This document shows, piece after piece, positions 1-64,000 of a DNA stretch of 64,000 nucleotides; the first letter of the stretch is position 1; each line of letters starts with the position of its first letter. A program made the position numbers and the translations under genes. Source of the DNA: Cystobasidiopsis lactophilus (Eukaryota > Basidiomycota > Agaricostilbomycetes > Agaricostilbales > Chionosphaeraceae); NCBI GenBank assembly GCA_001599975.1, contig BCIO01000004.1, forward strand, positions 1,277,434-1,341,433. Direction: 5' to 3'. The notes below the pieces were generated by a model. It was not told where the DNA came from. It did no database searches and worked only from the letters and a program-made list of their open reading frames with translations.

Positions 1-598
1 ACGCAGAGTTCTTGACTCTGTTCCCAAAGGAATCTGTCACAAGAGCGGCGCTGACTGGCTGGTTCCGCCAGGAGCAAAAGGCGCACATGCTCACTAAAAA
101 CGTCACCTGCGTGAAGCTCACAAACCGCGGCAACGGCAAGCTGGCGAGCTTTGCGATCTGGCACTGCCCCGGCGCCGAGCTCAAGAAGGACGAGGCTGCA
201 AGCTACCCGGACGGCACCAACGTCGAGCTCGCTGAGTTCTTCTTCAACTCGTTCAAAACCGTCCACCACCGCCTGCTGGGCGACAAGCCGCACTACTACC
301 TGCACTTTTTGTGCACGGCGCCAGAAGCTTATCGAAAGGGCTGTGCCTCGAGGCTACTCGACTGGGGCCTTTACAAGGCCGATGTAAGCTCTTTCCTGTC
401 GCTACATTGGTTCGTCGAGCTGACGGGGGGCCCTCACAGGAGGAGGGAGTGCCGGCCTACCTCGAGTCTTCCAACATGGGTCTTCCCCTCTACATCCGAC
501 ACGGCTTCGAAGTCAAAGATTCACTCATGCTGCCCGTCACCGGCGGCGGAGAAAGCGAAACCTGCTTCTGTGTCCGAGAACCGCAACCTCTTGTGTAG
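1..598 (+). CDS. GNAT-family N-acetyltransferase, 5' end outside the window
   Basis: The reading frame is open from the left edge, so the N-terminus is missing. Exons are <1-383 and 440-598; the intron 384-439 starts GTAAGC and ends CACAG and joins two frames cleanly at a codon boundary. The visible protein ends in the acetyl-CoA binding half of a GNAT fold: a strand reading YYLHFLCTAPEAYRKGCASRLL (key residues: the RxGxxS/A-like turn KGCASRL), then after the intron the typical late motif in which the substrate is polished (VPAYLESSNMGLPLYIRHGF, a 20-residue match to the 'LEAS..N..LY.k.GF' signature). Role: transfer of an acetyl group from acetyl-CoA to a small molecule or amine; the substrate cannot be told. 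Probably cytosolic, as no signal peptide is visible in this part. Confidence 0.8.
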
Positions 599-1039
599 CA
601 GACGGCAGCCAGAAAGCAAGCCCAACTTGCTCTCATTGTTGTCCTCTTGTAGCGACCCCAAACCGATTAACTTAGATGTCTTAGCCACTGTACAACGGGA
701 AATGGAGAGCAGCAGCCGAAAGAAAATGGACCATTGTTTTCGAACGATTACAAAAATTTTGCGATGGACCCTTTTACAATGCTCAAATTCTTAGTCGTGA
801 TAGACAAACCGACCTCCTGCATTGTAATTGATTAGGGGGGAATCCAAGGAGATGTCAAGGCGGACTGCTCACCTTGGGGTTTGAACGGCGATGGACCCGA
901 AAGATTCTGTGCGGCAAAAGGACGCGGAGTGGGGGTTTGCAGGTCAGGGTGGCCGAGCTGAACGGACTGAGGCCGAGGAGTTGGGAACCGGCTCGGTGGC
1001 GGCACACCTCGTCGGGGCACGGAAGTGGTAGGCGCAAAG
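599..1039. other. Intergenic stretch between two convergent genes
   Basis: About 440 bases between the GNAT stop and the end of the Zip3-like gene. The minus strand holds a Pro-rich open frame (832-1158) that overlaps the last exon of the Zip3-like gene in another frame. It could be an alternative C-terminal tail of that gene, but it has no conserved motif. Nothing else is recognisable. Confidence 0.4.
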
Positions 1040-2176
1040 CTAGGTGGTGGGCTGGTTGGGAACGAGCGTCGGGGCTGCGTGTGGGACGGACGAGGTGATT
1101 GGGGTTCTTGTTGCTGCGTCAAACGAGACTTTGGGAAGGCGCGCGGAGGCGGTGGCATCTCTAATGTCGAATTGGCGGGCGAGGCGCTCTTGTGAGTGGG
1201 CGCGTCTGGCCGGTAGACGAATTGCCTTCGTGCCCATGAATGAGCTTCACGGTGAAGAGTCGTTTTTGATGAAAATGCTCACCGAACGTGGTCACGAATG
1301 GGCGAGCCGGCCGAAGTTAGCCCAGCAGCAGGGAGCGATATCCGCGAGTTGGTCATCTTGGGCGAGCCGCTTCCCGACAAGTTGGATCTGTTTCGGCAAG
1401 TCTTATGAAATTCCAGAGATCAAAGCATTCAGCGAGAGCTGAACGAGAAAACGCACCCTGCGGTCGACAACTTGCGCTTGCCGAGCACGCTCCCTCCGCT
1501 CCCGTCGCTCTTCTGGATGTCATTCAGCCTGGACATCTTGGGTCGCTCTGCCAGGGCCGCCTTTAAACTCCTGTTCTCCTCCCGAAGCCTCTCCAGCTCC
1601 CTGTAGGCGAGAGGCCGTAAGTTCATGCGCATTTGGCAGACATACTAATTGAACAGGGCGACTTGCCGCTTATCCTGCTCGGCTGCATTCAGCTCTTGCC
1701 TGGCTTTATTGAGCAAGTCGCGCTGCTTCAAGGCCGTCCGCTTGAGGAACCTCGTCTGCTCGGCCAGATTGTTGAATTGGAACTGTGCCATCGGCCCTTT
1801 TATGTTAGCTGATAACAAACAATCCAGCTTAGTGGGTGGACCAAGAACGCACCCGAAGAGCAGCCTGGAAGTCCTTGAGCGTCTCGTCCAACGACCGAAA
1901 GTAAGGGACGAGCGAGGCGGGCATCGCATAGTCGAGCAAGAGCCAGTCGAGCGGCGAGGCTCCGCACTTTGGGCATTGCGAGACCTGCTCTAATGGCTGC
2001 TGTTGGCCGTTGGTGAGGCAGGAGAAGCACAGAGTGTGGCAGCAAGCCGTGATGCAGAACTCGTTGCGCAAGAGCCGGCCTGAATTCACGTCGAGGACAT
2101 CCTTGCGACAACAGACGCAGTAGCTGAGGGCAAAGTCTGAGTCGGCGAGCAGCGCCTGGGGATCAGCTTCGCTCAT
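1040..2176 (-). CDS. Zip3/RNF212/HEI10-like meiotic RING protein
   Basis: Five exons are inferred, in order of translation: 2176-1853, 1782-1667, 1600-1457, 1387-1283 and 1160-1040, giving 269 residues. Residues about 19-70 form a RING finger with a CxxC start (CVCC), a CxHxxC core (CCHTLC) and a closing CPKC. It is followed by a coiled coil that begins at the FQF motif typical of Zip3/RNF212 proteins (about 109-165) and by a Ser/Pro-rich tail. Family members act as SUMO or ubiquitin E3 ligases at crossover sites during meiosis, so a nuclear meiotic role is likely. Intron 1601-1666 must start with GC (GCAAGT) to keep the coiled coil in frame; a GTATGT alternative 20 bases on gives an immediate stop. 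The last two exons rest only on splice signals and frame. Confidence 0.7.
1601..1666 (-). other. GC-AG intron in the Zip3-like gene
   Basis: The donor reads GCAAGT, the acceptor CTACAG. Using it joins DKR to ELERL and continues one coiled coil. The nearby GTATGT donor (starting at 1645) would give TAG at the junction. Confidence 0.7.
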
Positions 2177-2576
2177 GGCAGCCCATGGGCGTGCGGCGGG
2201 CGGGCGAGCCTTTATTGTTGTCTTTTTGGCTGCCTGTCAACAAGAGTCGTTTCGCTGTTGCGCGCTGATCAAAGGCATTGGCCCAAGTGGTTGCGGTCTC
2301 AAACTGAGTGTTATCAATGTACAAGCCGGTGCCCCTTGCCCCTTAGAGCTCATCGACATCAGAGATGGAAGGCAAAGCAGGTGGGCTGCGGGGGCGGACC
2401 CGGTGGCATGGTTTGCAGTTGCCTCGGTGGATTTGAGCTCTGGTCGTCCAAAAGAGAAGAGGAAGTGCATGCGTGTATCTTTAGTACAAGGGAATCAAAA
2501 GCGAAAACAGACGATATTTGCAGATGTGAAATGTGCGAAGTGGCGAATGATGATGAAGCATAGCGGGCCCAATGGT
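2177..2576. other. Intergenic stretch, promoter side of the Zip3-like gene
   Basis: About 400 bases between the start of the Zip3-like gene and the stop of the TBC gene, both on the minus strand. Short ORFs on both strands show no protein-like pattern. It presumably carries the Zip3-like promoter and the TBC terminator; no motif stands out. Confidence 0.4.
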
Positions 2577-4720
2577 CTACTTCAATACCCCTAGAGGGTC
2601 AAGTAGACTGCTGCGCTTGGGAGGCTGTGGCGTCCGAGCCAAGCGGGTGGGAGGGTAGGTGGTGGGTGGAAAGGTGGCTTCTCTTGACATGTCTTTGGAA
2701 AAGGCGGGCGCAGAGGGCGCCGGTCGCTCTTCCGACTTCTGCCGTGCGATAGGAACAGAGGCATAGCGAGATTCATCTGATTTCTGGCGCGCGAGAGGCG
2801 CAGGGGGAGGTTGCGAAGCAGCGGTGGGCCGAGCTTCTAGAGGGTTCGGTTTGGGGAAGGACGGGCTGACCATCGGCTTGGGCTGGAGCTCGTCCTTCAA
2901 AGACGAGGTGAGGTTGGAGTCGAAAGTTGCTTCCCCGGACAAGACGTCCTGCACGTGGCGCAAGACCGGCGCCACCAGCTGCTGTGGCGCAAAGCCGCTC
3001 TCGCCGCCCGCCGTCTCCAAGTACCGCGCACAGAGGCCCAAGGCCGCCGCACAGTCCGCATTGCTCATCTTGAGGTTTGCAAGCTCGGTGGCCAGCCGAG
3101 ATTGTTGCTGTTGGGCGTGCTGGGTGACCGTTTTGTACGCGTTCTGGTCGGAGAAGAAGTCGCGCGGGGAGGAGTCTCCACCGAGGGTGGGCGAGCCCGA
3201 AGCCTGCTGGTAGTAGCTCCCCACGTTCTTCTTGAACTCGGAGAGTGTCCCGAGGACTGCCTTGTTGATCCCCAGGGACTCGGCCTTGTCATAGACGTTC
3301 TTGGCGAGGTCTGCCACCAGGTCCCGCCCTTCCGACAGGTTCTGAGGAGCGTGGAAGGGAGCTGGACGTGGACTGCGGGGAGCTTGGGCGCTCTGCGAGT
3401 ACTTGTGCCCGCGACTTAATCGGCGATTGAGTGATCTTGGGACGGAATCTTGATCTTCCAATGACTCTGGGCGAGGCAGGAAGCCAGCCTGAACGTTTTG
3501 AAGTTGCATGAGGGAGGCGGTCTGCGGCGTCGGGTTGTCGCGGAGCTGCATGGCTTGTTTGAACAGCAACGGGATATGCCATTCGCCCGATGACGGCTCC
3601 GGATACCGGAGCAAAATTTGGAGGGCCGCCGAATAGCTGGCCGATATGACTAAGCCCCAGGGTTCGTTTAGATTCTCGGCCTCACAAGAGGTGAGGGAAA
3701 TCTGAACCCACGGTCTTCCCGCTGTCGCAACAGCATGGCAACGCACACCCACTCCACCACTCGCAAGCTTGGATCCTCTGCAAAAATCGCATCCCAGAGC
3801 TGCAACGTCTCGTCCAGCGGCATCTCCCTCGAAAACAGCAGCCGCACCCATTTGAGGCAGTACATTTGCGGCTCTATCTGGAGCTCTTCCAGCTTCGCTG
3901 AGAGGTCTGGATCAACCTGATGAAGTAGGGTAGACTGAATTTTGACCGAGAGCGCAATGATGGGCTGGACAACGTGATACCGCTCCGAGCTTGGGTCGAT
4001 CCAGTTGGTCTGCTTTTGTGCGGGAATGGGGATCGATAGGGCCGGGTCGTACCATGCTTTTGCTGTCGACATGATCTTCTGGAAGATGGCCCAAGAGTCG
4101 TGCTCGACGAAATCTCTGGACAGCGTGAGCGCCATCACGTCTTGAGACTCGGCGGGCGAAGGCAGCGAATCGAGATCGACCATCATCAAAATGGGTGCTA
4201 GGAGCTCGTGCATGCCTTGGCGATAGCCCACGTCGGCGTTGAGCTTGGTGAAGACTTGCAGCAGATTCGTGAGCTTGTGCTGCACGTCCTCGCGCCGGAA
4301 ATAGTCGAATTCAGGAAAGGTCCGTTCGACGTCTTTCTGTATCTCTTTGCGTAGCTCCAGATCGGCAAACCACTGGGTCCACGGGCTATTGACCTCGAGC
4401 GACAGCGGATTCGCGCCGGTCGCATCGTGGCCCGTCTCTGGCGCTTTCAAGAACCGGCTTGAGAGGGCGTCCCATTCGGACCTGCTTCGATTGAGAGCCA
4501 ATGTCCACGCCTCGGAGAAGGGCTGCGGTGAAGAAGTGGGCGTCGGCAGCTGGGATAGGAAGACACGCCACAAAACGCTTCTGAGCGGAATCGGCGCCGC
4601 ATGAATGTCGCCCGATAGTGCCAGCTTCTTGAGCGTCTGAGAGGAGAGTAGCGGGTCCTTGAACACCTCTTGCCATCGTTTCCTGGGCCGGATCGTCAGC
4701 GTGCTTGTCTGAACCAGCAT
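2577..4720 (-). CDS. TBC1D5-like Rab GTPase-activating protein
   Basis: Two exons, 4720-3712 and 3649-2577 (intron 3650-3711, GTGGGT...TTAG), encode 693 residues. The TBC domain covers about residues 30-340. The entry motif PLRSVLWRVFL is followed by the arginine finger in IQKDVERTFP and the glutamine finger in YRQGMHEL, so GAP activity looks intact. The spacing around YRQGMHELLAPIL is that of the TBC1D5 group, which in animals works with retromer on Rab7. The C-terminal half is disordered, rich in Ser, Pro and Gln, with one predicted helical stretch around ETAGGESGFAPQQL. It probably acts on the cytosolic face of endosomes. Its start lies 210 bases from the divergent RidA gene. Confidence 0.85.
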
Positions 4721-4930
4721 GAAAGCGCATAAATTGGGGCTCTGTGCTTACTGGATGGCGGCCTGCCTGCCGGCTTCGTTCATTGATCTACTTGCTCTAC
4801 AAGCCTCTGCTCTTCCAGGGCATTATGAGGTACCAGAATTGGCGGTTAGCGTCAGAGGAGCTGCAAGCGCGACGAGATTGCCTCTTGCTTTCGATGCGCC
4901 ATCTGCTTGATTGATTGGAAGCAGACAGCT

Positions 4931-5430
4931 ATGGCAAGCTTCATCAACCCTTTAAACGTCGCCGCGCCCATCGGCAGCTATATGCACGCCGCTATTGTCC
5001 CAGCTGGCCACCAAACTATCTATCTGAGCGGACAAGTCGGCATTAGGCCTGACGGGTCTGTTCCGACCGTAAGGCCTACATCCACACTGCATGTCCTATC
5101 CAAGCTGATTCCGTTCCATCCGCAGACTGTGGAAGAGCAGGCAGAGGTCGCCTTCGCAAATGTGCTTGCCATCGCCGCGTCGCTTGGATGCTCGATTGAC
5201 TCCATCGTAAAGATAACATCATTTCTCGTTAGTGGTCAGTCACGCAACGAATGGGGCAAGGGCCGGGATAAGGTCCTTGGGAACGTAAAGGTTGCCTCTA
5301 CGCTTCTTTGGGTCAGCGCCCTCGCCAGCCCAGAATACCTATGCGAAGTAAGCTCACCGTCTTGCGCTGCGCCTACTCCTCACTCTCGACCTTCCAGATC
5401 GAGGCGATACTCATCAAAAAGGTCGTGTGA
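4931..5430 (+). CDS. RidA/YjgF/UK114-family protein
   Basis: Three exons, 4931-5068, 5126-5347 and 5398-5430, encode 130 residues, the usual length of this family. The N-terminus carries the strand YLSGQVGIRPDGS, the middle the helix VEEQAEVAFANVLAIAASLG and the end the conserved ASTLLWVSALASPEYLCEI followed by EAIL. The last 10 residues come from the third exon (intron 5348-5397, GTAAGC...CCAG), and without it the essential C-terminal strand would be lost. RidA proteins hydrolyse reactive enamines and imines released by PLP enzymes. The fungal group with the 'ARDKHLG' type loop, to which this belongs (here GRDKVLGN), has not been well characterised. ATG 4931 is chosen because the open frame upstream starts with a non-ATG codon. 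Confidence 0.85.
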
Positions 5431-5662
5431 AGCGGAGGGCGACTAATCTGGAGAATGCCCTGGACGCTTCCAAAACTCGGCGTCTCTGAGCACTCTCGTA
5501 CACGTTCACTGCGACGAACCAGAAGACAGGACATGTATGAAACACCTTTCGAAACTCGAACCTGCATTCTATCCTCGCCGGCGAAACGTCCCTTTGTGCC
5601 GGTCTCTGCCATGGCAGTCAGCGTGGTTTCGTTTTCCTTCTGGTCCGCCATCTCCTCTGCCA

Positions 5663-7274
5663 ATGCATTTGCCTTATGATGTGCTCCGAGAAGTGCTGGA
5701 GCCGCTGGTAACCGAAGGAGCATGCGTTGAGGCTGGGCCGTCGGAGTTTGCCACTCTAGCATGCGCGGCTCGGGTGTCTGTCGAATGGAACCTCGCCGCC
5801 TCGGAGCTTCTCTACTACGACGTTGGAATTGCAGTCAGTCGCTTGGATGGCCTATATGCCAACAGCGTGCTCCGCCTATTGCGCCAAAAACCTTTCTTGG
5901 CGAAGCTCGCCAGGGTGTTGACCGTTCGGACCGTTTTGGTAATGGTTTCTGCTTCCTGAGTTACGGATCACACTGAAAGGGCGATTAGGATGCGGCCCTA
6001 TGGAGTTCAGGCTATGAAAACGAGGGAGACGTCTTCTCTGCAGGTGATTCTTTCATCTTCTGAGTTGCTCTGGGGGTCGGCTCTGAGACGGCGCCTCAGT
6101 CATCCTCGCCTGCCCCAACTTGCGCAGCGTTACCTGTGGCAATTTTGAACAAGCTTCCTTGCCGGCTATCATTACCGCCCTCACAAGCCTCGAGCGGCTG
6201 GAAGAGTTCAACATCCGGGTCTACCTGGATTCGAAGCGCCGGAGTTCGCAATTCTCTGCGACGATACCGTACTTCAACTGGGACCTGGATGTGGTCAATC
6301 TTCTCTTCGCCAAGTCTCAGCATCTCCGCCGCTTTACGGTAGCACACTTTCCTCCCACAGCTTACCACATGCGCCCAGGTAAGCTCACTTGCAGCAAGTC
6401 GGAATCGACGCTCACTCGTGGAGATTTTAGATCCTGTTCTATGTCCTATATTCGATGAGCAGCTGCAGCCCCACGGCAACAAGCTCTCCACCCTCACCCT
6501 TCGAGAAACGTTGATCGACGACGCCGGCCTTTTCATGCTAATTGGCAGTAGCGCTCTGTCTTCCTTAACTCTTCAATCCTGTCAAGGAATCACATCTTCA
6601 GCAATAACCCGAGCGGGGCTGGTGCGCGCCTTGCATTTGTGCTCGCCCACTCTCACGTCTCTCTCCATCATGACTCCGTGGCTGCCATCTTCATCATGCA
6701 TTTTGGACGACGCCATTGCAGCCTGCACATCACTTGTACACCTGACGGTAGCCGGCTTCGATGTTTCTGACCGCCTGTTTGAACTTTTGTCCAGCCATCG
6801 CCTCTTGACACTAGGCGTGACCGACTTCGAGAACGTTTCACTGTCGGGACTTCAGCGAGCATTAGAGTCCCCGGTTTGCTCCAGATTGAATACTTTGACG
6901 GTTTGGCAACGAAGTGCGCCTCTCACGCCTTGCCATCTTTGTCTCAAGACCTATCTGACGATTTGGCCGCAGACGGAGGGTTTGACATTCTTGGGAAGCG
7001 TATTGTGGTCGGGTGGTTTCCTTCGTTGGGAGAGTCCGCATCCAGGGACACAGTCGAGGCGCTTGCCCGCCGCAAGGCTTGGTTGGGCACGGGGTGGGAG
7101 AGTGGGGTGAGTTCTTCTGCCACTGTCTGCAATCGAGGCGCACCTAACACGCCTACATTGCAACAGCTCCTTGCTGGTGCCGATGCCATCTACCAAAGCC
7201 CTCAAAGGCTCCAAGAGATCCTCGGCCTCGACCCGCAAAATGCGCGTTGCATGTTTCGGTTGCCCGAGATTTAG
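5663..7274 (+). CDS. F-box/leucine-rich-repeat-like protein
   Basis: Six exons are inferred: 5663-5938, 5989-6043, 6100-6378, 6431-6913, 6949-7106 and 7167-7274 (about 452 residues). The start MHLPYDVLREVLEPL looks like the first helix of an F-box, followed by a Trp after the Ala-Cys stretch (VSVEWNLAA). The rest has irregular leucine-rich repeats, for example ILACPNLRSVTC, LTSLERLEEFNI, LSTLTLRETLIDD and SLVHLTVAGF. This is the layout of basidiomycete F-box proteins that feed substrates to SCF ubiquitin ligases; the substrate is unknown. The intron at 6914-6948 would be only 35 bases and is the weakest junction. The stop lies 25 bases from the stop of the convergent IF-2B gene. Confidence 0.65.
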
Positions 7275-7299
7275 ATGTTACAGCTAGTTGCATTGGACA

Positions 7300-9370
7300 C
7301 TATTCAAAAGACTTGAGGGCGTCCAACCGTTTCGCACGGGCTTCAAAGGCGACCTTGAGTGCGTCCAGATTGGTGGCGCCGCTTTCCGTCAAGAGTGCGT
7401 CGATGAGCCCTGCCGGAAGCATGTCGTAGCGAAAGTCTTCCAACTGCATCACTGGCATCTCGGTTTGGCTTTCGTGCAAGAAGGTCTTGATGGGGTCAAT
7501 CTGCTTCCGAGGGTCACACCAAGCGGAAGTCAGCTCTGACGACTCGGTGGTTGATTCCCACAAATCCTGCCTCATTCCGATGGCGTCCTGCCGAACAAGG
7601 ACAAAGACGGGGAACTGGAAGAATTTGCAGAGTGCAGCCAGCGACGCCGCCCCTGCCTCAACCATCGCGTTGCCTTCGTGGGTGATGTTGGTAGCCCCGA
7701 CAACCAAAACTGGTCTCTGCTTGTGTGTTGCTGCGTGACAGATCCAACTCGATAGGCCAGCATCCGAGCACAATATGAGGCGACATCTCGGCGCTCCGAC
7801 AAGGAGGGAAGAGAAGTCGTACTCGGCAAAGCCCTGGCGAGGGGTGGCATTAGGTAGACGGCCGACAGGCTGAGTGGATCCTGGTGTCACAAATCCTGGC
7901 AAGGCTGTAGCAGAGGTCGAATTTTCGTCTCTGAGTTGCTCGAACCTGTACATTCCCAGTTGCAAAGTAAGATGTAGCGTGAAGGTGGCAGACCCAAACA
8001 TACAAACGCTTCATCATCTGGACGCCAGAGAACAAGGGACGATTCTCCGCGACCACGATCGTTAGATTGGTAAGGCCAGAACCAAGAAGGGAGGAGTCCG
8101 GTCCCCCACACTGGCGAATAAGGTGGCTGGCTGTTCGAAGTACGCTCGCTGTTGCCCCTCCCAACACCACTAAGTTCTGCAAATGTGCTTCCCTCTCTTT
8201 CATCTGCAGAGGACTGTTGATTCCTGCAAGGCTCTCCATGATAAAATGAGCGGCAGCTTTTGCTGTTGGGGCCGCAATGCCCAACAAATTAAGCCTTCGA
8301 ATGCTTTCGGGAACGGACTGACTAACCTTGGGCAGCCATCGCCACTTGGTGTCGCTCGATGGCCACATGGAATGATTTGGGCGCTTCGCGTTCCATGCGA
8401 GCAGCATCGCACGCGGAGTTTTCGACCAGCTTGGCCAGTTCACTCTGCTCGACCGCGTCAGCGCTTGCGCTTCTACAACTACCGTGATAAACTCACCATC
8501 ACATTCCATATCCAGAACGGTACTGCTAAGGAGTGAGGACGAGCCGCGCATGCATGATAGCACAGTGAATTGGCCACGTAGAACAAGAAGTTGGTCTTCA
8601 GGGGGACTTGGCAAGCTTCTTTCCACTTGGCATGCGCAGACTCGGAGTCTTTCTTTGGACGGGGTGGTAGCGGCTTGGGAAAGTGATTCATATGCCCCCG
8701 GCCGGCTTCCACTGCTGACTTTAATGCCAATAGCGCTGCTTGCCGCTGAGCAATCGTACGGCATTCGGACTAAGGACCTACTTATAGAGACAGCTTTTGA
8801 GTCCCCAACAGAAGGGTCGTCCTTTAAGGCGTCGATCGCCTGGGCAAATTGGAAGGGGAGAAAGACCAGTGACAGCCCCAGCCGGATTAGATCGTTTTCG
8901 GCCTGCTCAATCACCACTCCCAGCGGCAAGAAAGAGTATTCGGGTCGAATTGTCGCAGCAGTTCTACGTATGTCGGTCTTGGGGTCAAACTGGCCTAACA
9001 GGATAAGCCGGACTCCAGTCACCGCGCGGCATTCCCGTCTCACCTCGAGAATCCAGTGAAACGATTGAAGGAAGACAGCATCTTTCTGCTTGTAGCGCAC
9101 CCGTCTTGATATCCTCTTGAGCTTGACATCGCGTTCCACCACCAGGCCCGAAGTTGCTTCCAGCCGCTCAGCCGCCACTTGCTCCAAAGGTAACGGTTCG
9201 CTCTCCTCCTCTTCGGGCGGTACCTTGGGTCGGTTGAAAGCGGGAGAGTAGGTCGACAAGGATGTGTACGTAATTGCGTGCAAAAACGAGTCCTTTTCAC
9301 GGTAAAGCAGCAGCTCGCCGTGCTGGTTGGTCACGAAGCTGAGCAAATAGGTCGTCTCGTCCATAAGCAT
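7300..9370 (-). CDS. Nudix-like / IF-2B (eIF2B-related) fusion protein
   Basis: The gene has several introns that I did not fix one by one. The N-terminal part (LLSFVTNQHGELLLYREKDS, then about 100 residues on AAERLEATSGL) follows the outline of a Nudix fold, but the catalytic GX5EX7REUXEEXGU box is degenerate. The C-terminal part is an IF-2B domain: TIVVAENRPLFSGVQM matches the family motif 'ViVaESRPl.eG', and DMLPAGLIDALLTESG matches 'DvtPpelIdllvTE.G'. Between them AALCKFFQFPVFVLV is the Rossmann strand region. Filamentous fungi have uncharacterised proteins with this Nudix-IF-2B pairing. IF-2B domains occur in eIF2B regulatory subunits and in sugar-phosphate isomerases, so the function is open. 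The last exon ends in ARAKRLDALKSFE. Confidence 0.6.
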
Positions 9371-9613
9371 TTAAGGGGCAAAACAGGCTCTAGGTGGTCA
9401 ACGCAGAGAAAGATGGGAACCGCTGAGCCGTGGCTGGCACCGCAGCTCGCACGGACCAGCCTGAGCTGGAAGGCCGGCTTCATTTCGGGTGGCAAACTCT
9501 CTCCTCTGATCAAACCAATCGAGTCGGACACCACCTCTGAACCACAACCATAACTGCTTAGATCACACCCACAGCAAGAAACGAGAGCTCAAGCACCGGA
9601 CAATCGATCTGTT

Positions 9614-9816
9614 TTAGAATTTGCAGAAGAGCTCGTCGATGGCGCTCAAGATCGCAGGCACGCTGCAGGTCTCGGACCGAGAGGCACTTTCTGTTCAATA
9701 ACAAGCTAATCTGCTTGAAACTCACCTTCATTCTGCTTGCCAATCGCGCTAGCGGCGTGCCGGTCCTTCCTGGGCGCTGCGCACCACCTGGCAGGGTGGA
9801 CAGCTATTTGGCCCAT
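9614..9816 (-). CDS. Candidate 55-residue spliced ORF, unknown
   Basis: Exon 1 (9816-9726) and exon 2 (9690-9614) are joined over an intron with donor GTGAGT and acceptor GAACAG. The frame across the junction reads KQNE-ESASRSETCSVP and ends in ILSAIDELFCKF. The splice signals are good and the second exon looks protein-like, but I recognise no family. There may be further upstream exons. It could also be noise in a 1.2 kb region without a clear gene. Confidence 0.3.
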
Positions 9817-10160
9817 TCATTTTGACTTGCGCGCTGGCTTTCCCGACTGGCTGTCGACTTACTGGCTGTGGAAATGCATCAAAACTGCTACTCGCTGGAT
9901 TGAATGGAGCGATATGCGTAAATGGCTCTGCTTGGCGGTGCCCACATTCAAGCTTTCTCTACTTCGATGCCTCTTTCAAAGTCCGCCATCAGGTGGTGCC
10001 AGCGGTCGGAGAACACTGCTACCAACTCAAGGCCGGATCAGGGGATTTGTTTTCCCATTGGAAAGGCTTTGTGCACTGGCGGTGATCCGATTTGCTTGGA
10101 GCCGGCTCCGCCAAAATGGGTCTTGACGCAAGTTTACTCATCATCGCGAGGAAGCAAACA
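9817..10160. other. Intergenic stretch of about 340 bases
   Basis: Open frames on the plus strand here (for example one with the Cys-rich piece GAICVNGSAWRCPH) are short and lack a clear family. They could be upstream exons of the ORF at 10161. No RNA gene or repeat is visible. Confidence 0.3.
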
Positions 10161-10531
10161 ATGGACACAATCTCGGTAGGAGTCCTGTTCTGCTACCCGG
10201 GTGGGATTGGCGTCATTGGTTGTCTGCACAGATTGGCAACGTTGTCCTGAATCCAAACAGCACGGCCCTGGGCATTGTGGTCTCGTACGAAAGTAAGCCA
10301 GCCATGATTGCTGTTTGAAGAGGTTCCCTCTTATAGCCTAGTGCGACAGACGCAAAACTCGGCGTGGCTTGGTCTGTGAACGACCTGCCCCAACCATCGA
10401 GCTACTATTTCTCCTTTCAGCTCACCAAAATTTCCGACTCGGTCACCACCGTCGTACCTGTGCTCGATGCGTACAACGCCTACAACCTCGTGCAACTGGA
10501 GCAGGCTTGGCTGCTGAGCCTCCTCATTTAG
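10161..10531 (+). CDS. Candidate short spliced ORF, unknown beta-rich protein
   Basis: Exons 10161-10175, 10232-10284 and 10342-10531 give 85 residues. The third exon is clearly protein-like (LGVAWSVNDLPQPSSYYFSF, then SDSVTTVVPVLDAYNAYN) and suggests a beta-sandwich piece of an extracellular or surface protein. The second intron uses GTACGA...CCTAG. The first exon is tiny and could be wrong; more exons may lie upstream (9.7-10.1 kb), and the last exon could splice on at the GTGCAA after AYNL to a frame beginning GADASLLNF. I do not recognise the family. Confidence 0.35.
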
Positions 10532-10614
10532 CCGTCAGTCCACTTATTTTGCTTGTGTGCTGTTGCAGGGCGCTGATGCTTCTCTGTTGAATTTCAGGAT
10601 AACACTGAGCTGCT

Positions 10615-11515
10615 CTACATGCCTTCCCAATGCTCTTCCGACTCTTGTGGCATCTCTGCCTGCCCATCCAACATTGCCACCTGCTCCTGCTGAATGGCTC
10701 CTTTTGGCGCTGCGTTTCGAGGTCGTTGTAATTGTGACTTCTCCATAGGATTTTCGTGCATCTCTTGGATCTCGCACTTCTTGACCGTCACACACGCCCA
10801 CCGTCTCTTGCTCTGCCCCTCCAGTTGCCGCGGTCCCACTCTCTTGGCTTCGCCTCGGTTCGTAACATAATGAATTGCCTCCTCTGAGCCTCTTTCGTGA
10901 ATCTGGAACCCCTTGATCTCGTAAAAGCCCTGTCGCCACTCAAATCAACAAGCACTGGAAAGGCCGAAGGTTCAGCACATACCAGGAACTCGTATTGGCA
11001 GCCCACCCCCGTTTCAAACGGGAGCTCTCGAAAGAGAGGAAGGGGCACGCCTAAGTTTTGTGGGAACAGCTCGTGGCAATGTCGAGTCCACAGGTTGCCG
11101 CCCTTCAGACCCAAGTCTTTGCATTCGGCGTAGGGCAGCTGGTCTTTGTGTGTGAATATGGCCACGCTATGATTGTGCTTCAGTTCAAGCTGCTTCCGGC
11201 TTTCCAAGCAAGCAGGGCTTACGGCGGCTCGGAGAGCTTGCCGCCCCGCGGTGCTTTCGAGGACAGGGCAGCTCACAAGGTCTCGCTTTGGGTGTCGTTC
11301 CTGCTAAACGTGTTCCTAGCGCTCTCCTCAATCTGAAGGTGGTCGAGGATGTGTCTCCGGCTGTAGATAGGCAAGCCGGTCAAGTCGTTGATCGAAATGT
11401 CCCTCCTCCTTCGCTTGGTCCTTTTCGCCGTCGGCTCTGCCTCCATCGCGGCTCCCACAAGGCTTGGACTCTCATTGGCCCCGGGGCTTCTGCGATGTGG
11501 TGGCACGTATAACAT
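10615..11515 (-). CDS. Unknown protein with YVPPH N-terminus, tandem copy 1
   Basis: Three exons. Exon 1 starts MLYVPPHRRSPG, is rich in basic residues and ends near LTGLPIYSRRHILDHL. Exon 2 begins VAIFTHKDQLPYAE and holds GGNLWTRHCHELFP and VPLPLFRELPF. Exon 3 begins GFYEIKGFQIHERGSEE and ends in a Glu/Gln-rich tail. The intron after YEFL starts GTATGT and ends GGCGACAG. The neighbour at 11683-12541 has the same three exons, the same intron phases and the same motifs. I do not know the family. The conserved HKDQLPY, LWTRH and PLFRELPF motifs show a folded domain of about 120 residues. ATG 11515 is preferred over 11551 because it matches the paralog. Confidence 0.7.
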
Positions 11516-11682
11516 GGTCCCAAAATTTTTTTGGACGTTGTTGCGGTGCAAAGAGCGAGAAGGTCAAAGCTCCGCGCCGTCGGTGTTCAAAGTGTTAAAT
11601 GTGGCAAGCAAGCTCCAAGCGTTGGACTTTGTGTGTAAGAGTACAAGGGAAAGATTCTAGATGCCAAGCTGCGCGCTCGGCT

Positions 11683-12541
11683 TCACAGCGTCTCTGCTTG
11701 GCCTTCCGCCACCGGCTCCTGCTCCTCCAGCCTTTCTTCTTGCCCCGTCTCCTTGGGCCGTCGCTCCACCTGTGGCTTCTCCATAGGGTTGCCGAGCTCC
11801 TTCTGGACTTCCGCCTCGCACCTCCGGACCTGCACGCTGGCCCAGCTGCTGCGGATCTGCTCCGCCCACTTTTCCGCCGCCCTGATCTTCTTCCCCTCCC
11901 CCCTCCCCTTCACGTACGCCACCACTTCTGCCGAGCCGCCTTGGTGGATTTGAAAGCTCGAGATCTCGTAGTGCCCCTGCTCCCAATTCAACCTCGGTGG
12001 CAAAAAACAAAGAGAGGGAAAGATAACGAACTAGGAACTCGTATTGCTGGTGGTGCACAGAAGATTGGAAGGGCAGCTCTCTGAAAAGAGGTAAAGGAAC
12101 GGCTTGGTTGGAGGGGAGGAGGTCGTGGGTATGCCGCGTCCAGAGGGTGCCACCTGTGACGCCTAGGTCTTTGCGCTCCGAGTAGGGCAGTTGGTCTTTG
12201 TGGATGATGATGGCCACACTGCAATGAAACACACATTCGGATGCCCAATTCAGCACAACGTTTGAAAGCGGCCGATTGCTGTGCCAACTTAGGAAGGAGC
12301 TCGCTCACAAATGCTCGTCGCTGTCTGAAACCCTGCAGAACGTATGGGTATTAGATGGGAGGTTCAAATGGTCCAAGATGTGCGTTCGGCCATAGATGGG
12401 CAGGCCGGTGGTGGAGTGCAAGCTCAGCTTTTGGGGCACGAAGCCTGAAGTGCGTGGCGGCGGCGGCGCGACAGTCTCGCCTTTGAGAGCCTCGGTGCTG
12501 CTGCCTTCTTGTTTGCGCTTGTGTGGTGGAACGTAGGACAT
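11683..12541 (-). CDS. Unknown protein with YVPPH N-terminus, tandem copy 2
   Basis: Start MSYVPPHKRKQEG; then TTGLPIYGRTHILDHL at the end of exon 1, VAIIIHKDQLPYSE and GGTLWTRHTHDLLP in exon 2, and GHYEISSFQIHQGGS in exon 3, which closes with a Glu-rich tail. Intron 1 begins GTGAGC after DEH and intron 2 begins GTTCGT after YEFL and ends GGAGCAG, both at the same places as in copy 1. The two copies differ at roughly half of the aligned residues by eye, so the duplication is old. A role linked to RNA is conceivable because YVPPHxR starts also occur in some RNA-binding proteins, but that is only a guess. Confidence 0.7.
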
Positions 12542-12971
12542 TGCTTTCGTTTTTGGGATGGTCCAAGTCGCGGCAGTGGTGAAAGCGGTCTGACCGTCGA
12601 GCCTCAAAGTCGAGAGGCGAGATGTGGGACTGAAAAACCAAGGCTTGTCAGAGAGGAAGAAGTACAAAGGCAAGTTTGCCAGAATGCAAAAATGATCCCA
12701 AGAACAAAGTATGTACAAATAGCCCAACACCCTACTCCAACCTTGCTCGCCCATGGAACCTGACTGATGAACTGGCAGCACCCTTCTACAATCTCTTGTA
12801 CCGTATCACCGCAATGAAGTTGATCGAGGGGGGTTCATCCGGCGCTCGAAAGAGGTTTGAGCCGGACGACAGAGCCGATGAAAAGCTCTCTCATTCTGTT
12901 CGTTTTTCATCAGCCACAAGCTCTCCAAGGATAGCAAAAGAAGCAAACGCACTGTTCATGGGCAGACAAGT

Positions 12972-13214
12972 TCACCACCCGTACTCGGCCAAGCCGTCGT
13001 TGATCTTTTGGTCCAAGGCCAGCAACCGCTCCCGCTCCAGCGCGTCAAAGTACTCTTGCATCCTGGCCGCCTTGGTCTCTGGCACAGCGTTGACGGTGGT
13101 TGAGGAAGAGTAAGGCGGGAGAGTGTCGGCTGAAGCGTCGTCTTGGGTGTAGAAAGAGGGCTTGGATGAGGAGGAGGGGAGGCAGCACAGGATGGTTTTG
13201 AGGCAGGAAGGCAT
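12972..13214 (-). CDS. Small protein with N-terminal Cys pair, unknown
   Basis: A single 80-residue ORF. It begins MPSCLKTILCCLPSSSSK, where Cys 4, 10 and 11 could be palmitoylated, and after a Ser/Thr-rich linker (SADTLPPYSSSTT) it ends in a charged amphipathic helix with the core ALERERLLALDQKINDGL. The order of a lipidated head and a helix suggests a small peripheral membrane adaptor. I do not recognise the family. ORFs in other frames overlap it but are Pro- or Arg-rich shadows. Confidence 0.5.
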   Translation of the reverse strand: MPSCLKTILCCLPSSSSKPSFYTQDDASADTLPPYSSSTTVNAVPETKAARMQEYFDALERERLLALDQKINDGLAEYGW

Positions 13215-13681
13215 CGTTCGCTGTCGTATTGTTTGAAGAATGGATAGAGGTAAGATTTGGATGAGGGAGCAAGAGCAAGAAACTCTCGAGGGCTTAAATA
13301 GTGGCTTTGATTAGCATCGTGAGAGGCTGGATTTGATGAGGCTTCTGAAATCGTCCGGGTCTCCACGGGCCTGGCAATAATCCACACTTCGAGCTTCAAG
13401 GGGAGCCACACAAAGGGCCAAATCAAGCCCTCCAGAGTTCAGAGCGAGACAAGAGGCTCGAGGCTTGCTTCAAAATGAAAGGGAAAAGACAGCGCAAGCC
13501 AGACGGGGGCGACAAATCCCAGAGCGCTCTGCGTAAAGGCGAGCAGACTTGTGAAATGCAGAATGAGGGTCGTCAAAAGATGCGAGCAGAGACGCCCAGA
13601 AGCGAGAGACCGGCTGCCCAAGCTCAAGAAAACTCAGGCTCCAAGTCTGTTTGCTCTGCGCCGGCCAATCTTGTGACAATC
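13215..13681. other. Divergent intergenic region upstream of LUC7
   Basis: About 470 bases between the small minus-strand protein and the inferred LUC7 start. A Lys/Arg/Gln-rich open frame on the plus strand (from 13475) runs over the LUC7 start but has no family features. It probably holds both promoters. Confidence 0.4.
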
Positions 13682-15300
13682 ATGGGCAAGCTTGCAGAGG
13701 GTGCGTTTTGGTCCTCTTTTAAAGGTGGAGCGGGCAGCTGATGGGCAGAGACGTAGGCCAGAGGAAGCGTAAGAGCCGCTGCCTGTCCACTTCAAAGGAA
13801 AACGCAGTCCTGAGCCATGGTGTGCAATTACAGTCTTGGAGGGCCTCATGGGCGCCGAGGTGAGCTACTCTTTGCAACTTATATCTCATCGGGATAGACG
13901 CTCAGTATCGCTCGCAGGCCATGGGCATCGTCCAAGTCGACCTCAAGGTCAGCGCTGCCTTCCCCCATTTGCCGCTCCTCAGATGGCTAATACGATGGTA
14001 TCTTGACAGCTGACAGACGGCAAAGTATGCAAGAACTACACCTGCGGCACTTGCCCGCACGACCTGTTCTCCAACACCCGGGTTCGTTCTCCCTCCCCTC
14101 CAGAAATTCCCAGGTTTCTGATTTCAAGGTCCAACGGAACAGATGGACCTGGGCGCCTGCCCACACACGCACTCTGGCAAGCTCAAGACGGAATACGAGT
14201 CGTCCTTGAAGGCGGCGTTGGACAGCGCCTCGACGGCGGAGATGACCTACACCCTCCAGGACCTCATCAACCTCCGCAACGAGTACGAGCGCAACATCGT
14301 CTCCTTCGTCGACGACTGCGACCGCCGCATCCGGGCCGCCCAGCGCAGGCTGGAGAAGACGCCGGAGGAGAACAACAAGACGACCAACTTGGTGCGTCTT
14401 TGCCTTTCCCCTTTATTCACTGGCTAGCAGGATTGAATAGCATTGTTTGGTGTACGCGCACAGATGAGGGAAATCGGCGAGATCCAAACGGCCTACGACG
14501 CGGCCATGCTGGAGGTCGAGAACCTGGGCTCGGCGGGCAAAGTGGACGAGTCGATGGAGGAGCTGGCCAAGGCCGAGGCGCTCAAGAAGGAGAAGCTCGA
14601 GAAGGAGAAGGAGCTGCAAGTGCTCAGCGAGAACTCGGGCGCGTCCGGCCACCAAAAGCTCAGGGTGTGCGACATCTGCGGAGCCTACCTCTCCATCCTC
14701 GATTCCGACCGCCGCTTGGCCGACCATTTCGGCGGCAAGGTGAGTTGGAACCTCCCCCTTATCTCTTCGCAATAGAGATGTGAACGTCTGATACTTGGCT
14801 CACAGATGCACTTGGGCTACCTCCAACTGCGCCAGACGATCGAAGAGTGGAAGGAGCGCGGCCCACAGCAGCAGCCCGGCCGAGCGAGCGCCACCGCCTT
14901 GGCTCCCTCCCGCACCAACGAGACCTCCTCCGCCACCAAGCGAGAGGACACCGACATGCCGCCTCCCTCCTCCTCCTCCGCACCGGCTCCCGCCACCAAT
15001 GGCCACCACCACCACGGCTCGCCTGAACGGAGCTCGGACCGGGACAGGGATCGCTACGGCGAGTCGCGCAGCAGCTCGAGGTACTCGGACAGCCACCGGG
15101 ACAGCGGCGCCGCGCCGAGGGAGTACCGCCGCTCGTCCGACAGGGACTACGACCGCTCGGACCGCGACCGCTCGGACAGGGACCGGTCCGACAGGGACCG
15201 CGAGTCGTCCTCCAGGTCCTCGAGGAGGAGAGAGTACGAGGACGACGGCTTCGAAGGTGGCTCGTCCTCCAGGGACGACAAGCGAAGGCGCTATGATTGA
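13682..15300 (+). CDS. LUC7: LUC7-like U1 snRNP splicing factor
   Basis: Seven exons are inferred: 13682-13700, 13834-13859, 13918-13947, 14010-14081, 14143-14391, 14464-14739 and 14806-15300 (388 residues). The first CCCH-type zinc finger is seen in VCKNYTCGTCPHDLF followed by GACPHTHSGKL. The second C2H2-type finger is VCDICGAYLSILDSD...HFGGKMHLGY. Between them is the long helix TLQDLINLRNEYERNI, typical of LUC7. The C-terminal third is an RS/RD-rich tail (repeats of SDRD). LUC7 sits in the U1 snRNP and helps to choose 5' splice sites. The first exon (MGKLAE joined to VLEGLMGAE) is inferred from the usual LUC7 start and a GTGCGT donor; its intron of 133 bases is longer than its neighbours. 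Confidence 0.9.
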
Positions 15301-15679
15301 CCCTCCTTCCCTTCATACAAAAACATCTTGTAAAACTCTCTCATTCTCAACCCTCAAAAACTTGATGCCCTTTTACTTCTTTGAGGTTCGGACTGGATTG
15401 AGGAAACGGCAAAGATACAACAGTTCGAGCCTTTCGTATAAAAGCTTTTGCCTCCCAAAGAAATTAAAGCTATAGGCTGCTTGAGTTTACACAGGGATTC
15501 AGATTCTCCCTCGACACACACGTAACAAAATACCTCTCCCCTCTTCAAGCCGCGGGCTCGACCTCCATGGGCGCCGACTCGGACTGCCCAAGCGACTCCC
15601 TTCGCAAAGCGGTGACGGTGCCGTCGTCTGCAGTGTACCACCTCTGTCAGACTGATTCCTGTCTGTATAGTATGAGGAC
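15301..15679. other. Convergent 3' region between LUC7 and KDM5-like gene
   Basis: About 380 bases. AT-rich compared with its flanks, with AATTAAAG near 15460 on the plus strand, which may be part of a poly(A) signal. The last exon of the KDM5-like gene may extend into it. Confidence 0.4.
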
Positions 15680-18600
15680 CTACAGCCTGGATGCGCCAGC
15701 TTCTGTCGTTGAGCCAGCGGCACATGGTCTTGACCAGCGGCCTCCAAGGCTGCTGCAGTGGGCACACGCTGTACAGTCACCAAAAGGATCAGAGACACTT
15801 CCAGAGGTCAAAAAGCGAAGGCAAGACCGCACCTTTCTTCCAGACTTGCGGGCCTCGCCATCGTCCAGCAAGGACGGCGCCACGCTAACGTTCTTGTCCG
15901 CCCGGGCCTTGACCTTCTTCAAAAAGGCGCGCAGGTCGTCGTCGGTGAACCGGATCCGCATCGTCTTGTTGATCTCGCCGAGCACCTTGACGGCGTGCTC
16001 GATGCAGGTGATCCGGCTGGGCGAGGAGGTGGAGACGACCTGGCTGAGGAAGCAGTAGCACTTGCAGTGGACGCACTGCGCCTCCAGCTCGGGCGCTTCT
16101 TGGCTCAAGACCACCTCGGCGAGGTCCTTGATGTGCTGCCGCGCATACTCGCGTTGCTGGATCTCCCGCTCCACCATCTCCTTGAAGAAGGGGAACAGCC
16201 ACCGCGACGCTTTCGGGTTCTTCTCGTGCATGTAGATGGTGCAGATCAGCTCGTCGTGCGAGAAGACAGGCAGCTTGCTGAGCTCGCGGTAGTGCTGGAC
16301 ACAAGCCAGGCCGTGCGGGAGCCAGTCGGGCAAGCAGAAGTTGACCGCCTCGCATACGTTGAAGCCATGGTTGAATCCGGCTGCGAGCGGCGTTTCAAAG
16401 CAATCTTAGATGTGCAAAGATGGGGCCAGAAACCACCCACCATGGTAAGACTTAGGAAAGGTGATCACAAACTCGCCCGGCCGCTGGTCGCAGGCACACA
16501 CTCGCACGTCGGCGTCCATTAGGCGGCGGGGGCTCATGAGAGTGACGAGCTGGAACATGAGGTCGGGCTGCTGCTCGAACAGCTCGGGCGCAGCGTTCTT
16601 CATGGCGGCTTCCAGCTTGTAGTCGTCGGCGCCAGGCACGCCGTACCAAGTCTTAGTCTCGCCAAAATGATGATAATTCACGCTGTGAGCCGCGAGATCA
16701 ACCATTGCACAAAGCAATAAAGGAGAACGCTAGAACACACCTGTACGTGTAGTGATCTTCCTTGTGCCAGGCAAAGGTGGAGAAGACCATTCCAGCGTAG
16801 ATCCAGGGGTTCGTCATGCCGGCAATGTCGGTGCGGATGTAGCGCAAGAGCGAGCCAGCAATGATGGGAAGGTTGTTGAGATTCCAGCCGTCGCGCGAAT
16901 AGGGGTCCAGCGGCTGGCGCTCGAGAGATGGGAAGGCGCTGCCAATCCATCCCTCGGTCAGCCACCCTCCAAAAAGACATGAAAGAGAACCACAAGAAGC
17001 TCACCTGCCATACTTGGACGAGTGCAAGTCCGCGCCGTACTCGACCTCGACGATTTCGGTCTGCGATTCGACCAGCCGCCAAAACTCCCGCTCGATGTGG
17101 TCCTCAATGTCGACCAGCTCTTGGTACTGCTCTGGCCGGCTTGGGTCCATCTTAGGCGGCAAGCGCTCGGCGTAACGGGAGGTAGAGGTGCCATCGGCGG
17201 CGACGATAGGCGGCTGAGCTGGCGGCGGGTGGGACTCGAGCCAGCGGCGCTTGAATTCGTCGGCGCGCTTTCGGTAGGTGTAAAGGTTGTGATCTTGGCC
17301 GACTTCGTAACCGTAGTCTGCGCCGGTGGAGACGATGCAGCCGTCGCAGATCCAGTCGGTGCGAGGGACCGAAGCGAGCGGCGGGGTGAGACAGGAGAGG
17401 TGGAAGGCCCGGTCGCATTCATCGCAAAGAATGATCTTGTGCTGTTTTGCAAGGCCCACAGGGAGTCAGCCGTGCTCTCGTTTGAATTTTCGCAGTGCCC
17501 CAGCAGCGGCAACGGAAGGAGAGGGCCAAACGCACGTGGTCATGGTCAAAGTGACAGATCTCACACGCCTCCCCTACTGCCAAAAGCCTCTTGGTAGGTG
17601 ACTGGCCAGCGGGGTTGGTGAGTCCAGCTTCCGCCCCTGTGCACGGAGAGGTCCAATCAGAATGCGGCGCAAAAAAACGGACGCCACCCTGTGAAAAAAG
17701 GGGAGAGGGTGGGACGAACCTTCTGCTTCCGTCTCGAGAGCCTCGTTGAGTTTTTCAGAGACCTCTTTGATGGCGTCTTGCACCGAGGCCTCGCCCTTGT
17801 CGACGGCCGTGTTCATGCGGGAGGACATGCCGCCGGAGGACGAACCTTGCTCGAGCTTGGTAGCCGAATACAGGGCGCTGGGGGCGACCACGTTGTTGAC
17901 CTTAACCCGTTCTAAATAGGCGTCGAAAGGCGTAATGATCTTGGTGTAGGCGTTTTTGAGCTCGGTGACCACCCCAGACTCGGCCTTTGGGTCGAAGCCG
18001 AGCAGCCTGGCGACGACTGGCCACTTGCGCTCCCGCGAAACCTGTGAGGGTTACCAAAGTCAGAATCCAGTCGCAACGGGATGCAGGAGGCTGGAACACC
18101 CACCTCGGCATAGCCGCCGAGCTCCTTGACGGATTTCCGCATGCGCCACAAATCGACAGTCCGGCCATCGATGATGGGCACCGAGACCTTGGGGCCTGGC
18201 TGTTGTCGGTGGAAAATGTAGAGCTGCTCCATAAAGTTGATGCTGGCGCGGGCAGAAGCCTCGAGCGAGCTCAGGCGTTGGAGGCGAGTTTTGAAGCGGA
18301 ACGTCTGTGCGCGCCCGGAATGTGTCATCAGCTTATGGAACACAGATCAGCAAGGGGGCCGCATCGCACCTCCGAGTCGAGCGAAAAGGTCGGTTTCCAG
18401 CCTGGAGGAGGGACCACCTTGGCGAGGCCAAAGTCGGCTGAGTGCGACCTCGCGATGCGCTCGATGTACTCCATCGGTTTCGCAAACTCTTCGGGTGTAG
18501 GGTGAAAGACGGGGCAGTGGTCGAGGCCAAAGGGGCGGGAGGTGCTGGTGCGAGTGGGAAAGTCTCTGGGCGCCGTCGTGCAAACGGCGTCGAGGTCGAG

Positions 18601-18987
18601 GGGAGGGGCGCGCGGGCGGTTGAAAGCCTTGCGGGCAGGGTTCTGGGAAGGCGCAGGCGGTTCGGGCTTGGGCTTGACGTCGTCGGCGGCGGCTGGCGCG
18701 GACTGGGGAGGGGGAGTGGCAGCGGCAGACGCACCCGACATGCGGCTCAGAGCAGCCACTTTCGAGCGCCTGCCCTTGTTGGCGCGGGCCTTGTCATCGT
18801 TGGCGGTTGCAGCAGGCGGCGGCGGCAAGGGCTTGGGGATCGTCTCCTGAAAGTAGCTGTCTTCCTCGAAGTAGATTTGGGAAGCGCTGAACAACGCTTG
18901 AGAGCCAGCCAAATCGGCGGCGGCGCCGTCTGTGATCGTCTTGCGGACGTCGGACACCACTTGAGCAGAGCCAGAATGGCCTGACAT
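15680..18987 (-). CDS. KDM5/JARID1-like histone H3K4 demethylase
   Basis: A multi-exon gene that starts at ATG 18987 (MSGHSGSAQVV). Domains in order: JmjN (LDHCPVFHPTPEEFAKPMEY), ARID (INFMEQLYIFHRQQPGPKV and DLWRMRKSVKELGGYAEV), PHD finger (CEICHFDHDH joined over an intron to KIILCDECDRAFHLSCL), JmjC, and a C5HC2 zinc finger (CVHCKCYCFLSQ). In JmjC the iron ligands are present: the HxE pair in FAWHKEDH, and the last His in AGFNHGFNVCEAVNF; KTWYGVPG follows the first pair. The enzyme should remove methyl groups from H3K4 in the nucleus. The protein is short after the zinc finger: the long PLU-1 part and further PHD fingers of animal KDM5 are not seen. The 3' end is uncertain because the frame after ARKSGRK can splice in two ways. 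Confidence 0.85.
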
Positions 18988-19155
18988 GATGCCCCGTCGC
19001 TGCTGTGGGATTTGAGGGAGAGCAAGCAGGTGAAAGTGCTCGCGAGGCAATCCCCCTTTTGACAGGCCCAAACTCGTGGGTGTCGGCCACAAGCTCAGCG
19101 CGCCGCCTTCGTGACGGTTTTCTATTACACAGTTTCACTTCAGGACCCTGGGAAA

Positions 19156-21071
19156 CTAAAAACAGCGGACGAGCAGAAGAGTCCGTTTTTTCGTGCTGTG
19201 AGTGCGCTGGTGGCGATCTCTGTTGTAGCTTTCCTTGAGCATGGACGACAATGCCTGCGAATGGGCTGCACGCACTCGATATAGAGCTATAGAAGCTGCA
19301 TTCCCACCATTAGCGCCGTCCACCAAGGGCAGAACAGCTGAAACGTACCTCGCACCAGGTCGAGACTGTTCAAACTTGCGAGCCTGTGGGGGAAGTAGCA
19401 ATAAGCGCTGCTGTCGAGCTGACACAGCTTGGGCCGGCAAGATCTCACCCCTCGTGAACTGTGACAACGCGCACAGCGTTAGCCCCGGCCCAAGGAAGAT
19501 CAGGAGTTGGGAAAAAACGCACATAAGCCTTGAAGCCCGCCCTTTGCAATTCGCCCTTTGCCTGCTCGAAGGTGTGCCCCTTTGAGTTGAAATGGCTCCA
19601 GATCGACCTGAAAAGGTGTGCCGGGTTGTCAATTGGAGCGAGTGTGTAGCCACAGAAGAGCGGTTCCCCACCTGTACTCGAACAGCATGCCGAGCGTCTC
19701 CAGGACCCAGCCGACGGTGGCGATGATGCCAAAGACAAAAGTGACAATGCTCCCAGAAGCGAGGGCGTGGATCTGTGGGCAAATTGCACACATTCAGCTC
19801 GACTGAGAACGGGCTGTTGAGGAGGCGATCCCACCGAGTTGATGAGGCCCGCGGAGCCGGTCGAGGGGATGCCAATGGTCCTGCACGAGGCTCTATCATT
19901 TAATGTACCATCTAGATAGAGGTGCATCGACGCACATGTAGACCTGCCAACGAAGAGAAGGTTAGGTCAAAAGTTCGGTGGTGGCAAATGTTGAACTCAC
20001 GCAGTAGGCGATGTGGAAGCCGCCGAACACCTGCAGTACTTTCAGGCCATCTTTTTCGAATCATTTGACTCTTTAAAAACGTACGAAGAAGAGGTCTGTG
20101 GGCGACAACCATTCTCGCTCAGCCAATTTATGATGGCAAGTAAGAATGGAGCTCACAGTAAAACAAAGCATGCTCTTTCTGCAATCCGATCTGAATGAGA
20201 ATGTACGTCATGCTAGGAGAACAAACGGACGTACCATGTAGGCCGAGTAGATGGGGCGATACCAGAGCAGAAAGCTGAGGATAGCAATGACCTGTGCCCA
20301 GAGGATCAACACTTTACACAGAACTGTGCAATGGGAGAGAAGCTACGCACGGGCGTGTACAGAATCGCAGCTCCCATCTGTGGTACCATGGCCTTGTCGG
20401 CCTCCGCTCGATGTGACAGCTGGTGCGCAAACGGAACACCCACGTCTTTGGCGCCGTCCGCCTGGCCAGAAACGAGCAGCAAGATGCAGCCGACCAGGTT
20501 GGCGGTCAAGGTGGCCAGCAACAGCAGCCAAATGCGGAAGAGGGTGAGCACAATGACGCGCGACTCGGATGGGATCTCGGCCTCGATGTCGTGGAAGATC
20601 AAGGGGAAGAACTTGGGGAAGTTGTTCTTGCCGTAGCTGTGCAAAGTCTCGATTCATCTAGTCGCCATTCTGACGACTGAAGTAAGGAGCAAAGGACGCA
20701 CTTCCTGACTTGCTCTTCTCGCACGTTCAAGGTGCGTTCGCGGTCCGCGAGGTCCTGCTCCCGCCGCCGAATCTCCTCCAGTCGGGAAGCGGTGTCGTCC
20801 TGTCTGTACGCGGTCTGCTTGGGCGTCTGCAAGTCGTCGTCGGCCTCAATGCCGGCTTCTGCGTCGTTGATCGTAAATGGGAGACTGAGCGAGGACGATT
20901 TCGGGTCCCTGCGAGGATGTGTGAGCGACTGCGAAGCATCTTGAAGCGCGGCAAGTGAGCGCACTGGAACGGGTTGGGATCCTTGAAGGGGTTCTCCTAT
21001 GAAGGCGAGCGCAAGACGTGTCAGATCATCGTCTGGACAAACAGCGCCAAACGCACATCGAGGCGGCTCAT
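19156..21071 (-). CDS. Secretory carrier-associated membrane protein (SCAMP)
   Basis: Starts MSRLD at 21071; a second exon adds ENPFKDPNPFQ, an NPF-repeat region as in SCAMPs. Next comes a coiled coil (SRLEEIRRREQDLADRER), then the hallmark sequence NNFPKFFPLIFHDIEAEIP before the first membrane helix. Four membrane segments are visible: VLTLFRIWLLLLATLTANLV, a second in ILSFLLWYRPIY, a third in the exon ending GIPSTGSAGLIN, and a fourth before GMLFEYRW. The exon reading HTFEQAKGELQRAGFKAY precedes a cytosolic tail whose last junction I could not fix. SCAMPs cycle between Golgi, endosomes and plasma membrane. The NPF motifs may bind EH-domain proteins. Confidence 0.85.
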
Positions 21072-21480
21072 CGTGAGCGTCAAGTTGGCTCAGCGAAGAG
21101 CAAGACTAGTGAAACAAGGGCGCCTGGGCTTGGGGAAGGGCGACAGGTGAAGTAGGAGCAAGCCAGGGTTTGGTGCTCGACGTTGGAGGTGGCCGCGCTG
21201 GGATTTGGCGGTCCCAGAGTCTAGACAAGCACTTGAGGCGTTGTTGGCCCTAATTCGAGCTCTCGAAGTCGTCGCCAGAAGCAGACTTGACAGCAAACAA
21301 GGCGCGCAGTGAGAGGCGTGACCTGTCGGCAATTGTCGCACAATTTTGACACCTCAAAAGGCGGCGGGCTTTCTAGAGTGGACGGCGACGGCTCAGCTTC
21401 AAAAGCTCATTGGCTCGGTGGTCCACTGCCGTTTTAGATCGCACAGACGAGTGTGGTGGCCTTCAAGAGCCGATTTCGAG

Positions 21481-23177
21481 ATGGAATGGGACAGCAAGGA
21501 CGCCGACTTTGATTTCGTGCCACCATCTCGCCCTGACCCCGATGACAACTACAATCTGGGCTCGTCCAGGTCCAGAGGGCGGCCCGCAGCCCACAAGGCC
21601 AACGCCAGCCTGAGCGCCGGCTCACCCAGCACCCTCAACGTCCTCCCTTACACCGCTGGCTCCTCCTCCTTCAACCCGCCCAAGTTCAAGCTCAAGCTCA
21701 ACAAGGACGCCCAGTTCGCCGCCGAGCCCGTCTTCCAAGTCCGCAAGCAGGACCGCGAGCTCGACTCGGACCCGGACGAGCCGTTGATCGTCGAGGAGCA
21801 GTTCATCCTCCGCCTGCCCGAGGGGTCCGACATGCTCAAGAAAGTCCGCAAGCAAGTGCAGGACCGCGAGCTCGGCTCCAAGAAGAACTCGGCCGAGAAC
21901 GGGCCCGCCGAGCCGTTCTTCAGGTTCCGCGATTCCAGGCGGGCCGTCTTTGGCTTTGGCAAGCCCGACAAGCCCTCCTCCCAGCTCTACCACGCCAAGC
22001 TGGTCGACCTGCCCTGCATCCTCGAGTCCCACAAGACCACGGACAGCGGCAAGCACATGTACAAGGTGTGCGACATCAACCAGATGCTCGTCGTCGAGGA
22101 GCCCATCGCCCCCGGCCAAGACCCCGCCTTCTTCGACAAGGACTTCAACATTGACGACTACATCTTCCCCCACGGCATCACGCCCCCTTTGCGCCATGTT
22201 CGCAAGCGCCGCTTTCGCAAGAGAGCGAATAAGCGGGTGAGGCGCATCCCCAACCTCCAGCAGTACTGCTGCTGATGACTCGTTGTTGCCTTGCAGACCA
22301 TCGAGATTGTGGAGCAGCAAGTAGAAGAGCTGTTGACGAAGGACAACCGGGCGGAAAAGGTGGAATACGGTAGGAGGCGATCGAAACGCAAGTTCATCTC
22401 AGAGCTTAACTTCTTCTCGTTTGTTGTCCACAGAGCTCATCGACCCCAGCGAAGAGTTTGGCACCTTTGTGCCGTCCCCAGAGTTCACCCCTTCAGCCAT
22501 GCCAGAAACGCCAGGGCCAGACGGCGACTCGATTGGAGCGCCAACGCCAAGAAACGGCGACGAGTCATCGGAAGACGACATTGACGACGACCTGGCTGCC
22601 GAGCTGGAGAAGGGCCTCGTCCCTGCCGATGACGATTCCTCGGCCTCGGATGCGGACCAGGAAGGCGATGATGACGACGACGGCGGGAGCGACTCAGACA
22701 TGGGCGGCTTGTTTGGCTCGGCTGGCGGAAGCGATCAGGAGCAGGAGCGTGTCGGGATGGACGAGGACGATGATGATGACAACGACCCGGAGAAGGCCGA
22801 GTATCGCAGGAGGGTCCGGTTGCTAGGCGACGAGATTCGCGATCTGGAAGGCGTTGTCAACCGAAAGCAGGCGGATGTGACCAAGGCGTCCAATCCTATC
22901 ATCAGAGTGGGTGTTCTGTCGATTGACACATTGTTCGAGTCTGACCTTCTTTCCACGTTCACAGCGCCGTTTCGAAGACACACTGCGCAAGCTCAACACG
23001 GAGCTGGAGCTCAAAAAGTCTCAGCTGGCGGTGGCGATGGCCGGGCCTTCTCAAGAGAAGGATGCCGATTCGGGCGACGAGACCTCGCCCCGGAAAGGCG
23101 AGGCTGCTGCATCGACTTCGGCGGCCCCTATGCAGGTGGACGAGGCTCCCGGTGGAGCAAGCGGCAGCCAGGCTTAG
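21481..23177 (+). CDS. TAF7: TFIID subunit TAF7
   Basis: Four exons, 21481-22236, 22297-22369, 22434-22906 and 22965-23177, encode 504 residues. The TAF7 (TAFII55) domain spans about residues 95-255: EEQFILRLPEG at its start, then AKLVDLPCILESHKT and KVCDINQMLVVEEP, the most conserved part. The middle is a strongly acidic stretch of Asp/Glu/Ser (about 300-400), followed by a coiled coil (LRKLNTELELKKSQL). TAF7 binds TAF1 and blocks its acetyltransferase activity until transcription starts. The stop is only 10 bases from the stop of the convergent AFG1 gene, so the two 3' UTRs must overlap. Confidence 0.93.
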
Positions 23178-23186
23178 AAGTGCAAT

Positions 23187-25605
23187 CTATTGCTCTTTGT
23201 CATATGCTCGTGCCCCTTGCCCCCAGATGCCAGCTCGTTTGCCCCAGTTCTCCACTATCCCCCAAATGTGCGTGGGTGCAATTTGCGGCGGATCCAGTTC
23301 AGCTGGGTGAGCCGCCAGCAGCTCCTCTTTCTTCATCCGCTGCCTCCGTCGTGGAAGTTCCTGCTCTTCGTCTTCGCGTGGAAGCGGGGTTGAACTGTTC
23401 GATGGCGCCAGCTCAGACGAGTCAAACGCCTTCTCCCAAGTCCTCTCCAGCAACGGTGTGTGTTCCGCCAACTGCCAATACTCCCGCGAGCAGATCTCGT
23501 GAATTCTTGAGACGGCCCTTCGGAAAGCGAATCTCTCGTCTTGGCCAGAAAAAATGGCGAGGTTCTTGAAAGCCGGGATCTCGGCGGACGGGTGGCGCTC
23601 GTCTTCAGCGGAAACCCGTCGTTGCAATGCCGGCTTGACGTCGTCCTGCTGTGAAGTCGAGTCTTGCTCCATCTCGCCCTCGTAAGCCGACACATTCGGT
23701 CGATAGGGCTCCATGAAGACCTCTGAGATGGCTTCCTCGGCCAGTGAATCGCTCTCTTCCGGTGAGGCGTTCACGGTCTCGGGAAAGAAGAGATGGTCCG
23801 GCGCCGCTTCAGCAAAGGCCAAGAGGCGGACTTTGGATTCGTAAAGCGCGTCCAAGAGCGAAATGAACCGCCGCGCCTCGTTCTTGGCGCTGAGTGGCAA
23901 AATCGGGATATCATCTAAGATAAGCGTGTGATATCGAGAGGCGACGGAAATGTAGTCGGCGGGGCCAAGAGTCTGCATTGGGAGCGCTGAGTGGGTACTC
24001 GCCAAAAGGCTTCTTGTAGCGGGAACTCACAGCTCGGCACAGTTCCGCAAATGAACATTTTGCAATCCCAGGCCAAGTCTCTGTGATCTTGACTGGCCTT
24101 TTGTACACGGTGAATTCAATCGAGGTGCCTTCAAAGCAACCAAAGTCAGCGAACTGTCTCCGAGGTGTTGTTGTTCAAAGACTCACCGGGCTTGCCCTCC
24201 GTCAACTCCGTCACTGCCGCATCAAACTCTGAGCGGTTTTCGGGTCTAAACCAGCTCTTCTCTTGGGCGAAAGGCAAAAAGGGAAGGGTGGCGTCTTCGT
24301 TCGCCTGCCGCCTACTTGACTGTCGCCGCCAATCTACCGGGCTGTCTAATGAGATGACGGGACATCTGTTCTCTAGTAAAGCGATGAAAGCAAGGAACTG
24401 CTGGCGTTGGATGCCGTGTTGGTATAGATCTGCGCTACCAGCTTGAGATTGCGCCAACACAACACAGGACGCCAGAGGGCTGAGCTCACCATCAGGAACC
24501 CTATTAGACGTCCCGACCACGACACCGCCAAACCGAAAATACCACTCTAGCACTCTCCGAATAATGGACGCTCCCGCGACGTCACTGCAGTGGCGGCCCA
24601 TCAAAAATTGCGCGGCGAGAGAAGGAATGAGGACGTACACCAGCTGCACCTCATCGAAAGCCAACAACCAACCCTCTTGCTCCATTAAGTCTTTTGCAAT
24701 ACACGCAAGCACGTACTCCTTCGCAAGCGACGGATCGCTTAGGCTCTTTCCACCCGCAAAGATCTTTTGCCACCCTTGAGAAATGGCGACCGCCCTGGCT
24801 TCTTCTCGTCTAGACCATGGATAGCCTCGCTTGGGATCCCTTAAGGACAGCTCGTTCATCCTCACTTCTTCCCGATCTAGTTCGAGGCGATGCTTCTCGA
24901 GCTGCAGGCGAATTTTTTGGCATCTCATGAAGAGAAGAGATGAATGGAGCATCACCTACATATTGAAAGCTCTTGTGGTAAAGCGAGAGCAAGAAGTGGC
25001 TGTAGTGCCGCCGCAGCTTTCGACTTGTCGGCAGCGAATCAAAGAACAAGTCCATGATCAAGCTCTTGCCCACGCCCGGTGGACCGACCAAGAGAAAGCC
25101 CTGTTGACTCGCGTCAGAATGTATGCAGGGCGGTGGTGAGGTCAGTTCGCTTACTCGAGGTGTGTCAAGCGACATCAGCTGCTCCTCATCGGACAACAGC
25201 TTGATCAATGCCCTCTCATGCCGACCGGCTCCACCGAACAAAGTCTTCTTGCTCGTGCTGGCTTCCGATGACGAGCCTTGGAAGGAAGCCAGCAAGCGCG
25301 GATCGGGCTGATAGTCCAGCAACGCACGATGAGCTTCTCTTAATTGGCTGTCCTGGCTTCAGCAAGCGACACTCGATTGGCAGAGTAAGAATATCACATA
25401 CTAAACGACACGAAGTTGGGCTTCATCGGGCTTCAAGAGGCCTCTGGCAAGCATGCCACGATATCTTGCGCAAGAGCGGAGGGTCAGATCGATGCGGAGG
25501 ACGGGCGAGGCAGATGGGCTACCTTTGCAGCAGATCGACTGTCTCCAGTGATGTCGAATAGCATCTTAGGCAGCGATAGGGCGCCTTAACCAGGGGCGAG
25601 CGCAT
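23187..25605 (-). CDS. AFG1: AFG1/LACE1-family mitochondrial AAA ATPase
   Basis: The start at 25605 gives MRSPLVKAPYRCLRCYS, a basic Ser/Arg-rich mitochondrial presequence. The next exons read YRGMLARGLLKPDEAQLRVV and QLREAHRALLDYQPD, as in AFG1. Walker A is GPPGVGKSLIMDLF. Walker B is LLAFDEVQLVDVAGA, restored by an intron with donor GTACGT between LV and DVAG, which fits the family pattern FDExQ(V/L)xDxA. VVGTSNRVPDGEL is the sensor region. Later parts include FIALLENRCPVISLDSPVDW and ILDDIPILPLSAKNEARRFI, the family-specific C-terminal half. AFG1 helps to degrade and assemble respiratory-chain subunits at the inner membrane. The protein is extended by an acidic insert before its end (KNLAIFSGQDERFAFRRA is conserved again). 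Confidence 0.9.
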
Positions 25606-25665
25606 TGCTCAGACTCGGCTGCTGGAGTAACAAACAAACCTGGAGCCGAGCAGCGACGTTCCGCC
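25606..25665. promoter_or_regulatory. 60-base divergent promoter between AFG1 and OXA1
   Basis: Only 60 bases separate the two inferred start codons, which point away from each other. Both products work at the mitochondrial inner membrane. The promoter must overlap the 5' ends of both genes. No TATA box is seen. Confidence 0.5.
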
Positions 25666-27073
25666 ATGAACTCAGAGCTGCGGTGTTGCCTCCAGCGGTT
25701 TGTAGACGCTCTCACTGCTATCAGAATTTGAACTGATCCAGATAGAGCGTCCATCCAGGCTCAGCAGGACAGCACCGAGGGCGACACCAGCAAAGCGAAC
25801 ATTTTCATCCCTTCACACCCGGCCTCTCCTCTTCCAGCTCGCTCCCTCACTCCAGCAGCCGCCACGGCACTACAGACACTTCTCCCTGTGGCCGTCACAA
25901 ACGCCGAAAAGCGATGCTCCGCTAGGGCGGGCGGCAGAAGGGGTTTCCTCCCAAGGGCAAAGCGCAGACCAAGCGACACTGGATTCGGCGCAGAGCGTGA
26001 TTGACGCAGTCAAGAGCACCCCGTTAGATGACGTGGCGCCGGTGCTGGCGGATTACGGGCTGGGCCAGACCTGGTACGCCGGCAACTTTCAAAAGCTGTT
26101 CGTTTGGACCAACGACCTCACCGGCCTGCCCTGGTGGCTCTCCATCCCGGCCACCGTTTTCGCCATCCGCGTCTGCCTGTTTCCTATCGCCGGCTACTTC
26201 ATGGCCCACAACATCCGGATGGCCAACATTCAACCCCAGTTCAAGGTCTTGATGGACAAGCTCAAGGCCGCCACAGCTACCAGAAGCCAGCTGGACATGC
26301 AAAAAGCGCAAACAACGCTACAAGCGCTGCTAGCGGAGCACAAGGTGCACCCGTTGAAGATGCTTGGCTTGCCATTGACGACCGCCCCGATCTTCTTGGG
26401 CGTCTTCTTTGCGCTGAAGCGGATGGCAGAAGCGGGGTGGCCGGGTTTCGTGAACGGTGGCGCTCTGTGGTTTCCAGACCTGACCGTGGCGGACCCTTAC
26501 TACGTCTTGCCCGTCATCAGCTCGCTAGCCACCTTGGCCACCCTCCAGGTTGGTTGCTCTGTTTCCCAAGGAAACGCATTTTTCTCATTAGACGCCATGG
26601 CCAACAGGTCGGAGCGGACACTGGCATCTCGGCAACAGCCCAGCAGAAGGGCACCCTCAACATCATTCGGCTGGTGATGGTGGCGGCCATCCCGTTCATG
26701 GCCTACCTGCCTGCAGTCAGTCCTTCATGCTTCGAGTGTTTGATGGCGTAATTTTAACATCTTTCTACAGGCCGTCTTGGTCTACTGGGTCTCTCAAAAC
26801 ACCACATCACTCCTTCAAGCGTGGCTGATGAAGACCGCCTTCTTTAAGCGGATTCTGAACATCCCCGAGCGCATCGTCCACGCTCCCGCAGCACCATCCA
26901 GCGCGCCTACCTTGTCATTCTCGGAGGGACTCAAGATTGGAGCGGCCATGAAGACGCAGCAATCTGAGGTTGCAGCTCCAGCAGTGGCTGCCCAACCAGC
27001 TGCGGCCATTGCGGACGCTCCTGCGCCGCGCACCAGATCCTCTCGGGTATCGAAGAAGAAGAAGAGCAAATAG
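25666..27073 (+). CDS. OXA1: OXA1-family mitochondrial inner membrane insertase
   Basis: Four exons, 25666-25697, 25759-26548, 26608-26715 and 26771-27073, encode 410 residues. The first 60 residues are rich in Arg, Ser and Gln with no acids (for example RTFSSLHTRPLLFQLAPSLQ), a mitochondrial presequence. The YidC/Oxa1 domain begins at LPWWLSIPATVFAIRVCLFP, with five membrane segments; PLTTAPIFLGVFFALKRMAE and LVMVAAIPFMAYLPA follow, then VYWVSQNTTSLLQAW. The C-terminus is Ala/Pro-rich and ends in a Lys-rich stretch (RVSKKKKSK), which in Oxa1 binds mitochondrial ribosomes. It inserts mitochondrially encoded proteins such as Cox2 into the inner membrane. The start rests on an intron with donor GTTTGT; without it the reading frame has no ATG. 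Confidence 0.92.
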
Positions 27074-27245
27074 CTGTAGCTTGTTTTGCATTGTCAACAC
27101 CCCTCAGGGCGAGCTTGCAGAAAAAAATACCACTGCTCTCTTGAGTTTCGATTGAATCGCATTCAATGGCACAGTTGAACCTCTTTCGTGCACCCTTTCA
27201 ATACAGAATTTTAGGCGATCCAAACAAGGTCTTTTCAGCACCACC

Positions 27246-30200
27246 ATGCAGCGTTTGGACGCTGAGCATGCCGTGCTGGCCTGGTCGAAGCTCTTTAGAA
27301 CGGAGCTCACCTTACCTCTCGGCGCGTTGATGCCAGACCCTGATTTCCAACTGACGCCTGTGCAACTCGACAATGCTCTCTTGCCCCTCTCTTCTTCACC
27401 CATTTACGAGTGGGAAATCGGGCAGTTCGAGACCTCTGGCCTCTTGGGGCCAGCGTTGCCAGATGCCCCTCAACTGTCCGCCGCGACTTTCGACCTGCTC
27501 GTGTCATTTCGGTTGATACGCGTCCTTTGGCGGTTGAATCCTCAAAGTGGAAACGACGACACTTCGCCGCCGCTCGAAGGCGACGAGGTTATCCCTGATT
27601 CGGTCAATGGCTCGACCAACGGCGACGTCGAGCCCGGGTCGATGGAGTTGTTTGTCTTTCTCATACCCCAAGATCTCCCTGGATTGGACGGCATCACCAA
27701 CGCCCTCAAGATCACCGGGAAGCGGACTTCCAAAGTGTGCGATCAAGGGCTCAGTGACCTCCTGCTCAAGTGAGTTTGGCCTCTGGCGAAGTCTGGAGCA
27801 GCATGACTGACCATGCCACCCCCAAAGCCTGTCCGTCTACACCGAGACACCTTTCACCAAAGAGTTTCTGCAACCCTTGATCAACAGATCTGACGTGAGA
27901 TGGTTCCATCGCAACAATTCATGCGCATTGAATTTTGGTGCTGCAGGCGTCGAAGAGCTTGATCGATGCTTGGAACGAGATTGACAATCCCAGCATACAG
28001 GTTGGTGTTCTTCTAATCTCCTATGACTTGGACTCAAAAGATGGCGCTGCAGAATGACAACTTGCAGATGTTCGGCGACGCAGCGCTCAAGCAGCTCATC
28101 TACCAGGACATTGACAACACCGAAATCCTGCAAGGGTTGAACACAGAGCTCTTCAGCTACCAGAGGGTTGGTTCTTTCTCCAATACAGGCAGTCGGCTCG
28201 CTCAACACAGGAGAGAACGCGCAGGCGGCAGTCAAAGCCATGCTCTCCAGGGAGTACATTCCTGCCACGACGCCCAACTTTGCGCGGATCAAACACTTTG
28301 ACTCCTACCTCAAACCATTCTTCCTCGACCCGCTTTCAAGATGCTACTCCGAGCAAAGCACCTTCGATCTCCCGGCGTCTGGTATTCTGGCCGACTCACC
28401 AGGAACGGGGAAAACACTTGAAGTCCTCGCCTTAATTGTGCTCACTCGAGATAGGGATCTGGTGCTGGAAGAGGACACGACGCTGGGACGGACCTGGATG
28501 CCCAACCTTCAGACAACAAGCCGCCGCACCGGGCGTGGTTCTTCGCAAAAGATGACCTACTATAACCGTCCCGACCCAGAGCAAGTCCTTCTCTTACAGC
28601 GCCACATCCGAACCCGCAGCAGCTCGGCGCTGCAGGAGCAAGCGCACGAAATCAGCCAAATCAAGATCTGGGTGTCCCAAACTTCGCTGATCATCTGCCC
28701 GGCCAATCTGGTCGCGCACTGGGAGTCGGAGATCAAAAAGCATATCAAGAACGCGGTGGACGCTACAGACGAGCGCTTCCGCGACCCTGCGTGGCGCGAT
28801 CGCTGCATCAAATACCGTGCGCGCCTTTATCAACCCTACCTTGATTTCTGCTGCTCAATGCTCCGTCATAGGTGTCATATATGAGTCTTCCGAAAGCCTT
28901 GGACCGGTCGAAGATCTGATCGACCTCCACATTTTGGTGATGTCGCGGGATGTGTTTGCCCATCGTGAGTGCAGGCAACTCCAAGTTTCGCAATCGCCTG
29001 ACCCCCTTGATCAGAGTTCAAATTCAATCCGAAACGCCCAAAATCCCACTCGCCGCTCATGTCCATTCACGTACGGAGTTTTCCCTGCTCCGTGGTGCCT
29101 AGTGCTGAGGCCTTCGGCTTCAGTTCATTCGCATCGCCATGTAAGCCCCCTCCCACTCTACAGTGTCTATATCATGCCTACATTTTGTCCAAACAAACAG
29201 CGACGAAGGTCATTTCACGGCAAACGCAAGCAACGTGGTCGCAAACTTGCGTTCTCTTTACACCCACGCTCGTTGGGTCATCTCCGCCACTCCGACACCG
29301 CACTTGAACCAGCACTACACAACAGCTTTCGAAGACACCGAAGAATCAGCTCCTTCCGGTAGCCTTGCCAGCGGCAACGTCAGGCAAGACTTGGACAAAT
29401 ACCACAAGATGCTCGTCTTTTTGGGCGCAGAACGTGAGCGCTCCTATAAATCCTCAGGATTCCACTAAATAAGCTTTGTACAGCTTTTGTGTCGAACACC
29501 AAATTCTTTTCCACTTCCATCCAACGACCTTACCTTGCGAACGGTCGAAACTTTCAAAATCTGCTCTCTGTCTTACAACCGTGAGCGTGTTCTGGGTACA
29601 ACCATGGTTACTGAAAATGACAGTAAACGTGCCGCAGCTTCGTCATCCGCACAACCGCAGACCACATCGCTGCGCTGCTCAACTTGCCAACGCTCCGCAT
29701 CACCTATCAGAAGATCGAATGGAACACCTACGACGCAATGATTTACAACGGCATCCTCGCCATCTTCCTCTCCAACGCCATCCTTTCAGGGCGATGCGGC
29801 TCCAACTACTTCTTCAGTCCGAACAACGCGGCTTCTCGAGACGTTCACTTGTTCAACTTGCGAGAGGCCCACATGTTCAATTCGCAACTCCAGCTGTACA
29901 AAGATCTCGAAATCGCCAAACACAACATCGAGTCGGAAATGGACGACATCGCGGACGAAGAAGACCGGGTGACGATCATACAAGTGCAGGAACACATCAA
30001 TGCCATCTTGGACGACCCCATCCTGGTGCCCATGCTCAAGAACGAAGACTTGACGTATAGCATCGCTGGGGCTCCCTTCATCGCTCTCACCAACTACGAA
30101 ATCGCGCGTGAAGAATCGGAACACCTTGACCCTTACAGCGTGTGAGTTGCTGTCCTGTCGTCAGCTTCCAAAGCGCTCAGTCCCATACACAGAATCGGAG

Positions 30201-31792
30201 AGACGCAACTATGGCATTTCAAGCAAGACCGTATGTCCTTCGTTCCCACTTTGTTGGCCAAGAGGCACTGATCCTTTGCGAAGTCAAATTGATCCGCGAC
30301 GTCGCGGCTTCCCGTCAGTATCCTTGGAACCTGGATGCAGAGCTGCAATACATGCTCAGGTCAAAGGGCAAGTCTCTTTTGCTTTTCGCGCCGTTCAGCG
30401 GCACCAGCATTGAACTCACCAAGCCTTTTAGGCTTTGAGTCCGCAAAAGCGACTATGATGGTGGGCCTCAAGCAGGGCAACAAGGACAGGAAGAAGAAGC
30501 TTCCCCCTAAAGGCCCCAAGCCGTCGGGGATCGAACGGCCGCTGCCGGAAGAGTCTCAGCTTCGCACCATGCGTATGCTGAGTTCACCATCGGCCAAGCT
30601 CAATTGGATAATCAACAGCATCTTTGCTTCGCCCAAAGATGACTACTTCCTCATCTTTGCCGACCTCCCCATCCACTTCGAGGCAATCGCCGCCACCCTT
30701 GAATGCCTCCACATTCCACATCTCACTTTTGGCAACCCGCTCCCTTCGCGTTCGCCTTCCAAGAGCGGCCTCAGCAACACGAAAAAGACTTTTGCCACCT
30801 TTCAGGACACTGGGGATTACAAGGTACTCTTTCTGCGCTTCCCTAGCTTGTCAAGTTAAAATCAGTCCAGGTTCTGCTCACCACACCCGCGGCTGCAAGT
30901 CATGGTCTTCACCTGACTCGTGCCAACCGCATCATCTTTGCGTCCCCTCTATGGTCGTTGTCTGCTCAATACCAAGCGGTAAGTGATGCCTGCCTGTGCT
31001 GTCAATGCTGTCAAACCCAAGATACTGACCAGCGTGTCTCTTCAGACGAAGCGCAGCCACCGCATCGGTTTATCCAAGGAGGCCATCGTCGAGATTCTCT
31101 TCATGAGCGACTCTTACGAAGCGCAAGTGGTGGCGCAGCGTGAACAGGCGGGCCAAGGGTCCACTTCACCTGCCGATGGCGCATCCCAGTCCAAGGCCGC
31201 CATCGACAACGAGCTGCACACCAAGGCCGCCATTGACGATATCAAGATCCGCGATCTCCTCACCCGCCACCACAACTTTGTCAAGCCGCGCGAATTTGAC
31301 GGCATCACGCCCCTATACCTCGGCGCCGAGCCCTGGAACACTCAAGGACAAATCCCCTACATCTTGTCAGAGGCGGAACGCGCGGCGGCTCCCAAGGAGG
31401 AGGAACGACCGGCTAGGTCGCCCAACACCATGCACGTTCGCTTTGGCAGCCCGTCAAGCCCGCCCGCGCTTCCTAAGACTCCATCGCCGGAAGCCAAGCC
31501 GACCGTTCACTCTCCCTTTGACGATATGTCCTCGCTGACCTCGATCTCGCCGTCCGTCGATGGCGATGCGTCCTCACTTTCGCGCGCCACCAATAATGGC
31601 TTCCTCAACAGCCCGACACCCACACCCAATGCCGCCGCTCCCACCCACCGCCGCTCTATATCAGACCTCAGCCTGTCGCCGCCGGCCAAGAAGATACGCT
31701 TGGACGCGGACGCCCTGGCCTCGAACTCGGGAAAGCTCGTCTTCGGCGGCGCGCAGCACAACGTGGCCCAGGTGCCCATGCGCGGACCGTAG
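27246..31792 (+). CDS. SNF2-family helicase-like ATPase
   Basis: A long gene with at least ten introns. Motif I is DSPGTGKTLEVLALI near 28400. Motif II is IDEGHF, formed by splicing at about 29141 (donor GTAAGC) to 29211, a DEGH box typical of the RAD5/SHPRH group of SNF2 proteins. Motif III is VISATPTPHL. The helicase C-terminal part includes LLTTPAAASHGLHLTRANRI (motif V) and QATKRSHRIGLSKEAIVEI (motif VI, with Leu where Gln is usual). An about 250-residue N-terminal region with no clear domain precedes it, and the last 170 residues are Ser/Pro-rich and disordered. It likely remodels chromatin or DNA-protein complexes in the nucleus. I did not see a RING finger between the helicase halves, so it differs from RAD5. 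Not every exon boundary was fixed. Confidence 0.8.
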
Positions 31793-32082
31793 CTTCTTGA
31801 TTACTATGGATACTTTTATTGGTGCTCAGAATAGTTCTGATTCTTGGACGCTATCCTGCTTTCGTTTTGCTTAGGGATGCCTGCCAATGTATAACTTGCT
31901 CTTGAACTTTCTCAGTCAACCCAAAGTGTCTTGCCGCTCGTAAAGCAGCGTTTCGATATGAAGCATTACAAAGAGCCCTTGCGCGAAGAAGCAACGAGTG
32001 TGGAGGTGATCGAAGAAGAGAATTGTACAAGGTTTTTGCTGCGAAGGTGTGTGGGAAAGCCAGAAAGGCAGGGAAATGGTGT

Positions 32083-33528
32083 CTACAAGGGTATAGTGGG
32101 AGTAAAGAGCCCGTTGGGAGGATGGCGGGGGACGGGACGGAATCTATGCTGTGATGACAACGACTGGTGGTGGGACTGCTGCCGTTTCGGGGGCTGAGGT
32201 GCCATTCTCTGCTCGGATCGCTCGCGCGTACCTCCACTGCAGAGGTTTCAAGAACACGTCTGAGGTTGATGCCCAAAGAAAGAAAAAGGTTCGGGGAACG
32301 CACGGCCTTGTAATAGGATAGGAGCGCTCCGATCAAGAGGGCCCAACCGATGATCATGAGGACGTATGAGAGCCAGTCGTTGGCCATTGAGCTCATGCGC
32401 ATCGCCTGTTCCAATCCCTCTCTTTGTGGCTCTGATAGCGAGGCCAGGCCGGTGACGGCTGCCGAGGAGGCCGAGGAGGAAGCGGAGGCCGATGCTGACG
32501 CTGCGGCATTGAACAGGCCAGGGACGAGCTCGGTGTTTGGCGTGCCATCGTCGTTCGGTGGCCCCCACATGCCCCAAGCCTTGTCCCCTTGCGTGGCGTT
32601 GCCAGGGAAGACGGCCATGAGCTCTGGTGGGATCTCGCCATTTTCGAGCTCTGTCTCGAGCACCGAGGCGCGGGTCTTTAGGTAGAAGGAGTACTGAATT
32701 AGGGTGATGCCCAGACCGGCTCGGGAGCCGTGCTTGGCGGCATGGGTGGTGTGGAGGAGGTAGGTGAGGAGGAAACCAACGAATTGGAAGCTGCAGGAGA
32801 CGAGCATGTTCCACGCAAATGCAAACATGTTGCCGATCGGCAGGCCCTCGACGAGCACCTCGTCCGAGCCATAGTAGCCTGTCGGGGCGATGATGGTGGT
32901 CTCCCAGTAGGGCGGTGCGGCGTCTGCAGCGGCCGCTTCGTAGGACTGTTTGGAACGTGGAAATCCTGAAACTTGAGCCCCCGGGAATGCGATCAGCAGC
33001 AGCAAAGTCACTGACAGGAGGCATCTCCTTTGAGGTCAGGTCGTCGTCCTCCCCGTTGTCGCCGTTCTGGCCCCGTCCCGGCCGACTCTCTGGCTTGGCG
33101 CTCAAGTTGGCGAACACGCCATCCCTCGTCGCCGCCGACGCTGTCCGCCCGTGCATCCCCCGCCGATTGCTGTTGCCATCAGGATCTGAGGAAGCCAGGC
33201 GGCCGTACTGAGGCAGGCCCAGAGCGGCAGATATGCGCTGGCCGAGATGGCGAGTGGGCGATGGGATAATCGCTGGCGCTGCTGGGCTCACGGCCGCCGC
33301 CGAGCTTCGGACATCTGCGGGGTTGGCCTCGAAGTTGTATGAGCCAGGGTGGACGGTGCCGGGCGGTGGCGCTGGCGCTGACGGGGGATCGTAAGCGGGC
33401 GCTTCTGGGCTGGACGTCGATGGCGGATAGGGATTGTCTGCTGAGAAGGCGGCGTCCAGCTCCTCGTCCTCTGCCTGCTCATCTCGTAGCGGCGTGTGGG
33501 CGGCTGAGCCCCGGCGCCAGAACTGCAT
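32083..33528 (-). CDS. Bsd2/NDFIP-family ubiquitin-ligase adaptor, membrane protein
   Basis: Start MQFWRRGSAAHTPLRDEQ at 33528. The N-terminal 150 residues are Pro/Ser/Ala-rich and acidic. The conserved core begins after an intron in AAADAAPPYWETTI, which contains the PPYW motif that NEDD4/Rsp5 WW domains bind. It goes on to GSDEVLVEGLPIGN and the first membrane helices (FAWNMLVSCSFQFVGFLLTY, then LLHTTHAAKHGSRAGLG and ITLIQYSFYL). A third helix, VLMIIGWALLIGALLSYY, follows a Ser/Ala-rich lumenal loop of about 70 residues. The short last exon is rich in His and Pro. Bsd2/NDFIP recruits Rsp5 to Golgi and endosomal cargo such as metal transporters. The ORF is open upstream to 33639, but the residues there are not conserved. 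Confidence 0.88.
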
Positions 33529-33830
33529 TGCTGGATTCGCTGAGACGCTCAGAGGAGCGAGCTCTCCTCCCAGAACTTCGCCTCCCGCCAACTTGTGGTG
33601 CGTTTCAGGTGGCAAATCCTCCCTGTCTCTTTTCTGCAACCATTTCGCTAGCTATTCCCTTTGCACAGTACTTCTCTACCTTGCGTTGTGTTTTGGGTCT
33701 TCCGGTCTAGCTTTACTGTGCCCAGCTGTGTACGCGCGCTTCAAGCGACTCGGGCCTTTTGGCGTCGCTTTCGCCCTTGTCTGCGTGCAACGACATCGCT
33801 GCGGTTCTTCGTTTCTTAACCTACGAAGAC

Positions 33831-35681
33831 ATGGCCACAGAAACTGCGACTCAAGTTATCGAGAGCCTCTCGGCCGTGTACGAAGACTCGTCTGTCTTTT
33901 ATCGCTCCTTCCACAAGGATGAGCGACCGCCGCTGGTCAAACGTGCTATTGGCACCGACATTATCTTGTCTAACGGCAAAACAGTCATGGATGCCTGCGG
34001 AGGAGCTGCCGTGGCTTGCCTGGGCTCGGGTGTGCCAGAAGTTTTGGACGCGATGAAGAAGCAGATGGACGACTTTGCCTTTGTCTACTCCGTTCCATTC
34101 ACGTCGTCCGTGGCAGAGGAGCTAGCCAAGACCTTGATTGATTCGTAGGTTCTTTCGTGTTGCACGAATTATAGTTGGCTCTTATCAAGGGAGTTGAAGG
34201 TCCGACGGAGCTTTCTCGCGGGTGGCGATCCTCTCTGGCGGCTCTGAGGCCATGGACAATGTCATCAAGGTATGCGCTTCCATCCTTTTTAACAATCGAG
34301 CTTAATGTGGAACCCAGATGGTCCGACAATACTGGTGAGGAGTCATCCATTTTCAAATCAGCACAGCTTATCGCGCCATTCAATAGGACTGAGAGCAAGC
34401 AGCCGTGAGTCCTCCTCCTCTTTATTCACTGCGCAATTTTTTCCTGACCAGTGTGAGATTCCACAGTCAACGCACCAACTTCATTGCCCGGAAAATGAGT
34501 TATCATGGAAACACGCTCGGCGCTTTGGGGCTCTGCTATCACCCTGCTCGACGAGCGATCTACGTAAGTCGACCATTTTCATCTGCCCCACCACTCATTC
34601 AACGCGTTGGGCTATGCAGGAGCCCATCTTGGCGCATGACTGCTTTCACCATGTCAGCCCAGCCTACAAGCTTCGCCACGGGCTGCCAAACGAGACGGAA
34701 GAAGAGTACACGGCCCGCCTGGCTGCTGAGCTCGATGCCAAGTTCCAAGAGCTGGGGCCGGACACCGTCGCTGCGTTTGTCGCGGAAACGGTTGTCGGCG
34801 CTACCACGGGAGCTGTCACTCCGCCAAAGGGCTACTTGAAGTGCGTCTTTCTGTGTTGTCCGCAGTTTGGCTCCTTCCTGACTGCGCAACGCAGGGCTTG
34901 CAAGGAGGTTTGCGATAAGTACGGCGCACTGTTTGTGCTTGACGAGTGAGTCTTTGTATTCTGCCGTCGCCCAATCAGATTTGAAGCCATTTATTGCAGA
35001 GTGATGAGTGGAATGGGCCGGTTGGGCACTATGCACGGCTGGCAGACTTACGGAGACGGGGTCAGGCCCGACGTCCAGGCCATTGCGAAGGGTCTGGGTG
35101 GTGGCTACCAGCCCATCGCGGCTGTGTTGGTCAACAAGCGCGTTGGTGATGCCATCAGTCAGGGCTCCGGGCGCTGGGTTGGAGGTCACACCTACCAAGC
35201 TCACCCTATGGCTTGCGCCGCTGCTCTGGCCGTCCAGAAGTACATGGCGAAGCACAACTTACTTGACAACGCGGCCAAGCAAGGGGCTTACTTGGGTCAG
35301 CTGCTCAAGGAGAAGCTGGCGGCCAGCACAATTGCCTCGCCTCACATTGCGGAGGTTCGAGGGTGCGGCATGCTTTGGGGAATCGAATACGTCCAGGACC
35401 TCAAGACCCTCGAACCCTTCCCTAAGACTCTTTCCCCTCGCTTTGCCGAGCGCGTCACCCGAGCCTGCTTCGACTACGAAGACCTTTCGATCATGGGCTT
35501 CTCTGGTGGCGCCGATGGCTTTGCCGGAGGTGAGCTTTTCGTGAGGCAAGCAGGTGGCAATCTGACTCTGTTCACAGATCACACTGTCATCGCGCCAGCC
35601 TACGTCTCTACCGCCGCTGACATCGAGACCATTGTGACCAAATTTGTGCGAGGCTTGGAGAGGGTTATCACTGCACTTTGA
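33831..35681 (+). CDS. Class III PLP-dependent aminotransferase
   Basis: About eight exons. The N-terminal exon (MATETATQVIESLS) leads to IILSNGKTVMDACGGAAVACLGS, then ILSGGSEAMDNVIK, the phosphate-binding GGSEA motif. NFIARKMSYHGNTLGALGL is the conserved YHG region. VAAFVAETVVGATTGAV and ALFVLDE-VMSGMGRLG carry the catalytic DE(V/I) pair, and AIAKGLGGGYQPIAAVL holds the Lys that binds PLP. The end is a normal C-terminal domain (VAPAYVST region and RGLERVITAL). The family includes 4-aminobutyrate and adenosylmethionine-aminooxononanoate aminotransferases. Fungal members of this subgroup have no assigned substrate. It is probably cytosolic. One tiny exon (MVRQYW) and one short exon (TESKQP) were placed from the family alignment. 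Confidence 0.88.
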
Positions 35682-36014
35682 ATCCGATGCGATTGAATTA
35701 CGATAGAGCCAATGTATCTGTTTGGAAGGATCCTGAGCGGGTACATAGATACCAACGGCGGCGCCTTGATCACGGTGGTGGCTTCGGCTCGCTAGCCACA
35801 GGTTCACCTTCCACCACGATTCGGAAGCTGCGTTCAAACTATCCTTCGCTGCCTTTCACAGTGCCAGACCTTGTGACTCTGCTGTTTATTGGCGTTGGCC
35901 TTGCATGGACCCTTTGCTTTCTCTTTGCTTCGCTGCCGACGGTCTTCAGGGAGACCAAAGTCCCCGCTCTCTGCCCCGTTCCTCGCCTCTCTTGCCGTTC
36001 GTCGACGAGTCGAT
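35682..36014. other. Intergenic stretch upstream of the SnoaL-like gene
   Basis: About 330 bases between genes on the same strand. The first half could be the 3' UTR of the aminotransferase. The second half, rich in C and T before ATG 36015, looks like a fungal promoter or 5' UTR pyrimidine tract. No RNA gene is seen. Confidence 0.4.
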
Positions 36015-36848
36015 ATGAGTGTTACGGACCAGGATATCATTGATCTCGTGAACCGAAGCAAGATTGAGCAGGTTGTGAAGACCTACTGCCGAGGAGCTGA
36101 CCGATTGGACTTGGATCTCTACAAATCGGTCTATTGGCCAGACGCTGTTGATGCTCACGGTGTTTTCGAGGGCAATGCTCACGATTTTGCGGTGTGGTGA
36201 GGCGCAGCTTCGCCAAAGCGATCGACGACGTGCCTAAAGCGTTTATTTATCGACAGGGCCCAAGACGGCATGCGGAAGGACATGCTCGCTCAGTTGCACA
36301 AGCTGGGGCAGATCTTCATTGAGTTTGATCCAAATGACAAGAACATTGCCTATGTCGAAACGTGAGTCCAAGCCAGCTCATAGACTAATGTGTTTGCAAC
36401 CTCAAAGACTCTTAGGTATTTCACGGCGTGGCATCTGCTTCCCGGAGGCGAAAAGGCCGTTCGCGCTTTCTTTGGATCAGAATATGCCGAGGCGCGCATC
36501 AAGGACAGCACGATTGATCTCGTTCGTAGGCTGCGCTTCTTCACGATTCTTGCTCTAGACCTTCTACTCACTCGTTTGGCCCAGAAACTTACATCGTGGA
36601 AGGCCGATACATGGACAGGCAGCAATGCCGCGATGGAGAGTGGAAGATCCTAAAGCGAGTGATCACATGTGAGCTGCCCTCTTTGGCTATCGACTTTCGC
36701 TCAATGAGCTTCAGTGGAGGGACATTCCGCTTATCCTCAGATGCCGGTGCCCAAGGCGGAAGAGGGACAAACTCTCAGCATGATGCTGGTCCCTGGCGTT
36801 CGAAGCCGGGATGATGTGATTTACAAGCTCAAGCGAGGTGAAATCTGA
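36015..36848 (+). CDS. SnoaL-like (NTF2-fold) protein
   Basis: Four or five exons. The start MSVTDQDIIDLVNRSKIEQV leads to the motif VKTYCRGADRLDLDLYKSVYW followed by PDAVDAHGVFEGNA, the typical entry of SnoaL_4 proteins (helix, then the Asp-rich stretch). YFTAWHLLPGG and, after a further intron, ETYIVEGRYMDRQQCRDGEWKILKR form the central beta-sheet. The last exon reads PVPKAEEGQTLSMMLVPGVR and stops at 36848. Proteins of this fold bind small hydrophobic ligands and include dehydratases and polyketide cyclases. No tailoring genes lie nearby, so it is more likely a stand-alone enzyme. The junction before the last exon (donor GTGAGC after VIT) is inferred. Confidence 0.7.
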
Positions 36849-37045
36849 ATGCGAACAGCGCTCCGAATATATGCACTGCCCTTATTGTTGCCTGCCTCTC
36901 CATCGGACAACTTTGCCTCTTTGTTTTGACCGGCTTGCCTCCCTATCCCTCCTGTGTTCGACCGGTCTGCCACCCTATCTACTGATTCTACCCTCAATTT
37001 CAGCCCCACTATACAGTCTGGGACCCATTGACAGAGTCACTCACC

Positions 37046-37607
37046 TCAAACCAAGGATTCTTGGGGGCTTCTGGGCCCAAGGTGTGGATTTGTCTTGACG
37101 AACAGGAAAAGGACTGAGCCAAATAGGCAGACGAGTACTCCAATGGCCACAAAAATCCACAGGTGAATGACCACAACAATGTGCAGGTTGGAGAGAGCGC
37201 CTTGTTCTGTGCAGCGCACCGTGTGAGTTTGTTTGCTTGTGGAGTGGGGACAGGACTCTCGCACCGGAAGCACTTCCCAAATCACAAACCGTCCCAAACC
37301 ATGTCGTCAAAATCAAGACGATTTCGAGAGTGAAGGCGGTGATGGTCATCCAGTGATCCGTGACCAGGATCCAGTTGAAGTAGTCGCAGACCTCGCTGGA
37401 GAAGATGCAGGCGACAAAGTAGGGGTGGAGCAAGGCCAATTTTCCGATGGCGGAGAATGTGCTGCTTCCGATATCATACTGGACTTTGGTGGTGTTCAAA
37501 GGTAAACTGGTGATTTTGAACCAAATGAGCAGCCAGGCGCTGGTGGCGACGATGGACAGCAGGATGGTCGGTTGCGAGCGGGTTGATTCTGCGTTCTGGG
37601 ATGCCAT
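37046..37607 (-). CDS. Four-helix membrane protein, tandem copy 1
   Basis: Two exons, 37607-37286 and 37200-37046, encode 158 residues. Four hydrophobic segments: ILLSIVATSAWLLIWFKI, LLHPYFVACIFSSEV, WMTITAFTLEIVLILTTW, and after the intron IHLWIFVAIGVLVCLF. The motif HPYFVACIFSSEVCDYF is shared with the copy at 38.2-38.8 kb, and both copies have the intron at the same place and phase. There is no signal peptide and both ends are short, so it is probably a polytopic protein with a MARVEL-like outline. The function is not known. I do not recognise the family. Confidence 0.65.
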
Positions 37608-38235
37608 TTGGGATGGTATTTGATGAGATTAAATCGGAAGATGGTAGAAGCAGAGCAAGATGCAAAGAATTAAAGTCGTTGCGGGTCAACGGCGCCGTTA
37701 CAATAACGGGTGGCGACCGGCACTGCTCGGCTTGTGGGCCGCCTAGGGGCACCTACTCCTTCATTAAGAGAGCTTGGCAGTCCTAAAGGTCACTTGATGA
37801 CAGATTGGAGGTCCAAGGCTCAGTGGCTCGGCTTTTCGGTCCCGCTGGGCAATTTGCCACTACAGCTGCTTTTAGGAATCGCACGCTGACAAGCAGGCGG
37901 TGTTCGCCGCTGCTAGAAAGCAACAAAATGGTAGAGGATTCCAGTTGACAGTTGAGTATTCGGCAGAATAAAGGCAAGCACAAGAAATCTATCTCTGCCA
38001 AGCCGTCTCGTCGTGATATCTCCCGCCATCTTTCCAATGCCTCGCCACCTCTTTAGTCCCTTTAAAACTGCATCAAACCAGTTCGTGGGGTCAACACAGG
38101 TTGAAAGTCACTCTCGCCCTAGACACCATTTATTGCCAATGCTTCCGGACACCTGTTGGTCCATTTCGAGTCTCAAAACTCTCTGGTCAAGGCAAGCCGA
38201 TAAGTTCTACCTAATGCAGAGAGAAAGATGAGGTC

Positions 38236-38787
38236 TCACAAAGAGAACCAAATCAGCACCTCCCATGCGTCGATCATCTTGACAAATGGCGCGTTCATCT
38301 TGCGAAACACAAAGTATGCTGAGCCGCACATGGCTGGTGGTAGACAGTAGATGGCGGCCACGTAGATGTGGAAGGCTAGCGCGGGGTGCAGGCTGGACCA
38401 GAAATCGTACGCTGCATGCAATGGTCAGCTCCTGCGAATCTCGGTTGAGGCAAGTCGCTCACAGCAGACAATGACTACAGCGAAGATGGCATTGATAAAG
38501 GCCAAGATGCACTCCAGACCGTATGCGGTCCTAATGCAGTACTTGGCGTTCTGCTGGGATCCTGAAGTCCAAAAGTAGTCGCAAACATCGCTAGAGAACA
38601 GGCAGGCGAGGATGTATGGATGGGCGAAGCAGACGGCGGTAACCGTTGGAGAGTAGTTGACGTCCAGGAACCGAAAGGCATTGACCAGAGTGACGCAAAT
38701 GAATCCGTAAGTTGTAATGCACACGGCGATGGCGGCGGCAGTGAAGGAGGCCAGCACCGAATCTGATCGAGTTTCTTTCTCTTGCAT
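38236..38787 (-). CDS. Four-helix membrane protein, tandem copy 2
   Basis: Two exons, 38787-38463 and 38411-38236, encode 166 residues. Segments: VLASFTAAAIAVCITTYGFI, FAHPYILACLFSSDV, ECILAFINAIFAVVIVC, and LAFHIYVAAIYCLPPAM. The shared motif reads HPYILACLFSSDVCDYF. The phase-1 intron sits after the third helix as in copy 1. The two copies are diverged outside this motif. The gap between them (37608-38235) has no visible gene. Function unknown. Confidence 0.65.
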
Positions 38788-38970
38788 GTTGTGAGGCCTT
38801 CAACTTGGTTGTCCTGGGAAGAAAGAGTGGAGACGAGACATTCAACGAAGCCGTTGAAATGTGAAGTTTGTGGGCGGCTGATATGGTTGTTGGTCGACTT
38901 ATGGGAATACACAATATAGCAACTTTCAGCATTGAAACTACGAAGAAAGGTCCGGAGAAAAGGAGCGCAC

Positions 38971-41696
38971 CTAACACGGCATGTCGAAGAAGTCGCTCCG
39001 CCAACTCTCGTCGGCCGATGTAACCTCTTCCGTGACTTGCGCCGCATGTTCAGCCAGAGCTTTGTCGACGACGAGAGTATCCGCGGCCTCTTTAGCCGAC
39101 AGCACAAGCTGTGCTCCAGCTGTAGCGTATTCTTCAGCCTGCTCCAAGCCCGCCGTTGCGGCGGCATCGGCCTGAGCTGCGATCCGTCCAGCTGATCCGC
39201 CTCCATGTGATCCGTGTGGACCTATGCGATCTGGTCCATGTTCTTCCGGCAGCAAGTTGGCAACTCCGATGGCGAGCTTGAAGGGGGCATCGTCGGGGTC
39301 AATGACCACGCCCCTGGCCGTCAGATGGGCCGAGTTCAAGATCCCAGGTTCGTCTTCCTGGAGCGCTGGAGTAGGTTGTCCGCTTGCTCCATCTTCCTCG
39401 GTCTGCTTCCATTGCGAGAACGCGAGCAACCAGCTCTCGCTCAGAGAATAGCCGCCCATCTGAAGGCTGTGCGCCATCTCTGATATTTCATAGACAGCCG
39501 CGTCGGCAGCCTCAATGAAAGACTTGAGCTGGGATGATAAAATGTAGCGTAAGCCGATGCGAAGACCGAATCTGGCGATGGGCCGGGCCAAGTAGAACAG
39601 GAGCCAATGCCGCGTTTTCGTCAGATTGAGGTCGACGTCAGGGATGGAGACGTCCACAGAATTGATTTTGAGGAAATGACCCTCTTTGGCTGACTTGGAC
39701 GGTCCGGGAGGCTTTGAAGGCGCAGCGAGAATGAGTGGTTCGAGGAGCTCGAAGTCGATCTTGGCTTCGAGCCCGCGTTTGAGAAGCGAGACAGCCACCA
39801 ATCCCGATTCTTCTCTGAAAAAAGGGATCCAGCTGTTTTTGCGCTTGAGCCAGAAGGAAACGCTTTCGATGGCGAACTGCAGGCCACGAATGTAAAGCGT
39901 GCCGCTGCCATCAAATGTGAGACCGGCGCCGGGATCTACATCTGCTCGCCGCTGTAAAGTGTAATCGGTCGATTGGTGTAGTTTGACCAGCGTCGGCAGA
40001 AGATTGAACTTGGTGATCAAAAAGTCATCGAGAAGAAAGTCCAGCCCGGGCGAGACAAACTCGGTGCGCGGCACCGGTACATAGGCTATGACAGTCGCAA
40101 GGCGAGGCAGGAACACCTCTAAGATGTCTGCGATAAGGCGATATTTGCTGAGACCGACACCGCTGCATGCTCTACTTGAGCTTGAGAAAGACAGGCAAAC
40201 GTGCCAGCACTCACCCAGCCGCGATATTCACGCAAGAGGCCACCAAGACCAGAGATGCGTTTCTAAGAAAGAGCAGGTTTGGATCGTTCAAGGCGGCAGA
40301 ATACAGATCCACTGTCCGGCGAAGCATGGTGTCCAGATCCTTCTGCCATTGGCCTTCCGACTGATGCAGCCGGACAGCACGGTCGTAAAGCTCTTCAGCC
40401 CTTCTCCCGGCAGCCGAGGAAGTCGCATAAGTCGCATCAGATAGAAGATCCTTGACGTAAGCCTGCAAAGATCCCAAAAAGTCGGACAGTTCCTTGTTCG
40501 TCTTCAGGTGAGTACCGAACTGAGCGAAGGCGTCCAAAACTGGCTGCACTGGTCGACCGCAAAGATCTTCGAGGAGACCCTTGAAAGCTTGGAGGGCGTC
40601 GTGTGCGTGCGCCTGGTCATCCTGAATGGACACGTCAATGTCTGGGTTCACGACGGCGTCCTGCACCGCTTCAACCACCTCTTGAGACTTCTCGACGTAT
40701 TTAGAAAGTAGTTCTAGAAGGATGACGGCCGCTTGAGCTGCGTGCGGGCTCTCCCGAATTCGATTGACCAACTGGCATAGTCATTCTCCGGTCAAAGCTG
40801 TCTCGCTGCCCGCTGAAGAGGGTAAAGCTTACGCTATGAAACCGATTCAAAACCGTCTCCTTGATGTCCTGCTCTGCCGAAAGGGCGGCCCGGCCCTTCG
40901 TCGTCGACGCATCCGCCGCGGCTTCCAACACGACCTCTTTGACCTCCTTCACCGACTCGACGAGGTGGTCCGTTTGCTCTTTCAGATCTTCTCCAGTCTC
41001 GTCGAACTTCTCCGTTTCGACCTTCTCATCCGGTCGTAGGATGTCCGCCACTTCATCCGCCACCTCAGCCACGTCGGAGGAGGCATCCGCCAGAGTCATC
41101 CGGGCCAGGTTGAAGAAGTCGTCCAAGATGCTTTGGCTCGAGGCTAGGATGTTGGACATGAGCAAGCGGACCAAAGCGCTGATGGCGAACAAGAACGCGC
41201 GGGCATCTTCCTTGACATCCTCTTTCGCGGGCAGCTTTCCTTTGGCTATTTTGAAGCACTCAGACTCGTAAATAGATTGTCAAAAGTAAGAGATCCACAA
41301 ACCGGATGGCGCTTCGACGTCCAGACTGACGCTCGCTCGCTTGAAATGCCAAATGAAATCTTGCAAAGCGTCGTGGGACAAGCGGGCATTCAAGAACCGA
41401 ATCAAGGCAGCCAGAAAAGCTCTGAACCGAGTGACCAGCTCCACCAAGTCCCCGGAGTAGCGCTGGGGCTGGCCAGCCTGAGCCGGCTCATCGAGCGAGA
41501 GCAGGTCGGAATTGAGGAGTTTCGATAGGAAGTCGACGATTTGGGCTGTCGATGGTAGCTTGCCTGATTGTAGGGCACCGTAGATCTGTCCTAGGTGGAT
41601 GAAGAACGAGGGGGAGGGCGGTTCCAAGTCGATGGCAAGGTGTGACGCAGATGTCGAGGCCAGCAGCGGCGTTCTCTCCGTGCTTTCAGAGGCCAT
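38971..41696 (-). CDS. HAM1-like protein (fungal HAM1_N and HAM1_C domains)
   Basis: At least four exons, starting MASESTERTPLLASTS at 41696. The N-terminal half matches the HAM1-like N-terminal domain (IYGALQSGKLPSTAQIVDFL and LVELVTRFRAFLAALIRFLN). A long helical region follows (ESVKEVKEVVLEAAADA and LQAFKGLLEDLCGRPVQPV). The C-terminal half matches the former DUF4449 or HAM1-like C-terminal domain (VSFWLKRKNSWIPFFREES, then LDEDFELLE-type strands and HFLKINSVDVSIPDVDLNL). In Neurospora this family was linked to hyphal fusion. The end is Ala/Glu-rich. The C-terminal domain resembles lipid-binding folds, so lipid transfer is possible, but that is inference. Likely cytosolic. Confidence 0.75.
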
Positions 41697-41951
41697 CAGT
41701 CAGGCTCTTTTTAGTCGTAGAAAGGAGACAGGTGAAAGCAGGCCGCCACTAGAAGCAGCTGGTGTGCGGGGGACAAGGGCGGCAGAACGCTCTCAGAAGC
41801 TTTTTGGGCTCTCAGAGTCCTCAGAAGTGGTCTGCAAGAGGGTGCACTGCACTCTCAGATTCGACCATCGAGCAAGCGATAAGCGCCAGAGGTACAAGGA
41901 ACGAAAGCCTTCAAGTTGTTATTGAGAACTGGCCTCCTCTTCTCTTGAAGC

Positions 41952-43754
41952 TCAGCTCAAGACATCTGTAATGCCCTTCAAGCCCTTCATCATCGTAATG
42001 ATGATGTCAGAACGACTTGCGTTAAAAGTAGGCTGAAGGAGAAATCTCGAGCAACAAGCCAATACTGACGGCGAGAGTGACCGCGAGGTGGCAAGGCCGG
42101 CACGAAAGCAACTTTGCGAGAGATCCAGCTCGACCTGTAAAAGAGAGATCGTCAAAGAGGAACAACGACAGTTGTGTGGGGAAGGTCTCTCTTACCCTAT
42201 ACGGCGATGGCTCCATCTGTGCGGCTTGCATTGGAAAGATCTCCACAGAGATGAAAGGAAATGCTGAACGCACCTGCACCCAATTAGGGCTTCAAGGTGC
42301 CGAATCAAGCAACGACGATATCCGATCTTCAGCTGTGGTAGCAGATTCCAAAGTCAGCGTCTTAATGGGATCGCTTGAGTGAAAACCGCGAACGCACCTC
42401 CAGCCCTCGCAAGGCTTGTCTTATACACGTCATAGAGACAATGTAATAGAGTGCTCTTCGTATGCAGATGACCAGGGTGCCCAGAGCTTTCGACAGCGCC
42501 AACTGTAAGCTGGTGTTCTGAATTAGACCAACCACCATAACGCGGATGAAAGGGAGGCCACTCTTACAGGAAAGAATGGCATACACCAAGCCGGTGCCAG
42601 GCTCATCTTGCAAGAATGCTGTGCTCAAAGCAACAGTTGACCAGAGCATGAGGAGATGCGAGCACCACCAGTCTGTAAGAAGCGCAAGCGCATGAAAACA
42701 CAGCAACGCTGTACAGTGAGAGTCTTCTTACCTCGAGCACTGCAGAGTAAAGCGAACGAGTTGGGCCCTTCAAGCTGCCACCGGCCTCTCGCCGCTCGGG
42801 TTGCTCGCCCTCCTCGACCGCCTGAGCACATCCCGGCACGCTTCTCCTGTGAGCCGAACAATCCTGTGAGCCGACCGTTGGTAGAGATGAAGCCGGCTAG
42901 GGCGAAAGGCAATTCGACGCACCGATTTCCAACACGCCCTCGACGCCCGCCTGCTCGAATGACCGCAGGGCCGGTTCCCACGAGCCCCAAAGCAGGTCGG
43001 CCTTCCTCTTTGCCGGGTCGGTGGTCGCTTGCAGCTCTTTCAATCTGTTCGACTCATCTCACCATTTATCTCTCGAGACGAGATGTACGGGGATGCCTTG
43101 AACGAACCTCCTAGGCAGGTCCAACAAGGGCGGCAGGTCGACGAGCGGGTCAAACGTGTCCTTGTCGTACCGCTTCTCCTTCAAGCCGGCGACGGGCGCG
43201 TACAGGAGCGAGGTGGACAGCTGCTCGATGCTCTCGAAGCCCGACTTGAGCGCCTCCAAGCTCTGGTCGAGCGACTCGGCGCGGGACTTCATCTTGCGGA
43301 TCGTGTCCGAGGCGTCGATCAGCTCGTGGTGGTGGTTGTACACGAGCGACTGGCGCTCCGAGTCGAGCTCGCGGATCTCGTTGAGCAGGTCGACGTCCCT
43401 GTTGAGCAGGTCTGGCACCGAGGCCGAGTTGTAGAGCTGCTGGAAGATGGCCGAGGTGTCTGACCGTCCTCGAGCAAAGGTAAGCTTGAAGACAAGCTGA
43501 GGAAGGGACGAGGAAAACGGACCTGCTTCGACGGGCGCAGCTGGTGCAGCTTGAGGCTCGCTGCCGCCCAATCCGTCTGCGCAATCCTTAGCTTTTGCTC
43601 TTGTCTGTGCATTGTTGACACCGTACAATACTGCTTGAGCCTCCTCTTGGCCTGTGTCCACGCTCTAGCCATCAACTCTGGCAACAACTGATGGAGGGTC
43701 TGCGCTGCTCACCGTCGTGCGCTCCAATCCGCCCTGCGATGAGGTCCTGGACAT
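41952..43754 (-). CDS. VPS51: VPS51, GARP/EARP tethering complex subunit
   Basis: The start at 43754 (MSRTSSQGGLERTT) joins over introns to AKRRLKQYYGLGG, the classical VPS51 entry RRxLxxYYGL. Next come FQQLYNSASVPDLLNRDVDL, EIRELDSERQSLVYNHHHEL and IDASDTIRKMKSRAESLDQS, the conserved coiled coil that binds the other GARP subunits. Further exons read KADLLWGSWEPALRSFEQAG and EACRDVLRRSRRASNPSG. From about 42700 to 41952 there are more exons with good splice signals, but I could not decide their frames; a piece ending IIITMMKGLKGITDVLS may be the C-terminus. GARP tethers endosome-derived vesicles to the trans-Golgi network. The first half is secure, the 3' end is not. Confidence 0.75.
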
Positions 43755-44235
43755 GATCTTAGGCGACAGCGTTGTCGACGACGCGGAGGACGCCGCTGAG
43801 GCCACTCGAGCCATGGCGTCGCTCATCGTTGGCCTCCAAGGAGGTCACGCGTCTCGACGTCGACTTGCTCCTCATTGCATGCTGTTCCTCCTTAACCAGC
43901 GCGTCCACAGGCCACTGTACACTACTACAGCTTCTATGATGCACATCATCGCCCAACGAGAGGCCCAGCAGAAGCAGCAGAGCGCGAAAAAGGCCCACCG
44001 CTGGCGCGACGCGTTTGTTAACGGCCATCTTGACTTCGAATCAAGCTATTTGCCACCACAGTGGCACCAGAAGCGCCAGGATGGCTCCAACAGGCCACGA
44101 CCAGCGCTGAAATCTCTTGCTCCCGTACGAGCACTTTCCAGCTTCCCCCGAAAGGTCAAAAAAGTTCGCCGCTTGCCCGCTGCCTCCCCCTGTCTTTTGC
44201 CCTTTGCCCACCTACACCTACACTACCTGCCTACT
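43755..44235. other. Divergent intergenic region between VPS51 and an unknown gene
   Basis: About 480 bases. A minus-strand frame (43759-44028) with a hydrophobic start lies just before VPS51 and looks like chance. The last 80 bases before 44236 are CT-rich, as in a fungal 5' UTR. Confidence 0.4.
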
Positions 44236-45615
44236 ATGCCGTTCTCCATGGACAGCATTTCCTCCCCGCGCATCCAGAAGAAGGTAGGCTTGCTCACCGC
44301 TGTTGCCAGCCTGCTCTCCCCTCTAAATTCCAAGTTGCCACCAGACGTCTCCCAAGGCCTTCATCAAGCGCTGCACCAAAATCCTGGCCAAGCCATTCGT
44401 ACGTGGACGCCTCCACATTTGACATGGGCCGCTCGCTAAGTTGCTGCCTGGCTCAACAGACTCGCGCGGCCTCAAAGTCGACTTGCTCTCCACCGCCGTC
44501 GTCCGCCGCCTCGTCGAGCACCTCGTCGAGCTTCCTTGCCGATGTCGTTGTCCTTCCAACTTTGCTTTACCAAGTGAGCCTTCCGAATCGTCCGCTTCCC
44601 ACAGAGCCAGGTCTAATCTTCGCCAACAACAGAACCAACCGGCCATTGCTGCCAATGAACTCTCGTCTGGCAAGCCCCGTTTGAGCCGCCGCAATGCTGT
44701 GAGCTTGTTCTCCCACATTGGCGACTTTGCCCTTCTGAGCGCTGACCTGGCTTCATGTTCGCACAGATGCGCGGGCGCTCGGAGGACAAGCTGGCGACTT
44801 CGGTTGCTTCTTTCCGCCGCAAATTCGCTCTTCGACTGGAGCAGCCACTCGGCTCCACCTTTACTGACGATCAGTCTTCCATCGGAGACCAGACCTCCTC
44901 GGCCTCTGTCGCCATCACCCAGGACCAGGCTTCGCCTATCCCTGACTCGCACGAGGTTGAGAGCTGGCTCGATGCCCTGCCTCTGAAGTTTGCTGTCGTA
45001 TTGGATGACCTGTTGCTTGAAGAAGACGACGACGGCGCCATCATCTCGGACTCGATCTCGATCACTGGCTCGCACTCAGGCCTGGCTTCGGACCCGATTC
45101 GCTTGGACAACGAAGCTTCGTCTTCAACTGCTGACTTCAGGGACTCGGATTCGGGCTCGGACTCGTTCTACCTCGACGACGTGCTGGCGCAATTCGAACG
45201 CCTCGCCCTCGAGGTCATTTCGCTGCCGGTGCCAGCTGACCCTCATCACATCTCGCAGACTGACGCTGCCTCGGAAATGCTCTCGCGCATTGGCCGTGCT
45301 TTCGGGTCTGATACCGACAGCATTTGCGATGAGGCCTTCGACTGTGACAGCTCGAACCTGGTATCCGCGATGCTGGCTTCCCAGGAAGACTCGCACGACG
45401 CCACTCTCTGGCGCATCGGCCAAGCTTTCGGTCATGACGGCCATGACAACGACAACAGCTGCAGCTTGGAGATGGCGGACAGCGCGAGCGCCGACTTGGC
45501 CTCCAGGATGCTGGCCTCGGTGGTCAGCACAGGTCAAGTCGGCCGCAACACTTTGCCGGTCATCCGAAACGTGGCAGCTCTAAAGCCTGGCTACCGGTTG
45601 CCACCCAGCCTTTGA
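44236..45615 (+). CDS. Acidic, Ser-rich disordered protein, unknown
   Basis: Five exons are inferred. MPFSMDSISSPRIQKK is followed by TSPKAFIKRCTKILAKPF, a basic helix, and a Ser-rich piece (SSSTSSSFLADVVVLPTLL). After NQPAIAANELSSGKPRLSRR the last exon (44765-45615) carries MRGRSEDKLATSVASFRRKF and a long Asp/Ser-rich stretch. Two internal repeats stand out: MLSRIGRAFGSDTDS and LWRIGQAFGHDGHD, each about 15 residues and each close to a piece reading SAMLASQ or SRMLASV. The repeats suggest a motif that binds a partner. No domain is recognised. The basic start and acidic rest resemble a nuclear or cytosolic regulator. Confidence 0.6.
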
Positions 45616-46114
45616 GCTGATCTCGTGGCCGCTCGGGCTCTTGGTGCGGACCAAATGCCTTTGGCACGCTGATTCTCGTTTTCTCTCTGTTTCTTCTTCG
45701 CATTTCTCTACTCTGTATCGCTATCAATGGACAAGGAATTTCTGTATCACCGTGTAAAATGTACAAAACTCGAGTCTGCAATTGCTCTTGCCATTTTCTG
45801 CTCAAAGTCCTCTGAACGCCTCTTTCAAAGAGCTCCCTCCCGTGAGATGTGGAGTGCAATCAAATGCCATTGCATACATGGAGAGGGAACGTGAAGTGCG
45901 ATGACAAGGATCCTATCTGTGAACAAGCCCCGGCATACTCAAAACCCTAAAGAGAAGACCCGAAGTGACAAAGCGCGTGTGCAGGTTGCTGCTGCATGAA
46001 GAAAAAGAAGAAGCGTCCCTGGAACGATTACAGAAAAGTTGCGAGGAGAGGCGACAAGGAACGTTGTGGGCGTTTTTTGGTGTGGCGTAAAGAGAGAGGG
46101 AAGGCGAGGGAGGT
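45616..46114. other. Convergent 3' region
   Basis: About 500 bases between two converging stops. Rich in T and in CT tracts (near 45660-45720). It shows no coding pattern and presumably holds both 3' UTRs. Confidence 0.4.
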
Positions 46115-48703
46115 TTAGTGCTGCTGATGGTCGGCGCCCTCCTCCTCCTCGGTGGCAGCGGTGAGGGCCGTGCCAGCTGAGCGGTGGCGATCCAGCCTGG
46201 ATGCTTCCACGGCCGTCTCGTACATAGGCGGCAGGGTTTCGGGCACGGCGCCACCATCGGCTTCGTGCACAGGCGGGCGGGCGGGCAGTGACCGGCGAGA
46301 GCCAGAAGCGCCAGCAGCTCCCATGGGCAGGCCAGTCTCGCGGCTGTAGCCCGTCTTTTCGGACATCATCGACATGCGCTGCGCTTGCTCGCTCGACATG
46401 TCCGAGCCGTAGTCGGACAAAGGCGGGGAGGAGATGACCTCGTGCATGATTGTGTTGGAGGGCTGTTCCAACGCTGGCGAAGAAGGCCCGGCCGAGGTGG
46501 GCGAGTTCGGCGTGGCGTTGACGATGGGCACGACGAAGGGCGTGGGTTGGGAGCCGTACTTCATCGTGTTCTCCTCCGCATCCCAGATCTCCCCGCGCGG
46601 CTCGACGTTGTTGGCTTGCTTGTACTTGTTGCGGCGGCAGCAGTAGAACAAGAGGGCGGCGGCGGCCAGAGCGGCGATGCCTCCAACCACTGTGCGAAAA
46701 CGTCAGGCTCGCGTTCCCTGGCGAAAAGCAAAGGGAGGACAACGCACCACCTCCAACAATGGCACCAATTGGCGTCGATTTCTTGGAGCTAGGCTTGGCG
46801 CTGGGCTCCGGCCCGTTGATGCCGGGGTAAGTGCCATTGCCCACTTGAGGCGTGTTGGTGTTGGCAGCCAGCAGGCCGGGCAAGCGGGTGGCGGGTAGCA
46901 TGGTACCAGCAACGCTGACCATGTCGTTACAAAGATAACCAGTGCCAGCATTGGCCACTGTGATCCAATGGGTGGCCAGGGCCATGTTGGACTGCGAGTA
47001 GATGGACGAGTCTATGGGTAGCAAAAGTACGGTCAATTTCTGTCATCGAAAGACAAGAAGAAGGCCACACACAAGGCTGCTCGGCGCCAGTGCCCAAGGT
47101 GCTAGCCTGCGCATTAAAGTCGCTGTCGATGGTGATGTTGAGGGTGGTGCGGTCGCTGGCCAACGAGGAATAAATGTTGAAGGCGGTGCCAGTGAACGAA
47201 AATCCAAAGCTGGCAGCGGGGTCGTTGGAGCACTGGGCGGCATCGCCCTGGAAGTGGTTTGTAGCCACGCCCAGGGTGTTGGACCAGCCCTGGCCGTTGT
47301 ACACGAAGAGGCTGGGGTTGGTCGCAGCGGAGTACTGCACAGTGTTGGCGGTCACCGGGTTCGGGAAGGTGACGGGCGCAGGGCCGGGCATCTTCCAGGC
47401 CATGATCGCGGCCGTATCATTGATGGAAGCGGGCAGGCTCTGGAAGTCGCTGTCCTTGTCTGCTCGCGGGAGGTCAACGCTTAATTTCTCGAGGAAAATG
47501 CCAAGCCGAAGATCCTTACAGTAGGAGGTGATGAGCTGGCCAGTGGGGGCGGTGGTGCCGGTGCTGGTCACCACGGCCTGGATGCACCACGGATAAAATT
47601 CGGGGAAGGCAGGCGTGAGAGCTGGACATCGCCATCAGCCTTTGAGGCAGATAAGCGTGTCAAGAAAGGGTAACTCACGCGGCGCATGCTATTTGATCGC
47701 ACCCAGAGATCAGGCGGGGAACTTTTTTTACAAATTGCCAAGCGCGAAGAAACGTACCTGGAAGCTGTACGCCTGCCAGAAGCAGTTCGTCTCGAAGCGA
47801 ATCATGTAGTTGCCACTGACGAGGTCTTCAGGGATGATGAAGGGGTACTCGGGCCCGGCGCCGCTGCCATCGGTGCGGTAGTCGGTGGCGAGCTTGGCAG
47901 CTGTGCGGATGAACTTTGAGCGATTGGGACATTCGCTCAAGAAGTAAGAGAAGCGCACAAGCCATGGCCCAATACCCTCCGGCATACCCTGCCGCTTGCA
48001 AGCGGAACCAACTTAGAGTCGCGGCGTCGACGGTGGCGCAATCCGCGTTACAGTTGGCCATGTCAATGGCCTGTCCTCCCAGCTGTCTGAGCGCTAAAAT
48101 GCGTCAAGGACAAAGACTGGCTTACGATAGTGCATGGGTCGTGGAAAAAAGCCCTGCCCGGTGCGCCGGTCATGGTCAAAGTCCTGGCGGGCTGTCAGCT
48201 TTCCCGACTTCCTGCAACGATAAAGGAGGCCAATACGCACACGACGTCCCCGCCAGTGATGGCTACTGATGCTGGTGCGCTGCCGTTGACCGGCGTGCCT
48301 GCAGATCCACAGGCCATTTCTGGCAGCATCGGCTGTGCATCGACCTAGGTGAGCGTGGGGCGGCTTCATTGGCGAGACCCTGCACGCACGTAGACGGACC
48401 ATCCTGCACACGCCAAGGCATTAGGCCATGTCCTTTTTTAGCGAGACAAAAGGCAAACGAACCTTTATCGGAGGGAGCTTGGCGGGCGGGAACTGACTGG
48501 TTGGTGAAGAGGCCAGAGGCCAGCTCGGTGCTGTTGGTGTAGGCGCCAGGGTAGACTGCCGAGCCAACTGTGCGTGCCTGATTAAGCCCCAAAGACTTTG
48601 GCCCCGCCAAAGAGGGAGCGGGCTGCACACCTTTGATTGAAGTGATAAAACCGTGCGATAGAGCGCCGGGGACGAGGGCGAGCAGGGAGACGAGGGCCAG
48701 CAT
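46115..48703 (-). CDS. Type I membrane protein with LPMO(AA9)-like ectodomain
   Basis: About eight exons form one frame-consistent chain. A signal peptide (LVSLLALVPGALS) ends just before HGFITSI, so a His would be the first mature residue, as in lytic polysaccharide monooxygenases. Further LPMO-like pieces: FFHDPCTI (a possible second copper His), LSWFRLQAAGY, IPEDLVSGNYMIRFE (AA9 usually has RHE here), EFYPWCIQAVVTSTG and, joined by the intron GTAAGG...GAGCAG, SYYKDSDFQSLP and KMPGPAPV, the normal AA9 end. A second extracellular part (FSFTGTAFNIYSSL, TTLNITIDSD) looks like a beta-sandwich. Then a Ser/Pro linker, one membrane helix (GGIAALAAAALLFYCC) and a 150-residue cytosolic tail. It would be anchored in the plasma membrane with the catalytic part in the wall. 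The second and third exon junctions are the least certain. Confidence 0.6.
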
Positions 48704-48915
48704 CTTGCCTCCCGGTACTTTGTGGTGGTTTTAGCAGGAGCAAATCCGTTGGGAAAAGAAGGAGGAGGCGATCGCAGGGCCAGAAGCTGGATGTCTTAGA
48801 GGGAAGGACCTGGCTGGGCAAGACCACGCGAGGAGTCGAGTCGCGCCGCTCTTCCCGCTGTCGATCCCTCCGACCAACTCTTGGTGCTCGACCAGCAAAA
48901 TTGCGCAGGACTGGA

Positions 48916-49410
48916 ATGGCCAACCTGCCCCGTGCCAGAGTGCTCGTCAGGCAGGCGGACGCCGTGTCCCATCTGCGCCCGACGTTGATCCAGCCAATTT
49001 TCGCCCGGCCGCCCAAATCGAGCGAACACCCTTACTCGCTCACCGAGTTCCCTTCCGAGTCCGTCCTGGTCGATTCCAAGCTGAACGCCTTAAAGCAAAA
49101 GCTGGTCGTCGCCGACTTGGCCTTTCGGTTGCGGGCGTACGAGCACGAAAAGCTGTCGCACACTTTTTGGACCGCCATGAACTCGCACTTTGCGTCGGAA
49201 AAGGCCGAGGAGATCAAGGCTGGAGAGGACGAGGATCGGGTGGACAGGAAGTGGCTGGCCGCCAATAGAGAGGTGTACAAGGCGTACCACACCCAGTTCT
49301 ATCGGGGCCAGTTCGCGCTGCTGTGGCCGGCCGCCAAGGTGCTGGCGCTGAAGTGGCAATGGAAGCTGGCATGTTGGAGAGCTGGTCGTCCTAGTGAACT
49401 GGTGGAGTAA
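48916..49410 (+). CDS. COA8/APOPT1-like cytochrome c oxidase assembly factor
   Basis: A single exon of 164 residues. The N-terminal 40 residues are basic and lack acids early on (MANLPRARVLVRQADA), fitting a mitochondrial presequence. The core matches COA8: LSHTFWTAMNSHFASEKAEE, then WLAANREVYKAYHTQFYRGQ and FALLWPAAKVLALKW. COA8 protects complex IV assembly from oxidative stress in the mitochondrial matrix. ATG 48916 is chosen because the upstream codon at 48901 is TTG. It diverges from the LPMO-like gene with 212 bases between the starts. The protein is slightly shorter than the animal form. Confidence 0.75.
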   Translation: MANLPRARVLVRQADAVSHLRPTLIQPIFARPPKSSEHPYSLTEFPSESVLVDSKLNALKQKLVVADLAFRLRAYEHEKLSHTFWTAMNSHFASEKAEEIKAGEDEDRVDRKWLAANREVYKAYHTQFYRGQFALLWPAAKVLALKWQWKLACWRAGRPSELVE

Positions 49411-49445
49411 GACCTCCTCCCCTCCTCCTGGGATTTTAGCCCGCC

Positions 49446-49721
49446 ATGGTAAGACTCGCTTCTCATTGGGTGGCGATCTTTTTTGTCTCACTTTGGCGCT
49501 TTTAGGTCTCGACTCGTCACATTCATCTCGGCATTCCGACCGTATCAAAGCAGGTGAATCTGGCAGAGCGCGCCTGGCGAGCAGCGATGGAGACCGCCGA
49601 CTTCACCTGCGCCTTCGACATTCGTCAAGTGTCAGCCAGTCGCTTCAATAACCCCTGCGCCTTCATACTGCTCATCTGCACCCTCTCAGCAATTTATCAG
49701 CAAGCGCGAGTAAGCAAATGA
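49446..49721 (+). CDS. Candidate 72-residue tail-anchored membrane protein
   Basis: The start codon alone forms exon 1 (49446-49448), directly followed by a GTAAGA donor. The acceptor TTTTAG ends at 49505 and exon 2 (49506-49721) stays open for 71 codons to TGA. The protein begins MVSTRHIHLGIPTVSKQ, has a helix (LAERAWRAAMETADF) and ends with one membrane segment (AFILLICTLSAIYQQ) and a basic tail. Such an ATG-only first exon occurs in some fungal genes for small mitochondrial proteins. I do not recognise the family. It fills most of a 538-base gap between COA8 and the first vWA gene. Confidence 0.35.
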
Positions 49722-49948
49722 GGCGAGGGTCACTTGGAGGTGCATTGGCGAGAGGGGTAATCCTCGCCACCAGACTCCTTCTCGCGAGTTTCGCCATCGC
49801 GTTCTTTGCAATAGACTCTAAGAGTCTTCATTGTACCACTGCATCGAAATAATTCCACAAGCCAAAAGTTGCGCGGATCTCTCGAAGAGAGGCGAGGCAC
49901 GTCTCCGCCCGCGGACGGCCCCCTTCCCAAAACGGCGAATTCATCAAG

Positions 49949-51871
49949 ATGGGACTCGCCTCGAAAGTGAGCATCCCGTCTTGTCGGTATAGCGTGCCAA
50001 GCCTGACACAAAGATAGCTCGCCGCTGCACAAGCTGGTTATAGTTCGCACCCCGCTCTCAACGTGCCGCCTTGGCGAGAAACTGACCCTGCCGACCTTGC
50101 CTTCGTTAGATCCAGGCCAGGTCTCTTACGGTGGCTCTAGCTACGGCCAACCTCCTCCCAACGCCAACCAAGCTGCCAGACGTACAGTTCCTTCTTCCCT
50201 TTCAGTCGCGCCGAGGAGCCCACCTCACCATCCTCTGCAGCTCCCACTGGTCCTCCTGGAGCTCCTCAGCAGTCGTATGGTGCACCACCTGGCTCTTATG
50301 GTCAGCCACCTGCCGGCCAACAGAGCTACGGCGCTCCTCCTGCCGGCCAACAAAGCTATGGTGCTCCTCCTGCGGCCCCTGGCCAATACAGGCCCGGTGG
50401 ACCTCCTCGTGAGGAATCATCTCATACAAGCACAATTTGCGTTTTGATTTTGACCTGCGTGTCGCAGCCGCTGGCCAGCCGGGATCATACGGTGCTCCAC
50501 CCGCACAGCAAAGCTATGGCCAACCTCAACCTGCTTACGGACAGCCGCCACAGGGAAGCTACAACCAGCAAGGCTCTCAACCCGGTGGCGCTCCTGGCGG
50601 CGCTGGCGGCGGACTCAGCGCTCAGATGATCGCTTCCATCTTGCAAGAATGCGTGCAGGATCAGCATCTGGCGGGCTTCTACCCAAACCCTCAGGCGCTT
50701 CAGGGAATTGCTCAACAAGTTGCTTCCAGCAACGCTCTGGGCCGTATCGCTGGCGAGTGGCAGTTGCCCATGGAAATTGCCTCAGACCTTGTCAAGCTGG
50801 CCCTGTTCGATAGTATGTCTCTATTGGCCTTTGGCCTTCCGTGTTCCTTACGTCTCCTTCTCTCAGCGATCGTGTTCGTCGATGACAGTGGCTCCATGGC
50901 CTTGTGAGAACTCCGCCGCTTCTCTAGTATAAAGGCAGCTGAAAGAGATGTCTTCAGCGAGGAGAACGGCTCTCGAATTGACGATCTCAAATTCGTCCTC
51001 GGCAAGGTCGCCCTTGCTGCTGGTTTGTTCGACGCCGACGGCATCAATGTCCGCTTCATGAACTCTTCAGTCGTCGGCGATCGCATCAACACCGAGCAAG
51101 CTGCTTTGGCCCTCGTTGGCCAAGTCAAGTTCTCGGGCTGTGGGGGCGCTTTTCTATCTGCGTTAAACGCAATCACTCACCCAGCTCCCATAGTGACCCC
51201 TTTCGGCACCCAGCTCAATGCGAAGGTTATTGAACCTTTCCTCCTCGGACCCGCCCGCAGTGGCCGTCTGCAAAAGCCACTGCTCATCATAGCGCTCACT
51301 GATGGCTGCCCGGCTGGAGAAGACCGAAGCGCGCTGGCCAACGTCATCATCAAGGCAAACAATGAACTCCAGCGCAGTCGTTACGGCGCGGATGCGCTCT
51401 CGCTCCAGGTGAGCCAACAATGATCTGCAGCGCACTCCCTACGGCGCTTATGCTCTCAAAAAAGGTCTCTCAATTGGGGAATGACACGAAAGCGCGCCAG
51501 TTCTTGGAGGAGCTCGACTCCCATCCGCAGGTCGGCAATCTGATCGACTGCACTTCGAACTACGAGCTGGAGGCTGACCAAATGTCCCGCGCTGTCCCTC
51601 GTGAGGATCTTTGAGCTATCGGCAATTTAATTCCCTTCTGACAAGTCAATAGCCGTCGACCTCACCCCTCACCTCTGGTTGGCCAAGATGCTTTTGGGTG
51701 CCATCTCGACTTCGGTGAGTTCCCGATTTTTTAATGCGAAGCCTGACACCTGACTGTGGAATTGTATTGCAGTATGACGCCCAGGTGAGTTATCCATCTT
51801 CTGTTACAAGCTCTGTGGCTGCTTTTGACCTCGCACTGTGATAGGATGAGTCGGGAGGTCCCCGTCGTTGA
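49949..51871 (+). CDS. von Willebrand A domain protein with Pro/Gln-rich N-terminus, tandem copy 1
   Basis: Start MGLASK, spliced to LAAAQAGYSSHPALNVPP. The N-terminal part is a low-complexity region of Ser, Tyr, Gly, Gln and Pro (QSYGQPQPAYGQPP). Next comes a helical domain of about 75 residues (MIASILQECVQDQHLAGFYP, then IAGEWQLPMEIASDLVKLAL). The vWA domain begins AIVFVDDSGSMAL with the metal-binding DxSxS motif intact, and continues RIDDLKFVLGKVALAAGLFD, VRFMNSSVVGDRINTEQAA and LLIIALTDGCPAGED. The last exon adds YDAQ-DESGGPRR. Introns match those of copy 2. The family is widespread in basidiomycetes and has no known function. The protein is probably cytosolic: it has no signal peptide or membrane segment. 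Confidence 0.85.
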
Positions 51872-52064
51872 GCTCGCCCGCCAACTCAATCTCTAGCAAA
51901 AGCCGTGGTAGCGTCGAATGGGTGCCTCTCGTTGAAATGATTCAAAACAAGCCGTGTGAACCTGACACCAACGAGGACGAGTCGAGGACGATGACGAAAG
52001 ATGCACGTGCCAACCTCGGCCCAAGAGGCGGTGTTCGCTTTCTGCTCCGCGTCAACGATTCACG

Positions 52065-54066
52065 ATGGGTCTTGCTTCTAAACGTTGGTCCAAAGAGCTC
52101 TCATACCATGCTGATGTAGCCTGAAAGCGAGCGCAACAGTCGCTGCAGCGTCTGCTCCCGGAGGAAGTGCTTTCGGTGAGCAACGCCTTTTGACGATGAC
52201 CGTGGCTTGGCGTTAACGGATTTGTCTAAAAGGCGGCTCCCAAGCCCCCGGACAGCTTCCCTATCCTTCAGGCGGTGCCTATTCCCAGCCCCCTCCTACG
52301 AATCAAGGCGCGAGGCGTGAGCTTTCATTCTCCGGAGCTTTCAACTTCGTCCCTGACATTGACGTTTTACGACATTCAGCGCCCAGCGGCGTCTCTGGCC
52401 CTTTGGCTGGACAGCAGCAGCAGTACGGCCAACAGCCCGGACAGTATGGCCAGCAACCTGCCGGACAACAGAGCTACGGCGCGCCCCAAGGGCAATACCG
52501 CCCTCCTGGTGGTCCTCGTAAGTTTCCTTGACACACCGCGCTTTCATCTCGTTCGCTCATGTCCTTTTCATGCTATGCAGCTCCGGGTCAACAAGGCTCC
52601 TTTGCCCCGCCAGGCGGCGCTCCGCCTCAGCAGCAAGGCTATGGGCAGCAGGGCGGCCAAGGACAATACGGACAGCAGGGCCAGTACGGACAGCCAGGTC
52701 AGGGTCAGTATGGCCAGCAAAGCCAGGGTCAGTTTGGCCAGCCAGGCCAGGGCCAGTACGGACAACAAGGTCAAGGACAATACGGGCAGCCTCAACAGCA
52801 AAACCAAGGCGGCTACCAACAGCAAGGCCAAGGCGGTTTTGGCGGCGCCCCTCCTGCTCAATCTGGTGGCGGAAGCGCGGCCAATCCTCAGATGATCCTG
52901 GGCATCCTGCAGCAATGCGTCCAAGATCAAAACTTGGCCTCTTTTTACCCGAACCCCAATGCTTTGCAGCCTATCGCCCAGCAAGTGGCCAACAGCAACG
53001 CGCTCGGTCGCATTGCCGCCGAATGGCAGATCCCAATGGAAATTGCTGCCGACTTGGTTAAACTGGCTTTGTTCGACAGTAAGCTCACGTGGAACCCAGC
53101 TTTGAACTTGCTGACTTCGAACTCTTTCGTAGCTGTCATTTTCGTCGACGACAGTGGTTCCATGGCCTTGTAAGCGCTGTCTCGAATAGAGCTGGATGCC
53201 CTGCTGAAGGCAGCTATAGCGAGGAGAACGGTTCTCGCATCGACGACCTCAAACTGATCTTGGGCCGAGTCGCCTACGCCGCGAGCCTGTTCGATGCCGA
53301 TGGCATCAGTGTTCGCTTCATGAACTCCTCGGTTGTTGGCGACAACATCAACACCGAGCAGGCCGCGCTGAACCTTGTCAGCCAGATCAAGTTCTCTGGC
53401 TGTACGTCGTTGTGCTCCTTTTCAGTCTGCATGATCTCACGCGCTTGAAACGCAGTGACTCCCATCGGGACCCAGCTCAGGTCGAAAGTCATCGAGCCAA
53501 TGCTCCTTGGCCCGGCCAGAAGCGGAAGATTGCAAAAGCCACTTTTGATCATTGCCCTCACCGATGGCAGCCCGGCTGGCGAGGACCGCACTACCCTTGG
53601 CAACACGATCATTCAAGCCAGTCATGAGCTGCAGCGCAGTCGCTACGGCGCCGATGCGCTCTCACTCCAGGTAGGCCATCAATGCACTGCGGCGCACTCC
53701 TTACGGCGCTAATGCTCTCAAAAAGATTGCCCAAATTGGCAATGACACGAAAGCGCGTCAATTCTTGGAGGAGCTCGACTCGCACCCGCAGATCGGTGGC
53801 CTCATCGACTCCACCTCGAACTACGAGCTGGAGGCCGACGAGATGTCCCGGGCCGTTCCTCGTGAGTCTCGCAATCCCCAAACTGTCTTCATTATGCTGA
53901 TGAATATCCTCAGCTGTTGACCTGACCCCTCAACTTTGGCTGGTGAAGATGATGTTGGGCGCAATCGACTCAAGCTACGACACCCGTGCGCGTTCTATCC
54001 TTTTGAACCTGTGGCTTGTGCTAAACTTCTGACGCAGAGGACGAGAAGACCACCGGACGCCACTAG
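52065..54066 (+). CDS. von Willebrand A domain protein with Gly/Gln-rich N-terminus, tandem copy 2
   Basis: Start MGLASK at 52065; short exons (AAASAPGGSAFG and SQAPGQLPYPSGGAYSQ) lead to a prion-like stretch of GQYGQQ, GQYGQP and GQFGQP repeats (52640-52830). Then MILGILQQCVQDQNLASFYP and IAAEWQIPMEIAADLVKLAL, followed by vWA with AVIFVDDSGSMAL, RIDDLKLILGRVAYAASLFD and LLIIALTDGSPAGED. It ends in SSYDT-QDEKTTGRH at 54066. The helical and vWA parts are very close to copy 1, the low-complexity parts differ strongly. The first exon is similar in both copies (MGLASKLAAA). Confidence 0.85.
52630..52830 (+). repeat. In-frame GQYGQ(Q/P) repeat coding for a prion-like stretch
   Basis: About 15 imperfect units coding GQ-Y/F-GQ-Q/P, with codons GGA/GGT/GGC CAG/CAA and TAC/TAT. 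Copy 1 has a QP-rich stretch at this place without the regular repeat. Confidence 0.8.
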
Positions 54067-54225
54067 CACCCTCAAAGAATCCTCCAAATTTCAAACGCGA
54101 TTCCAAATTGTATGCTTTGAACTGAAATGCCATAACACTTCGAAAGCAATCTGCCCTTGCTTGGCTGGAGCCTCTTCTTCCTCTTCTATCCGCCGCGATC
54201 CGAATCCATGAACGCTCGCACGGAA

Positions 54226-55718
54226 TCAACCCAGGATGTCACTTTTAGCGTCGATAAGCTGTCCAAGCTGTATGAGATGGCTCTCCCTATCAGTGGGCTT
54301 GCCGCGCACCTTTTGAAACAAGCGTGCAGATCCTCCAGGTTTATCGGGGTGATCTGTGAGACCACAGATCATTTTTGGCCAACAAGTTGAGCACAAGAAC
54401 TTGCATTTGAGGCTGAGTTGGAAGACGGCCTGTTCGATGTCATCCTTGCTGGAACCAATAGGCAGGCTAAGAAGCTATGGAGCACATATCAGTGCTCTTC
54501 GAGGCCATGAGAAAAACGCTGGCACCTACTTCGTGGTGATGCATGTAACGAACTCGCTGCCATTCCTCCTTCTCGGCGGCGATATCTTCTCGCTTGATGC
54601 GTGCAGCGACTTTGAGCTTCTCCAGGGTATGGCATTCGCTCTGTATAGTGTCGTATAGATCTCCCAAGGGACAAAAGCATAAAGCCTGTTCACAGCAGTG
54701 AACAGCTTCGTCGAATGATCCTTGCGCCTTCTTGCACTCGGCCAGCAAGCGGTACCTGAGTAAACGTTGGGTCAAATTGGCACTTTAGAGTGTCACAGTC
54801 GAACTCACGCCTTGATGTGAGCCGGGTTACTCTGGACAACTAGTTGCAGATCGTTCACCACACCGTCGAGGTTTCCTGTACCGTTGCACTGCATCGCCTG
54901 CACAATCAATTCAGCGACACAAAGGGGAAAAGAAGACGTGACCTACCATAGTGTAGAGAGCCTTTGCCCTGTTGAAGTGCACAGGTTGCCTCACGTCCAA
55001 AGGGAGGTCCAAACTAAGAGCCCGATCCCATTGTTTGACAGCATCTTCGAGGAGATTATGCGTGTATAAAGTCGATCCAGTGTTGGCGTACACGTCGAAG
55101 ATCTGCGGTTTATCATAAGCCCGGGTCTTCTGCCACTAGCATGAGACACTCAACCCTCTTGATACACGCCGCCTCTTTCTGAGCAATCTCCAACTTGAGA
55201 TGATTGATTTCAGACTCCAGATCAGAGACCTGTTGCCTCATCTTAGAGGCAAGATCCAACCAGAGCGCCATGGGCAGACTCACACTGGAAGGGTCGGGGG
55301 CTACAATCTGCTCCCTCAGCCACTCTACCAGTTTCTTTTCACTCGATAGTTGGCGCTTGAGCTTTTCGACCTCTTTCTGAAGCTGCGGAAGAAGGCGTGG
55401 CTTGAACTTCTTTGTGCGTGCGAAGATGGAGGTACAAGTCAAGCTCACTGCAGCGTCAGTTTCGGCCTTGGCGATAACTTCAACCTGGCTCTGTTTCTGT
55501 AGTTGAACGTTGTACGGATGAATGGGCTCGTCAAGATGAATGAAGCCACAGCTTGGGTAGTTGCAAGTCCCTTGTTGCCTTTCGACAATGCAAACTGCTG
55601 CCTCTCGCAAGTGTTTTGCTGACCATTTGTGGGAGTAGGAGTATTCGCAAATGGCGCCCTTGTGGCATCTGCCCCAGCGTGCAGCATGCAAGCAGGGCTT
55701 TTCTGGCTTTGGAGCCAT
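54226..55718 (-). CDS. CCCH zinc finger - TPR-like - J-domain protein, tandem copy 1
   Basis: Start MAPKPEKPCLHAARWG at 55718. Residues 1-75 hold two CCCH-like clusters: C-x8-C-x5-C in CLHAARWGRCHKGAIC followed by EYSYSHKW, and AVCIVERQQGTCNYPSCGFIH (C-x8-C-x4-C-x3-H). A long coiled coil follows (LQKEVEKLKRQLSSEKKLVE and VSDLESEINHLKLEIAQKE). The next exons are TPR-like: IFDVYANTGSTLYTHNLLED with AVKQWDRALSLDLP, then RYRLLAECKKAQGSFDEAVH. The C-terminus is a J domain: LSLPIGSSKDDIEQAVFQL then the HPD motif in HPDKPGGSARLFQK. The layout TPR before J is that of DNAJC7-type Hsp70/Hsp90 partners. An in-frame upstream ATG like that of copy 2 is lost here by an indel. The last exon is short (LGQLIDAKSDILG). 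Confidence 0.7.
54354..54404 (-). other. GC-AG intron inside the J domain of copy 1
   Basis: Donor GCAAGT, acceptor CTCACAG, 51 bases. It joins LSLK-Y-HPDKPGG in frame. The same intron in copy 2 (56574-56643) has donor GTAAGT. Confidence 0.75.
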
Positions 55719-55803
55719 TGTGGTCGCCGTTTGCGGGACAGGCGCAAAAGAGCGATTTCGGAAAGGAGCATTCACATTCGGCAGTCATTTATGACGAAGG
55801 AAC

Positions 55804-56008
55804 ACGTTGACAGCGACTGAAAGGCAAAGGGCGGCAGGAGCCCCAGTCACATCTCAGCAGTTTTCTGCTTCTCCTGGGCGCGTTTGACAAGAAGCCGGCA
55901 TAGGAATCGGTTTGCCAAAGAGCCAGTGCACACAAAAACCACAGCGGAAGCGCAAAGCAGGCATCCATAAGTGACTTGATCGTCGATGCGGCCCACAAGG
56001 CAATTTCG
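55804..56008. repeat. 205-base direct repeat, copy 1 (promoter side of CCCH-J copy 1)
   Basis: Matches 58046-58250 with only about 5 differences by eye. It covers the promoter region of the CCCH-TPR-J gene. On its right side the similarity stops sharply at 56008. Confidence 0.9.
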
Positions 56009-56410
56009 AGTCGCGCTTCCGAAGCTCGCGAATCACACTCCTTTGTCTCTGTTGACCGCTTCGCAGATCTGGGGTTGGATCTGGATTGAATTAGCTTTCC
56101 GTTGGCGCACGGGCGTGCTTTTCAGAAGAGAGCTGGAATCAGCTGCTGGCGTCGATGAAGTGGTTGAACACTGGAAACAAGGCCGAGTGTTCGTCGCCTT
56201 GAGTGGGCCGAAACCGAAACTCAGAACTCCGTTCAAAACGAAGACAAACAGCCAGAACTTTCAAGAGCTACAGCCCGCAGTGGGAAAAAAAAAACATCCG
56301 TGGGTAGTCCGGTCGATGCAAACATTCGGATTTGTACAGGCCATCAGCAGGAGTCGCAGGCTATTGGTATCAGACTAGGGCCAGAACAGGGAATGCTCAA
56401 AGCCCAGACA
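56009..56410 (+). other. Stretch with a 130-residue open frame that starts in the repeat
   Basis: An ORF at 55986-56378 begins MRPTRQFR, the same start that lies in frame upstream of CMR1 in the other repeat copy, then runs into unique sequence (WGWIWIELAFRWRTG, FKTKTNSQNFQEL). A run of ten A lies inside it. It has no recognisable domain and could be a chance ORF under a captured promoter. No other gene is seen here. Confidence 0.3.
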
Positions 56411-58018
56411 TTAAAGAGAAAAGAGAGAATGCCTACACACATTGTGATCAACCCAGGAGGTGGCTCCTGGCATCTGAAAGCTGTCGTCGAAGACTTAGTG
56501 GCAAACCAGGTGTGCTCCACTCTGCGCACCTTCTGAAACAAACGATCACTTCCGCCAGGCTTGTCTGGGTGATCTGATTGTTTAGGTGACGGACCAGGTC
56601 AGCGAAAATCAGATGAAGAAAAGAAAAGACCGTTTCAACTTACATCTGAGGTTCAATCGTAAGACTGCCTTTTTGATAGCCTCTTTGTTGGCACCGATGG
56701 GCAGTCCAAGCAACTGTTCACCATAGATGAGTTCTGAGTGGAAAGCACCGGACGGAACCCACTTCATTTGGGGTCATGTAACGAACGCGTGCCCACTCTT
56801 CATTCTCGGCGACAATGCCCTCACGCTTGACCCGTTCGCTTTCTTTGAGACTCTCCAGAGCATGACACTCCTTTTGAATGTCGTCGTATAGGTCACCCAA
56901 CGGACAAGAGCGAAGGGCCCGTTGATAAAAGTGAATGGCTTGGTCACTTGCACCTTGTTGATTTTTGCATTTGGCCAGCAAGCGGTACCTGGGTCGAATC
57001 TGAGACAAATAACTCCCGGTACGTCTGGAGAGTCAGGCAGTCTCACGCTTTGACATGAGCGGGATTGCTTCGGACAACATTCTCCAAATCATTGATCACG
57101 CCCTCGAGCTTTCCAGTGCCCCGGCTCTGCCTCACATTCAACACTGACACATCGACGCAAGTAGATTTTCCGGCTCACCAACGTATAATTGGCCCTCGCT
57201 CGATTGTAATATATTGGCTCCTTGACATTAGGGGGAACGTCTGAAGCAAGAGCACGATCCCAGAGCTTGATGGCATCTTCGATGAGGTCCTTCTTGTATA
57301 ACGCCGATCCTGAAGTGGCAAGTACATCGAAAATCTGCGGGGCAAGTCTGGTGAGCACCAGTAGATTTGCAATGGTAGCCTCTGCCATTCACCTTCTTCA
57401 AACACTCGGCCTCTTTATGGGCAATCTCAGCTTTAAGGCGGGCATTCTCGGATTCCAGCTTAGCCACCTGTCATTCAGTTTAGATTGGACGCCACGTCGC
57501 AGCCAATAAGCAGTAGACGCACGCTGGGAGGGTCAGGAGCCACAGCCTGCTCCCTGAGCCATTCTATCAGCTTCTCTTGCTCTGCTATCTTGCGTCTACA
57601 TTGATCATTTTCAGTCTTGAGCTGGGCGAGGCGTAAATGTAGGGTCGGTGCGATGGAAAGAAGTCAAGCTCACTTCAGCTTCAGCCTCAACTTTCGCCAC
57701 AGCTTCTGCCTTGCGCTCCTTTTCTTGGAGCACGTTGTCTGGATGTATGTCCTCCGAAAGGTGGATGAAGCCACAATTGGGGATTTGGCATTGACCTCGG
57801 CCCTTGATCTTTTCGACCCAGCAGACGGCCGCTTCGCGCAAGTGCTTCGCTGACCATTTGTGAGAGTAGGCAAACTCGCAGATGTCGCCTTTGTAACACG
57901 TGCCGCGAGCAGCGTGCAGACAAGGCTTTTGAAATTTTGGTGCCATGGCGATGGCCCTTTGCGAGACAGGCGCAAAAGGGAGGATTTTCGGAGACGAGCA
58001 ATCACACTCGGCAGCCAT
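56411..58018 (-). CDS. CCCH zinc finger - TPR-like - J-domain protein, tandem copy 2
   Basis: Start MAAECDCSSPKILPFAP at 58018 or, as in copy 1, MAPKFQKPCLHAARG at 57946. Two CCCH-like clusters (CLHAARGTCYKGDIC with EFAYSHKW, and AVCWVEKIKGRGQCQIPNC then GFIH). The coiled coil is shorter (KAEAVAKVEAEAEV and LESENARLKAEIAHKEAE). TPR-like exons: IFDVLATSGSALYKKDLIED, AIKLWDRALASDVP and RYRLLAKCKNQQGASDQAIH. J domain: LLGLPIGANKEAIKKAVLRL, then after an intron HPDKPGGSDRLFQK. The final exon after FQK is uncertain: one reading gives MPGATSWVDHN and a stop at 56411. The start faces CMR1 with 266 bases between. Confidence 0.7.
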
Positions 58019-58045
58019 TCATGGTGACGCTTGTGAAGAAGGAGG

Positions 58046-58250
58046 ACGTTGACAACGACTGAAAGGCAAAGGGCGGCAGGAGCCCCAGTCACATCTTAGC
58101 AGTTTTCTGCTTCTCCTGGGCGCGTTTGACAAGAAGCCGGCATAGGAATCGGTTTGGCAGAGAGCCAGTGCACACGAAAACCACAGCGGAAGCGCAAAGC
58201 AGGCATCCATAAGTGACTTGATCGTCGATGCGGCCCACAAGGCAATTTCG
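58046..58250. repeat. 205-base direct repeat, copy 2 (shared CCCH-J / CMR1 promoter)
   Basis: Near-identical to 55804-56008, offset 2242 bases. It lies between the divergent CCCH-TPR-J copy 2 and CMR1 and probably is their common promoter. The match ends inside the CMR1 leader. Confidence 0.9.
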
Positions 58251-58284
58251 CGCTTCTCTTCCCGCACCGGCCGCGTCGCAAAAC

Positions 58285-60335
58285 ATGGTGAACCTCGAAG
58301 AAGAGCGCCTGAAGAACATCGCTGCCAACCAAGAGCTACTGCGCTCGCTGCAACTGGCCGAAGGAGGCGCCGCTCGAGTGGTGCGCTCGGCCTCCCCTCA
58401 AGTCAAGGGCGACAAACCGAAGCGAGCGCCACCCAAAAAACGCGTCGTTGAAGACGAGGGGCCGCGACGAAAGTCTTCTAGGTACTCGACTGTGATTGCA
58501 AGTGACCCAGAAGAGGCCGAAAAGGCCGCCAAACGCAAGCGGGAGGTTAGGCTTGCATCCTTTGCCTGTCGCACGCGTGGGAACTCAATTTTCGTGTAAA
58601 AGGAGGAGGAAGAGGAGGAGAGACAGCTCATAGCTGCCAAGAAAGCTCGCCATGAAGACCGATTGGCCGTCCCTATCTTCCCGACTGGTGCACAGTGGAA
58701 GACAGAGGAGGTGGAGCAGCGGGCGGCAGACACCCTCAAAGCCCTCTTGACCTCGATCTCCACTGTCCCGACGCCGCCCAAAGTCAAGACAGAGCGTGCG
58801 TCGACGCCAGTGGTCGAAATTCCGGTCAAGGGCAAGCGAGGAGGACGCAGCAGCAAAGCGTCCACGCCAGCCAAAGTCAAAGTCAAGTCGGAAGGGGACG
58901 ATGTCGACACGCTACGCGAAGCTATCTCTGATCTCGTCCTCGAGCGCATCGAACGGGTCGTGCCCGAGCGCATCTACTCGATGGCCGTCCACAGCGATGT
59001 CCAGCGGGAGCTCATTTTTGTTGGCGACAAGAGCGGACACCTCGGCATTTGCAACGCCACCGCAAAGTTACAAGAGGACGATGACGAAGAGTCTGGCGAA
59101 GTTTCTGTGTGGACTTTCAAAGCTCACGCCAAGTCGTCCATCTCGTGCATCCGCCTGGCAAATCACAATGCGCATACAGTCCGTCTTACACCCTTACCAA
59201 GTGTATCTTTCAGCTAAAGCAGAGAGTTCGCCAGTTGTATACGGCCGGCTACGACTGCACATTGCGATCGCTCAACTTTGAGACGGGCATGACGACGGAG
59301 ATTTTGGACGCCAATATCCTCGCGGCAGAAGATTACGGCGAAGACGAAGCACTCCTCAGCGGCTTTGATCAGACCCAGGACGGTCGAAGCCTCTGGATCT
59401 CTGATAACCGGTACAATTTTCCCACCCCGGTATGCCAAGCAATATTCTGAAAGCCTCGCTCTGCAGCGGCGGCGTTTACCAGCTCGATTTGCGTCAGCGT
59501 AAGGAAGCAACACAGAGGTGGCAGCTGTCCGAAAACAAAATTGGCTGCATCAGCTTGAACCCAGCGAACAACGATGTTTTCGTCACTTCTCATTTGAACA
59601 GAGACATGAGGTGAGCCAGAGTCCATCGACTGCGCTACAATTGAATCAGGCTTATTGTTCGGGGTAGGCTGTACGACGTCCGAATGTTGCTGGACAACCC
59701 CGCCAGCACCAATACTCACCACTCGCTGTACAAAAAAGCCTGCTTGACCGAGTTCACCTGCAGCAAGGCTTGCTGTTAGTTCTATCTTATGGTACATTGC
59801 ATTGATCTCACTAGTTATCGGTAGCTTCATCCTACTTTGACTGGACGGGCAAAAAGATTGTCACCACGAGCTATGACAACACGCTCCGAGGTGGGCTGAT
59901 GTTATCGGATTACACCGTTGAAAAGGTCTTAGAGCTTTTCGTTCTTCAGTGTTTGACATTGACCCGACCAAGCTGGATGAGCTGCCAGAGGCCTGGACGC
60001 CGACCTATGTTGTCGACCACGACAATCAAGTCGGCCGCTACGTTTCGGTGTTCAAGGCCCAGTGGTCGCCCAACACCGCCGCACCGTCGTACTTTACTGT
60101 GGGCAACATGAAGCGTGGGCTCGATGTCTTTAGCAGCACAGGCGCTAAAATTGTCAGCCTCTACGATGAGGAGGTTTCGGCGATTCCAGCTGGTACGGGC
60201 CTTTCTTCCCATCACTGCTCGGCCCTTTAAAGCTCATCTTTAACAGTGACCGCTTCTCATCCGCGCATCTTGGAACGTGCTTACGGAGGCAACGGCTCCG
60301 GGAAGGTTTACGTTTGGAAGAAACCATCGGCCTGA
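58285..60335 (+). CDS. CMR1: CMR1/WDR76-family WD-repeat DNA-damage protein
   Basis: Starts MVNLEEERLKNIAANQELLR, the diagnostic N-terminus of CMR1/WDR76, followed by a Lys/Pro-rich nuclear region (KRAPPKKRVVEDEG). WD repeats include RIYSMAVHSDVQRELIFVGD, LYTAGYDCTLRSLNFETG, GCISLNPANNDVFVTSHLNR with MRLYDVR, and YFDWTGKKIVTTSYDNTLR. Later parts are DIDPTKLDELPEAWTPTY and GKVYVWKKPSA at the stop. At least six introns; one joins VFDIDP, another SAIPA to VTASHPRILERAYGGNG. CMR1 binds UV-damaged DNA and marks nuclear protein-quality-control sites in yeast. An in-frame ATG at 58228 would add MRPTRQFRASLPAPAASQN; it lies in the duplicated repeat. Confidence 0.9.
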
Positions 60336-60614
60336 CCAACTTGCGCTCTTTCCTACTTACTCACCATGGCTTCACGATTGTAATGAGGGCATTATGCTGG
60401 AATTTTGGGTCACTTTGCATCGTTGGCCCTTTGGCGCGGACCCGCCACCGGTCCCGCTGGAGAAGGCTTGATCCTGCTCGTCCGACAGCTCTTCCCAACA
60501 GTTTAATCGCATAGCTGTCTGTTGTTTTGCCTAGTCTAAGCACAATAGTGCCGACTTGCTTGCTGCCGATCTCTACTAGTACTGCACTGTGACTTCCCTG
60601 CCCTCTAAATCGTA
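60336..60614. other. Intergenic region between CMR1 and the acyltransferase gene
   Basis: About 280 bases with no gene. A CT-rich stretch precedes ATG 60615. Open frames are short. Confidence 0.4.
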
Positions 60615-61885
60615 ATGCTGCGTCTTGTGTCCTGCGAAGGGGATCCCTACCAATGCGGTCTCAGTCATGGTGAGCATCGCAAATGATCTATGCAAGAGCA
60701 AGCGCTAAGCTGAAAGGCACAGGTCAGCAAGCGGCCGATCTCATCGCCTGCAATTTGGACGCCTATTCGTTGATTTTCATGGACATGGCCAAATTGAACT
60801 GGGATCAAGTGCTGGAGCAAGCATCTACCTTTGAACAGGCAATTCACGCCTCTTGGCCCGCTTTGCATAGCGAGATGCAGGGAATTGCGGACGGCGCAAA
60901 GGTCGGCTTAAGGGACATTGTGGCGCTCAATTGCAGGAGCGAGATTGCGCTCACTCAACCTATGGATGGTTGTACGGCTCTGTCTATGAACCACGAAGGA
61001 CAGCAGTGGCTAGCTCAGTGAGTGGCGACTTTAGCAGTGTTGGGGTTAATCTGAACTCCTTCGTGAAGGAACTGGGATTGGCAAACATCCATCGCAAACA
61101 ACTTGATCCTTTTGGACATCAAGTGTGATGAGAAGCCACGCATCAAGATGGTCACGGAAGCCGGCATCGTTGGCAAGATCGGGGTGAACGATCAGGGGGT
61201 GGCCACGACGCTCGTGAGCCATCGCTTCAACATGATCTTGATCCTGCTGAATGTGACAACTCTGAGCTCGCAGAACGCCATTCGGGCCCAGACGATGTCA
61301 TCCAGCCAGGTTCCTATTCACCTTTTCCTTCGCCTCTTGCTCCAGCAAACTTCGGTCAGAGCTTGCTTCAAGCTCTTGGCAACGCTCAAGGGCACGGCAT
61401 CTTCTTGTCATGTCCTGCTGGCAGACAAGATTGAGGCTGTCGGACTAGAGTGCGCCGCTACAGGGTTTGCGATTCTCAACCCAAACGAGGCGGGCCACCT
61501 GCACCACACGAATCACCTGTTGGACGAGGGGCTCGCTGCATCCGCCAAATCAATCAACCTTTGGCCGGACAGTTTCCCAAGACTCAACAGAATACGAGGA
61601 CTCTCCGCTGCCAACGCGAGTGCGAAACTGTCTCATGAGCTCATTCGCGAAATGCTCTCGGACCGGTCCATTGGTCCTTGTGGCATCTGTCGCTACGAGA
61701 GCGTGGAGAAAGCGAACGGAGCGTAAGTGTCCTTCCTTCTGACCTGCTGCGAAGGATTTTGCTGAATCTTAGCTCTTAGAGATACATTATTCTGCATCAC
61801 TATGGACCTTTCTCGACCAGCTTTCGAGGTCAAGCTCGGCCGACCCGACGACAATGGAGATCTTGCACAGTATAGCTTCGTGTGA
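60615..61885 (+). CDS. penDE-like acyl-CoA:6-APA acyltransferase family protein (C45)
   Basis: Four or five exons. MLRLVSCEGDPYQCGLSHG joins over an intron to QQAADLIACNLDAYSLIF, the normal family start. The catalytic Cys lies in PMDGCTALSMNHEG: autocatalytic cleavage before this Cys makes it the N-terminal nucleophile. An intron (GTGAGT...GTGAAG) joins LAQ to NWDWQTSIANNLILL, the conserved NWDW. KIGVNDQGVATTL and NAIRAQTMSSSQVPIHLFLR follow, and the end reads TLFCITMDLSRPAFEVKLGR. Members include isopenicillin-N acyltransferase and many fungal amidases or acyltransferases of unknown substrate. No peroxisomal SKL-type end is seen and no other beta-lactam gene is near, so a penicillin role is unlikely. 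Confidence 0.85.
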
Positions 61886-61925
61886 CGAGTATAAGTGCGA
61901 AAGTGCCAGCCCATATGGGAGATCG

Positions 61926-64000
61926 TCATTGCATCTCTACATCGTCGTCCGTCACATCAACGACTTGCGGGTCGAGCCGTGCCGCCTCCAACAGTCGCTT
62001 GACTTCTCCCAAATACTGATCCAGGTTGCAAGTGTCGATGAGATAGTCGACTTCGGCAGACTCGGCTAACATACGCAATGAGCTTCGACCTCGAGGCCAG
62101 CCAAGGAGCTTGGACTTACTCTCATAGTCTTGGTGGAGCATGGCCAGCTCTTCTTCTGTGACATCAGGAAAGCGGGCGCGCAGATCCTCGTGGGTAGACT
62201 TGAACACCGAGTTGGAGGGGGACAAGACCAGCGAGTCGGGAAGCTCTGTCAAACCGATGAGCATCTGACATGGTCATAAAAATCAGCAAACGCACCGTTG
62301 AGCTCCACGGTGCGCATGGTTTGGTAGAGAGCAGATGCTCGGATGATATCGGCCAACTGCTCGTCAGTGTAGTTGGACGACTGGTGGATAATTTGCCAGC
62401 TACGAGAAATGGGGTCTCAGAACAGATTCATTGAGTCAGTCCACCCGGTTCGCTTACTTGTCTCGGAGGTAAACGCGCCGCCACAAGCTGCCCAAAATCA
62501 AATCCATCCTAGCAGAAGGAAGATCCTGCGCCTTCTTGTGAGTTTGAGAACATTCCCTGACAAAGTAGGATAACAGACCTTGCTCCTTTGCAGAATCGCC
62601 AGGCTAGGGCCAAAATTCCAGTGCAGGAGAGAAGCGGCATAGTCGGTGTCGTCCTCCGATTCGGCGTCAAGGTCGGCCCTATACGGGTCTTTTGTATTTT
62701 CTTGAAGCGTGTAGGCGTCCACAAGCTCCTCGGTGCTCAGCGCTTGGCCATTGAGGAGGCCTTCGACAAGCCGGCGCAAGAGCTGTCCCGAACTCATTAG
62801 CGCCTTTCGCACATCAATGGCTCGGACACTATCGCACCAATTGAAAAGCCTTCTTGTTGGAGAGCGAAGGTGCAATGGCATTGGCCAGATTCTGAGCGCG
62901 GCGTTCGACTGGGAGGTGGCGGTCAACATCCGAGCTGAAGCTTTCGACAGCGCGGAGGAGAACGCTCTGGGCGTTGACCATGTCCAGTTTCTCATTGATG
63001 ACTGTGGGAGGCTAAGACGTCGATACGAGGACGATGATCGATAGACTTGCTCGCACCTATGAAAGCGTTGCCGACATCGGGATTCTCCTCGTCCACAGTC
63101 TTGCGCTCGGCAAATTTGCTCAGCTTGCTCAGACTCAACATGAGCTGCAAGTAAGATGCACTATTAGAGATGGTCAAACAGCAAATGCGGCATTAACATG
63201 CCTTGCGCTCGGCCAGGACGGGCGACTTGGCAGCCTCTCGGAAGAGCTGGCCACTCGCTTCCGTGTACCTTTGAAGAGCGAGGTCGTGGAGCCACGCGAT
63301 GTGTGAGTTGCCCGTCTGCTGAAAGAACTGCAAGAGCAGCGGGGCGTAGACTTCGTCCTGAGCGATGAGTGACTGGTATTGGCCTGTGCTGGCTGGGTTA
63401 GGGCTACAATCGGAAGACGGGAGCCAACACGCCAGCGCACCTTTTTCGATAAACCAGGAGTAAAGGGCAAAGGCGAAGACCTCCTTGTACTTCTCGATGT
63501 AGTGCGCCGTCTTGGCCGAGGAGCCGATGACAGGATCTTGGCAGAGTTCGACCAGGGAGTGAAAGTCTGCGTGTCGTTCTGCAAGCGCGTACGCGTTGTT
63601 GGCCCGGCCAATGGTGACTACGAATCGGATACGCTTGAGATCTACTCAAAGCCAAGCGGTGGCAGAACCTACCTAGAGCTCTGGTAAGTCGAGGGCGGAC
63701 TTGCGAATATTGCTCTTGCGTCATGCGTTCATCGGCAATGGCGTTTTGTTGGCTGTCAGGCATTCCCATTAGTATCGGGCTTCGAAGGGAGCCAGCAAGA
63801 CTGACCCTTTGAGAAACAGCAGCCGCTCTTCATAGATGCCCAACAGGAACTCGGCCATGTCCGTCATGGCGTTCTTCAGCTCTGACAAGCTGTGGTCGCC
63901 CAACTCTTGGGAAGGCGGCATGCCCCGTTCTCGGGCCGCTTCAACGACCGTCTGCAATTGGGCCTCGAACAGGAACTGCAGAGCCTCAATCAGCGATGGA
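61926..64000 (-). CDS. NUP133: Nucleoporin NUP133, C-terminal part, continues beyond the window
   Basis: A multi-exon minus-strand gene whose N-terminal part lies to the right of the window. Recognisable pieces of the Nup133/Nup155 C-terminal helical domain: SSAKTAHYIEKYKEVFAFAL followed by YSWFIEKG, then SHIAWLHDLALQRYTEASGQ with LFREAAKSPVLAERK and LMLSLSKLSKFAE, which match the family pattern WxHD...Y..A...L...A.....K..LSLSKL. RKALMSSGQLLRRLVEGLLN and VDYLIDTCNLDQYLGEVKRL come near the end, and the stop follows DDVEMQ at 61926. NUP133 is a scaffold of the Y complex of the nuclear pore. Its stop lies 41 bases from that of the convergent acyltransferase gene. Confidence 0.85.

Follow-up and report, generated by a model that had tools for sequence, protein, structure and literature searches.

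J proteins largely determine where Hsp70 works, mostly via the module that is fused to the J domain. TPR repeats and CCCH fingers are combined in one protein in ZC3H7A/B (RoXaN), in the order opposite to that reported here and with no known J domain. In Jjj1/DNAJC21 and Cwc23/DNAJC17 the J domain is N-terminal, the finger is of a different type from that described below, and there is no known TPR. These J proteins act on RNPs (60S biogenesis, splicing) and carry an extra zinc finger or RRM (PMC5473770). In DNAJC7 (TPR2), the TPR2b module is the main tau-binding site, and K260 and N264 are TPR groove residues mutated in the human protein (PMC8429438). TcZC3HTTP of Trypanosoma is an RNA-binding protein with a C3H zinc finger and a DnaJ domain, found, according to the paper that describes it, in trypanosomatids only (PMC10913370).

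In the present study we analysed a window of 64,000 nucleotides (the whole stretch of DNA under investigation), which contains a tandem pair of genes, A and B, for zinc finger/TPR/J proteins. Both copies splice open, with nine exons and matching introns. As a preliminary description had stated, each protein begins with CCCH-like clusters, continues with a likely coiled coil and a TPR region, and carries the HPD motif in a J domain at its C terminus. As to the further claim that no such protein has been described, the full zinc finger/coiled coil/TPR/J order appeared in none of the titles and abstracts listed, but the CCCH and DnaJ fusion as such has a precedent in TcZC3HTTP. The parts are known; it is their combination for which no report was found.

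A tandem pair of nine-exon genes

Genes A and B lie on the minus strand, and the positions and phases of their introns match.

56448..57946, minus strand: gene A, coding span, nine exons, 351 aa (from splicing and codon-position pattern)
57946-57674, 57621-57523, 57467-57393, 57334-57179, 57126-57047, minus strand: gene A, exons 1-5
56988-56763, 56713-56644, 56573-56530, 56480-56448, minus strand: gene A, exons 6-9
54226..55718, minus strand: gene B, coding span, nine exons, 350 aa
55718-55449, 55382-55284, 55229-55155, 55102-54947, 54888-54809, minus strand: gene B, exons 1-5
54755-54530, 54474-54405, 54353-54310, 54258-54226, minus strand: gene B, exons 6-9
57674..57946, minus strand: A exon 1, tandem CCCH-like module (C-x7-C-x5-C-x5-H, then C-x10-C-x4-C-x3-H)
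55449..55718, minus strand: B exon 1, tandem CCCH-like module (C-x8-C-x5-C-x5-H, then C-x8-C-x4-C-x3-H)
57393..57621, minus strand: A exons 2-3, likely coiled coil (charged/leucine pattern, by eye)
55155..55382, minus strand: B exons 2-3, likely coiled coil (by eye; weak leucine-zipper match to PF14389, below cut-off)
56763..57334, minus strand: A exons 4-6, TPR region plus charged linker, in colinear order with the final TPR module of the DNAJC7-type protein of this genome
54530..55102, minus strand: B exons 4-6, TPR region and charged linker
56448..56713, minus strand: A exons 7-9, J domain with HPD, ending soon after helix III
54226..54474, minus strand: B exons 7-9, J domain with HPD, helix II less basic, GC-AG intron before HPD
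58056..58250, minus strand: upstream block of A, 195 nt, sharing 98% identity with its counterpart in front of B
55814..56008, minus strand: upstream block of B, counterpart of the A block

The start codon common to the two genes is at 57946 in A; an upstream ATG (58018) is in frame in A only. The span first given for B (55718-54226) was retained, while that for A (58018-56411) was corrected to 57946-56448. In B, the best splicing was obtained with acceptors of introns 4 and 8 located 9 nt further downstream (the upstream acceptors yield 356 aa), and after this shift A and B could be aligned with no indels other than two in exon 1. GT-AG borders were found in 15 of the 16 introns of the pair, the remaining one (intron 7 of B) being GC-AG. 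RNA folding of the upstream block gave a null result (z 0.58), and Rfam returned no match within the window at gathering scores.

Comparison of A with B (dS 1.7; dN/dS 0.155 overall) revealed that the duplication is old and that each of the five parts is under purifying selection (dN/dS: zinc fingers 0.105, coiled coil 0.155, TPR 0.158, linker 0.118, J domain 0.221). In all nine exons, third codon positions account for the largest share of the differences, and the synonymous versus nonsynonymous contrast across the whole coding sequence is highly significant (Fisher 1.6e-36). The overall dN/dS and the third-position excess led us to reject a pseudogene.

A search with B of a protein collection gave 2394 candidates, none at E<=0.001, and a search with the first 148-149 aa of A and B gave 816, none at E<=10; spliced fungal proteins may be scarce in this collection, so the absence of A/B relatives there says little. 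Among the best 7994 candidates for a joint A and B profile, six reached E<=10, the top one being a TPR repeat protein at 5e-6; among the Pfam matches listed for the six, DnaJ appears in two and a CCCH model in none. Pattern matches in prokaryote (25) and viral (62) contigs included none that was confirmed as a relative.

Probable kinship with the genome's DNAJC7-type gene

The same genome carries a DNAJC7-type gene on contig 2 (L022), which is a separate TPR-J gene, and the TPR-J half of both A and B is colinear with its 3' half. The local scores against the DNAJC7-type protein were 109 (A) and 124 (B), compared with an average of about 34-37 (sd 5-6, largest 65) in 200 shuffles each, and BLASTP, run as a single comparison, gave 8e-9 (26% over a stretch of 206 aa that takes in the J domain). 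Two introns have the same position and phase in A, B and the DNAJC7-type gene, i.e. one after KA (phase 2) and one in the codon just before HPD (phase 1); in A, the J match already starts in the last codons of exon 6.

A genome-wide pattern search that required a 3' splice site of the same phase ahead of HPD-(K/N) gave five matches, namely the DNAJC7-type gene, A, B and two with no J domain in their flanks; this pattern misses HPD motifs whose next codon does not start with AA, and acceptors other than YAG. The phase 1 intron was absent from the 16 J loci (19 DnaJ matches) of a six-frame domain search, 14 of which were read in DNA and two judged by an unbroken match. The list of loci is biased, because J domains cut into short exons escape such a search (A, B and the DNAJC7-type gene were among those missed), and the pattern search was used instead. 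At one J locus (C2:3408770) an intron lies one base off the pre-HPD position.

Compared as sequences, the J domains of A and B alone are no nearer to the DNAJC7-type J domain than to other J domains. Of the seven other J domains compared, L001, L002 and L003 outscored the DNAJC7-type one, with 68, 70 and 74 versus 65 for A, and 62, 73 and 72 versus 58 for B. The TPR region of A scored 74 with the first and 62 with the last module of the DNAJC7-type protein, and that of B 80 with the last and 74 with the first; the single matching exon of one search is part of the first module. The finger belongs to a small, separate family, of which three tandem zinc-finger/coiled-coil genes are present on contig 6. 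This, together with the colinearity of the TPR-J half and the common introns, suggests that A and B probably arose by fusion of the 3' half of a DNAJC7-type gene with a gene of the zinc-finger/coiled-coil family.

Putative targeting head and J domain

Our preferred reading, to which we assign a probability of about 0.5, is that A and B are class C J proteins with a putative nucleic-acid or RNP targeting head, which originated by the above fusion. We infer three steps, i.e. nucleic-acid binding by the head, client holding and Hsp70 activation. The tandem CCCH-like head, with self-association through the coiled coil, would anchor the protein to a nucleic acid or an RNP. There the TPR module would hold a protein client, in the manner of the last TPR module of DNAJC7, until the J domain, via HPD, fires the ATPase of a cytosolic or nuclear Hsp70, so that the client would be remodelled or released.

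CCCH fingers are defined by the spacing C-x4-15-C-x4-6-C-x3-H. Of the two CCCH-like clusters initially described, finger 2 fits this spacing in both copies, whereas finger 1 falls outside it, with C-x5-H in all five aligned family members and in a sixth on contig 6. No Pfam CCCH model exceeded its cut-off (best zf-CCCH_12, 19.2 of the 27 bits needed), and neither A nor B was among the 18 matches (E<=1) of a PF00642 search of the genome. A profile of the five-member family, compared with PDB sequences, gave 17 matches at E<=10, the best being tristetraprolin (0.0013) and ZMAT5 (0.0026). Three of them, all WIPI2, are outside the CCCH class; the other 14 we take to be CCCH-type proteins (one entry is itself labelled C3H1-type), most of which are RNA binders. 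The AlphaFold model of the zinc-finger exon was uninformative (mean pLDDT 50.6). The assignment, based on Cys/His spacing and weak profile similarity, is to a divergent, CCCH-like module.

The aberrant finger 1 in 6/6 members read and the sub-threshold Pfam scores would also suit fingers that serve as a protein-protein or folding module, or that bind DNA, in which case A and B would be co-chaperones of the usual cytosolic TPR-J kind, distinguished by an odd adaptor and unconnected with RNA. We consider this possible, though rather unlikely, since 14 of the 17 PDB matches are taken to be CCCH proteins and the fingers are the most constrained part of the proteins. RNA targeting by the CCCH-like head is plausible; if RNA binding fails, A and B are only unusual orphan co-chaperones.

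The domain profiles recommended in the preliminary description identified TPR above cut-off in both proteins and DnaJ in A (32.6 bits; cut-off 27.8), with B just below (26.3 or 26.5, depending on the splice form), and zf-CCCH in neither. A chance J motif was rejected, as A exceeds the curated cut-off. We detected no G/F region or CxxCxGxG zinc repeats in the A/B sequences or their Pfam lists. The HPD motif between helices II and III is intact in both copies, which also keep the subsequent PGGS and F residues. The net charge of helix II, counted by eye, is about +4 in A and -1 in B.

The weaker profile score of B, the near-neutral helix II (by eye), which has lost its basic character, and the highest dN/dS of the five parts could reflect decay of the J domain, at least in B, in which case the proteins would have ceased to drive Hsp70 and would act as TPR/zinc-finger adaptors or holdases. 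We regard such decay as improbable, given the retained HPD, PGGS and F residues and the significant synonymous/nonsynonymous contrast within the J domain alone (Fisher 6e-5; dN/dS 0.221). The earlier suggestion that this domain is under selection is upheld; the two copies have HPD in common but differ in the charge of helix II.

Each protein has a single TPR region of about 110 aa. The proposed connection between Hsp70 and Hsp90 is doubtful on its Hsp90 side, because the groove positions matching K260/N264 of human DNAJC7 (placed by eye, without the human sequence) are Ala and Ser in the first TPR of both copies.

A more elaborate version of the preferred reading, which we put forward only tentatively and hold to be unlikely as a whole, is that of a lineage-specific class of RNP-directed J proteins, formed by fusion of a finger/coiled-coil gene with the TPR-J end of a DNAJC7 duplicate and then duplicated. 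In this version the copies would share out the work, in that A (helix II basic) would drive Hsp70 and B (helix II neutralised) would mainly hold an RNP client common to both.

The presence in this genome of stand-alone zinc-finger/coiled-coil genes (contig 6) and of a stand-alone TPR-J gene (contig 2) might suggest two adjoining transcription units per copy, but this was rejected as extremely improbable: one transcript per copy is near certain, because the coiled-coil and TPR frames are joined by an intron of only 58 nt in A (57392-57335) or 52 nt in B (55154-55103), with splice signals and frame preserved in both, which leaves no space for a transcript end and a new promoter.

Comparison with known systems

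If the head and the client-holding module are as we read them, A and B offer a ready single-chain test of whether a finger can direct Hsp70 to RNPs, and a possible use of such proteins would be to bring Hsp70 to specific, possibly RNA-containing targets in the cell. The introns common with the DNAJC7-type gene suggest a concrete assembly history for a protein of this kind.

With tandem CCCH proteins (tristetraprolin, ZMAT5, CPSF30) A and B share Cys3His clusters and weak profile similarity, but finger 1 has C-x5-H and the similarity is below Pfam cut-offs. As in DNAJC7-type proteins, a TPR module precedes a J domain located at or near the C terminus. In contrast to that type, A and B have one TPR module instead of three (TPR1, TPR2a, TPR2b, as given in PMC8429438), their J domain extends only a little beyond helix III, Ala and Ser (by eye) occupy the EEVD-clamp positions of the first TPR, and a zinc-finger/coiled-coil head is added at the N terminus. 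TcZC3HTTP, like A and B, has a CCCH finger and a J domain in one chain; the two are likened by description, not by sequence, and in PMC10913370 the word "Tetratricopeptide" occurs once, for another protein. If CCCH and J have come together a second time, after the instance in trypanosomes, this would suggest that joining them is useful.

Gene structure and domain content of the tandem pair

The minus strand of the window was read from 59500 to 48000 and exons were spliced at splice signals. This yielded models for two complete tandem genes, in each of which zinc-finger and TPR-J parts are almost certainly joined:

57946-56448, minus strand: gene A, 9 exons and 8 introns, 351 aa
55718-54226, minus strand: gene B, 9 exons and 8 introns, 350 aa or 356 aa depending on acceptor choice

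All introns are short (42-70 nt), with positions and phases matching between the copies. The preliminary description had started A at 58018; this upstream ATG is in frame in A only, and A was taken from 57946. The coiled-coil and TPR frames lie 58 nt apart in A and 52 nt apart in B; splice signals are present and the frame is kept in both, and no space is left for separate transcription units. Two units per copy were therefore rejected and, judged from its sequence, each copy is one real gene.

Initial splicing of B gave the 356-aa product; a 9-nt downstream shift of the acceptors of introns 4 and 8 gives 350 aa, and alignment of this form with A contains just two indels, both in exon 1. Each of these introns (54946-54889 and 54309-54259) has two AG acceptors, 9 nt apart, and B may produce isoforms differing by three residues, both in a TPR loop and in helix III of the J domain. 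Intron 7 of B (54404-54354) starts with GC, not GT, its counterpart in A being GT-AG.

The proposed domain content was partly upheld by profile searches: TPR models pass in both proteins and DnaJ in A, but DnaJ just fails in B and no CCCH Pfam model exceeds its cut-off in either. For A the scores (cut-offs in brackets) were 32.6 bits for PF00226 DnaJ (27.8), 33.3 for TPR_16 (32.7) and 27.8 for TPR_1 (27.8). B as first spliced gave 32.1 for TPR_1 (27.8), 28.8 for TPR_2 (27) and 26.3 for DnaJ, narrowly under 27.8; with the alternative acceptors these became 30.6, 29.2 and 26.5. The coiled coil was assigned by eye alone. Neither gene was among the matches of a genome-wide PF00642 search. When a five-member family profile of the fingers was compared with the PDB, 17 sequences were found at E<=10, the best being tristetraprolin (0.0013) and ZMAT5 (0.0026); 14 of the 17 are known CCCH-type proteins and the other three are WIPI2. 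Finger 1 has the spacing C-x5-H in all five members aligned, two residues beyond the usual CCCH pattern. We call the exon 1 fingers a divergent, CCCH-like tandem module.

Divergence of the copies and their surroundings

A and B are identical at 62% of aligned positions (217/350, stop codon counted), and in 9 of 9 exons their differences are commonest at third codon positions. The Nei-Gojobori estimates (dS 1.70, near saturation; dN 0.263; ratio 0.155) indicate that the pair is old and that both copies have been retained. By part, dN/dS was 0.105 for the zinc fingers, 0.155 for the coiled coil, 0.158 for the TPR region, 0.118 for the linker and 0.221 for the J domain (Fisher p <1e-4 for every one of the five). 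Constraint is thus strongest on the fingers and weakest on the J domain, for which the suggested selection is supported.

A near-identical block lies upstream of each gene:

58056-58250 (upstream of A) and 55814-56008 (upstream of B): 195-nt block, 98% identical

This identity persists while synonymous sites of the coding regions are near saturation, and the genome yielded no third copy. The block reads as the product of recent promoter gene conversion or of very strong cis constraint. Upstream of A it ends, by eye, about 35 bp from the plus-strand ATG (58285) of the adjoining frame, and may thus serve both genes as a promoter.

On the plus strand, 49900-51700 and 52500-53930 are probably a further tandem pair, rich in Gln and Pro; a 'VDDSGSMAL' stretch looks by eye like a VWA domain, and the four open frames searched had no Pfam match at E<=0.01. 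A plus-strand frame at 48649-49407 matches the cytochrome c oxidase assembly factor COA8 just above the cut-off (28.3 of 27 bits).

Probable sources of the two halves

In a search of the genome (22.1 Mb in 8 contigs), B gave 17 matches at E<=1; apart from A and B themselves, these were one TPR exon (contig 2) and three zinc-finger exons (contig 6):

L021 3388-7370 (C6:1540387-1544369, contig 6): three tandem genes of the same zinc-finger type, with C-x5-H in finger 1

The finger module of B alone added one partial relative, at C6:1533767, and the contig 6 set forms a small finger family. One of its genes, fully spliced, encodes 306 aa, a zinc finger followed by coiled-coil-like sequence, with neither TPR nor J in its Pfam list; in the other two genes, of which the finger exons alone are sure, neither was seen by eye.

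The contig 2 gene (11 exons spliced, 507 aa) has many TPR matches and a DnaJ match of 59.7 bits, and its model stops after the J domain. Its best PDB match is DNAJC3; it was nevertheless labelled DNAJC7-type because no obvious signal peptide was seen by eye at its start. Residues ~309-499 are colinear with the TPR-J part, scoring 109 with A and 124 with B (shuffles average 34-37, largest 65), and BLASTP of B against this protein gave 8e-9. Two introns are identical in aligned position and phase, one after 'KA' (phase 2) and one inside the codon that precedes HPD (phase 1). Two further introns have equal phase and lie 1-3 codons apart by the alignment used. The pre-HPD phase 1 intron occurs in none of 19 DnaJ matches in the genome (16 loci by grouping), a list that misses J domains split into short exons, including those of the tandem pair and of the DNAJC7-type gene. 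A less biased test was to look through the whole genome for 3' splice sites that have this phase and lie immediately ahead of HPD-(K/N). It gave five matches: these three genes and two sites with no J domain in their flanks in any frame. This strengthens the DNAJC7 link, and leaves function no stronger. Two observations count against shared origin: (i) with the J domain alone, L001, L002 and L003, among seven other J domains compared, outscore that of the DNAJC7-type protein, and (ii) the TPR region of A scores higher with the first TPR module of that protein than with the last. Fusion with a DNAJC7 duplicate is the likely, if not proven, source of the TPR-J half.

Predicted function and comparison with known J proteins

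J domains with HPD drive ATP hydrolysis by Hsp70. By eye, the net charge of helix II before HPD is about +4 in A and -1 in B, and B may therefore be the weaker Hsp70 partner. At TPR positions matching the mutated DNAJC7 residues K260/N264 both copies have, by eye, Ala and Ser, which makes binding of Hsp90/Hsp70 tails doubtful and leaves the suggested Hsp70-Hsp90 bridge unsupported.

Tau is reported to bind human DNAJC7 mainly at the last TPR module (PMC8429438), and DNAJC7 with a mutation breaking the J-Hsc70 contact holds but does not fold (PMC13278352, a commentary). By alignment, A and B retain this last module and the J domain; the added zinc-finger/coiled-coil head would most likely select the target, an RNA role for the head being the weak step of this reading.

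No relative turned up in the protein collection, prokaryote genomes or viral contigs searched. One member of the collection, P0005 (429 aa, 'lgn' source, Ig-like and DnaJ Pfam models), ends in a short J domain that shares the stretch HPDKPGGS; such short C-terminal domains may be recurrent.

The preliminary description knew of no protein with this domain order. Among the literature matches listed, which covered few subscription papers, no title or abstract opening reported a protein with all three of CCCH, TPR and J, but the pairing of CCCH with DnaJ is already published, for TcZC3HTTP of Trypanosoma, which is reported from trypanosomatids only (PMC10913370). As far as these searches go, the union of CCCH-like fingers, TPR and J is a new domain combination, and A and B are class C J proteins of a variant not described before.
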